This document shows positions 1 through 63,878 of a stretch of 63,878 nt of DNA, one piece after another. The notes beneath the pieces were generated by a model, which saw only the letters and a program-made list of their open reading frames with translations, was not told the origin of the DNA and ran no database searches. Origin of the DNA: Candidatus Hydrogenedentota bacterium. Lineage in GTDB: Bacteria; Hydrogenedentota; Hydrogenedentia; Hydrogenedentales; SLHB01. Position numbers and translations under genes: made by a program. The stretch spans positions 1 to 63,878 of the forward strand of contig JACRLJ010000077.1 in NCBI GenBank assembly GCA_016215105.1. Direction: 5' to 3'. Within the stretch, counting starts at the first letter, position 1. Each line of letters starts with the position of its first letter.

Positions 1-453
1 GATGACGCCGTGGGCAAGCCGGCGCATCTGCGGCTGTGTCCGTACTTTCACCAGGGCTGGGATCACCAGGCCCCGAAGGCGAGGACCGACTCGCGGATTC
101 CGGATCGGGCTACGGCGGGGCAGGAACGCAACGTGTTCGCCCGCGCGGGCAAACATGAATTCAGCTTCTCGGAAACGAACGAAACTGTACGGACGGAACG
201 CCTGGCAACGATTCCGGGAGGCGCCGTATCGGTCTACAACCGCAATCCCGGTCAAGCGGGCGCCGGGTTTGACGACAATCCCGCGTTCAACCGGGGTTTT
301 ACGCTGACAATCAAACATCCCAAGGCGGGCGTCGAATTTGTTGACGCCCCAATGGCGAACCGATACACCACGATCATCGTCCATTTCCCTTCCCACAAGA
401 AGGGGACTGTCTACGAGTTCTCTTTCCGGTACTGGCACGGCACGGAGAAGTAG
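1..453 (+). CDS. 3' part of an unidentified protein gene, truncated by the window edge
   Basis: The reading frame is open from the first base and ends with TAG at 451-453, so only the last 150 residues are visible. The fragment is polar and rich in aromatic residues near its end (HFPSHKKG, then FSFRYWHG) and shows no membrane segment. I do not recognise the family. An internal ATG at 10 exists, but with the frame open further upstream there is no reason to take it as the true start. The next gene on this strand begins about 250 bases later behind its own promoter. Confidence 0.5.
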   Translation, partial: DDAVGKPAHLRLCPYFHQGWDHQAPKARTDSRIPDRATAGQERNVFARAGKHEFSFSETNETVRTERLATIPGGAVSVYNRNPGQAGAGFDDNPAFNRGFTLTIKHPKAGVEFVDAPMANRYTTIIVHFPSHKKGTVYEFSFRYWHGTEK

Positions 454-639
454 GATGACCGAACACGAAAGTCAGATCGTGGTGATCTTTCGCGCTTGGG
501 TCAAATCGCAGCCGTCGGTGGTAACCGGGGCGTAGGGCATGGCGCCGCCACATTCTCACGTTCACGCGTTGTCCATCCTCGGATTCCTTGAGTACGGGTT
601 GGCCACGAAGAATTTCGACACGAATCCATTTCCATCATC

Positions 640-668
640 TTGTCAAGGGAGAAGGCAAGGTATATGAT
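640..668 (+). promoter_or_regulatory. sigma70-type promoter for the TIG-domain gene
   Basis: A -35 box TTGTCA (640-645) and a -10 box TATGAT (663-668) are separated by exactly 17 bases. Transcription would start near 676, about 25 bases before the ATG at 701, which has an SD-like CGGAGG just upstream. Confidence 0.6.
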
Positions 669-700
669 AGATAGGGGTTGATGACTCGGAGGTCTCGCGC

Positions 701-1552
701 ATGAATGCGGAGAAGCGAAATTCGATTCACGGGGTCCACACGCGGCTGGCGCTCTATGGGGTCTTGGTCGCGCTGGTTCTTGCCTATCCCGCCGCCGCGG
801 CCGCGCCTGCAATCGTCTTGGTGGTTCCCGATTACGTCACGCATGCTGGACCAATCGAGATTAAAGTATTTGGTTCCGGGCTCTATCATGCGCAGGAAGT
901 GCGGTTCAACGGCGTTTCGTCGCCGTCCATCACGCCGGTTAGCGATGTTCTGGTGGAGGCCTTGTTCCCTGAGGAACTCGGGGACGGTACGTACGACATA
1001 TCGGTCGTGACCGACACGGCGACTGCAGAGCTTTCTGATGCGCTCGAAATCAATAGCGGGGGAGGCGCCGCCGCCTGTGGCGGCACTGGCGGTTCTGGCG
1101 GTTCCAACGGCGGAGGCCCAACGCCCCCTACGCTGGTCGCCGCCGTCTGGGACGGACTCTCCAGCAATTACGCCGCTATCGACGGTTCGAGCGTTCAACT
1201 AAATCCGGGCAATTTGACTGGCTCGATGTTGGCGCCCGGCGTGTTCACGTTCACCGTGCCGCGCGACTCTTACACCGCCGTGGCGTCGGCTCCGGGGTTC
1301 GACGACTGCCACGTTCAAGCAGACCTCTCTTCGGGAGGTACCTTTACGGCGGAATTCGCGATGGGGACGTGCGTCAAGAACACTCCCGCGAAACGCGTCG
1401 TCGGCCAGGGTGGCGATTCGCCGGTGACCATTAGTCAACGGCTCAGCCGGCGTCTCTGGGATTGTCTCCTCCTTGTTTCACCCGTCGGCGTGTTTACGGC
1501 GCCGTCGATTCGCCGATTCATTCAGCGGAGCAAACGCAGCGCCGCCGATTAG
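701..1552 (+). CDS. Secreted protein with one IPT/TIG-like immunoglobulin fold domain
   Basis: The 283-residue product starts with a signal peptide: a basic N-terminus, a hydrophobic core around residues 17-33 and an Ala-rich cleavage region. Residues about 36-120 look like an IPT/TIG domain (PAIVLVVP at the start, then GSGLYHAQEVRFNG, a typical IPT turn). A Gly/Ser-rich linker with one cysteine follows, then a second beta-rich segment. The last 35 residues hold a short hydrophobic stretch beginning WDCLLLVSP and a basic tail (RRFIQRSKR), which resembles a C-terminal sorting or anchoring signal. The Lgt-like gene begins 43 bases downstream, so the two may be cotranscribed. The substrate or partner is unknown. 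Confidence 0.7.
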   Translation: MNAEKRNSIHGVHTRLALYGVLVALVLAYPAAAAAPAIVLVVPDYVTHAGPIEIKVFGSGLYHAQEVRFNGVSSPSITPVSDVLVEALFPEELGDGTYDISVVTDTATAELSDALEINSGGGAAACGGTGGSGGSNGGGPTPPTLVAAVWDGLSSNYAAIDGSSVQLNPGNLTGSMLAPGVFTFTVPRDSYTAVASAPGFDDCHVQADLSSGGTFTAEFAMGTCVKNTPAKRVVGQGGDSPVTISQRLSRRLWDCLLLVSPVGVFTAPSIRRFIQRSKRSAAD

Positions 1553-1594
1553 CGCGCGGAAAGTACAGTTCATCATCCCACGGAGTGACGCCGC

Positions 1595-2368
1595 ATGCAC
1601 CCTGTCTTAGCGACGGTTTGGGGCATTCCAATACACACGTGGCCACTGATCTTCGCTACGGGCGTCTCCCTCGGGTGGTGGGGCGCGATCCGCGCTTCCG
1701 AACGAGCGCGTCACTCACCGCTTCCGCCGGCGCTCGGGGTGTTGGCGTTTCTGGGCGCGGTCATCGGCGCCAAAGCCCTCGCGCTCGTGCTCGGTCCCTA
1801 CGGTTTCAGCGGCGGCGTCAGTCTTTTCGATAGTGGTTTCGCGGAGTTGGGCGGGCTCGCCGGGGGAGCGATCACGTCCTGCGTCTATCTTCGGCGCCGG
1901 CGAATCGCAATCCTACCCGTCTTCGACGTCATGGCCCCGTATGCCGCAGTCAGCTTGGCATTCATCCGGCTCGGCTGTTTCTTCAACGGCTGCTGCCGCG
2001 GGACTCCGTCTGACCTGCCCTGGGCGGTGCGGTTTCCGCAGGCGGAGGTTGCGTCCGGGTCTGCTCTCGCTTCGTTCCACGCCGCCACCTTGCATCCCGT
2101 GCAGCTATACTACTCGCTGTTTTTCCTTCTGCTGTTCGCGTTGCTCTGCGCCGTCGAAACTCGGTGGAAGCGTCCCGGAACAAAGGCGTATGTGTTCCTG
2201 ATCGCGTTTCTCGCTGTAAAGTTCACCCTCGAATGCGTTCGACAAGACGACGGGCGTTATTTCCTTGGACTCAATTTCTCCCAAGTGGCAGCCAGCTTTG
2301 CCATACTCGGCGTGGCGGCTTGGACACTCGCGATGCGTCTCTGCGGCAACCGGCGGCTCGCGATGTGA
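1595..2368 (+). CDS. Prolipoprotein diacylglyceryl transferase-like membrane protein
   Basis: The 257-residue protein is polytopic (about six to seven hydrophobic helices) and carries Lgt landmarks: the signature IRLGCFFNGCCRGTPSDLPW (equivalent to the R-x-G-N-x-x-N block of Lgt), HPVQLYY (the HPxQLY block), and ECVRQDDGRY near the C-terminus. Lgt transfers diacylglycerol to the lipobox cysteine of prolipoproteins. The segment matching the HGGL motif reads ELGGLAGG, so the histidine important in E. coli Lgt is not seen. The CC in the signature is typical of divergent Lgt-like paralogues. The position right after a TIG-domain secreted protein suggests a dedicated partner, but the chemistry is uncertain. 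Start ATG at 1595 follows CGGAG. Confidence 0.8.
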   Translation: MHPVLATVWGIPIHTWPLIFATGVSLGWWGAIRASERARHSPLPPALGVLAFLGAVIGAKALALVLGPYGFSGGVSLFDSGFAELGGLAGGAITSCVYLRRRRIAILPVFDVMAPYAAVSLAFIRLGCFFNGCCRGTPSDLPWAVRFPQAEVASGSALASFHAATLHPVQLYYSLFFLLLFALLCAVETRWKRPGTKAYVFLIAFLAVKFTLECVRQDDGRYFLGLNFSQVAASFAILGVAAWTLAMRLCGNRRLAM

Positions 2369-2555
2369 TGAGTCGCGGGGGGCGGCGCTGTTCCATGCCG
2401 TTGGGGTGCGCGGAATTTGGGAGTCGAGTACGAAACTCTTAGGCGGTTCGAGTCTTTGTGCGACGGAGTGAGTTGAGGTATCGGGGGGGTAGATGCTTCG
2501 CTACGCTCGGAGTGACTGCCGGGGGCATTCGCCTATTTCATCCGCTGCGTTGCCG

Positions 2556-3908
2556 TTAACGCTTGACGGGGTTCCAGAGGTAGGCCAGTTGGACGTAGCG
2601 CATGGTCTCGAATTGAATTTCGTTCCAGCGGGGAGAGAGCGGGGTAGCGCGGCCGAGTTGGTAGGCCTGGTCGAGACCGGGGAGGAACGTCGGCGGCATG
2701 GCGGACGTCCGCACGGGAGCGGACCCTCGTTCCGCGGCGGTGGCGCCTTGCAAGGTGGGCCCGGTCAGGAAGTCGAGGACACCGGCGAGCGAAGAGCGCT
2801 TAGCGGCGGCGTAGCGGTTGAACACGACGATGACGTTTTCGGATAGAAGGGAGAGGGGACCTGTCTTTCCGGGCACGGGGGCGACGCCGACCTTGAGCCC
2901 GCACTTCTGCGCGCGGGAGAGGTGTTCGCTTGAGGCGACGGTCATGGCGACGCGTCCGGCTTCGAACAGGTTGAAGGCCCGTTCCGTGTTGCCGAGCACA
3001 CCCGGATCGGCCAGGCCGGCGGTCCGCAGTCCGAGCAGGAAGTCGAGCGCCTCGCGGGCCTCGGGATCGCTCATTCCGCTTCGTGCGCCTTTGACGAGTT
3101 CACCGTTGGCGGACCACAGCGTCTCGAGAAAGGGGAGATCGCCGATGGGGATGATTCTATCTTTGCCGGTGGACGGTCCTTGATTGGAGAGTTTCGCGGC
3201 GGCGGTCTTCAGCTCGTCCCAGGTACGCGGCGCGGTTTCGCCAACGAGGTCCCGGTTGAAATACAGCACGCTGCAAAATCCATCCGCGGGCATGGCGTAG
3301 AGGCGCCCGTTGACCGTAAGCGCGTCACGCGATGGCTTGCGCAGGTCATCCACGAGCGCTGGGGGTAACACGGTGTCCAGCGCGGCGATGCGGCCAGAGC
3401 GGACCAGGCGCTCGAACCAGGGACGTTTCACCAGCGCGACATCGGGCAGGTCTCCGGCGGCGACGGTGACGGTGAACTTCTGCACGGCAATGTTCCATTC
3501 GCCGATGAATTGGCTCGAAAGGGTCACGCCCGGGTGGGCGTCGCGAAACGCGGCCAGCGTCTCGGGACGTGACAGCAGACTGGAGTAGATCGGATGCTCG
3601 AAATACCAGAAGCTTACGTCGTTGGGTTTGGCTGGAGTTTCGGCCGGGACCGGCGGCGCCGCAGTGTCGGGCGTTGCATTCACGTCTTTGAGAATGGAGT
3701 CGCCCCGCGCGGCGGCTTTGGCCAGGGCCTGATCGGGCGGCAGGGCTTGTTCGCCTGCGAGGCAACCCGCTGTCAGGAAGAGAATGAGGGCAGTTGCCGA
3801 GATTAGTTGGAGGGCCAACCGAGCCGGCTGGAAGCCGGCGCTACGACGCCGACGATGTCGGCCGCCGACTGGCAATTTCGTTAGCGCGTATAAGAAGAGT
3901 CCGCTCAC
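2556..3908 (-). CDS. ABC-type sugar-binding lipoprotein (extracellular solute-binding protein family 1)
   Basis: The C-terminal 370 residues resemble family 1 solute-binding proteins: a SFWYFEHP-like first strand, DLPDVALVKRPWF, the hinge-type segment GRLYAMPADGFCSVLYFNRDL and ARTWDEL-like TAPRTWDELKTAA. Such proteins bind sugars for ABC importers in the periplasm. A lipobox LTAGC marks lipidation. The GTG start used here (3908) puts a palindromic intergenic repeat into the N-terminus (SAGFQPAR). A TTG at 3818 just before the hydrophobic signal sequence may be the original start. No permease genes are adjacent, so the transporter partner must be elsewhere. The gene follows purA by about 57 bases on the same strand. 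Confidence 0.75.
   Translation of the reverse strand: MSGLFLYALTKLPVGGRHRRRRSAGFQPARLALQLISATALILFLTAGCLAGEQALPPDQALAKAAARGDSILKDVNATPDTAAPPVPAETPAKPNDVSFWYFEHPIYSSLLSRPETLAAFRDAHPGVTLSSQFIGEWNIAVQKFTVTVAAGDLPDVALVKRPWFERLVRSGRIAALDTVLPPALVDDLRKPSRDALTVNGRLYAMPADGFCSVLYFNRDLVGETAPRTWDELKTAAAKLSNQGPSTGKDRIIPIGDLPFLETLWSANGELVKGARSGMSDPEAREALDFLLGLRTAGLADPGVLGNTERAFNLFEAGRVAMTVASSEHLSRAQKCGLKVGVAPVPGKTGPLSLLSENVIVVFNRYAAAKRSSLAGVLDFLTGPTLQGATAAERGSAPVRTSAMPPTFLPGLDQAYQLGRATPLSPRWNEIQFETMRYVQLAYLWNPVKR
3821..3847. repeat. Palindromic repeat overlapping the 5' end of the binding-protein gene
   Basis: The core GCCGGCTGGAAGCCGGC forms a 7-bp stem with a short loop and is followed by GCTACGAC. Sequences of this form recur in many bacterial genomes as short dispersed palindromes. 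Its translation produces an SAGFQPAR-like stretch in the predicted N-terminus of the minus-strand gene. Confidence 0.55.
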
Positions 3909-3915
3909 ACTGCAC

Positions 3916-3935
3916 GGCGGCTAAGGACAGCCGCC
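3916..3935. repeat. Palindromic repeat between purA and the binding-protein gene
   Basis: GGCGGCTAAGGACAGCCGCC is an inverted repeat with GGCGGCT/AGCCGCC arms. A near copy, GGCGGCTGTCCCCAGCCGCC, lies at 27152-27171, so this belongs to a dispersed family and may act as a transcript-end hairpin. Confidence 0.45.
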
Positions 3936-3965
3936 CACCCGAACTGGGCGCCTTTCTCGGAGGGT

Positions 3966-5360
<1,395 letters not shown>

Positions 5361-5783
5361 CTAAACGATTCGAGGCGGGACTTCCAGACTCGCGGCTCCG
5401 CGAAGCTGGGCCTCCTGGACATGCTGGGCCACCATGACGTAGACACGCTGCGCCTCAGCCAGCGTTTCCGTCAAGGCTCCCTGCTCCTCGGGCGTCAAAT
5501 TACCTTTGGTCTTGTCGCGCAAGGTCACCAGCGCCTCGATCAGAAACTGAGCTTGGTCGAGATCGACGTAGACTTCCTTCTGATCCTTGGGCGCCATCAA
5601 GCCAAGCGCGTACATCGCCTGCATCGCGAGGGATGACACCAGCGCGAGGAACGGATTCTCGGGTTCGTGATCCTCGGCGGCGGGGGGCGCGGCTGCTTCT
5701 TGTTGCGCCACCTGCTCCTTTTCGCGCTGGACCTGAGTCTTCCAGTCTTCGTCGACAAATATCTTTGGGCCGTCGTCAGCCAC
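5361..5783 (-). CDS. DUF1844 domain protein
   Basis: The 140-residue soluble protein has a charged, Ala/Glu-rich N-terminus (about 45 residues) followed by a DUF1844-like helical core: ENPFLALVSSLAMQAMYALG, then VDLDQAQFLIEALVTLRDKTKGN and LTPEEQGALTETL. Proteins of this family are small and have no established biochemical function. They are common in Planctomycetota, Acidobacteriota and Desulfobacterota. It lies between the bS22-like peptide and purA on the same strand and is likely cotranscribed with them. Confidence 0.85.
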   Translation of the reverse strand: MADDGPKIFVDEDWKTQVQREKEQVAQQEAAAPPAAEDHEPENPFLALVSSLAMQAMYALGLMAPKDQKEVYVDLDQAQFLIEALVTLRDKTKGNLTPEEQGALTETLAEAQRVYVMVAQHVQEAQLRGAASLEVPPRIV

Positions 5784-5908
5784 GGTGTCCGTCCTCCATC
5801 AGTTGTCTCTGCGCGAGGGGAAAGTCCTCGACACAGAGAACCGGCCCCGAACCTCGGGGCCGGATAGTATCAGCATATCGAGAGAATGTGGACGAGCAGG
5901 CTTACGCC

Positions 5909-5998
5909 TTACTTGTTCTTGTGGCGGTTCGCACGACGCTTCTTCTTCCTCTTATGCTTCGCGATCTTTGCGCGCCGTACCTTTCTTCCACCAGCCAT
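5909..5998 (-). CDS. 29-residue bS22-like (AURKAIP1/COX24-type) ribosomal small-subunit peptide
   Basis: ATG at 5998-5996 opens a 29-codon frame ending in TAA at 5911-5909. The peptide starts MAGGRKVRRAKIAKHKRKKK and ends RRANRHKNK, so about 60% of residues are Lys, Arg or His. This pattern (KxxRKxK-HKRKK-RR-RHKxK) matches the AURKAIP1/COX24 domain found in very short bacterial proteins, including mycobacterial bS22. A strong Shine-Dalgarno AAGGAGGAG lies 6 bases before the ATG. The peptide is expected to bind rRNA in the small subunit. It lies between ndk and the DUF1844 gene. The short length makes it easy to miss, but RBS, start and composition agree. Confidence 0.82.
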   Translation of the reverse strand: MAGGRKVRRAKIAKHKRKKKRRANRHKNK

Positions 5999-6051
5999 GC
6001 ACACTCCTCCTTATTCGCTTTACCACATCCACTATTTATAGCGTAACCGCG

Positions 6052-6465
6052 TTAGCGGTTGACCAGCCATTGCCCGTCGGGCATTTCGTAATTCCACAAT
6101 TCATTTTCGGCGAAGTACACCGCGATTTCTCGGGCCGCCGTTTCCGGCGAATCGGACGCGTGCACCAAATTATTCTGCGTGTTCAGTCCGAGGTCTCCGC
6201 GGATGGTGCCGACGTCCGCCTTCTGGCAGTTTGTCGCGCCATTCATCTTGCGAACGACTTCGACGGCGTTCTCGCCTTCCCAGACCATCTGAATCGACGG
6301 GCCGGAAGTGATGAACGCCATCAGCGATGGGTAGAACGGCTTGCCCGCGTGTTCCTCGTAATGCTTTGCGGCCAGCTCCTGAGAGATGATCTGCAGCTTC
6401 AGTCCAGCCAGCTTGAGACCCTTGGCCTCGTACCGCCGGATAATCTCACCGCTTCGCTCTACCAC
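6052..6465 (-). CDS. ndk: Nucleoside diphosphate kinase lacking the N-terminal strand
   Basis: Ndk transfers the gamma phosphate from NTPs to NDPs through a phosphohistidine. Visible are GEIIRRYEAKGLKLAGLK, the SGPSIQMVWEGENAV strand, NGATN, GTIRGDLGL and the active-site NLVHASDSPE. The C-terminal part is archaeal-like (TIRGD and an extended LWNYEMPDGQWLVNR end). The first strand with the usual ...IIKPD motif, including the ATP-phosphate-binding Lys, is absent: the frame runs from TAG (6483-6481) through TKEDTVVERSG. The GTG at 6465 is used here because AAGGA lies 7 bases upstream. About 12 codons, including the original start, appear to have been lost between the SD and DTVVERSG. Activity is doubtful as it stands. 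Confidence 0.85.
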   Translation of the reverse strand: MVERSGEIIRRYEAKGLKLAGLKLQIISQELAAKHYEEHAGKPFYPSLMAFITSGPSIQMVWEGENAVEVVRKMNGATNCQKADVGTIRGDLGLNTQNNLVHASDSPETAAREIAVYFAENELWNYEMPDGQWLVNR

Positions 6466-6583
6466 CGTGTCTTCCTTCGTCTATTCAATTGCCAGCGCGC
6501 ACCGGATTCCCACCACAAGAGCGCTCCCGTGATTACGAGAGCAGAGCAGTCGAATAGCGCGGGCACACCACTCCAAGCGGGCG

Positions 6584-6613
6584 ATTATAGCAAACGTGTC
6601 CGGCCATCCGCAA
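6584..6613 (-). promoter_or_regulatory. sigma70-type promoter upstream of ndk
   Basis: On the minus strand TTGCGG (6613-6608) and a perfect TATAAT (6589-6584) are 18 bases apart, about 120 bases before the ndk start and downstream of the tRNA genes. Confidence 0.6.
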
Positions 6614-6750
6614 ACGGCTTTCGGCGCTGCGCCAAGCGGGCCCTGCGGAGGCGCCCCGCCGAGGCCCAATCGCGCGTAGTTCGCCGGGCGGGACACAATG
6701 AGTCTGGCCGAATGCGAAGTAGTATATTGACGCGCGGAATTTCGAGATTG

Positions 6751-6837
6751 TGGTGGGCGAGGCGGGACTTGAACCCGCAAGCCCTCACGGGCAGCGGATT
6801 TTAAGTCCGCCGTGTATGCCGATTCCACCACTCGCCC
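6751..6837 (-). tRNA. tRNA-Leu (anticodon TAA)
   Basis: The acceptor stem GGGCGAG pairs with CTCGCCC, followed by ACCA encoded in the gene. The anticodon loop CTTAAAA holds TAA, and a long variable arm (TGCCCGTGAGGGC) gives the class II shape expected for Leu. The T-arm GCGGGTTCAAGTCCCGC is intact. It is downstream of tRNA-Cys in the same transcript. Confidence 0.95.
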
Positions 6838-6867
6838 TGGCGCGGGAAAGACCTAGAAAGAAAGAAA

Positions 6868-6941
6868 TGGAGGCGGCACTCGGAATCGAACCGAGAATCA
6901 AGGTTTTGCAAACCTATGCCTTACCGTTTGGCCATGCCGCC
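6868..6941 (-). tRNA. tRNA-Cys (anticodon GCA)
   Basis: The acceptor arms GGCGGCA and TGCCGCC pair fully, with the discriminator U73 typical of tRNA-Cys and an encoded CCA. The anticodon loop TTGCAAA carries GCA. The length is 74 nt with CCA. Confidence 0.94.
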
Positions 6942-6953
6942 CTGACTGATTCC

Positions 6954-6983
6954 ATTGTAGCGAAGCCCCGCGAAAAATGTCAA
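6954..6983 (-). promoter_or_regulatory. Promoter of the tRNA-Cys/tRNA-Leu operon
   Basis: On the minus strand TTGACA (6983-6978), an 18-base spacer and TACAAT (6959-6954) lie 13 bases before the tRNA-Cys 5' end, an ideal placement for a tRNA promoter. Confidence 0.78.
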
Positions 6984-7019
6984 ACGACCGTGGGCGCAAA
7001 GGGTGGCGCGCGGGAATAA

Positions 7020-7049
7020 TTGACATTTGTTTGGAAGACGCACTACGCT
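7020..7049 (+). promoter_or_regulatory. Possible promoter for the lpxA operon
   Basis: TTGACA (7020-7025) is followed after 18 bases by TACGCT (7044-7049). The -35 is perfect but the -10 is weak, and a leader of about 175 bases would precede lpxA. Confidence 0.33.
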
Positions 7050-7230
7050 GTGGATAAAGCCGTAAGCACATGCTGACCGCCGTTACGCCGCGTTGGAAGT
7101 TGATCTTGTGCGGCGCATAGGTTAGGCTTGGCTTGATGGGCGCGGGTTGGATCTAAACGGGCAGCGCACTACCGATTTTACCCCTTGTCATGGCGCGCGA
7201 AAAGCGTGATAACTAGAGATTGTTGTGAGA

Positions 7231-8019
7231 ATGAAAATTCATCCTTCCGCCATTGTAGACCCCAAGGCTGAGATCGACGAGACGGCCGAAATCGAGGCGT
7301 TCAGTATCATCGGGCCCGACGTAAAGATTGGTCCTGGTACGGTGGTTGGGCCGCACTGCGTTATCACCGGGCGCACTGTAATTGGCGCGAACAATCATTT
7401 CTTCAGCGGCGCGCAGATCGGCGTTCTGTCCCAAGACCTGAAACACAAGGCGGGGCTGGTGGGCCGGACCATCATTGGCGACGGCAATTCGATTCGCGAA
7501 CACGTTACCGTAAGCGCCAGCACGATGACGACCTACGATGACGACCACCGGGTGACTTCGATCGGTAACGAATGCCTCTTCATGGCGTACAGCCACGTTG
7601 CCCACGATTGCCACGTTGGCAACCGGGTCATCATGGCCAACTGCGCCTCCCTGGGAGGGCACGTGGACGTCGAGGATCGCGTGACGATTGGCGGATTGAG
7701 CGGGGTTCATCAGGAATGCGTCTTGGGAACGATGAGTTTCATCGGCGGACTTTCCCGGGTCGCGCAGGATGTTGTTCCGTACATGATTGTTGACGGCAAT
7801 CCCGGACGCTGCTACGGACCCAATTCTGTGGGGCTGCGAAGGAATGGTCTCGACGCCGCCGCGCGAAACCGGATCAAGACGATGTACAAGGCGATGTTCC
7901 GATCGGATTTGAACACGACGCAAGCGCTTCACGAAATCGAGGCCACGGTCGAGGACAGTGAAGAGCGCACGACGTTCGTGGAATTCGTCCGGAAGTCCAT
8001 TCGTGGTATTACGAAATAG
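7231..8019 (+). CDS. lpxA: Acyl-ACP--UDP-N-acetylglucosamine O-acyltransferase
   Basis: LpxA acylates UDP-GlcNAc in the first step of lipid A synthesis. The protein begins MKIHPSAIVDPKAEI and shows hexapeptide repeats of a left-handed beta-helix over about 190 residues, then a helical C-terminal domain. With the ATG at 7231 the catalytic His in AYSHVAHDCHVG is residue 125, the same number as in E. coli, which favours this start over the GTG at 7225. The length of 262 residues is normal. It opens a plus-strand run leading through a Gfo/Idh oxidoreductase to lpxB. A related substrate, the 3-amino analogue of UDP-GlcNAc, is possible given the neighbour. Confidence 0.95.
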   Translation: MKIHPSAIVDPKAEIDETAEIEAFSIIGPDVKIGPGTVVGPHCVITGRTVIGANNHFFSGAQIGVLSQDLKHKAGLVGRTIIGDGNSIREHVTVSASTMTTYDDDHRVTSIGNECLFMAYSHVAHDCHVGNRVIMANCASLGGHVDVEDRVTIGGLSGVHQECVLGTMSFIGGLSRVAQDVVPYMIVDGNPGRCYGPNSVGLRRNGLDAAARNRIKTMYKAMFRSDLNTTQALHEIEATVEDSEERTTFVEFVRKSIRGITK

Positions 8020-8244
8020 GGGTTACGGCGCGTTCGTATCGTTGAGCTGCAAGTGGGTGACAGAACCTGTGTCACGATTGATACCAGGGACGAACCGACT
8101 TGAATCCGCCGGTTTGGCGCGTTCATGATTCGCTCCAGATTGCGCTGCGATTCAGTTGCGTGCGCCGGCAGTACACGCGCCGCCGAGGCGGCGTAGTTAC
8201 CCTTCCTGTGCGAACGGTTCCTCAAAATCGAAAGGATACCTGCT

Positions 8245-9198
8245 ATGGCCGTTGTTCGTACCGGCGTGATCGGCGTCGGTCATCTCGGCTACCACCACGC
8301 CCGCAACTATACCGCGATCAGCGGGGCGCAGTTGGTGGGTGTCGTGGAGCCGGACGAGGGACGCGGCGCAAAGGCGGCCACTGATTTCGGAGTTCCGCGG
8401 TACTCGGACTTGGAATCGCTGATCGAGGCCGGTGTCGATGCGGTTTCGGTGGTGACGCCCACTACGCACCACTGCGAAGTTGTGCTTCGGCTCCTGGACG
8501 CTGGAATAGACGTCCTGGTGGAGAAGCCCATCGCGGCTACGATTGATCAGGCCGCGGCGATGGTCGCGAAGGCCGCTGAAAAAGGCCGCATACTCCAGGT
8601 AGGGCACATTGAGCGCTTCAACGGCGCGGTGATCGCGCTGTTTGAGTCCGGCATCACTCCGAAGTTCATCGAGTGTCACCGGCTCAGTCCGTTTCCCAAT
8701 CGCGGAGACGATGTCAGCGTGGTGCTCGATTTGATGATTCACGACCTGGACATCGTCCGCGCGCTTGATGCGTCCGACGTGGTCTTCGTGGATGCGGTGG
8801 GCGTTCCGGTGTTCTCGAAATCGGAAGACATCGCCAACGTGCGCATCCGGTTTGCGTCGGGATGCGTCGCGAATCTCACGTGCAGCCGGGTCTCGATGGA
8901 GCGTATGCGCAAGATCAGGATCTTCTCGAATGACGCGTACGTATCGACCGACTACTCGGAACAGGCCGTGGTGGTGTATCGGAAGAAGCCTGGCCCACTC
9001 GAACCGGGTATGACGCCGATGGACCTGATTACAGTTGAGTCCATGAATGTACACAAGGACGAGCCGTTGAAGCTCGAGCTGGCGTCTTTTGTCGAGTGCG
9101 TGAGGACACGAAACCGGCCTCTGGTCGCCGGCGAGGACGGTCTCGCGGCGCTTCGTCTCGCGCAGCAGGTCATTGGTTCAATTCGGGAGCACTCGTGA
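8245..9198 (+). CDS. Gfo/Idh/MocA oxidoreductase in the lpxA-lpxB interval (GnnA-like candidate)
   Basis: The 317-residue cytosolic protein has an N-terminal Rossmann fold (GVIGVGHLGYHHARNY), the conserved VEKPIA motif with Lys94, and the C-terminal domain signature DLMIHDLDIV with His166 and Asp170. Family members oxidise or reduce sugars or sugar nucleotides with NAD(P). In Acidithiobacillus and Leptospira, GnnA of this family oxidises UDP-GlcNAc at C3 before GnnB adds an amine for amide-linked lipid A. Its place between lpxA and lpxB and its 4-bp overlap with lpxB support a lipid A role. No GnnB-type aminotransferase is adjacent, so the assignment is inference. Confidence 0.85.
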   Translation: MAVVRTGVIGVGHLGYHHARNYTAISGAQLVGVVEPDEGRGAKAATDFGVPRYSDLESLIEAGVDAVSVVTPTTHHCEVVLRLLDAGIDVLVEKPIAATIDQAAAMVAKAAEKGRILQVGHIERFNGAVIALFESGITPKFIECHRLSPFPNRGDDVSVVLDLMIHDLDIVRALDASDVVFVDAVGVPVFSKSEDIANVRIRFASGCVANLTCSRVSMERMRKIRIFSNDAYVSTDYSEQAVVVYRKKPGPLEPGMTPMDLITVESMNVHKDEPLKLELASFVECVRTRNRPLVAGEDGLAALRLAQQVIGSIREHS

Positions 9199-10313
9199 CA
9201 CGCATTTTCTTTTCGGCGGGCGAGGCCTCGGGCGATATGCACGGCGCCAATCTCATTCGCGCGCTCCGGGACATTGACGGGCGGGTCCAATGCGAAGGGC
9301 TTGGCGGCCAGCGCATGACCGACGCCGGGATGACTCTCCGCTTCGACCTTGCCGGCAAGGCGATCATGGGTTTCACAGAGGTGGTGAAGTCGTTAGGCAT
9401 GATTCGCCGCCTGTTCAATGAAACGGTCGCTTATCTGAAGGAGAAGCGTCCCGACTGCCTTGTGCTGATTGACTATCCCGGTTTCAACATGCGGCTTGGC
9501 AAGCGCGCCAAGGCCCTTGGAATTCCGGTCGTCTATTACATTAGCCCGCAGGTTTGGGCGTGGAAAAAGGGGCGCGTTTTTGAGCTTGCCAAATTCGTCG
9601 AGAAAATGCTAGTAATTCTCCCGTTCGAGGAAGAGTTGTACGCCCGCGCAGGCGTCCAATGCCGGTACGTCGGCCACCCGCTGCTGGATCACCTGAACGT
9701 TGCGTCCATCGCGGGACGTTTCCGTGGTTCGACGGTGATTGGCCTCTTGCCGGGCAGCCGCGAGCAGGAGATTCGCCGTCACATGGACGTGATGATTGAG
9801 GTGGCGCGCGGTATACGTATGAGGTATCCGAAGGCGCGGTTCATCGCGCCGTGTGTGGACCATGCGCGGGAGTCGCAGGTGCGCGCGCTGGCCGGGGATT
9901 TCCCTGTGGAAACGGCGGTTGGCGGCATGTACGAAGTCCTTGATGCGGCCCGGTTTTGTCTTGTCGCGTCCGGCACCGCCACGCTGGAGACCGCGCTGTT
10001 CGGCGTACCCATGGTGGTTATGTACCGAATCTCTGGGCTAAGCCATTGGCTTGCGCGGCGCTTGGTTTCGGTGGCGCACATTGCGATGGTGAATATTCTT
10101 GCCGGGCGTGGAATCGTTCCGGAATTCATACAAGACGAGGCGCGCGCCGAGATCGTGCTTCCCGCGGCGCTCGACTTAATTGCGGATACGCCGGCGCGCG
10201 CGGCCATGTTGCGGGATCTAACGGACTTGCGCGCCGGGTTGGGCGGTGACGGCGCGTCCCGGCGGGCCGCCGAGGAAATCATGAACGTTACACTGAAGAG
10301 TCAGAATGCCTAA
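9195..10313 (+). CDS. lpxB: Lipid-A-disaccharide synthase
   Basis: LpxB (GT19) joins UDP-2,3-diacylglucosamine and lipid X to form the lipid A disaccharide at the inner membrane. Family blocks seen are FFSAGEASGDMHGA, IDYPGFNMRLGKRAK, YYISPQVWAWKKGR, VGHPLLDHL, LLPGSREQEI and ASGTATLETALFGVPMVVMY. The GTG at 9195 overlaps the upstream TGA (GTGA) and follows GGGAG; a longer upstream frame has no family similarity. The length of 372 residues is normal. The 3' end overlaps polA by 8 bases, so translation of the two is probably coupled. Confidence 0.96.
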   Translation: MTRIFFSAGEASGDMHGANLIRALRDIDGRVQCEGLGGQRMTDAGMTLRFDLAGKAIMGFTEVVKSLGMIRRLFNETVAYLKEKRPDCLVLIDYPGFNMRLGKRAKALGIPVVYYISPQVWAWKKGRVFELAKFVEKMLVILPFEEELYARAGVQCRYVGHPLLDHLNVASIAGRFRGSTVIGLLPGSREQEIRRHMDVMIEVARGIRMRYPKARFIAPCVDHARESQVRALAGDFPVETAVGGMYEVLDAARFCLVASGTATLETALFGVPMVVMYRISGLSHWLARRLVSVAHIAMVNILAGRGIVPEFIQDEARAEIVLPAALDLIADTPARAAMLRDLTDLRAGLGGDGASRRAAEEIMNVTLKSQNA

Positions 10314-13020
10314 TTGCATATTCCTCATAGACGGAACCGCGTTCGCCTACCGGGCGTTTTTCGCGATTCGCGGCCTTACAAACTCGAAAGGACGCCCGAC
10401 GAACGCGGTGTACGGATTTGCCCGCGTGCTCATCAAGATTATGAGGGAGCATAAGCCCAGCCATATTGCGGTGGTGTTTGACGCTCCGGGCAAGACTTTT
10501 CGCGACGACCTCTATCCCGAATACAAGGCGACCCGCGACGCGACGCCCGAGGACTTGGTGTCGCAGTTTCCGCTCATCGAAGAGCTTGTGCGGGCGTTCA
10601 ATATTCCGACTTTCCGCGTTCGCGGAGTCGAGGCGGACGACGTGATCGGCACGCTGGCTCGCCGGGCGGAAGCACAGGGTATGGAGACGGTAATCGTCAC
10701 GGGCGACAAAGACGCCTTACAGTTGGTTACGGATCGCGTACGCGTGTTCGATCCAAACAAGGGCGACAACGGGGCATGGTACGGTCCCAACGAGGTCAAG
10801 GAACGGTTCGGCGTCGAGCCGCAGCATGTCATCGATTCGCTGGCGCTAATGGGCGACACGGCGGATAACGTGCCGGGGGTGCGCGGCATAGGCGAGAAGA
10901 CGGCCCGGACGCTGCTGGAAAAGTACGGGAGTCTGGATGGCGTTTACGCGCATCTCGATGAGCTTAAGGGCAAGCAAAAGGAGCGGCTGACCGAGGACAA
11001 GGAGACGGCGTATCTGAGCCGCACGCTGGTCACGATAAACTCCGATGTGCCTCTGGATAGAGGGGTGGAAGACTGCCAGAAACGGGAATTCGATCGGGAG
11101 CACTTGGCGGAGGTGTTTGCTTCCCTTGAATTCAAGGCGCTTCTCGAGGAGTTCCTACCGAAAGGGGAGTCCACGGAGACCACAGACTACCGTTTGGTTC
11201 TCACGGAAGCGGAACTGGCGGCGGTCATCGCCGAAATGCGCGCTTCTGGATGTTTCGCGGTGGATACCGAGACGACCAGCACGGACCCGATGCGCGCCAC
11301 GCTCGTGGGGGTTTCCATGAGCTGCCGGCCCACCACCGGATACTACATTCCCGTCGGCCACGCGCCCGAGACCTTTATCCCGGCGGGACAGGAAGACGAG
11401 CTATTTCCGGACCAATTGGCCCATTCTCTGACCCGGGAGCGCGCACTGACGATGCTCCGGCCGCTGCTCGAAGATCCCAGCCTGGGCAAGATTGGGCATA
11501 ACATCAAATACGACCTAATTGTGCTCGAACGGGCGGGCATACGGCTGGCTGGAATCGTGTTAGATACTATGGTAACATCGTATTTGACAGACCCATCCCG
11601 TTTCAGGCATAATCTAGAGGAAGCTAGTCTCCAATATCTCAGACGCAAGATGATCCCCATATCCGATTTGATTGGTTCGGGATCCAAAGCGATCACCTTC
11701 GATAAAGTCCCCGTACAGCGCGCGTGCGAGTATGCTTCTGAAGACGCGGATATCACGTGGCGTCTAGCCGGGGTTTTCCAACCGCTCTTGCGGGAGCGGG
11801 CCTTGGAAGCGCTATTTGGCGAGGTCGAATTACCCCTCATTAGCGTCCTTGCGCGGATGGAAATGACGGGGGTTGTTATTGACCTCGAGGTGTTTGAAGG
11901 GCTCCGGAAGGAAATTGGAACCCGCCTGCGGGCCTTGGAAGAGGAGATCTTTGTTGCCGCTGGCGGACCATTCAGCATCAATTCGCCGAAGCAACTTCAA
12001 GAGATACTTTTTACGAAGCTGGGATTGAAGCCCACGCGCAAGACGAAGACGGGCTACTCGACTGACGTGGATGTACTCGAGGAGCTCTCCCGGGACCATC
12101 CGCTCCCGGAAAAAATACTTGAATACCGAACCTTGGAAAAGTTGCGGGGCACGTACGTCGACGCGCTACCGAAGCTGGTCCATCCTGAAACCGGCCGCAT
12201 ACACACCTCATTCAATCAAGCGGTAGCGGCGACGGGCCGATTGTCAAGCAGTGATCCAAACCTTCAGAACATTCCCGTACGAACTGAGATTGGGCGCAGG
12301 ATACGTCAAGGATTTGTTCCTGGCGGGAAGGGGCTAAAGTTAATCTCGGCGGACTACTCGCAGATTGAGTTGCGAATACTCGCGCATCTCTCCGGCGATA
12401 CACAGTTGAAATTAGCCTTCCAGCAGGACGAAGATGTCCACCGTCAGACGGCGGCCCGTGTGTTTGGGGTAGCTCTCTCGGATGTAACATCGGACATGCG
12501 CCGGCAAGCCAAGGCCGTGAACTTCGGTGTGGTGTACGGGATCAGTCCGTTCGGACTCGCCAAGAACCTTGGGATTCCCACCGCCGCCGCGGCTCAATTC
12601 ATTGACCAGTATTTTGCACAGTATCCGGCGGTGAAACAATGGATAACGGACACGCTGGAGCGCGCGGTCTCGGACGGGTATGTGACAACCCTGCTGAATC
12701 GCCGGCGGTATGTGCCGGAACTGAACAGTTCAGAGGTAAATACGCGCAAGGCCGCGGAACGCGCCGCGATCAACACGCCGGTCCAGGGGAGCGCAGCGGA
12801 TATCATCAAACTGGCAATGGTGCGGTTGGACAATGCGTTGGCAGGCACAAGCGGGCGGATGCTTTTGCAGGTACATGACGAACTCTTGCTCGAGGCACGG
12901 GAGGACGAGGCCGAGGCGATTGCAGCCTTAACAAAGAAGACGATGGAAGAAGCGGTAACGTTGGACGTACACCTCCGGGTGGACGTGGGGATAGGAAACA
13001 ACTGGGACGAAATCCACTGA
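10306..13020 (+). CDS. polA: DNA polymerase I
   Basis: The 904-residue enzyme fills gaps and removes primers. Three domains are visible. The 5'-3' nuclease spans about 1-290 (LIDGTAFAYRAFFA, VEADDVIGTLARRAE). The 3'-5' exonuclease spans about 310-490 with intact DTETTS, GHNIKYD and YASEDAD motifs, so proofreading should be active. The polymerase holds motif A ADYSQIELRILAHLSGD, motif B RRQAKAVNFGVVYG and motif C QVHDELLLE. It begins inside the last codons of lpxB, which links it to the lipid A transcript. Confidence 0.97.
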   Translation: MPNCIFLIDGTAFAYRAFFAIRGLTNSKGRPTNAVYGFARVLIKIMREHKPSHIAVVFDAPGKTFRDDLYPEYKATRDATPEDLVSQFPLIEELVRAFNIPTFRVRGVEADDVIGTLARRAEAQGMETVIVTGDKDALQLVTDRVRVFDPNKGDNGAWYGPNEVKERFGVEPQHVIDSLALMGDTADNVPGVRGIGEKTARTLLEKYGSLDGVYAHLDELKGKQKERLTEDKETAYLSRTLVTINSDVPLDRGVEDCQKREFDREHLAEVFASLEFKALLEEFLPKGESTETTDYRLVLTEAELAAVIAEMRASGCFAVDTETTSTDPMRATLVGVSMSCRPTTGYYIPVGHAPETFIPAGQEDELFPDQLAHSLTRERALTMLRPLLEDPSLGKIGHNIKYDLIVLERAGIRLAGIVLDTMVTSYLTDPSRFRHNLEEASLQYLRRKMIPISDLIGSGSKAITFDKVPVQRACEYASEDADITWRLAGVFQPLLRERALEALFGEVELPLISVLARMEMTGVVIDLEVFEGLRKEIGTRLRALEEEIFVAAGGPFSINSPKQLQEILFTKLGLKPTRKTKTGYSTDVDVLEELSRDHPLPEKILEYRTLEKLRGTYVDALPKLVHPETGRIHTSFNQAVAATGRLSSSDPNLQNIPVRTEIGRRIRQGFVPGGKGLKLISADYSQIELRILAHLSGDTQLKLAFQQDEDVHRQTAARVFGVALSDVTSDMRRQAKAVNFGVVYGISPFGLAKNLGIPTAAAAQFIDQYFAQYPAVKQWITDTLERAVSDGYVTTLLNRRRYVPELNSSEVNTRKAAERAAINTPVQGSAADIIKLAMVRLDNALAGTSGRMLLQVHDELLLEAREDEAEAIAALTKKTMEEAVTLDVHLRVDVGIGNNWDEIH

Positions 13021-13134
13021 CGGTTCAGTCCAGATGGCGTGGACCGCGACGGTAAGAGAATCAGTGGGGCAATTCATCCCATTTTGAGAATAGACGTAGG
13101 CGGCTTGGCCGTAACCGAATTGCCATTGGCGTGA

Positions 13135-13187
13135 CTTCTTTGTCAACAACGTCTACACGTATCACAAGGAAGTTGCTGACAAAGAAG
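13135..13187 (+). promoter_or_regulatory. Long inverted repeat in the polA-rho intergenic region
   Basis: CTTCTTTGTCAACAAC (13135-13150) is complementary over 15 of 16 positions to GTTGCTGACAAAGAAG (13172-13187), with a 21-base loop. An upstream TAGACGT (about 13091) could instead pair with ACGTCTA in the loop region. The hairpin lacks a T-tract, so it is more likely a leader or processing element for rho than an intrinsic terminator. Confidence 0.55.
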
Positions 13188-13248
13188 CTAACCACTATAG
13201 CGCGAACATGCCGCGCGAACTTCGTATGAAGAATCGAAAGGAAGATGA

Positions 13249-14709
13249 ATGTCGGAACGAATGAACACGGATCGGTCTCAGAATAGGCCCAAGGGCAAAG
13301 GCATGCGGAAAAACGGCTCGGGCGGCCAGAACCGCGGCCACGGCCGGCCACCCGTCCGGCACAGCCCGCCGCGTCAGTCGCATGGCAATGGTCTGCCCGA
13401 TCCCAATAACGATGTCGAAGCGGATCTGCCAGTTGGCGAACCCACCGGCCCGGTATTGGCCATTCACGACCTGAAGAAGATGGGCGTGACCGAACTGACC
13501 GACACTGCGCGGCGCTTGGGCCTGCACGAAGGCTACAGCGGCTTGAAGAAGCAGGACCTGATCTTCAAAGTGCTTCAGCTCAGCATCGAGAAGGCCGGCG
13601 CGGTCTACGGCGAGGGCACGCTGGAAATCCTTCCGGACGGGTTCGGCTTCCTGCGCTCGGGTGACTACTCGTACTTGCCGGGACCGGATGACATCTACGT
13701 TTCGCCATCGCAAATCCGGAAGTTTGCGTTACGCACCGGCGACACCGTGCAAGGGCACGTGCGTCCGCCGAAAGAGGGCGAACGCTACTTTGCGCTGCTC
13801 AAGGTCGAAGCGGTCAACTTCGAGACTCCCGAAGTGGCCCGCGAACGTATCCTGTTCGACAACTTGACTCCGTTGCACCCGGACGAGCGGCTGCGTCTCG
13901 AGACCGTGCCCGAAGAAATCGGCATGCGTATCATGGACCTGATTTCGCCCATCGGTAAGGGCCAGCGCGGTTTGATCGTTGCGGCGCCCTTCACCGGCAA
14001 GACGGTGCTGCTCCAGAAGATCGCCAACAGCATCGCCGTCAACCACCCCGAGGCGCACGTCATCGTGCTGCTCATCGACGAACGCCCCGAAGAAGTCACC
14101 GATATGGCCCGCTCCGTCAAGGGCGAGGTGATCGCCTCGACCTTCGACGAAGCGCCCGAACGCCACGTCCAGGTCGCCGAAATGGTGCTTGAAAAGGCCA
14201 AGCGCCTCGTCGAACACAAGAGAGACGTGGTCATTCTGCTCGACTCGATCACGCGTCTGGCCCGCGCCTACAACGTCATCGTCCCGTCGAGCGGCAAAGT
14301 GCTGTCCGGCGGTGTTGACGCCAACGCGCTCCAGCGCCCGAAGCGTTTCTTCGGCGCGGCGCGCCACATCGAGGAAGGCGGCAGCCTGACCATCCTCGCC
14401 ACCGTGCTTATCGAGACCGGCAGCCGCATGGACGACGTGATCTTTGAAGAGTTCAAAGGCACGGGTAACATGGAAATCCATCTCGACCGCCGCCTCATGG
14501 AAAAGCGCATCTTCCCCGCCCTCGACTTGCACAAGTCGCGCACGCGTAAGGAAGAGTTGCTGGTCGAGGCTGACGAGTTGCAGCGCATCTGGCTGTTGCT
14601 CAAGATCCTCAGCCCGCTGGGCGTCTCCGAAGCTACCGAACTCCTCGTGGACAAGCTCAAGAAGACCAAATCGAACCACGAGTTCCTGGCGATGATGCAG
14701 AAGATGTAG
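13249..14709 (+). CDS. rho: Transcription termination factor Rho
   Basis: Rho is the hexameric RNA helicase that ends transcription at unstructured C-rich RNA. The 486-residue protein has an N-terminal extension of about 70 polar residues (Gly/Asn/Arg/Pro-rich), a Rho_N helix domain ([18 protein letters not shown]), a cold-shock-like RNA-binding domain with [11 protein letters not shown], and the ATPase core ([14 protein letters not shown] Walker [16 protein letters not shown]-loop region, [22 protein letters not shown]). The P-loop reads AAPFTGKT; E. coli has APPKAGKT, so the usual basic residue is Phe248 here. The start ATG at 13249 follows GAAAGGAAGA. An intrinsic terminator follows the stop. 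Confidence 0.97.
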
Positions 14710-14732
14710 CCGCCTGTCGAGTATTCACAATA

Positions 14733-14770
14733 GGGCCGGGTGTCCGCGTAGGACGCCCGGCCCTGTTTGT
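14733..14770 (+). terminator. Intrinsic terminator after rho
   Basis: GGGCCGGGTGTCC and GGACGCCCGGCCC form a 13-bp stem (one G-T pair) around a GCGTA loop, followed by TGTTTGT. Confidence 0.8.
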
Positions 14771-14846
14771 ATCGGGATTCGGGAGGTCAGACCTCCTTGC
14801 CGACCGCGTCGACTGCTGACACATCCCAGTCCCTCAAGACTCATAT

Positions 14847-14875
14847 TTGCCCAAGCTTTCCGGCCCGTATACAAT
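14847..14875 (+). promoter_or_regulatory. sigma70-type promoter for the membrane-protein pair
   Basis: TTGCCC (14847-14852) and TACAAT (14870-14875) are 17 bases apart, 40 bases before the ATG at 14915, which has a GAGGAGGGG ribosome site. Confidence 0.55.
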
Positions 14876-14914
14876 GACGACGTTCCTATAAGACAGTTCG
14901 AGGAGGGGCGCCGA

Positions 14915-15616
14915 ATGAGCTCGTTACCTCGTTATCTTGCGATGATAGGTGGGATACTTTCCGCATGTGTCGGACTAAACGCGTTACGTCTACTAATCTT
15001 GTTAGGGTTTGACCCCCAATTCACCCCGATTGATGTTGCATGTGTCGTTCAAGCTCCATTCATGACAGGACTTTCTTTGCTGATCGCCCGTGCCCTACGG
15101 GCGCGGCGACAGCAGCCAAGAGCGTTGCTCACTACCGTGGCCTCCCTCTCGTTCGGATTCTTCGGTTCGATATTTGTACTGATGCCTGTGGCGCAGGGCC
15201 TGTGGCGCGTGGGCGCCTGGAGAGAGTATGCGGGGGAACTGACGCAGGTTCTCCTGATCGGTTGCTACTTTTTGGGCTGCGCTCTTGCGCTCCATGTTTG
15301 TCGTTTGTACATTCAGAGGGATGCCGTTTCACGTTCTCTCCTGCCGTCCGGTCTGATCCCGGCTCTATGGTTAATACCTGCGCTGGCGCTTTACCTTCCT
15401 GAGATCGTCTTGTCGCTTCTCAATGTGGATTGGAAACCATACACGGATGACGCATATAAACGCACTCAGCATTTCGGCTATGGACTCAACGCGATCGCAG
15501 TCGGACTTGTTCTGATCACTCTGTCCCTACGGTGCGCTCGTATGCTGAGAAGACCCCCATACGAATCTTTAGGGTTGACCTCCAAAGAATCCGGAATAGT
15601 GCAGCCGTTGCCCTAG
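14915..15616 (+). CDS. Polytopic membrane protein of unknown function (first of a pair)
   Basis: The 233-residue product has about five to six hydrophobic segments (near residues 8-33, 43-61, 73-97, 108-128, 148-168, 192-210) and basic cytoplasmic turns such as ARALRARRQQPR. There is no signal peptide and I recognise no family. The next gene, 60 bases downstream, encodes a protein with the same succession of hydrophobic segments and a similar acidic loop before the last helix (NVDWKPYTDD here, NVSAVDWKWLG there). This suggests an old tandem duplication. Both genes probably share the promoter upstream. Confidence 0.65.
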   Translation: MSSLPRYLAMIGGILSACVGLNALRLLILLGFDPQFTPIDVACVVQAPFMTGLSLLIARALRARRQQPRALLTTVASLSFGFFGSIFVLMPVAQGLWRVGAWREYAGELTQVLLIGCYFLGCALALHVCRLYIQRDAVSRSLLPSGLIPALWLIPALALYLPEIVLSLLNVDWKPYTDDAYKRTQHFGYGLNAIAVGLVLITLSLRCARMLRRPPYESLGLTSKESGIVQPLP

Positions 15617-15676
15617 AGATTCTGGCTGCGCGATTTCTTTATTGGGTCTGCAGTAAATACGACAGGAGGGACTCTG

Positions 15677-16495
15677 ATGCGAACAGCTTGCCGAGTCATT
15701 GCGGCGCTGTGCGGTATCTATTTTGGCTATATAGGGGCGCTTCGCGGGTACCATATTGCCGTAGGTCTTCTGGGCGCCGGCACGACTCTATTAGATGTTG
15801 CAGGATGTTTCTTCGGCGTCGTCATGCTTTCCTTATCAGTCTTGACGTTACGCGTCCTTCGCAATCGGTCTTCTTGTGCAATGTCTGCTCTTCAACTACT
15901 GTTCGTTCAAACTCTCGGGCCGTTATTCGCTGGCCTAATCGGTTCTGCCACCTTGCTCGCGCTCGCGGCAGATGGAATTGAGACGATAGGTAAGTGGCCG
16001 GCTTTTCTAAGTGACCGCGGACACGCAGGGCGCGTAACTTGTTACGTGCTTGTAGCTTTACTTAGCTTATGCTTGAGTCTCCGCGCCATCTGGAAAGCGA
16101 ATTCTCTGTCGTCAGAAAGGCGGCCACTCTTCCGACAGAGCGCGTACGGGGTGTTCCTGGCCCTGTTCGTTCTCCCGTTCGCGTTAAGGATGTTTGTCGA
16201 TATCGCGATTTATTCGGACTTAGACATGGACGGGGTACCTCTTTCCAACGTTTCCGCCGTGGACTGGAAGTGGCTGGGAATGCAAATGGACCACGTCGTA
16301 GTTGGAATAGTGTTCATCGTGCTCGCTTTCAGCGCTGTCCTGAGAAGCCGTGACAGTGGCGGCGAGCTTGGGCAACGAGGATTAGTTGCCGAGGTCCCGT
16401 CTAGCCAGCCAGGCAGTGAGACTCCTTCACGTCCAGAGCGGCCGGGTATAGAGCAGTCTCAGGCGCCTATTTCTCCAACTGCAGCTCAAACGTAA
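15677..16495 (+). CDS. Polytopic membrane protein of unknown function (second of a pair)
   Basis: The 272-residue protein has about six hydrophobic segments and a Pro/Ser/Gln-rich cytosolic tail of about 50 residues. Its arrangement parallels the preceding gene, including an Asn-Val...Asp-Trp-Lys segment before the final helix. The start ATG follows CAGGAGGG. The last 29 bases overlap the 3' end of the convergent GH38 gene, a close tail-to-tail arrangement that could cause mutual antisense transcription. The function is unknown. Confidence 0.65.
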   Translation: MRTACRVIAALCGIYFGYIGALRGYHIAVGLLGAGTTLLDVAGCFFGVVMLSLSVLTLRVLRNRSSCAMSALQLLFVQTLGPLFAGLIGSATLLALAADGIETIGKWPAFLSDRGHAGRVTCYVLVALLSLCLSLRAIWKANSLSSERRPLFRQSAYGVFLALFVLPFALRMFVDIAIYSDLDMDGVPLSNVSAVDWKWLGMQMDHVVVGIVFIVLAFSAVLRSRDSGGELGQRGLVAEVPSSQPGSETPSRPERPGIEQSQAPISPTAAQT

Positions 16496-19148
16496 GCACT
16501 TTGTACGCCGGGCACGTGAAGGGCACAGCGCCCTTCACGACTCGAAGCGGCTTTTCGCGCTTCTCGTTCAGATTCGTTAGATATGCTTTCTCGATGGCGC
16601 GGAACGCTGTTAGCGTAGTCTTGATTGGCGTTGCGCCGGGATTGTAGACGCGCACGATTAGCGTGTTGCGCGTCTCGCACTTTTTCAGTGCGCTGAGCAC
16701 GAGCCCCTCATTCCCAAAGTCAATGAAACTCCCGTGGTCAGGCAGGCGGCCTTCATGCGGGACGGGCCGCATGGGCTGCTCGCGCATAAAGGGGTCTTGG
16801 AACATTTCCAGTTGTTTCACCTCGGTTCCGCTGTGTACGTCGCAGCGGGTGACGCATACACCCAGATTGTGGCTCAGGGCCTCGCGCATTACCGGGCCGC
16901 AGTCTCCGCGGTGTGCCATGAACGCATAGCGGAACTCCATGGCGCGGAAACATTGCGCCTCAGGTGTTGGCAACGGCGGGCCGACGTAGAACGGGCGCGT
17001 GGACAAATCGGAACGGCACAGCCAGCCGACGGCCCGGAACAGGGTTTGCGCGAGGGTGCGGCGCCCGCCCCGGCAAATAACCTCAAACTCGGGCAATCCG
17101 TCGTTGATGATGGCGAAGCCGCGCTTGCCCTCGCGCAGCGACGCGAACCGCCGCTGATGGCGGGTTGGGTAGGGCGGCTGATTCCCGCGCACGGGCGGTT
17201 GAATCACACTGCGCTCGACCACGGCAAAGTGGCCGTCCACTTGCACCGTGTCCGTCTTCAGTGTGGTTGGGAACAATGCGCGCAATCGGTGATCCTTGGC
17301 GATGTTGTTTACGCGGGTGACGACGTCGATTCGCGGCGAACCCGCGTAACAGGTCACTTCGGAGACGATATCCAGCGCCACGCGCTTCTTCGCGCGGGCC
17401 TGACGGTCTGGCGTCAGACTTTCCGGCACGTTCAATACATGCGCAATCCGCCAGGTCGCGGATAACGGCCCACTGTGGATCCGCTTGAGACGCGCTTTCG
17501 ATTTCGCCGTCGTAAGCGGTTCGGGCTTCGACGGAAGATACGACCAGTTGTACTCGTCGCCGCAGTCTTCTGAGTCCTCGAATATGAGCAGGCCCGGATA
17601 GGTCTTCTTCGTGGCTTTATCGCGCAGGTCGAGCGAACCGTTGGACTGGATCGCCAGGGTGTAGTGGTCATTTTCGAAACGGCGATCCATTACTTTCACA
17701 ATAGGCCTTACTGCCGCAGGCTTTCCCTCCCTCACGTACAGCGTCCGATATCCCACTGGTGGCAAGTCTAGGCGCACGCGCACGGTGTGCCGCCGCAGTT
17801 CGAAGCCCTTAAGCGGTTCCATGCGGAATATTTCTTCGCTTCGAACCAGATCATACGGGACTTCGCGTCCGCGTTCATCAAACAGCGTGAACGACTTCCA
17901 TGCTTCGCCTTCCCTTTTCAAATCAATATCAATTGTCATCACCTCGGTACGGCGCGCGCCCGCCGGATTGAAGACCATGACCGGCACACCCGCCACCCGC
18001 GAGTTGTCGAGGTCTTGCGCGATGGCGCGCAGAGCCACCCGTGACAGGACGGCGCCCACCGTCTCCACTTGGTTGTAGCGGTGCTCGTTTTCGCGGTGGA
18101 CGGCGTCCATGCTGCATCCGCTGATGTCGTCGTGCGGATGGTTCTTGAGGAGTTCACGCCAAGCGTGCCAGAGCGTGTCCTGCGGATACTCGCCGTTTTT
18201 CGTGGCCCACGCCAGCGCCGCCAAGGGCTCCGCATTCGCCTCCAACAGATCCTGGCAGTGTTGGTTGCGCGTCTTGAGGTACATGCGGGTGGAGTAGACT
18301 CCGTGCAGCATTTCGCCGTAGTGATATGAAAGCTCGCCTTCGAGCCGCTGCAATTTTGCGCCGCTCAGTTCCCGCTTGACCGTATTGATGTATTCCTCAA
18401 AGGACGCGATCTTGAACCGGTATTGCGGAAATTCCCTGGCCGCCTGCGCCAACAGTTTGGGCAGTTCCGGCTGGTGCTCGGAATGATCCACGCCGTTATT
18501 CAGCAGCAAGGTTCGGCAACGCGTATGCTTCTCTAGACTCGCGCATGCCTCGCCGATTCGTTTAATCGCGAGCGCGCGATCTTGAACCAGGTTTTCCGAG
18601 TCCCCCCAGACAATCCGGTAGCCGAGGAACGCGGCATTGTTATAGAAGAAGCGCTGATTGCACGCCAGGACGCGGCTTCCGTCCAGTCCGCTCCACTCGA
18701 ATTCGAGCTTCACGTCCTTTTCCTGGACGTCAAGACCGCGCGCGAACAGAAACGTGTCCAGATCGAACCCGTTGAGAATCTGCGGTAATTGCGCGACGTG
18801 CCCGAACGGGTCTGGCACATACCCGACCTTCATAGTGTGCCCGAATTCGGCGGAAATGCTGTGGCCGAGCATCAGATTGCGCACGAGCGACTCTGGGCTC
18901 ACTAGGAACTCGTCGGGCAGGACGTACCACGGCCCGACCCACAAGCGGCCCGCGCGAACCAACTTCTTGATACGTTCTCGCGCCTCGGGCCGGTTTCTTA
19001 CCGAAAGCTAGTTTGAGTCCTTCTCAAGGGTATCGCACACTCTGTCCACCAGCCGTATCAAGCGCAGCCGGAATTCCTCGAATGGCAGGTACCAAGCGCG
19101 ATCCCAGTGGGTATGCGGAACCACGAGAACGTTCATCGTTGCGGACAT
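16467..19148 (-). pseudogene. GH38-type alpha-mannosidase interrupted by an in-frame stop and small deletion
   Basis: GH38 enzymes are Zn-dependent retaining alpha-mannosidases. The start ATG at 19148, with GGGAG 6 bases upstream, encodes PHTHWDRAWYLPFEEF, which holds the HTHWD zinc ligands, and continues to DTLEKDSN. There a TAG (19010-19008) interrupts the frame. The same frame resumes with RPEARERIKKLVRAGRLWVG and runs 831 codons through VGYVPDPFGH (nucleophile Asp) and the beta-rich C-terminal domains. Homologues usually carry about 18 residues here (a TLDGQTIVLEDYLE-like stretch) where this gene has six codons including the stop. The downstream frame alone would lack the zinc ligands, so the enzyme is predicted inactive unless the lesion is an assembly error. 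Confidence 0.85.
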
Positions 19149-19794
19149 TTAACACTCCCGGTTGAATCATTGGCGCACAATTGCATCGTTCGTTCGAGGG
19201 CACAAGCTTTGGCCGGATTACCCTCCCGACAAAGCGCCCCTCAATCTATCAGAACGGGCCCACTCGAATCGAAATGCCGGCAGGGGGCGTGTGTATGGCA
19301 GGCGCCTGGATTCCCAGGATTGCCCCGCCCACCGTTTCCCAAAGGCCGAACCCAAAGGAATACGGGGTTTTCTTACGTTAGGGCGCGGAGGCTATTTGTC
19401 TGTTCCATGCGGCCGCCTTTGTTTATGCGATGACTCCCCGCTGCACAGTAAGCGGCATTGATTCGCCTGGGTTTGCATAAATCGCGGACCAGGTGGTAAA
19501 ATCCGTGACGTGTGAGATCGTCTTAGGTCCGCTCTATCCGTTACCAGGAATGCGGCGAGAAAGTCAGCTTTTTGACGCGGCGCGGCCAGAAAGCGTCTGT
19601 AAGTAGTTCAATAACAGCGCTGCCTCGTGCGGAGTTTTGCTATGCGTAGGCTTTCTGGCCGGGCCTCTAGTAATCGGCCTGGCGGTTGTATGCAATTATT
19701 GGTTTTTCATAGTTGTTGGCGCTCGAAGGGGGAGCATCGTTGTATCAAGACGCTCGCCATTCGCTGTTAGTCCTGGCTGGGGGAGAGATACTCC
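19149..19794. other. Intergenic region with a dispersed repeat and an inverted repeat
   Basis: No credible gene is seen in these 646 bases. Positions 19546-19581 match the repeat at 51358 (about 80% over 30 bases). GGCCAGAAAGC (19584-19594) and GCTTTCTGGCC (19650-19660) are perfect inverted arms 55 bases apart, followed by GGGCCTCTAG, which also ends the 51358 copy. The rest has no clear promoter or riboswitch. Confidence 0.5.
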
Positions 19795-20727
19795 GTGGCA
19801 AAGATTCTTATAGTAGACGACGACAAGAACACAGCCGAGACGCTGAAAAGGCATCTCGAAGCGGCGGGTCATACGTGTACGATCGAGTCGTCGGGGGTTC
19901 GCGCGATCGATGCCGCTCGCGCCGTGGGGCACGACGTAGTGGTACTGGACGTGATGTTGCCCGGCGTGTCCGGCTTTGAGATCTGCCGGCGTATCCGCCG
20001 TGACGCGGACTTGTACACGCTGCCGGTCCTCATTTTGTCGGCCATGAGCAGCGAAGAGGAAGTAATGCACGGGCTGTCTCAAGGCGCTGACGATTACGTT
20101 ACGAAGCCATTTGATATCAACAATCTGATTCAGCGCATCGAGAGTCTGGTTCGAGCCAATTCCGATATGAATGCGGTGGACGCGTTGACGTCGCTTCCGG
20201 GCGCGGACAGCACCAAGCGTGAGTTGCAGCGCCGCATCAGCCGGCAGACCGGGTTTGGCGTAGCGTATGTGGAGCTTACTCAGATTCGCGAATTCAGCTA
20301 TCGCTGTGGCGCGGAGGCCAGGGGCAAGGCGATACGCCGCTTGGGCCGGGCCCTTGTCCAATGCGGGGCCGATCTGCAGACGCCTGACTTGCTGGCGGGG
20401 CATATGGGAGGAGGCCATTTCGTTTGTGTCATGGAGCCTTCGGCATGCGAGTCCTTTTGCGGCGCGGTATACAAGATCTGGACTGAAAACCTGGGGCGTC
20501 TGTATATGTCGCTGGGTCTGGAACGCGAGTACAACGCCACGGTGAATAAACTGACGGACGGCCCGCGGATTCCGTTGCTCAACGTGCTGTGCTGCATAAC
20601 TACTCACGATGGCAAGGAGAGCGTCAACTCCAAGCAGGTTTTCGAGATTCTATCCCACATCCGGCATCGCGCGTTGGAGTCCCAGTCCGGCGGTATTCAC
20701 CGGGACCGCCGGGCCGTGGCGGGGTAG
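19795..20727 (+). CDS. Response regulator: receiver domain plus degenerate GGDEF domain
   Basis: Residues 1-120 form a receiver domain (KILIVDDD, phospho-acceptor Asp52 in VVLDVMLPGVSG, KPF at 104-106). Residues about 127-290 resemble a GGDEF domain, beginning DALTSLPG and with a strand pattern like diguanylate cyclases. The active-site loop reads HMGGGHFV where GG(D/E)EF is expected, so c-di-GMP synthesis is unlikely and a binding or signalling role is more plausible. The GTG start at 19795 is preceded by GGGGGAGAGATACTCC. No kinase gene is adjacent. Confidence 0.82.
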   Translation: MAKILIVDDDKNTAETLKRHLEAAGHTCTIESSGVRAIDAARAVGHDVVVLDVMLPGVSGFEICRRIRRDADLYTLPVLILSAMSSEEEVMHGLSQGADDYVTKPFDINNLIQRIESLVRANSDMNAVDALTSLPGADSTKRELQRRISRQTGFGVAYVELTQIREFSYRCGAEARGKAIRRLGRALVQCGADLQTPDLLAGHMGGGHFVCVMEPSACESFCGAVYKIWTENLGRLYMSLGLEREYNATVNKLTDGPRIPLLNVLCCITTHDGKESVNSKQVFEILSHIRHRALESQSGGIHRDRRAVAG

Positions 20728-20949
20728 AGCGTCACCGGGGGGCGCTGGACCACGGGTGAGTGTAATCAAGGGTGTTCTGTTCGGCGGATGCGGATAACGC
20801 ATAATTGATTGACAGTGTGATCGTCTTCCCGTTTGCCCAGCCGCGTAAAAAGAGCTAAGTACATGCCAGATATCGGGGGATCAATGAACGGAGTTTTCGG
20901 CGTATTTCTAGCGAATTCGAGCATTCCCTGCTTCGCGGGAAGCGATTGC

Positions 20950-20979
20950 TTGACATCGGCTAGGGTAATCACTTACGAT
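20950..20979 (+). promoter_or_regulatory. Promoter of tRNA-Phe/tRNA-Thr
   Basis: A perfect TTGACA (20950-20955) and TACGAT (20974-20979), 18 bases apart, end 13 bases before the tRNA-Phe gene. Confidence 0.65.
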
Positions 20980-20992
20980 CTTAGGCGCCCGT

Positions 20993-21068
<76 letters not shown>

Positions 21069-21077
21069 TTTTTTTAT

Positions 21078-21153
21078 GCTGGAGTAGCTCAGTTGGTAGA
21101 GCGCATCACTCGTAATGATGAGGTCCGGGGTTCGATTCCCCGCTCCAGCTCCA
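21078..21153 (+). tRNA. tRNA-Thr (anticodon CGT)
   Basis: GCTGGAG pairs with CTCCAGC, discriminator T and encoded CCA. The anticodon loop CTCGTAA holds CGT and the T-arm CGGGGTTCGATTCCCCG is intact. It starts 10 bases after tRNA-Phe. Confidence 0.95.
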
Positions 21154-21331
21154 TTACTTTACTGTAGTAATCCGGCACGCAGGCCGTGACAGGCCGGACG
21201 TTACTCTCCATGCCACACGGGCGTCCCTCACTGGAGGGCCTATCGCGGTTTGGGGGCTTGGCGTGTTCAAAATATCGTGCGGTTGAGAGATGACGGGATA
21301 ATCTCGTATCTTTGGATTGGGCTCACCACTT

Positions 21332-21910
21332 ATGGACATGAAACAGTCGTTCAGCACATCAGAGGTTGCACGGTTTTGCCACGTTACGGCCGATACGATT
21401 CGCAAATGGGCTGAGGCGGGACGAATCCACGTTTTCAAGACACCCGGGGGCCATCGGCGTATTCGCCGCGAAGACCTCATCCAGTTCTTGCGCGAGAATA
21501 ACATCCCGATTCACACCGATTTGGACAATTCGGGCACGCGGGTGCTGGTTGTGGACGACGAGAAGGCAGTTGTCTCGGTAATTCGCCGGTTTCTCGAGCG
21601 GTCGCAGACATCATTCCAAGTCGAAGTGGCCATGGACGGTTTTGACGCCGGTCACCAGGTGGCGACGTTCCGGCCCGACGTGGTGTTTCTCGACTTGCGC
21701 TTGCCAGGTATCGACGGGTTCGAGGTGTGCCGCAGGATAAAGGCGTCCCCGGATCGCGCCAATATCCACGTCATCGCAATGACGGGTTACTACGACGGCG
21801 ATACGGCCAGCAAGATTATCGAGATCGGCGCGGCGATGTGCCTGCAGAAGCCGTTTACTCCCGATGATTTGCGGCGCGCGCTGGCCAAAGTGGGCGTGGA
21901 AGTAAACTGA
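21332..21910 (+). CDS. MerR/excisionase-type DNA-binding domain fused to a receiver domain
   Basis: Residues 6-56 are a winged helix-turn-helix of the MerR/BldC/excisionase type (FSTSEVARFCHVTADTIRKW, then GRIHVFKTPGGHRRI and REDLIQFL). Residues about 69-190 form a receiver domain: VLVVDDEKAV, phospho-acceptor Asp121 in VVFLDLRLPG, and LQKPF. The order, DNA-binding first and receiver last, is the reverse of usual response regulators. The protein likely binds DNA under control of phosphorylation at the C-terminal receiver. ATG at 21332 is chosen because the upstream TTG would add only unrelated residues. The gene lies 178 bases after tRNA-Thr with no kinase next to it. Confidence 0.85.
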   Translation: MDMKQSFSTSEVARFCHVTADTIRKWAEAGRIHVFKTPGGHRRIRREDLIQFLRENNIPIHTDLDNSGTRVLVVDDEKAVVSVIRRFLERSQTSFQVEVAMDGFDAGHQVATFRPDVVFLDLRLPGIDGFEVCRRIKASPDRANIHVIAMTGYYDGDTASKIIEIGAAMCLQKPFTPDDLRRALAKVGVEVN

Positions 21911-22016
21911 ATCGCCGAAAGGTCTCCCGCAGCGGGAAGCTTGCCGTGCGAGGGGCCGTACTCCATATACTACGCGGGGGCGTTACTACCAGTCCGGCGG
22001 CGAAGCCGCCAATTCC

Positions 22017-23306
22017 TCAGGCTTTGTTTTTGGCCGCTTTTTCGCGCTCGGGGGCAACACCATAGTCGCGAATCCGAATCGTCCGGCCGTTCTGTATCGC
22101 GGACTGGTGGGCCACAATCCCCGGCATCGTATACGCGATGGCCTCGTAGACGTCCACCGAAGGCGGACGGTCCTCGATGACGGCGCGCACAAACTCATGC
22201 GTCAGGAACGTGTGGGAGTTGTGATGGCCGGTCTGTACTCGCATGGGTTCGGGAAGACGGTCGAAGTAGTCCGGAGTCTTGTCGGGATCGATATGCACAT
22301 CGCCCTCCGGGTATCCGTTGGTGTCGAGGGTGGTCTTCCCGTCTTTGGCTATTGTTACCAAGGAGTTCGGCGAGCCCTCCGGCCGCGCGGCGCTATAAGA
22401 CATACGATCTCCGTAGAATGACGCGCGTTCCGTTCCGCCCGCGGCGACGTGCCAATAGACCGCCACGCGCGCTGAATGACCGCGCGCCGTGCGGAAAAAT
22501 GCGGTCGTGTTCCAGAATGGGTTGCCGTAAGTATTCGTTCGCAGGATTTCGTGGTCGTCTCCCCAGCCGATTGCGGAAACCGCTGTTAGTCGTTCGCCGG
22601 TAACGGGGACGATCATGCCGGTGCAGTGCGTCGGATAGTGCATGGGCGGAAATCCGTGGCGCCATGTGGGGAGCCCGCGGTCGTCGTACATTAACGCCTT
22701 CAGTCCCTCGTGGTGATACTCGGCCTCCGAATAGAAAATGGTTCCGAACTCGCCTGCCTGCGCTTTTTCGCGGCAGGCGATGATTTCCGGATGGTAATAG
22801 CTGGTTTCGGCCATCATGTAGGTCATACCGGTGGATTTGACGCAGTCCAGCAGTTCCTCCAATTCATCGGCGGACATCCCGGCGGGGACCGCGCTAATGA
22901 CGTGTTTTCCGGCCTTCATCGCCTCGATCGCCATCCAAACGTGCAACGGAGCCGGTGTAAACACTCCAACCGCGTCGAGTTCGGGGTGTTGCAGCATCTC
23001 GCGGAAGGTCTTAAAGGTATTGGCGCACCCGTACGTCTTCGCGAGGCGTCCAAGGGCTTCATCTCGAATATCGCAGACCGCGGTGACCTTGCAATCCGGA
23101 TCCAGATGCCATTGAAAGCCGGCCCCGAAGTTTCCACCGACGACGCCCATACGGATCTTCGCGATAGGCGCCCGCTTCTTGGGCTTTGCCGACTTGGTTT
23201 CCGACGATTTCAAGGATTCTCCGGCTGCGGCGCCGGCCAAGGCCACGGCTCCCACACCCGCGATGAAATTCCGCCGCGAGACTTCTCCATGGGTTTTGTC
23301 AACCAT
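22017..23306 (-). CDS. Tat-exported Gfo/Idh/MocA oxidoreductase
   Basis: The 429-residue protein starts with a twin-arginine signal (SRRNFIAGVGAVALAGAAAG), so it is folded with cofactor and exported. A Rossmann domain follows (MGVVGGNFGAGFQWHL, TAVCDIRDEAL). The usual EKP motif is replaced by SAVPAGMS, so the conserved Lys is missing. The C-terminal half contains YYHPEIIACREKAQAGEFG and an NSHTFLTHEFVRAVIEDRPP segment typical of large family members in sugar and glycan metabolism of PVC-type bacteria. The substrate is unknown. It stands alone, with convergent transcription toward the HTH-receiver gene. Confidence 0.85.
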   Translation of the reverse strand: MVDKTHGEVSRRNFIAGVGAVALAGAAAGESLKSSETKSAKPKKRAPIAKIRMGVVGGNFGAGFQWHLDPDCKVTAVCDIRDEALGRLAKTYGCANTFKTFREMLQHPELDAVGVFTPAPLHVWMAIEAMKAGKHVISAVPAGMSADELEELLDCVKSTGMTYMMAETSYYHPEIIACREKAQAGEFGTIFYSEAEYHHEGLKALMYDDRGLPTWRHGFPPMHYPTHCTGMIVPVTGERLTAVSAIGWGDDHEILRTNTYGNPFWNTTAFFRTARGHSARVAVYWHVAAGGTERASFYGDRMSYSAARPEGSPNSLVTIAKDGKTTLDTNGYPEGDVHIDPDKTPDYFDRLPEPMRVQTGHHNSHTFLTHEFVRAVIEDRPPSVDVYEAIAYTMPGIVAHQSAIQNGRTIRIRDYGVAPEREKAAKNKA

Positions 23307-24212
<906 letters not shown>

Positions 24213-24267
24213 ATCGCATAAACACACGAAGTACTTACGCTGCGGAGCTTATTCAACGGAGGAAGTT

Positions 24268-25692
24268 ATGTACAAGAACTTTGGCCCGAAAGATGTAGTA
24301 GACCTAATTAAGAAGCAGGAAGTTAAGTTCGTCGATTTCCGATTCATGGACTTCCCCGGACTTCAGCAGCACTTTACCATTCCGGCGGGGTTGGTACAGG
24401 AAGACACGTTTGAAGATGGCTTGGGCTTCGACGGATCGAGTATCCGCGGCTGGCAAGCGATCAACGAGAGTGACATGCTGGTCATGCCGGACCCGAAGAC
24501 GGCGACGATCGATCCGTTCTCCGAGATGAAGACGCTCATCATGTATTGTAACATCCTTGACCCGATCACGAAGGAGCGGTATTCGCGCTGCCCGCGCTGC
24601 ATCGCGCAGAAGGCCGAAAACTACCTGCTTACTACCGGGATCGGAGATCGCGCGCTGTTCGGTCCGGAAGCGGAGTTCTTCGTATTCGACGATGTGCGGT
24701 ACGATCAAACGTCGCACTCCGGGTACTATCACCTGGACAGTTCGGAAGGCATCTGGAACAGCGGCCGCGATGAGAAGCCTAACCTTGGTTACAAGCTGCG
24801 CTATAAGGAAGGGTACTTCCCGGTTCCCCCGTCCGATTCGCTTCAGGATTTGCGCAACGAAATGGTTGCGACCATGCTGGCGTGCGGTCTGAATGTCGAG
24901 TGCCACCACCATGAAGTCGCCACAGCGGGCCAGTGCGAGATCGATCTCCGGTTCGATTCGATGACGCTGATGGCCGACATGCTGACGATGTACAAATACG
25001 TCATCAAGAACACGGCCAAGAAGAATGGCAAGTCTGCGACGTTCATGCCCAAGCCGCTCTTTGGTGATAACGGGTCCGGAATGCACGTACACCAGAGCAT
25101 CTGGAAGGGCAACAAGCCCTTGTTCGCGGGTGACAAGTACGCGGGTCTCAGCCAGGAAGCGTTGTGGTACATTGGCGGTCTGCTGAAGCACGCGCCGTCG
25201 TTGGTCGCTCTGACCAACCCGACCATGAACTCGTACAAGCGTTTGGTCCCGGGTTTTGAAGCGCCGGTGAACCTCGCGTACTCGAGCCGCAACCGCAGCG
25301 CCTGCTGCCGTATCCCGATGTATTCGGCCAGCCCCAAGGCCAAGCGCGTCGAGTTCCGCGTACCGGACCCGTCCTGCAACCCGTACATGGCGTTCTCGGC
25401 GCTGTTGATGGCCGGTCTGGACGGCATTCAGAACAAGATCGATCCGGGCGTGCCGCTGGACAAAGATCTGTACGATCTGCCGGCGGAAGAAAAGGCCAAA
25501 GTGCCGCAGGTTCCGGGCAGCCTGGACCAGGCGCTCAAGAACCTCGAGAAGGATCACGCGTTCCTGCTCAAGGGCGACGTGTTCACGGCGGATGTAATCG
25601 AGACGTGGATTGAGTACAAGTACAAGAACGAAGTGCAGGCCATCAATATCCGGCCTCACCCGTATGAGTTCTTCCTGTATTACGACATCTAG
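24268..25692 (+). CDS. glnA: Glutamine synthetase type I
   Basis: GlnA makes glutamine from glutamate and ammonia with ATP as a dodecamer. The 474-residue length is normal. Landmarks are [16 protein letters not shown] (latch region), [12 protein letters not shown] with metal ligands, [12 protein letters not shown], the ATP-site [28 protein letters not shown] and [23 protein letters not shown] places the adenylylation Tyr at about residue 402, so GlnE control is likely. The start ATG at 24268 follows GGAGGAAG. An intrinsic terminator lies about 80 bases after the stop. Confidence 0.97.
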
Positions 25693-25771
25693 TTCAAGTT
25701 GTTCGATTAGGACGTGTTGCGTTTTTTGGTGTCACTAAGCCCCCCCTTTGGGACGCCGAAAAACTACTGAT

Positions 25772-25812
25772 AAACGGCTGGCGCTGCTCGTGACGAGCGG
25801 CGCCAGCCGTTT
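25772..25812 (+). terminator. Intrinsic terminator after glnA
   Basis: AAACGGCTGGCGCTGCTCG and CGAGCGGCGCCAGCCGTTT form a 19-bp stem with one mismatch around a TGA loop. The A-rich and T-rich ends make it usable in both directions. Confidence 0.85.
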
Positions 25813-25860
25813 CGCTGTTGAGAGGGCGATGGTGGTTTCGTTCAGAACGCGAATGCGCGC

Positions 25861-25965
25861 TCAGATTGCATCGTAGGGCAACGCGGCGAGTTCGTAGAGC
25901 TTCAGAATGTTTTCGAGGGGGACATCCAGCTGGAACGCGTGGGAGGGCGACATAATGAACTCGCC
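25861..25965 (-). pseudogene. C-terminal remnant of a uroporphyrinogen-decarboxylase-family gene
   Basis: The minus-strand frame ending at 25861 reads EFIMSPSHAFQLDVPLENI, then LKLYELAALPYDAI. The IMSPSHxxQxDxPLENI pattern is the usual C-terminal end of UROD/MtaA-type methyltransferase family proteins. Upstream the frame loses all similarity within about 35 codons and no N-terminal part is found before the sugar isomerase gene. The region also contains the glnA terminator. It looks like the residue of a deleted gene. Confidence 0.6.
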
Positions 25966-26219
25966 GGCCCGGCCCGCGTGTAGAAGGGGAGGCACGAACT
26001 TCGTCTTCAAACACCACGCCGCGCTTGCGGGGACGCATCTCCTGGGCATCAATATTCTGTTTGCGATACCCCGCGGGATACGTTGGCGGTGTTCGCTATT
26101 CTGCGGGAACTTTGGGTAGTATAGGGCATGGGGAAAGCGCAGGGGCGTGTGGTTGCTCCTCCTGGCGCGTGAAGGGCGTTGGAGGCCGATACGGGCTGTT
26201 TCGCGGAAAGGAAGACGGC

Positions 26220-27023
26220 ATGAAGCTGGGTATGGTGACCTACAACATGGGCAAGGACATGGATTGCCCGCAGTTGATTGATCTATGCAAGAAGACCGGC
26301 CTCAAGGGCGTCGAACTTCGCACAGGCCATAAGCACGGAGTCGAGGTCGCGCTGACGAAGGAAGAGCGGACCAAGGTGAAGCAGCTCTTTGCCGAGTCCG
26401 GGATCGAGATTGCTGGACTGGGTTCGGCGTTCGAATATCATTCCACGGACCCTGCCGTAGTGAAGAAGAACGTCGAGGACAGCATCGCTTACGCGCAACT
26501 TGCGGCGGACGTGGGGACGACGGGCATCAAAGTCCGGCCGAATGGGCTGCAGACGGACAAGGGCGTTCCCGCGGAGAAAACCTGCGAACAGATCGGTCTT
26601 GCCTTGAGGCAGATTGGCGTGTTCGCCGAGGGCATCGGCATTCAGGTGCGGCTCGAGGTGCATGGGAAAGAGACTCAACGGCCGAAGAATATCAAGATGA
26701 TCCTGGACGCCGCCAATCATCCGAACGTGTACGCGTGCTGGAATTCCAACGCGACGGACATGGATGAGAAGAAGAGCATCGACGCCAGCTTTGCGCTGTT
26801 GAAGGACAAGATTGGCCATTGTCACATTACCGATATCGGCGTGTATCAATATCCCTGGCAAGACCTGTTCAACAAGCTCAAGTCCATCAACTACGCGGGA
26901 TGGTGTCTGGCGGAGATCAAGGAGGTGGGCGAGAATCAGACGCAGGCGCAGGCGGAACGGTTCATGAAGTATTACCGGACGCTGTTTGATTTGTATACGG
27001 GCGCGTATAAGTTCCCGCAATAG
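26220..27023 (+). CDS. Sugar phosphate isomerase/epimerase-like TIM barrel protein
   Basis: The 267-residue protein is of the xylose-isomerase-like AP_endonuc_2 family. Visible strands and metal-site segments are MKLGMVTYNMG, GLKGVELRTGHKHGVE, GIEIAGLGSAFEYH, VRLEVHGKET with the ligand Glu, ACWNSNATD, IGHCHITDIG and YAGWCLAEIKE. Family members interconvert keto- and aldo-sugars or epimerise them. The ATG at 26220 follows AAAGGAAGA and removes about 65 upstream codons that lack similarity. In similar genomes such proteins act with Gfo/Idh oxidoreductases, several of which lie in this window. The substrate is not predictable. Confidence 0.88.
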   Translation: MKLGMVTYNMGKDMDCPQLIDLCKKTGLKGVELRTGHKHGVEVALTKEERTKVKQLFAESGIEIAGLGSAFEYHSTDPAVVKKNVEDSIAYAQLAADVGTTGIKVRPNGLQTDKGVPAEKTCEQIGLALRQIGVFAEGIGIQVRLEVHGKETQRPKNIKMILDAANHPNVYACWNSNATDMDEKKSIDASFALLKDKIGHCHITDIGVYQYPWQDLFNKLKSINYAGWCLAEIKEVGENQTQAQAERFMKYYRTLFDLYTGAYKFPQ

Positions 27024-27151
27024 GGCGGAGTACATACGTATACCATGGAGTTCGGCGCGCGCACACCAGGCGGAGCGCTCGAAATGCGCGGGGCAGATTA
27101 CTCACTTTGTTGCTAGGAGTCTCTCAATAGTAGAGACGGGGCGAGCGGGAG

Positions 27152-27196
27152 GGCGGCTGTCCCCAGCCGCCGGGGCCAACCGTGGCCTTTTGTTTT
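27152..27196 (+). terminator. Paired hairpins after the isomerase gene, possible terminator
   Basis: GGCGGCTGTCCCCAGCCGCC forms an 8-bp stem, followed by GGCCA-ACCG-TGGCC and TTTTGTTTT. The first palindrome belongs to the same family as the one at 3916-3935. Confidence 0.45.
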
Positions 27197-27252
27197 GGGT
27201 GCCCTAAGCAACCTATTTGAGTAGGGGCCGGTCGAAGCGCCCAGACCGGCGA

Positions 27253-27483
27253 ATGAGGACATTCGCCCTCCCGGTCACGGCGTTCTTGCTCGGTGTTCTT
27301 GTTACAAGCAGCCCTGTCCCGGTGTCCGCAGCTCAAAAGAATGACACGTTAGCAGTCACGTATGCGAACCGAAAGTATAGGAGCCTCTTGGGAGGCTTCC
27401 TCATACCACCAGCTCGGCTCGTGGTTGCCGATTCACGGCGGATCGGGTTACTTCTTGGCGTTGTAGGCCGCGATCCAATCTAG
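27253..27483 (+). CDS. Possible small secreted protein
   Basis: An ATG at 27253 starts a 76-residue frame with a convincing signal peptide (FALPVTAFLLGVLVTSSPVPVSAAQ split over residues 4-28) but a short unrecognised remainder. It overlaps the 3' end of the convergent gene at 27448 by 36 bases and has no clear ribosome site. It could be a truncated secreted protein whose 3' part was replaced when the neighbouring duplicated gene arrived. Confidence 0.3.
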   Translation: MRTFALPVTAFLLGVLVTSSPVPVSAAQKNDTLAVTYANRKYRSLLGGFLIPPARLVVADSRRIGLLLGVVGRDPI

Positions 27484-28260
27484 AACCTCTGGACGCAAAT
27501 AGTCATGCCATTTTTCCCACGAATCTTGGTAACGCTGATAGTAATACGTGGCAAGTTCATCGCTTCCCGTTAGAACGGCGAGTTGTAACGCGTTACACGG
27601 CGCCGATGCTTCGGCCGAGGGATTCACGGGTTTGGCCGCGCAGGATTCCTCGAGAAGTGCCGCTACGACGCGGGGGTCCTCCTCGAGCCAAGCCAGCTTC
27701 GTGCAGTAATAGCCACGGCGCTCTTCCGTTGAACGGCGCCGTACACAATCGCGAAGATAGGCGCGCGCCGATTCGAGATCGCCAAGGTCCCAAAGATACC
27801 GGTCGCCGATGGAGCCATGTATGTCACCACAAAACCGGTCTGCTCCGTCGCCCCCGACGGAAGAAACCGCGCTCGTTACTATTCTTCCGACGAGAAGTTC
27901 AGCTTTTCGTTTTGTCAACTCGGCGGCTGAAAGATAGTTCGGCTTTCGTCCCGAATCGGGGTCTAGAGCGAAATGCTCTCGCACCTGTTTCAATGTTGGT
28001 AGCGCCGCAAGTTCGGATGGGTGTGGCGCGGTGTACGCGGACGGAGAAGGCTCCTCGTTGACGGAGAGCGAGTGATCCGATTCGGCGTCTTGTTGGGATG
28101 GCGCGGTGGAATGTGGCGCAGGGCGCTGGATTTCGTCGACGGTTAGGGGCTTGACGGTTGACCGCCATTGGATGTCTCGGGCGGACAATGTGACTACGAG
28201 TATCAGCGCGAAGAGAATCAGAACGCCTACGGAAATCCCAAGCCACTTTAGTGCCTTCAC
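27448..28260 (-). CDS. Membrane-anchored protein of unknown function (duplicate A)
   Basis: The GTG at 28260, preceded by AGGAGGGG, gives 270 residues: one N-terminal transmembrane helix (GISVGVLILFALILVVTLSA, about residues 6-26), a variable Pro/Ser-rich stretch, then a helical domain of about 150 residues. That domain includes GDLESARAYLRDC, the conserved KLAWLEEDPRVVAALLE and LATYYYQRYQDSW. The alternation of helices resembles TPR/Sel1-like repeats. It is paralogous to the gene at 29152-29919, and about 200 bases upstream of each gene are also alike. The function is unknown. Sequence upstream of the GTG is shared repeat and should not be translated. Confidence 0.75.
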   Translation of the reverse strand: MKALKWLGISVGVLILFALILVVTLSARDIQWRSTVKPLTVDEIQRPAPHSTAPSQQDAESDHSLSVNEEPSPSAYTAPHPSELAALPTLKQVREHFALDPDSGRKPNYLSAAELTKRKAELLVGRIVTSAVSSVGGDGADRFCGDIHGSIGDRYLWDLGDLESARAYLRDCVRRRSTEERRGYYCTKLAWLEEDPRVVAALLEESCAAKPVNPSAEASAPCNALQLAVLTGSDELATYYYQRYQDSWEKWHDYLRPEVLDWIAAYNAKK

Positions 28261-28470
28261 CCGACGCCCCTCCTGTGATGAGTCCACCGCCGATATCGTG
28301 TGGCGGGTGTATTGTGGCAGAGAGGTCGGGCGGCGGACAAGCGTTAAGTATCCCTTGCAGGGAAGCCGGATGGGTGGGCGCGTGGTCCCAGGGGAGGCCG
28401 CCTTCGCGAAGCCTGTGGCTGCCACCCCTGGGCTAACTGATATGTTTCGCTTTCAGCGAACAAGCTGGGA
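28258..28470. repeat. Duplicated upstream block, copy 1
   Basis: About 210 bases from the start of duplicate A outward match 29925-30130 closely. Shared landmarks are CACCGCCGA, GTATTGTG, TATCCCTT-CAGGGAAG, GGTCCCAGGGGAGGCCGCCT and ATATGTTTCGCTTTCAGCGA. It includes the gene's ribosome site and possibly its promoter. Confidence 0.75.
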
Positions 28471-28689
28471 CGTTATTCGCGGTCCGGCTCCTAGTACTAC
28501 AACGCCAGTTTGCCTGACAAATTGCGCTGTACCCTCTCTGTGTGTATGGCAGTTGCATAGAAGCAGAGAAGTAATACCGGTACTAGACCTAGCGGCCCTC
28601 CCGCGAGGTCAGGTCACGGCGCACGATCGTTCGCGCTGAGAATGACGTATAGGTATACCCTGGCTAGCGAATGTGACGTGAGACCATCC

Positions 28690-29065
28690 ATAGCGCGCCC
28701 TTACAGGGCTTTCAAATCCTCCATCCCGATTTCCCAGGGCGTTGCCCTGGGCTGACATAGCGCCGCCCCTATCGGGGCTATAATGCGGCGCTTCGCCGCG
28801 TCTTTGGACTGATAGCATCGTCGTATTAGTTGCGATAGCGCCGCGATGGACTATATTCCTTACGCCCCTACCGGGGCTGACTGCAGGGTGGGGCACTACG
28901 TGTACCCACGGCTCACGCCGTGGGCTAGCCTCTAACGCCCCTACCGGGGCTAGTTGCGGCTACGCCGCGTTTTCACGCCAATAGCGTTGTAGTGTTAGTT
29001 GCAGCCACGCCGCGATGGGCTAAACGATATGTTTTGCTTTCGGCGAACAAGCCGGGGCGCGGTTG
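28690..29065. repeat. Cluster of REP-like palindromes
   Basis: Short perfect hairpins recur: CCCAGGGCGTTGCCCTGGG (28733-28751), GCCCCTATCGGGGC (28765-28778), GCGGCGCTTCGCCGC (28785-28799), GCCCCTACCGGGGC (28864-28877 and 28937-28950) and CCCACGGCTCACGCCGTGGG (28905-28924). The right end (29010-29060) repeats the tail of the duplicated upstream block. Spacing is irregular and the units differ, so this is not a CRISPR array. REP families of this kind are mobilised by Y1-type RAYT transposases; none is in this window. Confidence 0.75.
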
Positions 29066-29151
29066 TGAAATGGGTAGACGATTCGCCCCTCATTGAACGT
29101 GGAACAGCAGAATCGGTGGATTAGCGTTAGCTTAGTCTCGCCTTGCTGGGA

Positions 29152-29919
29152 TTACTTCTTCGCTCGGCGCGCCGCGATCCATACTCTGATGTCACTGTCC
29201 AATTGATCGTGCCATTGATCCCACGAATCACGGTAACGCTGATAATAGTACGTGGCCAGTTCATCACTTCCCGTCACGATGGCCAGGCGCAATGCGTTTT
29301 GCGGAGCCCGTATATCAATCTCCGCCCCCGGGCTAGACTTCGCACAGGACCGCTCCAGAAGGGCCGTCGCGACCTGGGGATCTTCCTCTAGCCAAGCCAA
29401 CTTCACGTAGTCATATGACTTGCCAAAATAGTCCCGCTCGATGCGAATCGCTGCGCGTAAGTAATTTCGCGCCGCATCAAAATCTCCGGCGCGGAGGTAT
29501 CCTTCACCAATTTCGCCGCGCATCTGACCGCAATACGAGCCTCCAAACGCTGTTGCGACCGCCGATAAGAGGGTTCGCGATGCCCGTGCGCGCGCCGAGC
29601 CAAAATCCCGCGCGTACTCCGAACTCCAGGCTTCCCGAATCTGTTCATGAGTCGGCGCCGCCACAAGCCCAATCGAATGCGGAGGGATAACGGCGGCCGG
29701 CACATCCGCCTCATAAGTACTAGGCGGTATGTTGGATTCTCTTTCATACTCGGGGGAAGCAGCGGAAGTCACGGGGAACGATCTCTGAATCTCTTCAAAC
29801 GTGAGGGGCGTGACCGTTGTTTGCCATCGCAAATCCCGTGAAATCAGTGCGCTTACGATCAGGATTGAGAAGAGCGCCAGAGCGCCGCCCAGAATACAAA
29901 GCCGCTTCATAAGCTTCAT
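29152..29919 (-). CDS. Membrane-anchored protein of unknown function (duplicate B)
   Basis: The ATG at 29919 follows AGGAGGGG and gives 255 residues with one N-terminal membrane helix (GGALALFSILIVSALIS) and a helical C-terminal domain. Conserved blocks with duplicate A are TPLTFEEIQRS, GDFDAARNYLR, VKLAWLEEDPQVATALLE, AIVTGSDELATYYYQRYRDSWDQWHD (as consecutive segments) and a basic AKK end. The linker after the helix has diverged most, which suggests the C-terminal domain carries the function. The pair flanks a REP cluster. Confidence 0.75.
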   Translation of the reverse strand: MKLMKRLCILGGALALFSILIVSALISRDLRWQTTVTPLTFEEIQRSFPVTSAASPEYERESNIPPSTYEADVPAAVIPPHSIGLVAAPTHEQIREAWSSEYARDFGSARARASRTLLSAVATAFGGSYCGQMRGEIGEGYLRAGDFDAARNYLRAAIRIERDYFGKSYDYVKLAWLEEDPQVATALLERSCAKSSPGAEIDIRAPQNALRLAIVTGSDELATYYYQRYRDSWDQWHDQLDSDIRVWIAARRAKK

Positions 29920-29924
29920 CTGAT

Positions 29925-30130
29925 GCCCCTCCTCTGATGAGTTCACCGCCGAGTTCGAGTGGCGGATGTATTGTGACAGAGAGTTTGAGCGGTGGGCAAG
30001 CGCTATGTATCCCTTACAGGGAAGACGGAAGGTTGGGCGATTGGTCCCAGGGGAGGCCGCCTTCGCAAAGCCTGCGCCGGCCACCCCCGGGCTAATAGAT
30101 ATGTTTCGCTTTCAGCGAACGAACCGGGGT
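29925..30130. repeat. Duplicated upstream block, copy 2
   Basis: This is the partner of the block at 28258-28470, starting just upstream of duplicate B and ending at the 3' boundary of the clpA region. Confidence 0.75.
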
Positions 30131-30143
30131 GCGTTAGGGGGCT

Positions 30144-32371
<2,228 letters not shown>

Positions 32372-33044
32372 TCGCTGCTATTCCCACGGGTCGGACCGCC
32401 GCGGCCGTTTCCCGCCTGTAAGTGTGAACTAATCGAGCTTCTAGCCTGCGCAGCCAATCCCGCCCCGGAGGACTTGCCGCACGCCACCTTCAGATACCCT
32501 GTCAGAGAATCTACACGAGAAGCGCGGAAACGTTTCTGACAAAGGATTTGCGCGGCGTCTCGGGGGCCGGCCTACCCACCTTCACCCAAAGTATATCATA
32601 TGGAACGCCGCCGCGATACTTGACGCGGCCTCTCCCGAGCGTGAGATCGCGCCGCAGGCTTCCAAGTGTGTGTAACCGGATACTTGGCAATGAGTTGTGG
32701 ATGCTGATTTCTTTGCGCCGGGGTACGCCAATTCCGAATCCATCGTTGCGCTCAGTGTCTATACCTCGCTCACTCCTTGGGGACGCGTCTCTCCCGTGTC
32801 CGGCCAATGATTTTCAATTTGCGGGAACACGATTCGTGCTAGACTGTTTGGGAGTTCTTGTCGGGCTCACGCGCGGGCGCCGCGCAGTGTGTTTGAACCT
32901 TTCGCGCGAATTCCGTGTCTATAATAATGTTGCGTCGACGCGCCGGTGGCGCGTAGTGTGTTGATGCAGAATACCCATCAGCCGATGCTTTAATTCGGGT
33001 AATTGGGGCGGGGCTGGGGAGATTTCACACGGAAAGGGGTAATC
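32372..33044. other. Intergenic region between clpA and the coiled-coil gene
   Basis: No gene is supported in these 673 bases. A minus-strand frame of 98 codons (32511-32807) has an odd Arg-rich composition and no start signal. A perfect TATAAT at 32920-32925, about 120 bases before the next gene, is the best promoter candidate, though no good -35 is found at 16-18 bases. Confidence 0.4.
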
Positions 33045-34088
33045 ATGAGCACGTTTCTGAAATTCGGCGGTTGGATCGTGGCGGTTATTGCCATCGTCGT
33101 CGCGGTAGCGCTTGGACTGAAATTGCGGGAGGCGCAACAGCAACGGGACACCGCGCATCAGTGGAAGGCGACGCTGGAAAATCAGATCGAGGATCTGAAC
33201 AAACTCCAAGTTCTGGCCAAGGCCAAGACGGACGATATCGAAAAGAAGCTGGACGAAGCCACCAAGACGGTCGAGAAACTGAAGGCGGAACCCGGAAAGG
33301 CCAGCGCGGACGCGCTAGCAAGCAAGGACCCTGCGGCAGCGTTAAAGGCTTTGTTCAAAGGCGCGGCGCCCGGCGAGGAAGGGAAAGCGGACGAGGGGAA
33401 TCCGTTTAAGGGTCTAGGGGAGATGTTCAAGGGGGAAAAAGGCAAAGCCCTGGCCAAGATGAGTGTAGACATGCAGGTGAATGCGATGTATGGGCCATTC
33501 TTCAAGGACTTGAATTTGCCAGCCGACGTCGAGGAGCAAGCGCGGGGTATCGTGTCCAAGAATCTCGAGGCGCAAATGCAGGCGGGACTCAAGATGATGT
33601 CCGGCGAGAAGGTGGACACGGAGCAAATGGGGAAAGAGAGTCAGAACGCCCAGAAACAGATACGGGACGAGTTGAGCAAGGTGCTCTCGGCCGACGAGTT
33701 GGCCAAGTATGATCAATACCAGGAAGACATGCCGCGTCACACGCTCGAACAGTCATATGATATGCAGTTGAGCATGTCGGGATCGTCCATGAAGCAAGAA
33801 AGCCGCGATCTGATCAAGCAGACGCTTGTGGAGGAAACGCTGGCCAGCGTTCCCGATTTCGGCAAGCCCGGATCGTCCACGGAGAAGAATCCGGCGAGCG
33901 CGTTTGACGCCCAGCTCGCAGCCATTGACCGTTCGCGAGAGAGGCTCCGTACGCAGTTGGATGAAGAACAATATGCCCTGGCCGAGCGCTTCTTGAACCA
34001 GCAACAGACACAGGCGCAGACAATGCGCGACATGATGAGCACCATGTTTTCCGGGAACAAGAAGCCCGAGGCGCCGAAGCCAAAATAG
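33045..34088 (+). CDS. Membrane-anchored coiled-coil protein of unknown function
   Basis: The ATG at 33045 follows GGAAAGGGG and gives 347 residues. One N-terminal membrane helix (WIVAVIAIVVAVALGLKL, about residues 10-28) leads into a coiled coil (about 30-85, QQQRDTAHQWKATLENQIED and similar heptads). An acidic/Gly linker follows, then two alpha-helical segments with Met/Gln-rich helices (KMSVDMQVNAMYGPFF and SYDMQLSMSGSSMKQES). The halves around 140-230 and 245-335 look alike, both ending in long amphipathic helices with SADELAKYDQYQ or DEEQYALAERFLNQQ, which suggests an internal repeat. Orientation is probably periplasmic. Confidence 0.7.
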   Translation: MSTFLKFGGWIVAVIAIVVAVALGLKLREAQQQRDTAHQWKATLENQIEDLNKLQVLAKAKTDDIEKKLDEATKTVEKLKAEPGKASADALASKDPAAALKALFKGAAPGEEGKADEGNPFKGLGEMFKGEKGKALAKMSVDMQVNAMYGPFFKDLNLPADVEEQARGIVSKNLEAQMQAGLKMMSGEKVDTEQMGKESQNAQKQIRDELSKVLSADELAKYDQYQEDMPRHTLEQSYDMQLSMSGSSMKQESRDLIKQTLVEETLASVPDFGKPGSSTEKNPASAFDAQLAAIDRSRERLRTQLDEEQYALAERFLNQQQTQAQTMRDMMSTMFSGNKKPEAPKPK

Positions 34089-34295
34089 CCGGCAGTGGAC
34101 GGTCATGAGGCCGTACGGGCGCGGCGGCCGGCCGCAGGCGGGCGTTACCCGACTAGTCTCGCCAGGGTCGTTTGTGTCGGCTAATTCTTGTGGAAAGGGT
34201 ACGCTTCCGCGTAGAATTCGGCCTTCGTTCCGGAGAATGCGCGCCGACACACCGTGCGAGACGCGGGATTCTCCCCCGGCAAACCACTATCGAGC

Positions 34296-36179
34296 GTGAA
34301 TTCTGTGCGTATCCTGCGATTCCTTCGGCCCATCCTCGAGCGGCGTAACAGTATTCTGATTGCAGCGATCATTGGCGCGATCCTAGCTGCGCCAAGTCTT
34401 TGCGGCGGGTTCGTGGCCGATGATCACTTCATGCGAATGGTTACCCAAGGGTTTCCCGGCATGGAGGAGCTTGCCCGATCTCCGTTGAACACCTTCGAGT
34501 TTGCCAGCGGCGATGCGGCCTACAATCTTCAGTTTAAGGATCGAGGACTGATTCCCTGGTTCAGTTACGACACGGTCCGCCTATCGTTTTGGCGGCCCCT
34601 GGTCTCGCTCACGCACTACTTCGACACCCTGGTCTGGGGGGACCACGCCTGGGTCATGCACCTCGAGAATATCGCCTGCTACGTTCTCGTAATTTGCGCG
34701 TGCGGAATTCTGTATCGGCGTTTGATCGAGACCCGCTGGGTCGCGGGTCTGGCGGCGCTCTTGTTCGCGGTCGATAAGGTTCACGCGATGCCGGTGGGGT
34801 GGATCGCCAATCGGAACGCGCTCATGGCCGTGTTTTTCGGCGTACTGACGCTCATCGCGCATGACCGATGGCGGCGTGATGGGTGGCGCCTTGGCGCCGT
34901 ACTGGCGCCATTGGCGCTGGGGGTGGGGCTGCTCTGCGGTGAGGCGGCGGTAGCGGCGGGGGCGTACCTATTCGCATACGCGCTCTTCCTAGACCGCCGG
35001 GGAAGGTGGTGGGGGCGGTTGGCCGCGCTCATACCGTACGGGGCGCTCGTAGTGGTGTGGCACGGGGCGTACGAGCGGCTTGGATACGGCGCCGTGGGGT
35101 CCGGCATGTATCTCGATCCCGGCACGGAAACCGGCCTTTACGTTCAGGAGCTTGTCAGGCGTTTTCCGGTGCTCATGCTGGCGCAATTCGGAGGGATTCC
35201 TTCGCCGTTCTTTATCTTCATCCCCGAAAGCATGGCGTGGCTGGCGTGGACCTATGTCGGCGTAGCCGTTGCGTTCATAGCCGTCATGCTCTATCTCGCG
35301 GCCCCGGTTCTTGCGCGCAACGCGACTTCACGATTCTGGTTGCTCGGCACAGCGCTGGCGGCGCTTCCGGTCTGCGCAACGTTTCCCATGGATCGGCTTC
35401 TCCTTTTTGTGAGCGTGGGCGCCATGGGGCTGGTGGCCGAGATGCTGGGATTCATCGTGGAGACGACGGCGGCCGGACCGCTGGCTAGTGGCGCGCGAGG
35501 CCGGGGCATGCGGTGGCTGGGCGTGTATTGGGTAGTTGTGTTTCTGGTAATTTCTCCCTCGGTCTTTCCGTTTCGCACGCATGGAATGCGCCAGGCCCAG
35601 CAAAGCCTGAACGAGGCCAATGACTCGGCGCCGGCTTCGCCGGATATCGTTCGTAAGGACTTGGTGATTGTAAACGCACCCAACGACTTCATGGCGTGGC
35701 ATCTTCCCATTATGCGCTCGTCATTGCGCGAGCCGACGCCACGCCACTGTTGGGCGCTGAACATGGGAATTCGTCCAGTTACCCTAACACGGACCGACGC
35801 CAATACGCTGATACTTCGTCCCGAAGGAGGGTTCGTGCAGGCCCCGTGGGCGCGCATGTTCCGCGGCCCGGCGCACTCGTTTTCGGTTGGTTACTCGGTG
35901 CGGCTGTCGGGCCTCACCATCGAAGTGCTATCCGTGACTTCGCAAGGGATGCCCGACGAAGTTCGCTTCCGCTTCGACGTCCCACTCGAAGACCCGTCCC
36001 TGGTTTGGGTCGATTGGGAAGGCGACTTGCATATGTACGTAAATCTCGACGGCCGGTACCATCCGTTCACTCCGCCAAAGGTTGGCGAGTCAGTGCGCAT
36101 TAGCGTGTTTGACGGGGATTCCGCGCATCGCGACACAGCCGTGACCGAATCCGCCGCGGACGGGGCCGCCCATGGCTGA
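34296..36179 (+). CDS. GT-C-like polytopic membrane protein (possible glycosyltransferase)
   Basis: The protein has about 11-12 hydrophobic helices followed by a soluble domain of about 160 residues. Early in the chain FVADDHFMRM places a DD pair in the first periplasmic loop, the usual position of the catalytic Asp in GT-C glycosyltransferases such as TMTC- and PMT-type enzymes. WIANRNALMAVFFGVLTLIA resembles the (R)NxLxA helix of that group. The soluble tail is beta-rich. The start is uncertain: GTG at 34296 is taken, with GTGs at 34254 and 34305 as alternatives. It overlaps the HAD gene by 8 bases. The donor and acceptor are unknown. Confidence 0.65.
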   Translation: MNSVRILRFLRPILERRNSILIAAIIGAILAAPSLCGGFVADDHFMRMVTQGFPGMEELARSPLNTFEFASGDAAYNLQFKDRGLIPWFSYDTVRLSFWRPLVSLTHYFDTLVWGDHAWVMHLENIACYVLVICACGILYRRLIETRWVAGLAALLFAVDKVHAMPVGWIANRNALMAVFFGVLTLIAHDRWRRDGWRLGAVLAPLALGVGLLCGEAAVAAGAYLFAYALFLDRRGRWWGRLAALIPYGALVVVWHGAYERLGYGAVGSGMYLDPGTETGLYVQELVRRFPVLMLAQFGGIPSPFFIFIPESMAWLAWTYVGVAVAFIAVMLYLAAPVLARNATSRFWLLGTALAALPVCATFPMDRLLLFVSVGAMGLVAEMLGFIVETTAAGPLASGARGRGMRWLGVYWVVVFLVISPSVFPFRTHGMRQAQQSLNEANDSAPASPDIVRKDLVIVNAPNDFMAWHLPIMRSSLREPTPRHCWALNMGIRPVTLTRTDANTLILRPEGGFVQAPWARMFRGPAHSFSVGYSVRLSGLTIEVLSVTSQGMPDEVRFRFDVPLEDPSLVWVDWEGDLHMYVNLDGRYHPFTPPKVGESVRISVFDGDSAHRDTAVTESAADGAAHG

Positions 36180-37074
36180 TGGCGGCGGGCGTCTTTACGT
36201 ATCCGATTTGGATGGAACGCTCTTGCGCAACGACGCTACGGTTTCCGAGTTCTCGTGCCGTCATCTCAATGAGCTCATCAACCGAGGGATGCAGTTTACT
36301 GTAGCCAGCGCGCGAAGTGTCGTGTCCATGGGCTACGTGCTGCGCGGCGTTCGGATCGCGTTGCCGGTCATCGAGTTCAATGGGGCCTTCATTTCGGACC
36401 TGCAGACTGGCTATCATCACGTTGTCAATTCTATCGCGCGCGATACCGTCGATGAACTCTACGGTTTGATACTACGGCAGGGCATGCGGCCTTTTGTTTC
36501 GTGTGTGGACGACACCCAAGACGACCTGCTGTTCTATGATGAGGCGATAAACGAGGGCATGCAGCGGCACGTGGACGAGAAACTGCGTATGGCGGACCGG
36601 CGGCTCCGTCGAACGGATGCTCTTCATGAAACCCTGCTGTATCGGGTGGTGTGTCTTACCGTGATGGATCGACGAGGTCCGCTCGAAGCGCTCCTTGCGG
36701 AAATTGTTCAAACCTGCCGGGGAAGTATAGAACCGCACCTATTCGAGAATCCCTATCAAGCTGGCTGGTATTGGCTCACACTTCACGATACGAAAGCGAC
36801 AAAGGATCAGGCCATTCGCGCTTTGGCTGAGAACTTCGGGATCGCCGCGAGTCAGCTTACGGTGTTCGGAGATCACATGAACGATCTTGGCATGTTCCGA
36901 ATCGCCAGCCACGCCGTTGCAGTCGGTAACGCGAAAGAAGAGTTGAAACAACACGCCACATGCGTTATCGGCACGAACGAAGAAGACAGTGTTGTGAGAT
37001 ACCTCGTGGAGCATTCCGGACTCGGAGACCTCGAACAAGTCGACGCGGCTCCGCATCGCCCGCATCCACTTTGA
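36172..37074 (+). CDS. HAD-superfamily Cof-type phosphatase
   Basis: The 300-residue protein has HAD motif I YVSDLDGTLL with both Asp residues, motif II ASARS, a Cof-type C2 cap inserted at about 85-195, and motif III/IV KATKDQAIRALAENFG and VFGDHMNDLGMF. Cof/YbiV-type enzymes dephosphorylate sugar phosphates and nucleotides. The ATG lies within the last codons of the upstream GT-C-like gene (overlap ATGGCTGA), so the two are likely cotranslated and may share a glycan pathway. Confidence 0.9.
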   Translation: MADGGGRLYVSDLDGTLLRNDATVSEFSCRHLNELINRGMQFTVASARSVVSMGYVLRGVRIALPVIEFNGAFISDLQTGYHHVVNSIARDTVDELYGLILRQGMRPFVSCVDDTQDDLLFYDEAINEGMQRHVDEKLRMADRRLRRTDALHETLLYRVVCLTVMDRRGPLEALLAEIVQTCRGSIEPHLFENPYQAGWYWLTLHDTKATKDQAIRALAENFGIAASQLTVFGDHMNDLGMFRIASHAVAVGNAKEELKQHATCVIGTNEEDSVVRYLVEHSGLGDLEQVDAAPHRPHPL

Positions 37075-37217
37075 CAGCGTAAGGCTTTGGCGTCACAATT
37101 GACTGGTGGGTAGCGCTCGCTGGACCAGGCTGCGCACAACACGGGCGCGCCGCCCGGAAAGCCAGGCGATTGGCGCGCCAGAATTTGGTTCTGACACCGG
37201 ACTACAGAGGAATCTCG

Positions 37218-37643
37218 ATGGTTTCAAAGACAGCAGTTCATGCGCTGCGGGCGATGGTCGTCTTGGCGGGGCTGCCAAAGGGGGTCTATCTCGGAGCGGG
37301 CGCAATCGCCAAGCAGGCCGGCGCCCCGCAGAATTACCTGGGCAAACTTCTCCAGACGCTGGCGCGCGAAGGACTCGTTATATCCCAAAAAGGCTTAGGA
37401 GGAGGCTTTCGGTTGGCCCGCGATATCCACGAGATTTCGCTTTTCGACGTGGTGGACCCCATCGACCAACTCAGCCGTTGGTCGGGTTGTTTTCTTGGTC
37501 AAGCGCGGTGCGACGGCAAAGCGCCGTGCGCCCTACATTTCCAATGGCTGCCATTGCGTGAAGCGTATCTAAAGTTGCTGAGCGAAACCACCGTCGCCGA
37601 TTTGGCGGAGACACCGGAACTGTCCAATAACCTGATCGGATGA
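37218..37643 (+). CDS. Rrf2-family transcriptional regulator with Fe-S cysteines
   Basis: The 141-residue protein starts MVSKTAVHALRAMVVLAGLP, a typical Rrf2 N-terminal helix. The winged helix carries AIAKQAGAPQNYLGKLLQTL and a GGGFRLAR wing. Cys91, Cys98 and Cys104 (CFLGQARCDGKAPC) fall at the positions of the IscR/NsrR cluster ligands, so it likely senses iron-sulfur status, oxidants or nitric oxide. The ATG at 37218 with AGAGGAA upstream is preferred over a start 16 codons earlier. No Fe-S assembly operon is adjacent, so targets are unknown. It converges with the Gfo/Idh gene downstream. Confidence 0.88.
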   Translation: MVSKTAVHALRAMVVLAGLPKGVYLGAGAIAKQAGAPQNYLGKLLQTLAREGLVISQKGLGGGFRLARDIHEISLFDVVDPIDQLSRWSGCFLGQARCDGKAPCALHFQWLPLREAYLKLLSETTVADLAETPELSNNLIG

Positions 37644-37683
37644 TTCGAGTCTTGGTGGTCCTCCTAACTCCGTCTGTTCGACG

Positions 37684-39144
37684 CTAACCGCGCCACTTGA
37701 TATCCGCCGGCGGGAAGTTGTCGTAGCGGTACGGGTCAGGCGTTTCAAAGTCAAACGTGTACTGTGCCTTGTCGATGGCGACCTCCGTGCGGTCCTTCAT
37801 CGCCTTTGACCCATTCAGCGACACGATCGCGGCAAGCAATCCGACCATCTGATTCGCCTTGGGGACCTTCTTCTGGAAGATGTCATTGGCGAACGACTCA
37901 AATTGCAGCGCGTCAACGTGCCTGGTTTCCGCCATGAACAACTGTTCCTTGCTCTCGTCGGCGGCGGTGGAAACCTGTAACGACTTGCCCGAGGTGATGT
38001 CCTTGGCGACGCTCGCCGCGGTAACGATGCCGCCTGCGTCCCATGCGCCAACCGCAGCGGGCTCGGTGTAGCCGAAGCAGGCCGGCTCGGTGAGCTCCAG
38101 CGTGCCCTTGTCGCCTTGCATTATTTCCGAGGAGCCCCGCTTGGCGTTTGCGCAGATACTGGTGTAGGTGGCGCGGACGGTATAGGGCCGATTCATCGTC
38201 TGCATGCTCAAGAAGGACGTACGCTTATCCATAGTGCCGAATGCGGGGTTAGACGGGACCATGTCGTACTCGTAGGTCAGGGACACGTTGTCATATACAT
38301 CCCGGCCATCTCTCCAGTAGTCGATTCCGCCGTAGCCAAAGACCCGCGACGGGGGCGTGTGTAGAAACCAGTTGCATACGTCCAGTTGGTGCGTGGCGAG
38401 TTCTGTCATCAGGCCGCCGGCCGAGAACTCATTGTAGAGGCGCCAGTTGATGTGTTTCTCGAGATCCGGGATCCACTTCTTTTCGTCGGCGGACAGCACG
38501 TAGGCAGGGTCAACGGGCCGCCGCCAGTCGTTGTTACGGTGCCATTGGGCGGTGATGTGGTTAATGCGGCCCACCACGCCTTTTTCGCGCGCCAGCCACA
38601 GCGCCCTGTTGTAGCCGGGATTGTAACGGCGTTGGTGCCCCACTTGGACCCACAATCCGGTTTCGTTGCACTTTTTCACCAGGTTTCGGCACTGCTCGAC
38701 GTCGTAGCACATCGTTTTCTCGCAGAACACGTATTTCTTCGCGTCGAGGCAATCCATCGCGATTTGGTAATGGGTGTGGAGGGGGGTGGAGATAATAACC
38801 GCCTCGAACTGCTCCTTCTCAAGCATTTCGCGGTAGTCCATATACTTCTTGATGTTCTTTTGTTTTTCTTCCTTTTTCTTGGGGTCCGCGTCCTCGACCG
38901 CGATGTCCCAGCCTCCGTTCAAATTGGGGGTATAGACATCGCACACCGCCACCAATTGCAGCGTCTTTATCTTGGGCAGGCCCAGGCGCAAGTGCAGACA
39001 GCCTTGTCCTCCGGTACCGATTGCCGCCACTCGGACGACTTCGTTCTGAGCATAACTAAATGGCGAATAGCCCGCGGCGATCGCGACTCCCGTTGCGATG
39101 CCCGCGGTCTTGATGAAATCCCGGCGCGTTACCTGTGTATCCAT
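37684..39144 (-). CDS. Tat-exported Gfo/Idh/MocA oxidoreductase (paralogue of the gene at 40265)
   Basis: The 486-residue protein starts MDTQVTRRDFIKTAG, a twin-arginine signal. A Rossmann fold (VRVAAIGTGGQGCLHLRLG) is followed by FCEKTMCYDVEQC, in which EKT replaces EKP, then VGHQRRYNPGYNRAL and the C-terminal LATHQLDVCNWFL helix with the conserved His. Two large loops set this subfamily apart. It shares most of its sequence with the 511-residue protein at 40265-41800, so the two are duplicates separated by the YceI-like gene. The ATG at 39144 has GGGAGGGG upstream. The substrate is likely a sugar or polyol, but this is not established. Confidence 0.9.
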   Translation of the reverse strand: MDTQVTRRDFIKTAGIATGVAIAAGYSPFSYAQNEVVRVAAIGTGGQGCLHLRLGLPKIKTLQLVAVCDVYTPNLNGGWDIAVEDADPKKKEEKQKNIKKYMDYREMLEKEQFEAVIISTPLHTHYQIAMDCLDAKKYVFCEKTMCYDVEQCRNLVKKCNETGLWVQVGHQRRYNPGYNRALWLAREKGVVGRINHITAQWHRNNDWRRPVDPAYVLSADEKKWIPDLEKHINWRLYNEFSAGGLMTELATHQLDVCNWFLHTPPSRVFGYGGIDYWRDGRDVYDNVSLTYEYDMVPSNPAFGTMDKRTSFLSMQTMNRPYTVRATYTSICANAKRGSSEIMQGDKGTLELTEPACFGYTEPAAVGAWDAGGIVTAASVAKDITSGKSLQVSTAADESKEQLFMAETRHVDALQFESFANDIFQKKVPKANQMVGLLAAIVSLNGSKAMKDRTEVAIDKAQYTFDFETPDPYRYDNFPPADIKWRG

Positions 39145-39280
39145 GATCGCTAGCCCCTCCCAAACAATGGTCGTTAGCCTTAGTTTCGAGCAGATTCCGG
39201 CGATTCTCCTGGGCACTGGCTCAAGACGCCGGCCACGGTTTCATTGTGCGCCTGTCTAGAGCATTTCGCAAGTGGGAGCC

Positions 39281-39318
39281 CAAAAAAACAAAAAGCCCGC
39301 GCCGGGTTGGCGCGGGCT
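39281..39318 (-). terminator. Intrinsic terminator after the YceI-like gene
   Basis: Read on the minus strand, AGCCCGCGCC and GGCGCGGGCT form a 10-bp stem around AACCC, followed by TTTTGTTTTTTT. Confidence 0.88.
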
Positions 39319-39368
39319 CTGCTTTGAAAGTGTTCTTTCCGGACCGACTATTCGACCCCAACTGGAAA

Positions 39369-40172
39369 CTACTGGTTGGCCGTCGGTTTGGTTTCCGGGG
39401 CGGCCTTAGATTCCGGAGCTGCCTTGGAGTCTGGGGCGGCTTTAGTGTCCAAGGTCGCTTTGACATCCAGTCTGATCAGGACGTCGTCCTTAACCGCGTA
39501 GTCGCCTTCGCCGGCGTATTCGATTTGCCACTCGTGACGGTTTACCGAGAACTCGGCTTTCGCGGTCAATTCCTTGTCCTTCAATTCGATCTTCGCGGGG
39601 AATGCGATAGCTTTTTCCACCCCGTGGAGATTGAGATTTCCCGTGATCATGTAGGTCGAAGAGTCTTTCTCATCTTTCACGGCCTTGGTGGATTTGAAGG
39701 TTGCTTTCGGGAATTTGTCGACTTCGAAGAATCCCTTGTCACCCTTGAGCTTCGGCGTCAGGATGCCAGAGTCCGAGAAGACGGACGGCATGTCGATCGT
39801 CAAATCGATCACGGTGGTGTCCAGTTTTCCATCCGTCACGGTCACCTTACCCTCGAAGTTTGAGAAGCCGCCTTCGCGGCCGCCGATCAGGTTATAGCCG
39901 ACGAAACCGATGGCGGAGTTGTCACCGGAGAACTTGAAGTCCCGGGGGGCTTGAGCGGCCGGCGCCGGCGTGGGCGGCGGAACCGGAGCCGTGGTGGGCT
40001 TAACCTCTGGGGGTTTCGCCTCCGTAACTGGCGCGGGAGTGGAAGGAGTAGCAGTCTCCTTCGGAGGCATTTTAGCCTTTGGCGTGTTCTTGGGCGGCTG
40101 ATTGCTGCAGGCCGCTACCGCCACGACCAGGCCGAAGCACAATGCTTGGGCGATGTATTTGATCGGTTTCAT
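39369..40172 (-). CDS. YceI-like lipoprotein with a Pro/Ala-rich linker
   Basis: The ATG at 40172 (GGAG 8 bases upstream) gives 267 residues. A lipoprotein signal ends in VAVAAC-SN. A Pro/Lys/Thr-rich linker of about 55 residues spans the periplasm-facing region. The YceI-type lipocalin-like beta-barrel follows: FSGDNSAIGFVGYN, GGFSNFEGKVTV, DMPSVFSDSGILTPKLKG, FFEVDKFPKATF, TGNLNLHGVEKAIAFPA and NRHEWQIEY. YceI proteins bind isoprenoid lipids. The end is a degenerate repeat of D/E-(T/S)-KAAP units. It lies about 90 bases after a Gfo/Idh gene and ends before a strong terminator, so it closes the apbE operon. Confidence 0.88.
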   Translation of the reverse strand: MKPIKYIAQALCFGLVVAVAACSNQPPKNTPKAKMPPKETATPSTPAPVTEAKPPEVKPTTAPVPPPTPAPAAQAPRDFKFSGDNSAIGFVGYNLIGGREGGFSNFEGKVTVTDGKLDTTVIDLTIDMPSVFSDSGILTPKLKGDKGFFEVDKFPKATFKSTKAVKDEKDSSTYMITGNLNLHGVEKAIAFPAKIELKDKELTAKAEFSVNRHEWQIEYAGEGDYAVKDDVLIRLDVKATLDTKAAPDSKAAPESKAAPETKPTANQ

Positions 40173-40264
40173 CACGTTAATCTCCATAGTTGGTTCGCTG
40201 TTTCCGGTGATACAGGCGTCCGGTTTCACCATCTGAAGCCGAACGCGGATACACATACTACTTC

Positions 40265-41800
40265 CTAGCCCTTCTTGCCAGCCGGCGCGGGTTTCGCTTT
40301 CGGTTCGGTTCCGGGCACTTCGCCGGGATCGTCAAACCGGTACGGATCCGGTGTCTTGAAATCGAAGGCGTACAGCGCCGGGTCGATATCGATGGTCTTC
40401 CCTTCGCGCATGGCCTTCTCGCCGGACAGCGCCGCGATCGCGGCCATCAAGCCGACAATCTGATTCGCCTTGGGAACCGCCTTTGCCTTGATATCCTTAA
40501 CAAAGGACTCGAACTGCAAAACGTCCACGTGCGGCAACATTTCGATGGGTTTGCCGTCCTTGCCAGTGTCACCGGGAACGCGTATTTGCTGGTTCTCGCC
40601 CTCGGCCTTGGTGGACACTTCGCGCGACTTCCCGGAGGTGATGGCGTTGGCGACGCTCTTTGCGTCCACGACTCCACCGGAATCGAACGGTTTGGCGGCG
40701 GCGGGTTCGCGGTACTTGAAGCAGGCGGGTTCGGTGAGTTCGAGTGTACCGATATCACCGTGCAACTGTTCGCCTGCGCCGCGCTTTGCGTTCGAGCAGA
40801 TACTCGAGTACTCGACACGCACGGTATACGGCTGGTTGATCTTCCTCAGATCCTGGAAGGCGCTCCGCTTGTCCATGGCATAGAACGCCGGATTCGACGG
40901 ACGCACCTCGTATTCATAGGCCAGCAGCACGTTGTCGTCCACGTCGCGGCCGTCTTTCCAGTAGTCCACGCCGCCGAATCCCATCACGCGCTTGGGCGGT
41001 GTGTTGAGGAACCAATTGGTGACGTCCAATTGGTGGCACGCGAGTTCGGTCATAAGGCCGCCCGCGGAGAACTTGTGATACAGGCGCCAATTGATCCACT
41101 CGTCCAGCGGCACCTTGATGAACTTCTTTTCCTCGTCGCTCAAGACGTAGTTCTTATCCACGGGCCGGCGCCAATCGTTGTTCCGGTGCCACTGCGCTGT
41201 GATGTAATTGATGCGCCCAATCGTATTGGGTTTGTCCTTCGAGTCCTTGGGGCGGTATGCGGCCAAGGCCATGGCGCGGTTGTAGCCGGGATTGTATCGG
41301 CGCTGATGGCCGACTTGGACCCAAAGGCCGGTGTCGTTGCATTTTTTTACGACTTCGCGGCATTCTTCCACCGTGTAGGCCAAGGTCTTCTCGCAGAAGA
41401 CGTACTTGCCGGCCGACAGACAGTCCATGGTGATCGGGTGATGGGTGTACAGGGGGGTGGAGATAACGACCGCATCGATCTTTTCTTTATCGAGCATCTC
41501 GCGGTAGTCCATGTACTTCTTGACGTTCTTCCGCTTGGTCTCGTCTTTTCCCACGGCTTGTTCCCAGCCGCCGTCCAAGTGGGGTTTGTACACGTCACAG
41601 ACCGCAACGAGTTCAATATCCTTTGCTCCGGTCAAGCCGTAGCGAAGATGGAGACTGCCTTGGCCGCCCGTCCCGATGGCGGCGACGCGCACCTTATCAT
41701 TCTGCGCGTAGGAGAATGGGGAGTAGCCCGCGGCAATGGCGACACCTGCCGCAGTCCCCGCGGTCTTGAGAAAATCCCTTCGACTAAAACTGGTCTTCAT
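40265..41800 (-). CDS. Tat-exported Gfo/Idh/MocA oxidoreductase
   Basis: The 511-residue protein begins MKTSFSRRDFLKTAG, a twin-arginine signal, then VRVAAIGTGGQGSLHLRYG, FCEKTLAYTVEEC (EKT in place of EKP), VGHQRRYNPGYNRAMALAAY and LACHQLDVTNWFLN. Differences from its paralogue at 37684 are an insertion near residue 185 (YRPKDSKDKPNT) and a Lys/Pro-rich C-terminal tail. It follows apbE by only 15 bases, which makes an operon apbE - oxidoreductase - YceI likely. NAD(P)-type cofactor must be bound before export through Tat. Confidence 0.9.
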   Translation of the reverse strand: MKTSFSRRDFLKTAGTAAGVAIAAGYSPFSYAQNDKVRVAAIGTGGQGSLHLRYGLTGAKDIELVAVCDVYKPHLDGGWEQAVGKDETKRKNVKKYMDYREMLDKEKIDAVVISTPLYTHHPITMDCLSAGKYVFCEKTLAYTVEECREVVKKCNDTGLWVQVGHQRRYNPGYNRAMALAAYRPKDSKDKPNTIGRINYITAQWHRNNDWRRPVDKNYVLSDEEKKFIKVPLDEWINWRLYHKFSAGGLMTELACHQLDVTNWFLNTPPKRVMGFGGVDYWKDGRDVDDNVLLAYEYEVRPSNPAFYAMDKRSAFQDLRKINQPYTVRVEYSSICSNAKRGAGEQLHGDIGTLELTEPACFKYREPAAAKPFDSGGVVDAKSVANAITSGKSREVSTKAEGENQQIRVPGDTGKDGKPIEMLPHVDVLQFESFVKDIKAKAVPKANQIVGLMAAIAALSGEKAMREGKTIDIDPALYAFDFKTPDPYRFDDPGEVPGTEPKAKPAPAGKKG

Positions 41801-41815
41801 ATCGCGTTCACACTC

Positions 41816-42913
41816 CTATGGTATGTTGATGTGTTCTGGCTTCGGTTCGCCGGCCTGCGGAACCGGCACCACTATCGCGCTGACGTTTGGATGCGTCTTG
41901 CAGTAGCGCCGTGTCCATTCGGGCCCGTTGATCATGATTGGCTTAGTGAGCGCATCGCTCATGGTTCCTGGTCTATCGCTTGACTTAATGATGACTGCTG
42001 CGGTGAGCATGCCCGTGATAGGAGTTCCTGTGCGGGGGTCAAAAATGTGGCAAATTGTCTTGCCACCCGCTTCCAACTGAGACCCGTAGCACCCGGAGGT
42101 GGATAGCGCCTCATTGGCGATCATCACGTGATCAATCGTATCACTATCCCGGTAAGGATGTCTAATATTAACGGTCCAGCCCTTCTCGTTCGGCGGGGCG
42201 CCCATGGCGAGGATGGAACTGGCGCCTCCGTTGAGCAAGGCGATGGAAATTCCGTTCTTCTTCAGGACAGCGGCGGCCTCGTCGAGCGCCAACCCCTTGC
42301 CGATGCCGCCAAAGTCCAGCAGCATGCCCGGCTTCTGCAGGAACACCGTCCCTTCGGCGTGGTCAATGACAACCTTGTCCATCCCGACCTTCGCGCGGGC
42401 GTCCAACAGTTCCTTGTCGGAGGGCAGTTTGCCCTGTTTGCGATACAAGCCGTAGAGTTTCAGCAATGGCCCGACCGTGACGTCGAACGCGCCGTCGGAT
42501 TCGCGCCAAAGGTCCTTCGAGTACGTGACCAAATCGACAATATCCGCCGCGGCCCGGGTGGGCTCCTTGCCCGCGTCGGCGTTAATGGTGGAAACCTGGC
42601 TCGACGGCCGCCAGTTGCTTAGGCGGGTTTCGAGGTCGTCCACGGCATCGAATGCTTCATCGGCGATGTACTTCAGGTTATTCGTCAGCGGATCGCCTTT
42701 GGGGACGTAGAGGGTGATCTCGAATTCCGTGGACATGGCTTGGTGCGTGAACTTCTGCGCGACGAACTCGGCGGGGGAAGGTTTCGGGACCTGCTCCGCG
42801 AATGCGTTTGGGAGAGTTGCGCAACAGAGAAAAGCGATGAAGACACCTATTGCGCCGCCCGTTCGGTGAGGGGCCGCGCGCCGCGTGACCTGACGTGTGG
42901 CTGGAGAGCGCAT
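41816..42913 (-). CDS. apbE: FAD:protein FMN transferase
   Basis: ApbE covalently attaches FMN to a Thr/Ser of periplasmic or membrane flavoproteins such as NqrB/RnfG. The 365-residue protein has a signal peptide (GVFIAFLCCATLPNAFA), then QAMSTEFEITLY, FDVTVGPLLKLYGL, LLDFGGIGKGLALDEA, LLNGGASSILAMG, STSGCYGSQLEAGGK and FDPRTGTPI with C-terminal SDALTKPI. All FAD- and Mg-binding blocks are present. It is the first gene of an operon with an exported oxidoreductase. I see no D-x-x-(S/T)-G-A-(S/T) acceptor motif in the two downstream proteins, so its target is elsewhere. Confidence 0.93.
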   Translation of the reverse strand: MRSPATRQVTRRAAPHRTGGAIGVFIAFLCCATLPNAFAEQVPKPSPAEFVAQKFTHQAMSTEFEITLYVPKGDPLTNNLKYIADEAFDAVDDLETRLSNWRPSSQVSTINADAGKEPTRAAADIVDLVTYSKDLWRESDGAFDVTVGPLLKLYGLYRKQGKLPSDKELLDARAKVGMDKVVIDHAEGTVFLQKPGMLLDFGGIGKGLALDEAAAVLKKNGISIALLNGGASSILAMGAPPNEKGWTVNIRHPYRDSDTIDHVMIANEALSTSGCYGSQLEAGGKTICHIFDPRTGTPITGMLTAAVIIKSSDRPGTMSDALTKPIMINGPEWTRRYCKTHPNVSAIVVPVPQAGEPKPEHINIP

Positions 42914-43332
42914 TCGCTAATTCCCTTGAGGCGGATCAACCGCGACATCGAGTACTTGGGTGTGACTTCCCTGTCTGCAATACCTGCGCGTCCTGCGCTG
43001 TTTCCAGCCACGCGACTCGACCGGCGTGTCCGAAGCAAAGCGCCCTTCTACAGCGCAAAAGAGGGTGATATCGCCGTTGCCCTTACCGCAAGGGTTTCGA
43101 GGCCCAAGACAGCCTGCTGAGATACTCCGTGACGCCCGGTATTCCCGCAGTGGACACAGGGTAAACCCGCAAAGAAGAGCAGCGGTCACTTATCTTTGAG
43201 TGTAACAGTCTGCGCCGGGCCGCGCAACTCTATCGCGTTCCCATTCCAGTCCGTGCTACCATCCTCTATACACTTGATTCGAGGGGGGCATTTGATAGGC
43301 TGTGGCCGCACGGAGCGGCTGGGCGGGGAGGT
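42914..43332. other. Divergent intergenic region between apbE and deoC
   Basis: Both neighbouring genes are transcribed outward from this 419-base stretch, so promoters for both must lie here, but I cannot pick a convincing -35/-10 pair. TATACA at about 43271 is a weak -10 candidate for deoC. No gene is supported. Confidence 0.4.
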
Positions 43333-44007
43333 ATGCACGTGACGCGAGATAGACTCTGCAAGATGATAGAACACACGTTGTTGCGTGCTTATGCGACTCA
43401 GGAAGATATCGATGAGCTTTGCGACGAGGCGGTGCGCTACGGATTTGCCGCTGTCGCCATCAATCCGGCATGGACCGGGTATTGCGCACGGCGTCTTTCG
43501 GGGAGCGGTGTCGGCGTTGCGGTGGCCGTGGGTTTTCCCTTGGGCTCGAACACGTCCCATATCAAGGCGGAGGAAACGCGCGAAGCGGTCCGAAATGGCG
43601 CCACCGAAATCGATATGGTAGCGAATATCGGCGCGCTCAAGTCCGGCTATCCTCAATTTGTCGAGCAGGAGATTCGCGCCATCGTGAAGGCGGCGTCGAA
43701 GGCGTCCGTTAAGGTCATACTCGAGACGTGCTATCTGACGAATCAGGAAAAGATCGCGCTGTGTGAAATAAGTGAGCGAGCTGGGGCGCGGTTCGTGAAG
43801 ACCTCGACCGGGTTCGGGAACGCCGGCGCCACCGTGGAGGACGTGATGCTGATGCGGGATTCCGTGGGGGACCGGATTGGCGTCAAGGCGGCAGGGGGGA
43901 TTCGAACGTGGGAGGATGCCTTGGCGATGGCGGAGGCGGGAGCGGCGCGAATCGGCACTAGCGCGGGCGTGGCGATTGCGGACAGTTTCGGGCGGACGCC
44001 CTCGTAG
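43333..44007 (+). CDS. deoC: Deoxyribose-phosphate aldolase
   Basis: DeoC splits 2-deoxyribose 5-phosphate into glyceraldehyde 3-phosphate and acetaldehyde. The 224-residue TIM barrel shows MIEHTLLRAYATQEDID, VAVAVGFPLGSNTSHIK, GATEIDMVANIGALKSG, KVILETCYLT and the Schiff-base Lys at about 156 in RFVKTSTGF. GVKAAGGIRTWEDALAM and GAARIGTS close the barrel. The ATG at 43333 follows GGGGAGG. It stands alone, converging with the HD-GYP gene. Confidence 0.96.
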   Translation: MHVTRDRLCKMIEHTLLRAYATQEDIDELCDEAVRYGFAAVAINPAWTGYCARRLSGSGVGVAVAVGFPLGSNTSHIKAEETREAVRNGATEIDMVANIGALKSGYPQFVEQEIRAIVKAASKASVKVILETCYLTNQEKIALCEISERAGARFVKTSTGFGNAGATVEDVMLMRDSVGDRIGVKAAGGIRTWEDALAMAEAGAARIGTSAGVAIADSFGRTPS

Positions 44008-44023
44008 ACCGCCCTCTCGGCGG

Positions 44024-45022
44024 TTAGTGGCCTCCTGGATTGCCCATCATATCCACAAAGATGCGGAAGAAATCCGGATCGAGGTCCGGCGCCATCTCGT
44101 CTTTCATTAAGCGCAATGCAGGAAACGAATTCATCGCCGGTTTGTAAGACCGCTGTGTCGTCAAGGCGTCGAAGATATCGCAGATTGTGCAGATGCGCGT
44201 CCAAGAACTGATCCCGGCGCCGGAGAGGTTATCGGGGTACCCCCCGCCCCGTATCTTCTCGTGATGATGCCGAACGACATCCAGGGCACGGTCCGTGAGC
44301 TTTCCATTGTCCTTCAGGATCTCATAACCGTACACCGGGTGCATCTTCATGAGCGCCCATTGTGCCTCGGTGAGGCGGCCTCGGCAGTTTATAATCGCGG
44401 GATCCAGCATGCTCTTGCCAATGTCGTGTAACAACGTTCCATCGCCAAACTCGCGCAGCGTGGCGACATCGTTCATGCCGATGCGCTGAGCGAGGGATAC
44501 CGAGAAGACGAAAACGTTGACGCTGTGCGTGTACGTGTAATAGTCGAATGAGGTTACTTTGAGCAGGTGCTCGAAAGCGTCCTTCTCTGCGAAAAGGTAA
44601 TTAACCGTGTTTTCGACAAGCTCCTGGCTGCGTTGGATAGCCTCTCCAGACCTTGGATCGAGCATTACCTCCTTGACCAGATTCTGCGCGGAGCCGTAAA
44701 GAATGTTCGACTTCGCTTCTTTGTCAATGTGGTCATCGGTGAGGATGGCGGCGAGGTTGCTCTCCATGTAACGAAGATAGGCGGCTTCTTCCGCGGACAG
44801 GATGTAAAGGCATTCGATTCCGTTCTCGGCCAAGCGGCCGCGCACGTCATCCGTAAACGGAAGGCCGTTTCCGCGATAGAGTACGGGCGCATCGCCGGCG
44901 TGGGGTTGGACGTACAACTCGAAGTCGGTGACGGTGTCCACCCGCAAGCTTTCCAACTGAATGGGCAGGAAGACTGCGCCAGAAGCACTCCGTACGGGAC
45001 TTGTTGCTTGTGTTGCACTCAT
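44024..45022 (-). CDS. HD-GYP domain protein, likely c-di-GMP phosphodiesterase
   Basis: The 332-residue protein has an N-terminal PilZ/DUF3391-like segment (FLPIQLESLRVDTVTDFELY, VLYRGNGLPFTDD) of about 120 residues. An HD-GYP domain follows: YYTYTHSVNVFVFS, LLHDIGKSMLD with the HD pair, HPVYGYEIL, RHHHEKIRGGGYPDNL with the GYP motif, and CDIFDALTTQRSYKPA. Such enzymes hydrolyse c-di-GMP with a bi- or trinuclear metal site. No degenerate residues are seen in the HD or GYP motifs. The ATG at 45022 is chosen over a start 4 codons upstream. Confidence 0.9.
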   Translation of the reverse strand: MSATQATSPVRSASGAVFLPIQLESLRVDTVTDFELYVQPHAGDAPVLYRGNGLPFTDDVRGRLAENGIECLYILSAEEAAYLRYMESNLAAILTDDHIDKEAKSNILYGSAQNLVKEVMLDPRSGEAIQRSQELVENTVNYLFAEKDAFEHLLKVTSFDYYTYTHSVNVFVFSVSLAQRIGMNDVATLREFGDGTLLHDIGKSMLDPAIINCRGRLTEAQWALMKMHPVYGYEILKDNGKLTDRALDVVRHHHEKIRGGGYPDNLSGAGISSWTRICTICDIFDALTTQRSYKPAMNSFPALRLMKDEMAPDLDPDFFRIFVDMMGNPGGH

Positions 45023-45215
45023 GATCGCCAGCACCCCGTCCTCAGTTTAGCCACCACTCACACGAGAGTATCATTTCGCGATCCCCCGCGCAAAGTGTTC
45101 GGAGAACGGCCTTGCTGCGGCGGCAGGTCATTCGGATCAGGCTAACACTCGCACGAGACGGGGTATTTCCCGGCGGGATTCTTGTGGGATATCCTGCACG
45201 CGTCTGAACTGGCGC

Positions 45216-46933
45216 TTACTTCGGCGAAACGCTTGTTCCCTGTCGATGGTCCGCGTCAACATGTTGAATTGTCCGCACCACGGGACCATCGTCCAATTCG
45301 ACCGGTTCGCTGCCGGGGCATCGGACGCCCCTTCGCTCGAGAAGCGACCCCTCGAGGCGGTAGAGGTTGACGATGGCCTTCAAATAGGCGGTTTTTGCCT
45401 GTACCTCATTGATCTGGGCCGTGAGCAGGTCGCGTTGCGCCTGGGCTACGAGCAGAACGGTCGATTTTCCGACCCGGAACTTCTCGGTCTCGACTTGAAG
45501 CGTCTCGTCCTGCAAGCGGCGGGTGGCGGACGTGGCGGCGATTTGTTCGTGTGCGCGCCCGACCTCCACATAGCCGCCACGGACATCTTGTTCCACCAGT
45601 TGCGCCATATTGGCCAGCGCGCGAAAATCCCTTTCCCGGGTGAGTTTGGCGCGCCGATCTCGGGCGCGGGCGGCGCGGTTGCCGATGGGATAGCTGAATG
45701 TGGCGCCAGTCTGGGTGGTGTAGCGGCTGTCTTTCCGGTCTTCGGTAGACACCAAGAACGACTGGGCGTAACTGGTGTTGTTGATGTCCTTGGCCAAAGT
45801 TAGAAATAGGTCGAGTTGCGGGAGTAAACCGTTTTTCGTTTTCACGACCTCGAGATCGTCCCTCTTGATCAGGAGCCGCGCCTGATTGAGGTCCGGGCGC
45901 ATGCGCCCGGCAAGCGCCACGGAGTCGTCGATACCTGCCAGTGGTATGTCCGGGGTGGACGGGTCTGATTGCGGGTGGATGTCCGCGTTGCGCAAGGCGT
46001 CGCCGGATGGGTTGAGCAGGCGTAGCAGCGCCAGACGCGTCGTGGCAAGCGTGCTGCTCGTTCTTCAATCTCGTCCAATTGAGACTGTGCGACGAGGACG
46101 GAGTGTTCGTAAATCGCGATTTGGCGTTGAGCGAGAACGTAGTCCCAATAGGTTTGCTCGACCTGCGAAACAAGCGTTTCCGCAACGCCGCGGAGCTCGT
46201 AGTCCGACGATTGACGGTCAATACGAGCCTGGCGCAGGCTGGCAAGATTCACTCCGAGGCCAGCCCCGCGCAACAGACTTTGAGTGACCTGGAGGGAAAG
46301 GCTAGGCGAATCGGAATCTGTATCGACGCCGCGCGCCAGGTTCGAGTTACTCGTCGTGTTGCGCACTTTCGTCTGACTCTTGCCGACAGTGAGGCTGATG
46401 TCGCCTCCCGTAGGCAAGTGCTGCGTGATACCGGCAGTGAGGTCGTCGGTTTGTGTTCTTGCTACCGTCTCGACAGGTTCTTTTACCGTGATATTGCCGG
46501 TTCCGAAGATGTCGGGCAGCGACGTTGTGGTAGTGACCCGAAGATCGCGTTCGAGGCGGTCATCCGTCCGGGTGTATCCGCCCACAAGTACTGGGTCAAA
46601 CGCGGAGCGCTGCTCGGTGACATATGTCTGCCGGATCGCGGGGTTGACTTCCTCCACCAGGAGATTCTGATTGTGTTCGAGGGCCATCACAATGGCGCCC
46701 TCGACCGTGAGGTTGAGGGGCGTGATAGGTTCTGACGCGGTAACAACCTGGGGTTCCGCGCTACGGTTTTCGTTCTCCAACGCCGGTGGCGACGGGTGCT
46801 CCGCGGCGCCTGGGGCTGTTTCAACGCGCAATTCGGGAATGGCGGGGTTCTTGCCGGCTTCGGCGGAGACGCTCCCGAGCCCAACGCATATGATCCACAC
46901 GGCAATCCATGCGGTTCTCTTTCGTACAGTCAC
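45216..46933 (-). pseudogene. TolC-family outer-membrane channel gene with an internal deletion and frameshift
   Basis: TolC-type proteins form the outer-membrane exit duct. The 5' frame encodes a signal peptide (WIAVWIICVGLGSVSAEAG), a TolC repeat beginning LTVEGAIVMALEHNQNLLVEE, and helices up to ETLVSQVEQTYWDYVLAQRQ and LVAQSQLDEIEER. At about 46050 the frame changes. The continuation TLATTRLALLRLLNPSGDAL, then DIHPQSDPSTPDIPLAG and the second repeat (RMRPDLNQARLLIKRDDLEV), is in another phase and stops at 45216. About 30 codons of the coiled-coil helix (the usual ...LAAAEAEVALR...NAR region) are missing. It is the last gene of a macA-macB operon, 44 bases after the permease. Confidence 0.85.
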
Positions 46934-46977
46934 TTCCGCTCCTATCGCTTCGGCTTGGCCTTCTTTGGCGCCGTCGG

Positions 46978-48186
46978 CTACTCGTAGCGTAGCGCGTCGA
47001 TTGGGTTTAGCTGCGCGGCGCGCCGCGCGGGATAGTATCCAAAGAACACCCCTACGCTTGCCGCGAACAACATCGCCATGATAATGCTCTGCGGGCTAAG
47101 CACCGTCGTAAAGGTCGTCAGGCTCGATATGGCCTTCGCGGCGCCGACTCCGACCAACACGCCGATCAGTCCTCCCAATCCGCTCATGAGTATCGCCTCG
47201 AAGAGGAACTGGCGCAGGATGTCTCGGTCCTTGGCCCCGATGGCTTTGCGGACACCGATCTCGCGAGTTCGTTCCGTTACCGTCACCAACATAATATTCA
47301 TAATGCCGATACCGCCCACCAACAGCGAAATACTTGCGACCGCGCCCAGCAGCACGGTGAAGGTCTGCGTCACCGCGGAAGCGGTCGAAAGCAGGTCCGC
47401 TTGATTGCGGATTTCGATGTCATCCGGCATTTCCGGGCGGACGCGGTGGCGCCGCCGAATTAGCCCGGTGACGGCATCCTGCGTCTTGTTGAGATCGGTT
47501 TCCGATTTGCACTGGATGTCTATCTCACGCAAGTAGGTCATGCCGAACAACTGCTTCATGGCTGTAGTATAGGGCACCGTTGCGGAGTCGTCCGGGTTAA
47601 ACCAGCCTTGGTCGCCCTTGGACTTAGTGACGCCAATGACCTGGAAATTGATGCCATTGAGTTTCACCGTGGCGCCGATGGGCTCCTCTGTCTCCATCAA
47701 ATTCGCCGCCGTTACCGGGCCGAGAATGACCACCCGCGACTGACGATCTTCTTCCGCATCCGTGAATAGCCGGCCTTTATCGATTTCAAAATTGCGTATG
47801 GGCAAGTACGGAACGGCTACCCCCTGTACCGAAACAGAGGAATTCTTGTCGAGGTACTTCAGTTGCGCCCGGCCCTGAACGACAGGAGACACCTTTGCCA
47901 CACTGGGTATCTCCGCCAGTATTGCCAACGCGTCTTCGACGGTGAGATTCTGCTGGGTGCCGGACATGACACCGCCGGAGCCGCGCTGGGCGGGCCGTAC
48001 CACAAGCAGGTTCGTGCCCATCGCGGAGATACTGGATAGCACTTGGGACTTCGCGCCGGCGGCAATGGCCAGCATGGCGATCACGGCGCCGACACCGATA
48101 ATTACGCCCAAGACCGCGAGAAACGATCGCAGCTTGTTTGCCAGCAGGCTGTAGATGGCGACTTTGACTAAGACTAGAAAATACAT
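46978..48186 (-). CDS. MacB-type ABC transporter permease
   Basis: The 402-residue protein has the MacB/FtsX layout: one N-terminal membrane helix (FLAVLGVIIGVGAVIAML), a periplasmic domain of about 220 residues (VEDALAILAEIPSVAKVSPV, FQVIGVTKSKG) and three C-terminal helices with VGGIGIMNIMLVTVTERTRE and IGVRKAIGAK, the coupling helix contacting the ATPase. These mechanotransmission pumps drive export from the periplasm through TolC. It lies 13 bases after the ATPase gene. The substrate could be a peptide, lipopeptide or antibiotic. Confidence 0.92.
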   Translation of the reverse strand: MYFLVLVKVAIYSLLANKLRSFLAVLGVIIGVGAVIAMLAIAAGAKSQVLSSISAMGTNLLVVRPAQRGSGGVMSGTQQNLTVEDALAILAEIPSVAKVSPVVQGRAQLKYLDKNSSVSVQGVAVPYLPIRNFEIDKGRLFTDAEEDRQSRVVILGPVTAANLMETEEPIGATVKLNGINFQVIGVTKSKGDQGWFNPDDSATVPYTTAMKQLFGMTYLREIDIQCKSETDLNKTQDAVTGLIRRRHRVRPEMPDDIEIRNQADLLSTASAVTQTFTVLLGAVASISLLVGGIGIMNIMLVTVTERTREIGVRKAIGAKDRDILRQFLFEAILMSGLGGLIGVLVGVGAAKAISSLTTFTTVLSPQSIIMAMLFAASVGVFFGYYPARRAAQLNPIDALRYE

Positions 48187-48198
48187 GCCGAGCCTCTC

Positions 48199-48858
48199 TT
48201 ACTCATCCATGATGTGTCCGTCGAGGATACGGATGACGCGCCCGCTCCGCTGGGCGACATCGGTGTCGTGCGTCACCACCACGATGGTGCGTCCCTGCGC
48301 GTTGAGCGTCTGAAAGAGCTCCAGAATTTCCAGACCGGTCTTCGAGTCGAGATTTCCCGTGGGTTCATCGGCCAGCAACATCGCGGGATTGGTGACGATG
48401 GCGCGCGCTATGGCTACGCGCTGGCGTTGGCCCCCGGAAAGCTGGTTGGGGCTGTGGTGCATTCGGTCCGCGAGGCCGACAATTCCCAGCGCTTCGGCGG
48501 CTTGCTCTTTGGCGTCCCGCCGGTGCGCGTAGAGCAGCGGCAGTTCGACGTTTTCCTGCGACGACAGGCGGGGAAGCAGATTGAACGTCTGGAATACAAA
48601 GCCGATGCGCTGATTGCGAATTTCCGCCAGCCGGTCGCTGGACAGTCCGGCGACGTTTTCTCCAGCCAGGCGGTAGATGCCCGAATCCGGCGTATCCAAA
48701 CACCCGAGAATGTGCATGAGGGTTGACTTGCCGCTTCCCGACGGACCGGTAATGGCCACCATTTCGCCATCATTAACGCGCATACTGACTTGGTCGAGAG
48801 CGTGGACCGTATTCCCGCCAAGTTCGTACGTTTTCGACAGCGATTCGACCTGGATCAC
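48199..48858 (-). CDS. MacB/LolD-type ABC transporter ATPase
   Basis: The 219-residue ATPase has Walker [11 protein letters not shown]-loop [12 protein letters not shown], signature [14 protein letters not shown], Walker [14 protein letters not shown] and H-loop VTHD, in the compact form typical of MacB/LolD partners of FtsX-like permeases. The ATPase and permease are separate chains here, whereas E. coli MacB is fused. The start overlaps the adaptor stop by 4 bases (ATGA). Confidence 0.95.
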
Positions 48859-50234
48859 CGGCGGCCGCCTCCGCCACCAGCCCCGCCGCCCATAGTGCGC
48901 ATCATCATGCGCTGCTGCATCGCGGGATTTTGCCCGCCGGCCTTCCAGCGGCTTTCATCTTCGGGGTTCTGCAGGACGACTTCGTCTCCCTCGTTTAGAC
49001 CGCCAATGATCTCCGTCTGAGCGCCGTTGGTGATTCCGATTTCAACCGGGTGGAGATCGCTGGCGGAAGCTTCGGCGGTCTTCAGCGTGACAAATTCGCC
49101 GTCTTTCCTGCGGGTAATGGCGTTGGCCGGAACCTGAAGGACGTCGGGTTTGTCGGCGACGATGATGTTTACGGTGGTGGTCATCAAGGGTTTGAGCAGG
49201 CCCTTGTTTTCGCTGGTCAGTTCGATCCGCACCTCAAATGTCACCACATTGGATACGCTGACGCCCTTGGTCGCGATGCGGTCAACTGTTCCCGAGAACT
49301 TCTTGCGAAGGAAGGAATCCGCGGTGATCTCGGCCTTCTGACCGATCTGGACAAAGCCGATATCACTCTCGTCCACCGAGGCGTAGCAGTACATATGGGA
49401 GAGATCCGAGAGGGTTAATACTGTTGTGCCTCCGCCGACGTTGCTGATGCCGGAAGAGATGATATTGCCAATTTGGACGTTACGGGCTGCGACCACCCCG
49501 TCGATGGGTGAGAAGATGCTGGTGTAACTGAGCTGCAGTTTGGCGACGTCCAACGCAATCTGACTGGAATCGGCCTGGGCCTTGAACAGCTTGATATCTT
49601 GGCGCTTCGTTTCCAGATCGAGCTCCTGAGCCTTGATCGATTCGAGCTGGGCCTGGGCAGTTTTCAGGTCCTGCTCGGCCTGTACCGCGGTGGTCTGGGC
49701 CGTCTCGAGTTCTTCCGCGCTCGAGAACTTCTTGGCCTGGAGTTCTTGTTCGCGTTTGGCTTTGGCGCCGGAGTCGGCAACGCGCCGCTCCGCAAGTTGG
49801 ACTGCCGCCGCCGCCTTCTGCCGGTCGGCCTCGAGACTCTTTTCCGCCACCGCCAACGCTGCCTGGGCCTGCGCCAGCCGGGCGTTCGCAGCCGCCACCG
49901 TTGCTTGGGACTGTTGCACTTGCCGTTCTTGATCGACGGGGTCTAATTCCAAGAGCAGATCCCCTTTCTTCACACTGTCACTGATATCAAAGGGGAGTTT
50001 GACAATCTGTCCGCTGGCGCGGCACTTGATGTCCACATCCAAGTTCGATTGAACCGTTCCCGTGCATTGCACAACTTGACGCAGGGGGCCTCGTTTTGCT
50101 GCCGCCGTGCTGATCTTGGCCTGAGCGGTATTCGCGCCGGGGTCCGTTTTCGTCCACCAGCGAGACCCCAAGTAGCCCGCGGCGCCGACCATCCCTGCGA
50201 GAACGATCCACGTAACCGTCTTACCCCATTTCAT
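48855..50234 (-). CDS. MacA-like periplasmic adaptor (HlyD family)
   Basis: The ATG at 50234 gives 459 residues: a membrane helix (VTWIVLAGMVGAAGYLGS), a split lipoyl domain (VQCTGTVQSNLDVDIKCRAS and FSPIDGVVAARNVQIGN), a long alpha-helical hairpin rich in Ala/Gln/Glu (about residues 110-230), a beta-barrel and a membrane-proximal domain (LQVPANAITRRKDGEFV). The C-terminus is Gly/Met-rich ([15 protein letters not shown]). The hairpin should dock onto TolC. It starts the operon adaptor - ATPase - permease - TolC. The longer frame upstream of 50234 has no similarity. Confidence 0.92.
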   Translation of the reverse strand: MKWGKTVTWIVLAGMVGAAGYLGSRWWTKTDPGANTAQAKISTAAAKRGPLRQVVQCTGTVQSNLDVDIKCRASGQIVKLPFDISDSVKKGDLLLELDPVDQERQVQQSQATVAAANARLAQAQAALAVAEKSLEADRQKAAAAVQLAERRVADSGAKAKREQELQAKKFSSAEELETAQTTAVQAEQDLKTAQAQLESIKAQELDLETKRQDIKLFKAQADSSQIALDVAKLQLSYTSIFSPIDGVVAARNVQIGNIISSGISNVGGGTTVLTLSDLSHMYCYASVDESDIGFVQIGQKAEITADSFLRKKFSGTVDRIATKGVSVSNVVTFEVRIELTSENKGLLKPLMTTTVNIIVADKPDVLQVPANAITRRKDGEFVTLKTAEASASDLHPVEIGITNGAQTEIIGGLNEGDEVVLQNPEDESRWKAGGQNPAMQQRMMMRTMGGGAGGGGGRR

Positions 50235-50984
50235 TTCGCTCGACTTTCTTTTCCATAGCTGGCCCGCGTCCCATAATACATCGGGCGAATTGGCGAACAA
50301 AATCCGGCTGGTTTACCCGTGATGTTTCCAGCGCCGGCTCTGAAGACTATTCGCCAGCGCCGATCTAGGAGGTCCCTCGATGGAACAGGCGGCCATTTTA
50401 TTGCGGATCGTACTCGGGTGTCCCAATGAGCGAAATGGCCTCGCCGAAGCGCACCGTCCCCGCGCGTATCACGTTCTCGGGGCGCCCGAGGGCGTCAGGA
50501 GGATGTTTCGCATGGAATCTGGAAGCGCATTTGCGAAGTACACCATTCCGGGTAATTGACTGACAGTGTTCAACACAGGTTTCGACTGTAAATCGCGCCA
50601 CGGTGTTTGTGCGAGGCGCAGAAGGCCGTCCCCTCTTGGGGCTTCTGTGACCGCAGTCTTGAGAATATGGTGGCGTCAACCCGATCCGGGAGGGTGTCCG
50701 ATTGGGATATGCTTGGCTGGCTTATACCCCAAATTCGACTTGAAACCGGCTCATACCCCAATTCCGCCATAAGGGTGTTTATTGACTAGCTTCGTAAATT
50801 ATTATGTCGCAATATGTTGCGGCGTATTCGCGGGGTGGCATGGTAGATGCTTCCCTGTTACCCCAGAATGGCGCCCGTAACCTAGGTGGATAGAGTCGCG
50901 CCTGCTAAATATGTGGAATCGACGGTTCTGGCGCTTGGGATTCTCAAGTAACGCGCCTGGAAACGCTACGGAAAGGCTTGACGA
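50235..50984. other. Intergenic region with a small cluster of repeated half-sites
   Basis: No gene is supported in this 750-base stretch. GGCTTATACCCCAAATTCG (50719-50736) and GGCTCATACCCCAATTCCG (50748-50766) are near-identical direct repeats 29 bases apart, and GATTGGGATAT just upstream is roughly the inverse of ATACCCCAA. The arrangement could be an operator for the gene at 50985. Confidence 0.4.
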
Positions 50985-51308
50985 ATGAAGAAGATTGTCG
51001 TGACCGGTATAGCTGTGGCGGTGGCGCTGGGACTGTTCGGATCGACGGTATCGGCCGCAGCGGCAGAAACAGGGCCGAGAAAGCACCAGGCGTCGAAGTC
51101 TGCGTCTACCTCAAAGAGTTCGGCGGCGGACAAGACGACAACCAAATCAAAACATAAGAAACATCACAAGAAGAAACACGCCAAGAAGCATAAGGCCGCG
51201 AAGTCGTCGAAGAAGAGCGCACCTGCCCAGGCGACGGTGAAGGACGACAAGAATAACGCCAAACCGGCGGCGGCAGATACAAAGTCCGCCACTCCGGCTG
51301 CGAAGTAG
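50985..51308 (+). CDS. Small secreted Lys/His-rich protein
   Basis: The 107-residue product has a clear signal peptide (MKKIVVTGIAVAVALGLFGS, cleavage after SAAAA) and a mature part made almost entirely of Lys, His, Ala, Ser and Thr, with a dense basic core (KHKKHHKKKHAKKHKAAK). It is disordered and strongly cationic, similar in composition to acid-shock (Asr-like) proteins, though no specific homology is claimed. The ATG has AAAGG upstream. Low-complexity composition makes annotation by similarity unreliable. Confidence 0.7.
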   Translation: MKKIVVTGIAVAVALGLFGSTVSAAAAETGPRKHQASKSASTSKSSAADKTTTKSKHKKHHKKKHAKKHKAAKSSKKSAPAQATVKDDKNNAKPAAADTKSATPAAK

Positions 51309-51357
51309 TACGCGGAAAAGGTATAGCGGCGCTAGTGGCAGTCTCAATCCCGCGCTA

Positions 51358-51400
51358 GGAATCCGGCCAGAAAGCCAATTTTTTGACCGGGCCTCTAGAC
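51358..51400 (+). repeat. Dispersed intergenic repeat, second copy
   Basis: AGGAATCCGGCCAGAAAGCC, then AATTTTTTGACCGGGCCTCTAG, matches 19546-19581 and the nearby tail at 19651-19670. The GGCC...GGCC arms with an internal T-run could also serve as a terminator for the gene before it. Confidence 0.5.
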
Positions 51401-51610
51401 CAATACTTCGTGATTGTGTATACTTGGAGATTCTGACAAAACACACGCCGGGACGATTTTGGGGGGCTTGCCCTCGACCGCCGGTTTCTTCGCGTAACCT
51501 TTTATTAGGCGCTCTAAGCTATTTGTGAATGAAAGGCGGTTTGTGATGCCGCCATTCAGTATAGTTCCAGAGGGAACGGGTCTAAGTTAGAAACAAGAAG
51601 GAGAGTTTCA

Positions 51611-51985
51611 ATGAAGAAGTTTATGGTTCTTGCGACAGTACTTGCGTTTGCGCTGACGATCAGTGGTTTGGCGTTTGCCGCCGATGCCGCTCCGGCCGCT
51701 CCGGCCGCTCCGGCGAAGCCCGCTGATAAAGCCGCGGACAAGCCCGCCGACAAGCCTGCGAAGGCTGCCGATGTGACGCTTGAGGGTAAGGTTACGAAGG
51801 ATGGTGACAAGTTGGTCATCACGTTGGACAAAGACGGCAACGACCTGAAGAAGGGTGACAAAGTCACTGTTAAGGGCGGCGGCAAAGAAGGCGACACGAA
51901 GGTCACCGGCCAGCTTGACGTTGCGAAGAAAGAGATCACCGTGAAGGCCGATGCGAAGAAAGAGCTCAAGAAGAAGGACCGGTAG
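51611..51985 (+). CDS. Small secreted Ala/Pro/Lys-rich protein
   Basis: The 124-residue protein has a signal peptide (MKKFMVLATVLAFALTISGL, cleavage at AFA-AD). A repeat-like linker (APAAPAAPAKPADKAADKPA) precedes a domain of about 70 residues with alternating strands (VTLEGKVTKDGDKLVITLD, KVTVKGGG, TKVTGQLDVAKKEITVKA) resembling a small OB-type or beta-barrel fold. The ATG follows AAGGAGAG. A strong terminator lies 70 bases downstream, so it is a single-gene unit. The function is unknown. Confidence 0.78.
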   Translation: MKKFMVLATVLAFALTISGLAFAADAAPAAPAAPAKPADKAADKPADKPAKAADVTLEGKVTKDGDKLVITLDKDGNDLKKGDKVTVKGGGKEGDTKVTGQLDVAKKEITVKADAKKELKKKDR

Positions 51986-52053
51986 TAATTGAAGGCGTCA
52001 CAGCTTTCAGCGCTTTCTCTGATGACTCTCTAGCGAGTTACAGATAGTTACAA

Positions 52054-52099
52054 CGCGGGCTTCGAGACCGGAAACGGTTTCGAGGCCCGCGATTTTTTT
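52054..52099 (+). terminator. Intrinsic terminator after the small secreted protein gene
   Basis: CGCGGGCTTCGAGACCG and CGGTTTCGAGGCCCGCG form a 17-bp stem (two imperfect pairs) with a GAAA tetraloop, followed by ATTTTTTT. Confidence 0.92.
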
Positions 52100-52128
52100 G
52101 AGGGTATTGGTCGCCGCCGCGAGCGCGG

Positions 52129-52848
52129 CTATTCGTCTCCGAGGTACGCTTCTCGGACGCGCGGGTTCGCCAGGAGCCGCGACGCATCGTCCTCCAAGAC
52201 GATTTGGCCGATCTCGATCACGTATCCGCGCTGCGCGGTCTGCAGCGCCAGATGCGCGTTCTGCTCGACAAGTAATATGGTCATACCCTCCTTGTTCAGC
52301 TCTCGAATTCGTTCGAAGATTCGGGCGGTCAGTATGGGGGCCACGCCCATCGAGGGTTCGTCCATCAACAGCAGTTTGGGACGGCTCATGAGCGCCCGCC
52401 CGATGGCCAGCATTTGTTGCTCGCCGCCCGATAGTGTTCCGCCTGCTTGGGATTGGCGTTCGCGTAGAATTGGAAAGAGGTGAAACACCTTGTCGAAATC
52501 GGCGCGGATGCCCGGCTTGTCCCGGCGCAAGTAGGCGCCAAGTTCGAGGTTTTCCAGAACGGTCAAACGCGGAAAGATCCGGCGCCCTTCGGGCACTTGC
52601 GCCAGACCGCGGCCCACCAGGGCATGGGCGGGAAGATCCGTAATGTCCTCGCCATCAAAGCGGATTCGCCCCTGGCTCGAACGAAGCATACCCGAGATGC
52701 ACATCAGCGTCGAAGTCTTGCCCGCGCCGTTGGCGCCGATCACGGTGACAATTTCGCCCCTGCGCACCGTGAGAGAGACGCCGCGTACCGCCTCGATAGG
52801 GCCATATCCAACGTGGATGTCTTCGACCGATAGAAGAGTTTCCGTCAT
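52129..52848 (-). CDS. livF: Branched-chain amino acid ABC transporter ATPase LivF
   Basis: The 239-residue ATPase has Walker A GANGAGKTS, Q-loop LAQVPEGRRIFP, the LivF-type signature LSGGEQQMLAIGRAL, Walker B LLLMDEPSMGVAP and H-loop region ILLVEQNAHLAL. The VPEGRRIFPRLTV block is diagnostic for LivF. It is the last gene of the livKHMGF operon and overlaps livG by 4 bases. Confidence 0.96.
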   Translation of the reverse strand: MTETLLSVEDIHVGYGPIEAVRGVSLTVRRGEIVTVIGANGAGKTSTLMCISGMLRSSQGRIRFDGEDITDLPAHALVGRGLAQVPEGRRIFPRLTVLENLELGAYLRRDKPGIRADFDKVFHLFPILRERQSQAGGTLSGGEQQMLAIGRALMSRPKLLLMDEPSMGVAPILTARIFERIRELNKEGMTILLVEQNAHLALQTAQRGYVIEIGQIVLEDDASRLLANPRVREAYLGDE

Positions 52849-53876
52849 ACGTCGGATGTTCCAAGGTAGGCGGTCTTGACTCGAGCGTCGGCTTTGATCG
52901 CATCGGGGACTCCTTCCGCGATCTTGTTCCCGTAGTCGAGAACGACAATGCGGTCCGAAACGCCCATGACCACATTCATGTGATGCTCGATCAGGAGAAC
53001 CGAAATCCCGGTGTCTCGAATCTTGCGAATCAGTTCCATAAGTTCGGAGGATTCGGATGGGTTCATTCCCGCCGCCGGCTCATCCAGCAAGAGGAGCTTA
53101 GGCTGGCTGGCGAGCGCCCGGGCAATCTCGAGCCGGCGCTGGTGGCCGTACGACAGGCCCGCCGCAATCGCGTGCGCCTCCCCCTCCAGCTCGACAAAGC
53201 GAAGGATTTCCATGGCCTTGGAGATCGATTCCCGGTGTTCCTTCCAGTAGTGCGGGAGGCGCAGGAGCGCGTGCCAGAATCGCGTCGTCAAGCCGGTTTC
53301 CATCCCTACCAGAACATTTTCCAGAACCGTCATCTGCTGGAATAGCCTGATGTTTTGGAAGGTTCTTGCCACGTGCGCCCGGGCGATTACCTCCGGGCTG
53401 CGGCGCGCCCGCTGCCAAACCGAATACGCGCCCGCCGCGCCGAGCAGCGCCCCAAGAAGTAACGGTCCGAAGGTATCAGATGCCGGCTGCTCCCCGAGGT
53501 ACTTCATGCCGGAACTGGCGATCTTCTTCCAGGGAAACGGCTGCTGGTAGATGTAGTTTGCGGTGATCGTGGCCTCCCAGAGGCCTTGAACGTTGTGGGC
53601 CACGAGCAGTCCTAGCGCGGTGCAGAGTCCGACAAGGACAAATCCCACCAGCGTTCTTATCGCGAATGGCCGCCGCGCAAGCCGTTCCTCGATCAGAATC
53701 CTTCCGTCGCTGGGGTCGTAGACGCCGGTGATAGCATTGAACACCGTGGTCTTGCCGGCCCCATTCGGGCCGATGATCGAGAGGATCTGTTTGGCGTCCA
53801 CGTGAAAATCGAGCGCGTTGACTGCGGTTAGACCGCCGAAACGAAGAGTCAGGTTTTCTACGCGAAGCAGGCTCAT
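52845..53876 (-). CDS. livG: LivG-type ABC ATPase with an inserted predicted transmembrane hairpin
   Basis: LivG is the second ATPase of the high-affinity branched-chain amino acid importer. The 343-residue chain has Walker A GPNGAGKTT (36-44), Q-loop ARTFQNIRLF (170-179), signature LSYGHQRRLEIARAL, Walker B LLLLDEPAAGMNP and LLIEHHMNVVM. Typical LivG has about 255 residues. The excess is an insertion of about 90 residues (about 70-165) between the GVYDPSDGRI strand and the Q-loop. It holds two predicted membrane helices (IRTLVGFVLVGLCTALGLL and FGPLLLGALLGAAGAYSVW) separated by a 40-residue aromatic segment. All catalytic motifs are intact. Confidence 0.9.
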   Translation of the reverse strand: MSLLRVENLTLRFGGLTAVNALDFHVDAKQILSIIGPNGAGKTTVFNAITGVYDPSDGRILIEERLARRPFAIRTLVGFVLVGLCTALGLLVAHNVQGLWEATITANYIYQQPFPWKKIASSGMKYLGEQPASDTFGPLLLGALLGAAGAYSVWQRARRSPEVIARAHVARTFQNIRLFQQMTVLENVLVGMETGLTTRFWHALLRLPHYWKEHRESISKAMEILRFVELEGEAHAIAAGLSYGHQRRLEIARALASQPKLLLLDEPAAGMNPSESSELMELIRKIRDTGISVLLIEHHMNVVMGVSDRIVVLDYGNKIAEGVPDAIKADARVKTAYLGTSDV

Positions 53877-54961
53877 TTCGCGGCCGCCTTCTTCGCGCGC
53901 GCCATGCTTTCCCGGTGCATCAGGTGCAACTCAGCTTTTACACGCCGCGATGGCAGCAGTCCTTCGGGCCGAAACCGCATGGTTAGGATCAGCGCAAATC
54001 CGAAAATCATGTATTTCCAGTTGTTCGGATTGGAGAGCACGTTACCGCTGCTGATCATCCCTTTCTGGGTGAGGAAACTGGAGACTTTCACGAGCACGAT
54101 CGAATTAAAGCCGATCATGACAAACGCCCCGAGCAATACCCCGCTGACGTTGCCCATTCCGCCGACGATAACGATGCAGAGGGCAATCGTGGATATCTGG
54201 AAATCGTAGTTGCCCGGTTCGCCGCTCGACCCGAGGTAACAGGCCCATAGCGCGCCGGACAGGCTGCACAGTGAAGCGCCCATGGCGAACGCTAGGAGTT
54301 TGGCCGCCATCGGGTTAACACCGGCGCACGTGGCCGCCAGTTCGTCTTCGCGAATCGCAATCCAGGCCCGGCCAATTCGCGAATGTTCGAGATTACGGTT
54401 CAAGAGAACCATGACACACAAGATACCCAGGAAGAGGTAGTACCACGGCAAGTGCTGGTCCGGGCGGAAGGTGTAGCTGAATAACACCGGATTGGGTAGC
54501 GGATTAATTCCCTGTATGCCTTTGGTGATGGATTCAAGGTTCTTGAGACTGTCCTGAACCATTTCACCAAACCCCAAGGTGACAATCGCCAGGTAGTCGC
54601 CGCGCAGGCGGAGCGTGGGCAAGCCGAGCACGGCCCCGGCGCACGCCCCGATCACGAGTGTCAGCGCCAGCGCCGGCCAGAATCCAATCTGAAAAGGATA
54701 GATGTCACACGTAAGGATGGCGTACGAATAGGCCCCGATCGCCATAAAGGCCGCGACGCCAAGATTGAGCAGTCCGGTATAGCCGGTAACGATGTTCAGC
54801 CCCAGTCCGAGAACCGCAAATATAAAAATGGGGCGCATGAGATCCGTGAACTGGTATTCGCGCGGAATAACGAGATCGAGCAACGGTAAGAGGAGCGCGA
54901 AGGCCAAGAGTATCCAGTGTGTCTTCGTGTAGAGGATACGCGCGTACCGTACTCCCGCCAT
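53873..54961 (-). CDS. livM: Branched-chain amino acid ABC transporter permease LivM
   Basis: The 362-residue permease has about nine to ten hydrophobic helices and the LivM landmarks LGLGLNIVTGYTGLLNLGVAAFMAIGAYSYA, here read as adjoining short segments, and RLRGDYLAIVTLGFGEM, the coupling loop AIREDELAATCAGVNPMAAKLLAFA and GGMGNVSGVLLGA. The ATG at 54961 overlaps the livH stop by one base (TGATG). A longer upstream frame is ignored. It ends overlapping livG by 4 bases. Confidence 0.95.
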   Translation of the reverse strand: MAGVRYARILYTKTHWILLAFALLLPLLDLVIPREYQFTDLMRPIFIFAVLGLGLNIVTGYTGLLNLGVAAFMAIGAYSYAILTCDIYPFQIGFWPALALTLVIGACAGAVLGLPTLRLRGDYLAIVTLGFGEMVQDSLKNLESITKGIQGINPLPNPVLFSYTFRPDQHLPWYYLFLGILCVMVLLNRNLEHSRIGRAWIAIREDELAATCAGVNPMAAKLLAFAMGASLCSLSGALWACYLGSSGEPGNYDFQISTIALCIVIVGGMGNVSGVLLGAFVMIGFNSIVLVKVSSFLTQKGMISSGNVLSNPNNWKYMIFGFALILTMRFRPEGLLPSRRVKAELHLMHRESMARAKKAAAK

Positions 54962-55920
54962 CACACTTTCTCCCGAACCGCGGCGCCGAGCAGGCCCGAA
55001 GGCCGGAATATCAACACCAGGATCAAGATAGAGAACACGACGGCGTTGGTCCACTCCGTCGCAATATACTGATCGCTCATGGCCCGCACAACGCCAATCA
55101 CTATCCCTCCGAGCACCGCGCCCGGCAGATTGCCGATTCCGCCCAGCACCGCCGCGGTGAAGGCGTCCATCCCCGCGCGGTAGCCCATCTGGAAGTAGAT
55201 CGTGTTGTTATAGATGGCGTATACGACGCTCGCAACGCCCCCGAGCGCGCCGCCGAGTACAAACGTTGCGCCGATGACGCGATCTACGTCGATTCCCATG
55301 AGGCGGGCGGCGGTGGCGTTCTGCGCGACGGCGCGCATGGACTTTCCGAGCCGCGTGTACTTGACCACAACGGTCAATCCAATCATGAGCGGTATGGTCA
55401 TACCCATTACCAGGAGATCTTTCGCCGTGAATTGGATGACACTATCGCCCAGCAGATTCCGGTTCGACACCAGCGCAGGAAAGTCCTTGGGCGCCGCCGC
55501 CGCCCCCCCCATATTGAACACCTGCATCGGCGCTCCGCCCCAAAACAAGCCGAGATTGAGGAAAACGAAGGAAACTCCAATCGCGGACACCAGCGGTGCG
55601 AGCCGCGGAGCGTCGCGGAGGGGACGGTACGCGAAGCGGTCCACTCCCCAATTCAGCGCGCCGCAGAACACCGGCGCTGCGATGAACAGGGGAAAGATCC
55701 CCCAGGACACCAGCGAATCGACGCCGACTTGGTCCAAGCCCAAAGCCCCGATAATGGTCAGCGCCAAGAACGATCCCAGCATGAACAGATCGCCGTGAGC
55801 GAAGTTGATAAGCTCGACTATCCCGTAGACCATCGTGTACCCGAGCGCAATCAACGCGATGATCATGCCGCAGGATAGTCCCGTGATGAGTTGCTGGAAG
55901 AAGACCTGTAAGTCGGTCAT
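54961..55920 (-). CDS. livH: Branched-chain amino acid ABC transporter permease LivH
   Basis: The 319-residue permease shows GLSCGMIIALIALGYTMVYG, LINFAHGDLFMLGSF, RPLRDAPRLAPLVSAIGVSF as family blocks, the coupling loop RAVAQNATAARLMGIDVDRV and FTAAVLGGIGNLPGAVLGG. The chain is slightly longer than usual, with an Ala/Gly-rich periplasmic loop (NMGGAAAAPKDFPALVSNRN). It lies about 77 bases after the binding-protein gene. Confidence 0.95.
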   Translation of the reverse strand: MTDLQVFFQQLITGLSCGMIIALIALGYTMVYGIVELINFAHGDLFMLGSFLALTIIGALGLDQVGVDSLVSWGIFPLFIAAPVFCGALNWGVDRFAYRPLRDAPRLAPLVSAIGVSFVFLNLGLFWGGAPMQVFNMGGAAAAPKDFPALVSNRNLLGDSVIQFTAKDLLVMGMTIPLMIGLTVVVKYTRLGKSMRAVAQNATAARLMGIDVDRVIGATFVLGGALGGVASVVYAIYNNTIYFQMGYRAGMDAFTAAVLGGIGNLPGAVLGGIVIGVVRAMSDQYIATEWTNAVVFSILILVLIFRPSGLLGAAVREKV

Positions 55921-55997
55921 GTGCGGATGGCCATTCCTGTCCCTGCTACGGCGCCGTACACGATGTCCAGGCGCCGGGACTGATACTCATGCGATGT

Positions 55998-57203
55998 TTA
56001 TTCTCCCAACACTTTCACAAAAGCGTATTCGCCGTTCTTCACGGTGTTGCCACTCATGGTCTTGAGCGTGGTATCGCCGTTGGCGTCGAATGACCACTTA
56101 CCCAGGGCGCCTTCAAAATCTTTCGTGGCCGCGGCCGCCGCGACGATTGCGCCCCGGTCCTTCTTCCCCGCGCGAGCGATGGAATCCAGCACGACTTTGG
56201 CGGCTTCATAGCCGTACGCCGCATAGCCTTCCGGCTCGCTGTTGTACTTCTTCTTGTAGTTCTCGTAAAACTCCTTGCCTTTGCCGGTCAGGCGATCTGG
56301 TGGAACGCCGCCGAAGGTGATAAATGCGCTGCCTTCGACATTTTCCGCGCCGGCCGCCTGAATGAACGCCTTTTCATAGCACCCGTCCGGCACCATGTAT
56401 TTTACGTTCAGTCCGGCGGACCTCAAATCCTTGGCAATCTGGCCGGCGTTGGTTTGGGTCGTGCCGCCAAAATACACCAAGTCGGGATTCTTTTGACGTA
56501 TCTTGGTGACCAGCGACTTGTAATTGGATGCCTTGGGCTCGATCCCTTCGAAGCCGGTGATTTCCAATCCAAGAGCCGGGGCCGATTTCTGGAACATGGT
56601 CGCGACGCCCTTGCCGTAGAGCTCTCGGTCGTGGAGAATAAACACCTTCTTGCAGTTCATCTCCGCGGCCCACTTTGCCGCCACCAAACCCTGGATATCG
56701 TCCGCGGGCACCACGCGAAAGTAGGTGATGTTGCCCGAGGGGCGATACGTCATCGGTTCATTGGCCTCGCCGATACCCGGCTTCGTCAGCCCGGGCCACG
56801 TATTGGCGGGACTAACCATTAGCACGCCCGCTTGATTGAGCTTGGGCATCGCGATCTTGGCCGCGCCGGAATTGTACGTGCCAATATAAGCCATTACATC
56901 CGGATCGGCGATTGCCCTGTCTGCGTTGGCGGCCTCAACTGCGGGGTCCCACTGGCCCCGTTCAGGTGAGGCGTCATCCCATGGTTCGTATCTGACGGTA
57001 AACGGGCCGGCCTTGCCGCCAACTTCGTCAATCGCCATGCGGATACCGTTGACCATGGTCGAGGTCTGAGCGTTCGCGCTGCCGGTTTGAGGCAGGCTGG
57101 ACACGATCTTAATCGTGTTTGGGTCCTGGGCGTAAGCCACGCCCAACGCTCCCAAAAGGCACGCCGCGATCATGCAGACGCACCGAGATGTCAATCCAAT
57201 CAT
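55998..57203 (-). CDS. livK: Branched-chain amino acid-type periplasmic binding protein
   Basis: The ATG at 57203 (AGGTGG upstream) gives 401 residues with a signal peptide ([19 protein letters not shown]) and a type I periplasmic binding fold: [82 protein letters not shown] and [15 protein letters not shown]. It binds leucine/isoleucine/valine or related ligands for LivHMGF. As first gene of the operon it shares a 205-base divergent region with the YyaL-type gene. Confidence 0.93.
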
Positions 57204-57408
57204 CTTTCCACCTTTCGCGCAGTTGCGCCAGCCTGCCTGGCGCGTCACCCAAGGGATTGCCTTCTCAAGATCGGCCTCGCGGCTCGCTTCCCAAGTGTAC
57301 GGACCCTTCCGTCAGGGAACAAGGCCGGAATGCTTGCCCTTCATAATCTGTTTCCGCATTGTATTTGCTGACCTAAGCAACGGCAGGCCGCGAATACATA
57401 CTATAACG

Positions 57409-59509
57409 ATGAGTAGACAATCATCAGCGTCCGGAAGACGCAATATTCACCAATCTGTCGCCAAATATCTGATGGTCCTTGCGCCGATGGTCTTAGCGCC
57501 GAACACAAACGCGGAGTTGACCCATCCGGCAAGTTACGATAACACTGCACACGAGGAGAGCGCAAACGTGACTCCGCCTACCCCAAAATCGCCCGCTCAC
57601 GCCCACCGGCTAATCCACGAGACAAGCCCCTATTTGCTTCAGCACGCGCATAATCCGGTGGATTGGTTTCCCTGGTGCGACGAAGCATTCGCCAAGGCGA
57701 AGCGCGAGGACAAACCGGTATTCCTATCCATAGGTTATTCCGCGTGCCACTGGTGTCACGTGATGGAGCGCGAGTCCTTCGAGGATGAGATGGTTGCGGC
57801 GTTCCTGAACGAACATTTTGTGAGCATCAAGGTGGACCGCGAGGAACGGCCCGACCTGGACGCTCTCTACATGAAGATATGCCAGGCCATGACCGGCAGC
57901 GGAGAGTGTCACGGGACGCACCGGCGCGCGCGCCGCGCTCACGGCAGACCTGCTCAAACGCGCAGCGGCTGACCTGAAGTCTTCTTTCGATAAAGACTGC
58001 GGTGGATTCGGCGGCGCCCCCAAGTTCCCTTCCGGGCCGAGTATCTCCTTATTACTGCGGCAGCACTTGGTCAGTGGCGATAGTGACCTGCTGCGCATGG
58101 CGCTGTTTACGCTCGACAAGATGGCGTACGGCGGAATGTACGATCAGTTGGGCGGCGGTTTTCACCGCTATTCCGTGGACGAGGAATGGCTCGTCCCGCA
58201 TTTTGAGAAGATGCTGTATGACAATGCCCAGTTGGCCCAAGCGTACCTCGACGCCTACCAGCTTACGCGCAATCCGCTCTACCGGCGCGTCGCCACGGAA
58301 ACGCTCGACTACGTTCTGAGCGACATGACTGATGAACGTGGCGGTTTCTATTCCGCCGAGGACGCGGACAGCGAAGGCGAAGAGGGTAAGTTTTACATCT
58401 GGACACGCGACGAAATTCTGTCCGTACTAGGTCCGGACGACGGATCCCTGTTTTGCTTGTACTACAGCGTCCAAGCGGGCGGGAACTTCTCTTCGCATGA
58501 AACCTACCATCGCGGTATGAACATTCTGCATATGCCGCACACGGCCGCGGAAGTCGCAACGGCTGCGAATTTGGATACCAGAACGATTGAGGAAAGGATC
58601 GCGGCGTGCCGCGACAAGCTGATGCCCATTCGCGCCAAACGCGTTCGTCCAAACCGGGATGACAAAGTGCTGGCGTCGTGGAACGGGCTGATGATTAGCG
58701 CGCTGGCGCGCGGATACCAAGTCCTGGGAGCCCCCCGTTATCGCGCCGCCGCGGAGAAGGCGGCGGGATTCATTCTTCGAGACATGACAAAGGACAATGA
58801 TCTCCTCCGCTCCTACCGCAATGGCGTGAGCCGGATTCCTGGTTTTCTGGACGATTACGCCTTTGTGACCTTCGGGCTGCTAGACCTCTATGAAGCGACC
58901 TTCGACGTACACTGGCTGAACGAGGCCGACGCACTGGCCACAACAATGATTCGACTATTTTGGGATGCCGGCGGCGGGGGCTTCTTCTTTACGCCTGACT
59001 CGAACGGAGGACTTATTGCGCGAAGCCGTCCTACCTACGACGGCGCCGAACCGTCCGGCAACTCGGTGGCGGCGTTTGCGCTATTGCGCCTTGCGAAACT
59101 CCTGGACAATGCGGACTATCAAAGCAAAGCGGTCCATATCCTGGAAATCAACCGGGACAATATCGAGAGCGCGCCGCGCGCGTTCCTGGTGATGCTGTGC
59201 GCGGCGGATTTTCTGCTACACTCTCCCAAAGAAATTGCCATCGTGGGTCACCGGAATGCCGATGATACAACGGCGTTGTTGCGGGCTGTCCAGGAGCACT
59301 ATATTCCGAACAAGGTGTTGGTGTTTGCCGACCAGGGTGATCCGAACTTGGCCAGCCTCGAATCCCGGATTCCGTTGTTGGCGTCTAAACACGTGATCGA
59401 TGGAAAAGCGGCTGCGTACGTCTGCAAAGATTTTGCGTGCAAGGCGCCGGTGACAACTCCGGACGCCTTGCTGGCCGCATTGGAAATAGATAAAAAGGGA
59501 AGGCCGTGA
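57409..59509 (+). pseudogene. YyaL-type thioredoxin-domain/glycoside-hydrolase-like protein with an internal deletion and frameshift
   Basis: The 5' frame has a possible signal sequence and then the DUF255 thioredoxin-like domain: [40 protein letters not shown] and [19 protein letters not shown]. After AMTGSGE at about 57906 the frame changes. The other phase continues with [78 protein letters not shown] and GAEPSGNSVAAFALLRLA to 59509. About 60 codons, covering the usual GGWP...F.GGTYFP block, are missing. The intact family is a (alpha/alpha)6 protein of unclear function. It overlaps the dsbD-like gene by 4 bases (GTGA). Confidence 0.85.
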
Positions 59510-61331
59510 AAGTTCGTCTAGTCATCTCGTGCCTGCTATGGATTGGCGCTACCGCAATAGCCGCCGCGCAGACCGGCCCAGTGCCCGCGAAACCGTCGCT
59601 TGCGACAGAGGTGAAGCTCGCGTCGGACGCAGGGCGCCCGGGTGAACCGATCCGCGCCGCAATTGTGGCCACGTTGAGCCCCGGTTGGCATATGAACGCT
59701 AACAAGCCGCTTGACAAGTACCTCATTCCGACGCAGATTACCTTTGAGCCTTCTGACAGCTTCCGTGTGGATGAAGTGGTCTATCCCGAGGCCCAGACGG
59801 TTCAACTCGCGTTCTCAGACAATCCGTTGGCGGTGTATGCGGGGACCATCGTAATTGGCGCGCAGTTTCACGCGGCGGACACCTTGGCTCCCGGGAGCTA
59901 TGTGATCAAAGGGACCATCCGCTATCAAGCGTGTAACGACGCCCAGTGTTTCGCCCCGCAGAAAGTCCCCGTCGAAATTCCCGTTACCGTGGTTCCGGTA
60001 TCGCAGGCATTGGCGGCAAAGGAAGCGGAGATCTTCGCGAAGTTGAACTTCACAGGCGTGGCTGGCGCAGTCTCTCCGGAAAGTGCGCCACAAGCGCCGA
60101 AGGAGACCGCCCCTGCCTCGGCGCCTGCCGCAGCGAAAGAAACTCCGGTGTCCGAGGAGAATTGGCGCTCACTGGCTGAGCGGTTTACGGTTGCTGGAGA
60201 AGGCGGTGGCTACAAGAACGCACAGGAATTCTTGGCCCTATTGGCCAGCGCCGAATCAGGCCAGACGCCACATGAGGCGGGGATGTTCGAGGGGAAGAGC
60301 CTTCTGTTGGTCCTGTTTCTCACATTGCTCGGCGGCCTTGCGCTTAATCTGACGCCGTGCGTGCTTCCGCTCATTCCCATCAATCTCGCGATCATCGGCG
60401 CCGGGGCCCGGGCGGGGTCGCGCAGCCGGGGCTTTATGCTCGGCGGCATGTACGGTCTGGGAATGGCGCTGGTCTACGGAGGACTCGGCGCCGCGGTCGT
60501 GCTGACGGCTTCCACGTTTGGTGGAGGAATTAACGCCTCGCCGTGGTTTAACGGGGCCATCGCAATCGTATTCATGCTGCTCGGTCTGGCCATGTTTGAC
60601 CTGATCGTAATTGATTTCTCCCGCTTCCAATCCAAATTCGGCATCAAGAAGAAGGAGAAAGGCAGCGTAGTCGTCGCGTTCGTCATGGGCGCAATCGCGG
60701 CGCTGTTAGCAGGGGCGTGCGTAGCCCCGGTCGTGATTGCGGTCATACTCTTTTCGCGCGACTTATACGCACAAGGCTCGATCGCGGGACTGCTGCTGCC
60801 TTTTGTGTTAGGCCTGGGCATGGCGTTGCCATGGCCGGTGGCGGGCGCGGGCATGTCCCTGTTGCCGAAGCCGGGCAAATGGATGATACGCGTGAAATAC
60901 GTTTTTGGCGTGGTCATCCTGGGGTTGGCGGTGTACTACGCGCACGAATCATATGGCCTATTCACAGCCCGCTCCGAAGCAAGCCGCCAAGCGGTCGAGG
61001 CCAGCGCCAACTCCTTGGCCGAAGAGGGCTGGACCACTTCGCTGGCAAGAGGCTTGGCCGAGGCGGAGAAGACCCAGAAGCCGGTGTTCATCGATTTCTG
61101 GGCGACCTGGTGCAAGAATTGTCTGGTGATGAACGAAACCACCTTCAAGGACTCGCAAGTCAAAGAACGCTTGAATCACTATGTGAAGGTCAAGTACCAG
61201 GCGGAATTCATGGACGAGCTACCGGCGCGGGATATCGTGCAATACTACGAGGTTGTCGGTTTGCCGTCCTATGTGATTCTACATCCGAACGCGAAGCTGT
61301 AACGGAGTTGCGCGCGAAATACCCCAGGTGA
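59506..61331 (+). CDS. dsbD: DsbD-like thiol:disulfide interchange protein, C-terminus frameshifted
   Basis: DsbD passes reducing power from cytosolic thioredoxin to the periplasm. The protein has a signal peptide, an N-terminal DsbD-alpha domain (DVVYPEAQTVQLAF-like, with IRYQACNDAQCFAPQKVPVE holding the CxxxxC pair), eight hydrophobic helices (NLTPCVLPLIPINLAI with one transport Cys, LLAGACVAPVVIAVILFSRD with the other), and a thioredoxin domain with WATWCKNCLVMNETTF (CxxC). The long frame stops at 61302 after VGLPSYVILHPNAKL. The expected end EAVTELRAKYPR is in another phase, ending at 61331, so about 12 codons near GLPSYVILHPN are missing. Electron-transfer Cys residues are intact. The GTG start overlaps the YyaL-type gene. 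Confidence 0.9.
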
Positions 61332-61378
61332 TTCGTGCTTCTCCTGGAAATGAACTCAAATAGAGAAGGACTTCAAAG

Positions 61379-61918
61379 ATGAAACGGACTTGTGTGGGTA
61401 TGGCCGTGATACTTGCGTTGGTAATGACCGCGAATTCTGCGTATGCGCAAGGTCCTGGCGCCGGACATAGCGGGATGGGGCCGTCTGGGCAAGACATCAT
61501 GAGCCGGATATTGTGCGACGTGGAAGGCTTGTGGTTCACTGCCACATTCGAGGCCAAACTGGATGCTGCCGCGCTTGACAAGTTGAAGCCGGTATGCCAG
61601 AAGGCCGCGGAGTCCCGTGCCAAAGAATCGGCCGTGGCAGATATGGGAGATCGGGCAAAACGCGCGATGACGATCAAAGGCGTTGGCGACGAGATGGCGA
61701 AGGCGGCTAAGGAAGCGCTGGGCGCGGACTCCGCCAAGCTGGAGGGCTGGTTCCAGAAGCGCGACGACGCCATGAAGGCCCTGGAAGAACGCCTGAAGAA
61801 TGCCGGTGGCGCCGCTCGCGGTCCGCAGCCTGCGCCGGCCCCGTCGACGCCGAACGCAGCTCAAGCGCCCGTTTCAGCTCCTGTTGCGCCAGTGGCTCCG
61901 CAAGCGATCAGTAAGTAA
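61379..61918 (+). CDS. Secreted helical protein of unknown function
   Basis: The 179-residue protein has a signal peptide (CVGMAVILALVMTANSAYA-Q), a Gly-rich start, a central alpha-helical region of about 100 residues with two Cys residues (SRILCDVEGLWFTATFEAKL, KLKPVCQKAAESRAKES) and a Pro/Ala-rich tail. The Cys pair could form a disulfide, in line with the DsbD-like gene about 48 bases upstream. No family is recognised. The ATG at 61379 follows AGAAGGACTTCAAAG. Confidence 0.7.
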   Translation: MKRTCVGMAVILALVMTANSAYAQGPGAGHSGMGPSGQDIMSRILCDVEGLWFTATFEAKLDAAALDKLKPVCQKAAESRAKESAVADMGDRAKRAMTIKGVGDEMAKAAKEALGADSAKLEGWFQKRDDAMKALEERLKNAGGAARGPQPAPAPSTPNAAQAPVSAPVAPVAPQAISK

Positions 61919-62021
61919 GACTGCTTTCTCGTCATCTGCTGGTGCGCCAGAACTAAACCGTATTGACGGTGACCGAGCTTGGTAATGTCACTTCGAGCAC
62001 GACCCTAAGCGCCTACGGGTA

Positions 62022-62046
62022 CGCCTGCGCTCGATGAGCGCAGGCG
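62022..62046. terminator. Strong palindrome, possible bidirectional transcript end
   Basis: CGCCTGCGCTC and GAGCGCAGGCG pair perfectly over 11 bp around GAT. There is no T-tract, so it may be a 3'-end hairpin or a REP-like element. Confidence 0.4.
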
Positions 62047-62155
62047 GTCCAGGCGATCATGAATCGTATTTTCGTGTACGCTGCCGACGGCGATACATTC
62101 GTCGTCCTATCCGCAGGATGTTGGGCTGGTCCGTTTGAAGACGCAGGCGGTGAAT

Positions 62156-62365
62156 CTATTTGGCGGACCGTTCGAGGTATTCCCGCACCGCTTTCAGAAT
62201 AGCTTCCAACGATTCCGCTTGGCGCCCACATTGTCCTATAATTTCGGCCAATCGTCCATTGGTTTTTGTGACTTCCTTTTTCACAAGGACCAATTGGATT
62301 GCTAACAATGCGATCATGACAATAATAAACGTCATATCCAGAATCATCGCCATCTCATCTCTCAT
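62156..62365 (-). CDS. Small membrane protein with a C-terminal helix
   Basis: The 69-residue frame starts MRDEMAMILD and has one membrane helix (MTFIIVMIALLAIQLVLV, about residues 11-28) and a charged amphipathic helix (RLAEIIGQCGRQAESLEAIL, then REYLERSAK). The ATG follows TTGGAGAATGTGCG. No family is recognised. It lies 64 bases downstream of cysE on the same strand and may be cotranscribed. Confidence 0.6.
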   Translation of the reverse strand: MRDEMAMILDMTFIIVMIALLAIQLVLVKKEVTKTNGRLAEIIGQCGRQAESLEAILKAVREYLERSAK

Positions 62366-62429
62366 CGCACATTCTCCAAGTTGCTAACCGACTTCGAGGG
62401 ACCTGCGATACCACCGTTACGGCAGAGAA

Positions 62430-63236
62430 CTAGATGCTGTAGTCGGAATATCCCGCGTCGGAGTGATTCATCTCTCTGGCCGGTTCATGGCCTGCGTGAT
62501 AATGCGTAACCTTGGCGGGCACGCCTACGGCTGTGCAATGCGGAGGGACGGGATCGAGGACGACGCTGCCTCCGCCGATGAGCGCGCCTTCACCAATTTC
62601 GACGTTGCCGAGGATTTTCGCGCCGGCGCCGATAGTCACGCCTTTTCGGATCTTCGGATGGCGGTCGCCGTGTTCCTTGCCCGTACCACCCAGCGTTACC
62701 TCGTGCAACATCGAGCCATTATCCTCGACCACGGCTGTTTCACCGATTACGACGCCGGTTGCGTGGTCCATGAGGATGCCCTTGCCAATGCGCGCCGCCG
62801 GATGAATATCCACGGCGAACACGGACGCAATACGGCTCTGCAAGTAATAGGCGAGCGGTCTACGGTCGTGTTTCCAGTAGTAGTTGGCGACCCGATAGGA
62901 CTGAATCGAATGAAACCCCTTGAAATAGAGCAAGGGGGTCGAGTAGCCGCCCGCCGCCGGATCACGGTCCACCACGGCTTGAATATCCGCGCGTATCGCC
63001 TCGCCTATCGCCGGGTCATGAGCGAAGGCCGTGTCAATCAGGTCGCGTAACGAGATGGCGGGGATGGTGGCGCTTTCAAGTTTGCTGGCCAGGTGGAAGC
63101 TGAGCGCGTCTTCGAGTGTCTTGTGGTTGAGCACGACAGAGTAAAGGAAGCTAGCCAAGAGCGGTTCGCGCTCCGCGTCGCTCGCCACCTCCGTCCGTAT
63201 CTTTTCCCAGACCGGATCGCCAACCCGTTCGCTCAT
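62430..63236 (-). CDS. cysE: Serine O-acetyltransferase
   Basis: CysE acetylates serine with acetyl-CoA, the first step of cysteine synthesis. The 268-residue protein has an N-terminal helical domain (EPLLASFLYSVVLNHKTLED, SLRDLIDTAFAHDPAI) and a left-handed beta-helix: SVFAVDIHPAARIGKGILMD, HATGVVIGETAVVEDNGSML, EVTLGGTGKEHGDRHPKI and IGAGAKILGNVEIGEGALIG. The catalytic Asp/His residues (DHATG, GDRHPKI) are present. The tail beyond the helix is longer than in short CysE forms. The ATG follows AGGGAGATGGGCA. No cysK is adjacent. Confidence 0.95.
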   Translation of the reverse strand: MSERVGDPVWEKIRTEVASDAEREPLLASFLYSVVLNHKTLEDALSFHLASKLESATIPAISLRDLIDTAFAHDPAIGEAIRADIQAVVDRDPAAGGYSTPLLYFKGFHSIQSYRVANYYWKHDRRPLAYYLQSRIASVFAVDIHPAARIGKGILMDHATGVVIGETAVVEDNGSMLHEVTLGGTGKEHGDRHPKIRKGVTIGAGAKILGNVEIGEGALIGGGSVVLDPVPPHCTAVGVPAKVTHYHAGHEPAREMNHSDAGYSDYSI

Positions 63237-63485
63237 TGCCCATCTCCCTGAAGTTCATCAGTTTCAAGAACGGCTTGGCCAACCCTGTGCGCTTAATGCC
63301 GTTGTTGCTTTGACACCGGCGTCCGTCCCATCTTGGAGATGTTACCGAAGGCACAGACCGCCAAAGCCGCCGGAAGTATACACGCCGGTTCAGGCCGAAC
63401 GGAAACCGGCTGTCTGATCTCGGCGCTATGCGCAGGCGGTCTGAAGTGTTGCGGCCTGAGCGAAAAGGAATTGTGTCTGGGGCGG

Positions 63486-63878
63486 CTACTGCCCCGGCGA
63501 GTTCAACGCGCTGGAGATGATGCCTAGCAGGTCCGTCACCCGGTACGGTTTCTGGATAAACCCCGCAAGACCGTGTTGCCCGAATCTCTCCATGGTGTCT
63601 TCTTCAGAGAACCCGCTGCTAAGTATAACCTTGGCGTCTCGTCGAAGCTGGCGAATCTCTTGGAAAACTTCTCCGCCATCTTTGTACGGCATCGTCATGT
63701 CGAGCAGGACCAAGCTGATCTTATCCGCATTGTCCCGAAACCTCTCGACGCCCTGGCGGCCATCGCCTGCGGTGATCACCCGATATCCCGCCCGTTCCAG
63801 CGCCTTGACGGTCAAGTTGCGAACGGCCGCTTCGTCGTCGACGACCAGGATCGTCCTGCCAGCGCGTTTGTCGGTCTG
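63486..63878 (-). CDS. C-terminal receiver domain, 5' part outside the window
   Basis: The frame is open to the window edge and ends at 63486. Visible are RTILVVDDEAAVRNLTVKAL, the phospho-acceptor Asp in LVLLDMTMPYKDG, LSSGFSEED and the Lys of FIQKPYRV. The chain continues upstream of the receiver (QTDKRAG...), so this is probably the C-terminal receiver of a hybrid histidine kinase rather than a stand-alone regulator. An internal ATG at 63815 would cut off the acidic pocket and is rejected. Confidence 0.8.
   Translation of the reverse strand, partial: QTDKRAGRTILVVDDEAAVRNLTVKALERAGYRVITAGDGRQGVERFRDNADKISLVLLDMTMPYKDGGEVFQEIRQLRRDAKVILSSGFSEEDTMERFGQHGLAGFIQKPYRVTDLLGIISSALNSPGQ

Follow-up and report, generated by a model that had tools for sequence, protein, structure and literature searches.

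A predicted gnnA gene between lpxA and lpxB in a Hydrogenedentota genome, and candidates for its aminotransferase partner

A Gfo/Idh gene between lpxA and lpxB

The stretch of DNA analysed here (the window; 63,878 nucleotides) belongs to a Candidatus Hydrogenedentota genome and carries three co-directional genes, as follows.

7231..8019, + strand: lpxA, UDP-GlcNAc (or UDP-GlcNAc3N) acyltransferase, first step of lipid A synthesis; ATG start at 7231
8020..8244, + strand: lpxA-gnnA spacer of 225 nt, read from the sequence
8245..9198, + strand: gnnA, predicted UDP-GlcNAc 3-dehydrogenase of the Gfo/Idh family, assigned from sequence, fold, residues and context
9195..9198, + strand: GTGA overlap of the gnnA stop and the lpxB start, 4 nt common to both genes
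9195..10313, + strand: lpxB, lipid A disaccharide synthase; GTG start at 9195, read from the sequence

The product of lpxA scored 295 bits with NCBIfam TIGR01852 (cut-off 231) and also exceeded the cut-off of PRK05289; that of lpxB scored 292 bits with TIGR00215 (cut-off 190) and 309 bits with PF02684; and the middle open reading frame encodes a Gfo/Idh protein (PF01408, 109.5 bits). The preliminary description, in which an oxidoreductase gene lies between lpxA and lpxB and overlaps the latter, is thus confirmed by both the family models and the reading of the sequence. The automatically called lpxB start at 9096 is over-extended. The GTGA overlap suggests that gnnA and lpxB may be translationally coupled, and a consensus scan of 8020..8244 revealed neither a sigma-70-like promoter nor a terminator-like site.

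Which enzyme does the middle gene encode? Several observations strongly favour its assignment as gnnA. First, the best solved match by sequence is GnnA of Acidithiobacillus ferrooxidans, at 187 bits, with the runner-up at 73 bits. Second, when a predicted model of the window protein (mean pLDDT 95.1) was compared with solved folds, the same enzyme (PDB 7bvj, 7bvk) ranked first with Z 41.1, the runner-up having Z 36.2, and the two proteins share one fold over 299 residues at 1.2 Å and 36% identity. Third, the EKP and DLMIHD motifs by which we judged GnnA membership are conserved in the window protein, as they are in A. ferrooxidans GnnA; we take the lysine of EKP and the histidine and aspartate of DLMIHD to be catalytic-type residues of the family. 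Fourth, among 86 alignment columns fixed in 26 GnnA proteins whose genes are linked to gnnB, the window protein keeps 87% and A. ferrooxidans GnnA 74%, against 43–48% in three Gfo/Idh paralogs from the same genome. These linked GnnAs, from 26 named loci in Geobacteraceae, Methylococcales, Thioalkalivibrio and others, are 40–48% identical to the window protein.

Gfo/Idh enzymes form a large family, which matches this genome at 64 places (E 0.001 or better; gnnA itself counted), and an unrelated sugar or inositol dehydrogenase might have come to lie in the operon by chance. We regard this as highly improbable. The window protein scored 111 bits with the inositol 2-dehydrogenase (IolG) model TIGR04380, whose cut-off is 355. 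It also fell below the cut-off of NF040723, a UDP-GlcNAc 3-dehydrogenase model named for archaea (235 bits; cut-off 450), but because a gnnB-linked Geobacter GnnA fails there too (221 bits), this model does not define bacterial GnnA. The wide margin of A. ferrooxidans GnnA over other solved proteins, by sequence and by fold, speaks against a chance neighbour, as do the near-universal presence and the synteny of gnnA in the phylum. The clustering with unrelated inositol or sugar dehydrogenases that the preliminary description had named as a refutation did not appear in the sequence, fold or residue comparisons.

Conservation of the gene order

A single gnnA copy was found at E 1e-40 in 64 of 68 genomes of the phylum, and gnnA is present in 66 if copies truncated at a contig edge are included. 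Of the four misses, two retain the C-terminal tail of gnnA ahead of lpxB, at the edge of a contig; in a third, lpxB is itself cut at a contig edge, and in the last no lpxB was found. In a synteny sample of 30 loci (our own and those of 29 further genomes of the phylum), gnnA is followed by lpxB as the nearest mapped gene in 29, the thirtieth stopping at a contig edge, and lpxA lies no more than 1.5 kb upstream of gnnA in 27; the lpxA-gnnA-lpxB order is therefore not a matter of chance. The gaps between gnnA and lpxB reach about 410 nt and are therefore too short for a DegT aminotransferase gene.

When 369 genomes from one class were sampled, the three closest to A. ferrooxidans GnnA had the order lpxA-gnnA-gnnB-lpxB. 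The analogy with Acidithiobacillus drawn in the preliminary description therefore holds, the window having that order minus gnnB, with lpxB directly after gnnA. Elsewhere, we compared 80 named gnnA loci which, by record title, span 14 phyla, that of the window being additional. In 26 of them gnnA is closely followed by the DegT gene gnnB, where the window has none, whereas 30 loci (Omnitrophota, Myxococcota, Nitrospirota, Zixiibacteriota, Gemmatimonadota and others, by record title) have gnnA followed by lpxB without gnnB, the same junction as in the window. Two of these unlinked loci were checked (L098 and L099), and both place LpxI between lpxA and gnnA; the window lacks an LpxI in this position, and a search of its genome did not reveal one. 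For Mesorhizobium loti, separate locations have been reported for gnnA and gnnB, both of them also away from lpxA, lpxB and lpxD (PMC5644692).

On the full GnnA tree the gnnB-linked proteins require nine changes and do not form one clade. After reduction to 64 rows, with a quarter of the phylum rows and none of the outgroup or 'other' rows, the AU test did not reject a single linked clade (p 0.115). The linkage of gnnA to gnnB has likely been gained or lost repeatedly, as judged from these trees. The 7bvj row sits on a long branch, and its placement is unsure.

Among the papers listed in our literature search, none dealt with gnnA in this phylum and none described a wide occurrence of lpxA-gnnA-lpxB lacking gnnB. 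In a survey of lpx clusters (PMC3087551), the word 'oxidoreductase' is absent from the main text. The GnnA structure paper is cited in PMC8549069 and PMC9132286.

Candidates for the partner aminotransferase

The preliminary description had noted that the window holds no aminotransferase gene. Of the DegT family there is indeed none: the genome has 20 PF01041 matches, none of them on the contig of the window. Profile searches of 23 of 52 selected ORFs of that contig, and of the ndk ORF, likewise found no non-DegT aminotransferase. The description had offered two explanations, namely that gnnB lies elsewhere in the genome or that the enzyme makes a different product. The genome encodes 17 DegT proteins off the contig, with no convincing GnnB among them. 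A GnnB-related DegT clade does exist in the phylum, occurring once per genome in 41 of the 68 genomes, but not in this one. About 5% of the genome may be missing.

In two genomes of the phylum the GnnB-related DegT gene lies just beyond lpxA-gnnA-lpxB-polA-rho. Members of the clade keep 54–58% of the GnnB-specific residues, a share just slightly above the 41–46% of other DegT clades, and the two members tested did not rank WbpE above other sugar 3-aminotransferases, unlike a linked GnnB. Of 38 good genomes in the phylum, 14 lack the clade (our own counted), as do 14 of 25 in the family; among the 14 good genomes, gnnA is whole in 12 and cut in two.

Within our genome, where none of the DegT proteins falls inside the GnnB clade, three DegT proteins were considered as candidates, none of them either proven or rejected. 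The protein C61:6405 (named by contig and position) scores best against the GnnB profile, at 446 bits; the GnnBs of three linked genomes score 645–670 bits, having themselves helped to build the profile. It matches 2oga (which we take to be DesV) and QdtB better than WbpE, and its gene adjoins a glycosyltransferase gene; it therefore looks dedicated to another sugar. In relatives, this region is a run of membrane protein, glycosyltransferase, DegT and methyltransferase genes. The second, C61:1646, adjoins a Gfo/Idh gene of its own and a hexapeptide transferase gene. The third, C160:19360, has the highest share of GnnB-specific residues among the 17 (54%), but its gene is flanked by one of the glucosamine-6-phosphate isomerase type and by another Gfo/Idh gene, for which reason it looks catabolic.

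We also compared 70 of the 75 DegT matches from six good genomes lacking the clade (five were left out) with our own 17. Reciprocal best matches of C85:65371 were found in all six genomes, and those of C74:3199, C95:1674, C153:5452 and C112:2114 in five each, some of them weak (36–40% identity). The regions around the C85, C74 and C95 genes hold no homologue of lpxA, gnnA or lpxB, the three genes sought; C95:1674 combines an epimerase/dehydratase with an ArnB-like DegT domain in one fusion protein.

Among ten regions retrieved from the phylum that carry the GnnB-related DegT gene, seven have TPR, VWA or GHMP genes next to it. In our genome this run is intact, mid-contig and without the DegT gene. 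A strong reading of this as loss from the usual site is weakened by two genomes, one (G046) in which the run lacks the DegT gene while a GnnB-related DegT is encoded elsewhere, and one (G045) with a remnant of the gene at a contig edge, and perhaps by the incompleteness of our genome.

Could the 3-keto sugar nucleotide be left unaminated, and either be used directly or be converted by reduction to an epimer, so that the lipid A precursor would carry a different group at C3? All 14 good genomes without the clade have gnnA, and a GnnB-like DegT at E 1e-90 is absent from 9 of the 68 genomes. Nevertheless, seven good genomes with DegT lists encode 11–17 DegT proteins each at E 1e-30 or better, so that an unrecognised aminotransferase is the easier explanation, and no further large enzyme is seen among the larger ORFs between lpxA, gnnA and lpxB, where the widest gap in the phylum loci is about 780 nt. 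We therefore think this outcome quite unlikely. More broadly, it is conceivable, if doubtful, that these 14 genomes lost or never had the GnnB-related enzyme, and use a non-orthologous aminotransferase or an undescribed route from UDP-3-keto-GlcNAc into lipid A.

Proposed pathway and lipid A structure

We consider it probable that GnnA and an unlinked aminotransferase supply UDP-GlcNAc3N for amide-linked lipid A. GnnA, as its sequence predicts, would oxidise the 3-hydroxyl of UDP-GlcNAc with NAD+ to UDP-3-keto-GlcNAc, which a DegT-family aminotransferase encoded elsewhere would convert to UDP-GlcNAc3N. LpxA would acylate the 3-amine, and LpxC, LpxD, LpxB and LpxK would process the product onward; besides lpxB in the window, lpxC(-fabZ), lpxD and lpxK are present in the genome. 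The backbone would consist wholly or partly of 2,3-diamino-2,3-dideoxyglucose with amide-linked 3-acyl chains. Because gnnA is kept phylum-wide between lpxA and lpxB, lipid A of this kind is probable in the phylum, whose outer membrane is probably anchored by it in an unusually stable form.

The closest solved LpxA chain is 3hsq, presumably Leptospira interrogans LpxA, at 207 bits versus 200 bits for E. coli LpxA (1lxa), and both His122 and His125 (E. coli numbering) are conserved in the window LpxA. We compared 60 LpxAs by eye at 47 chosen positions, taking the E. coli and Leptospira proteins as references, and saw nothing that set the gnnB-linked LpxAs apart from the others with respect to N- or O-acylation. 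The window residues fit either substrate, and UDP-GlcNAc3N might accordingly be made mainly for another surface glycan, with LpxA acting on UDP-GlcNAc and lipid A being ordinary or a GlcN/GlcN3N hybrid. The genome does carry sugar-amine clusters (for example Gfo/Idh-hexapeptide transferase-DegT and glycosyltransferase-DegT, both on contig C61), and hybrid GlcN3N-GlcN backbones are known from Capnocytophaga (PMC3342949). We nonetheless hold this to be unlikely, since in 29 of the 30 phylum loci gnnA stands in the lpx run before lpxB rather than among glycan genes, and the cluster on C61 includes a separate Gfo/Idh gene.

The proposed amide-linked structure offers a prediction of lipid A chemistry that can be tested, for a phylum represented here only by genome sequences. 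The 14 phyla among the named loci, together with this one, suggest a much wider distribution of GnnA-type lipid A than the textbook cases imply, and a search that relies on gnnB being adjacent to gnnA would overlook this phylum and no fewer than 30 of the 80 named loci. Lipid A with amide-linked chains withstands mild base and is often recognised weakly by TLR4, and an inventory of such loci is therefore of practical use for reading the lipopolysaccharides of environmental bacteria. Two of the named loci without adjacent gnnB also speak for the proposed pathway. The Bdellovibrionota locus L065 has the order lpxA-gnnA-lpxB, as in the window, in what we take to be the phylum of Bacteriovorax stolpii, and the Legionellaceae locus L100 has gnnA-lpxB without gnnB. 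GlcN3N lipid A has been reported for B. stolpii and for Legionella pneumophila (PMC8036547).

The lpxA-gnnA-lpxB locus and its middle protein

What does the gene between lpxA and lpxB encode? The source assembly (6.68 Mb in 171 contigs, 95% complete) carries these genes on its contig C124, the window, in the following order:

7231-8019, + strand: lpxA, ATG start, above the NCBIfam cut-off
8245-9198, + strand: Gfo/Idh gene (gnnA), between lpxA and lpxB
9195-10313, + strand: lpxB, GTG start, above the NCBIfam cut-off
downstream of lpxB, same strand: polA
13249-14709, after polA: ORF, putative rho

The last of these we take to be rho. The preliminary description had a Gfo/Idh gene overlapping lpxB in this order, and the coordinates bear this out, with a GTGA common to the gnnA stop and the lpxB start. 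A consensus scan of positions 6900-10400 returned one promoter-like and one terminator-like site, and neither of the two lies between lpxA, gnnA and lpxB.

The likeness to GnnA proposed in that description is upheld by several observations. First, the top match of the protein by sequence among solved structures (187 bits; runner-up, 73) is 7bvj, whose entry title is UDP-N-acetylglucosamine 3-dehydrogenase GnnA from Acidithiobacillus ferrooxidans. Second, when a structure model built with 25 aligned sequences as input (mean pLDDT 95.1) was superposed on 7bvk, 299 residues aligned at 1.2 A (Z 41.1); among entries other than GnnA, the highest Z was 36.2. Third, there are 86 alignment columns in which at least 95% of the 26 gnnB-linked GnnAs agree; the protein keeps 87% of these, 31 phylum proteins keep 85-92% and A. 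ferrooxidans GnnA keeps 74%, against 43-48% in three Gfo/Idh paralogs from the same genome. The best NCBIfam model is UDP-GlcNAc 3-dehydrogenase, at 235 bits under a cut-off of 450; because a gnnB-adjacent Geobacter GnnA itself reaches 221 bits on this model, the cut-off is not discriminating here. We therefore regard the protein as almost certainly GnnA.

Gene order within and outside the phylum

Among 68 genomes of the source phylum, 64 contain one gnnA match at E 1e-40 or better, with 58-74% identity when the window's own is excluded. In two of the other four, a contig edge leaves the C-terminal tail of gnnA, with lpxB right behind it; a third has lpxB truncated by the end of its contig, and in the fourth lpxB was not found. 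gnnA belongs to the core gene set of the phylum. In a synteny sample of 30 loci (the window's and 29 others), the next mapped gene after gnnA is lpxB in 29, the 30th stopping at a contig edge, and lpxA lies at most 1.5 kb upstream in 27; two further phylum genomes (loci L198 and L199) also have lpxA-gnnA-lpxB.

A scan of named genomes gave at least 574 relatives, and the analysis covers the best 80 of the 574. Of these 80, a DegT gene follows gnnA in 26, lpxB follows with no DegT between in 30, and neither gnnB nor lpxB was seen beside gnnA in 24, some of them explained by a contig end. By record titles, the 26 gnnB-linked loci belong to Pseudomonadota and Thermodesulfobacteriota and the 30 gnnA-lpxB loci to ten phyla, with two records of unknown phylum. 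LpxI lies between lpxA and gnnA in both gnnA-lpxB loci checked (n=2). In a 369-genome sample of the class of a Thioalkalivibrio, the three genomes nearest A. ferrooxidans GnnA have lpxA-gnnA-gnnB-lpxB.

A Bdellovibrionota locus (L065) has lpxA-gnnA-lpxB in the same order as the window, and a 5.4 kb Legionellaceae contig (L100) has gnnA-lpxB. The organisms listed in one account as having GlcN3N in lipid A include Bacteriovorax stolpii and Legionella pneumophila (PMC8036547), and gnnA and gnnB of Mesorhizobium loti are described as separate from one another and from lpxA/B/D (PMC5644692). Because of these two gene orders, the GlcN3N of Bacteriovorax and Legionella and the split M. loti genes, an unlinked gnnB does not count against GlcN3N lipid A. 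The system is of a known kind in a new lineage, and we consider it fairly probable that GnnA feeds GlcN3N lipid A through an unlinked, putative aminotransferase.

Separately, an Ectothiorhodospiraceae genome (L078) has two lpxA genes (9120-9992 and 13963-14859), one adjoining gnnA-gnnB and one adjoining lpxB; by analogy with Capnocytophaga, a hybrid GlcN/GlcN3N lipid A is possible there.

Candidates for the aminotransferase

In three linked genomes that had themselves contributed profile rows, a GnnB profile built from 16 linked GnnBs reached 645-670 bits; the remaining 34 of the 37 genomes searched gave at most 490 bits (that of L065 lies outside the 37). Within the phylum, the profile reached E 1e-90 or lower in 59 of 68 genomes, with scores of 335-479 bits. 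In a FastTree tree of 129 proteins, 58 fall into one GnnB-related clade (local support 95), which holds 41 phylum members, exactly one a genome, and 17 of the 27 proteins from named genomes without gnnB in view beside gnnA. Two genomes of one phylum family carry a member on a single strand in the order lpxA-gnnA-lpxB-polA-rho-DegT (L198:5703-14208; L199:2542-11151). The DegT protein of this clade is the best gnnB candidate for genomes carrying it. GnnB-specific residues are kept at 54-58% in the clade versus 41-46% in other DegT clades, a slight excess; for the two members tested, WbpE did not score above other sugar 3-aminotransferases, and for one linked GnnB it scored above QdtB.

The clade is absent from the source genome in this tree; it is missing in 14 of 38 good phylum genomes, the source genome counted, and in 14 of 25 of its family. 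On the earlier suggestion that gnnB may lie elsewhere in the genome, 17 long DegT matches, plus three weak ones, were found, and none clusters with GnnB. For each of the three nearest GnnB, the gene context points elsewhere. Comparing the source genome with six other good clade-lacking genomes showed several shared DegT genes, and no lpxA, gnnA or lpxB lies around the three of them whose surroundings were inspected.

Other lipid A and sugar genes

On contig C20, apart from the lpxA-gnnA-lpxB contig, lpxD adjoins a gene in which lpxC is fused to fabZ (Pfam LpxC plus FabA; L315:856-3211); LpxK is on C152, and LpxI was not found in the genome. The window LpxA keeps His122 and His125; among solved LpxAs, the one narrowly closest to it is from Leptospira, in which all primary chains are reported, in the account cited, as amide-linked (PMC10248169). 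Comparison of LpxA residues gave no pattern settling the substrate.

At the position equivalent to E. coli 176, Arg occurs in 28 of 28 phylum LpxAs (Leptospira, Lys; E. coli, Gly). Since this Arg lies in a region that presumably sets acyl-chain length, the phylum LpxA may possibly act with short 3-hydroxyacyl chains. At the E. coli His99 equivalent, all 27 phylum LpxAs covering the site have Ser.

The source genome matches gnnA in 64 places (E 0.001 or better), and the window has these further genes:

16470-18962, - strand: GH38-type alpha-mannosidase
22020-23306, - strand: Gfo/Idh gene (Pfam)
37687-39216, - strand: Gfo/Idh gene (match to gnnA)
40268-41800, - strand: Gfo/Idh gene (match to gnnA)

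On contig C95, a 744-aa fusion joins an epimerase/dehydratase domain to an ArnB-like DegT aminotransferase (L011:394-2625), with reciprocal best matches in five of six other good phylum genomes. On contig C61, a Glycosyltransferase 2 gene adjoins a DegT gene (L200:5659-7499); in many relatives the pair has a gene for a large membrane protein and one of methyltransferase type on its flanks (names by eye), making a putative sugar-amine surface operon.
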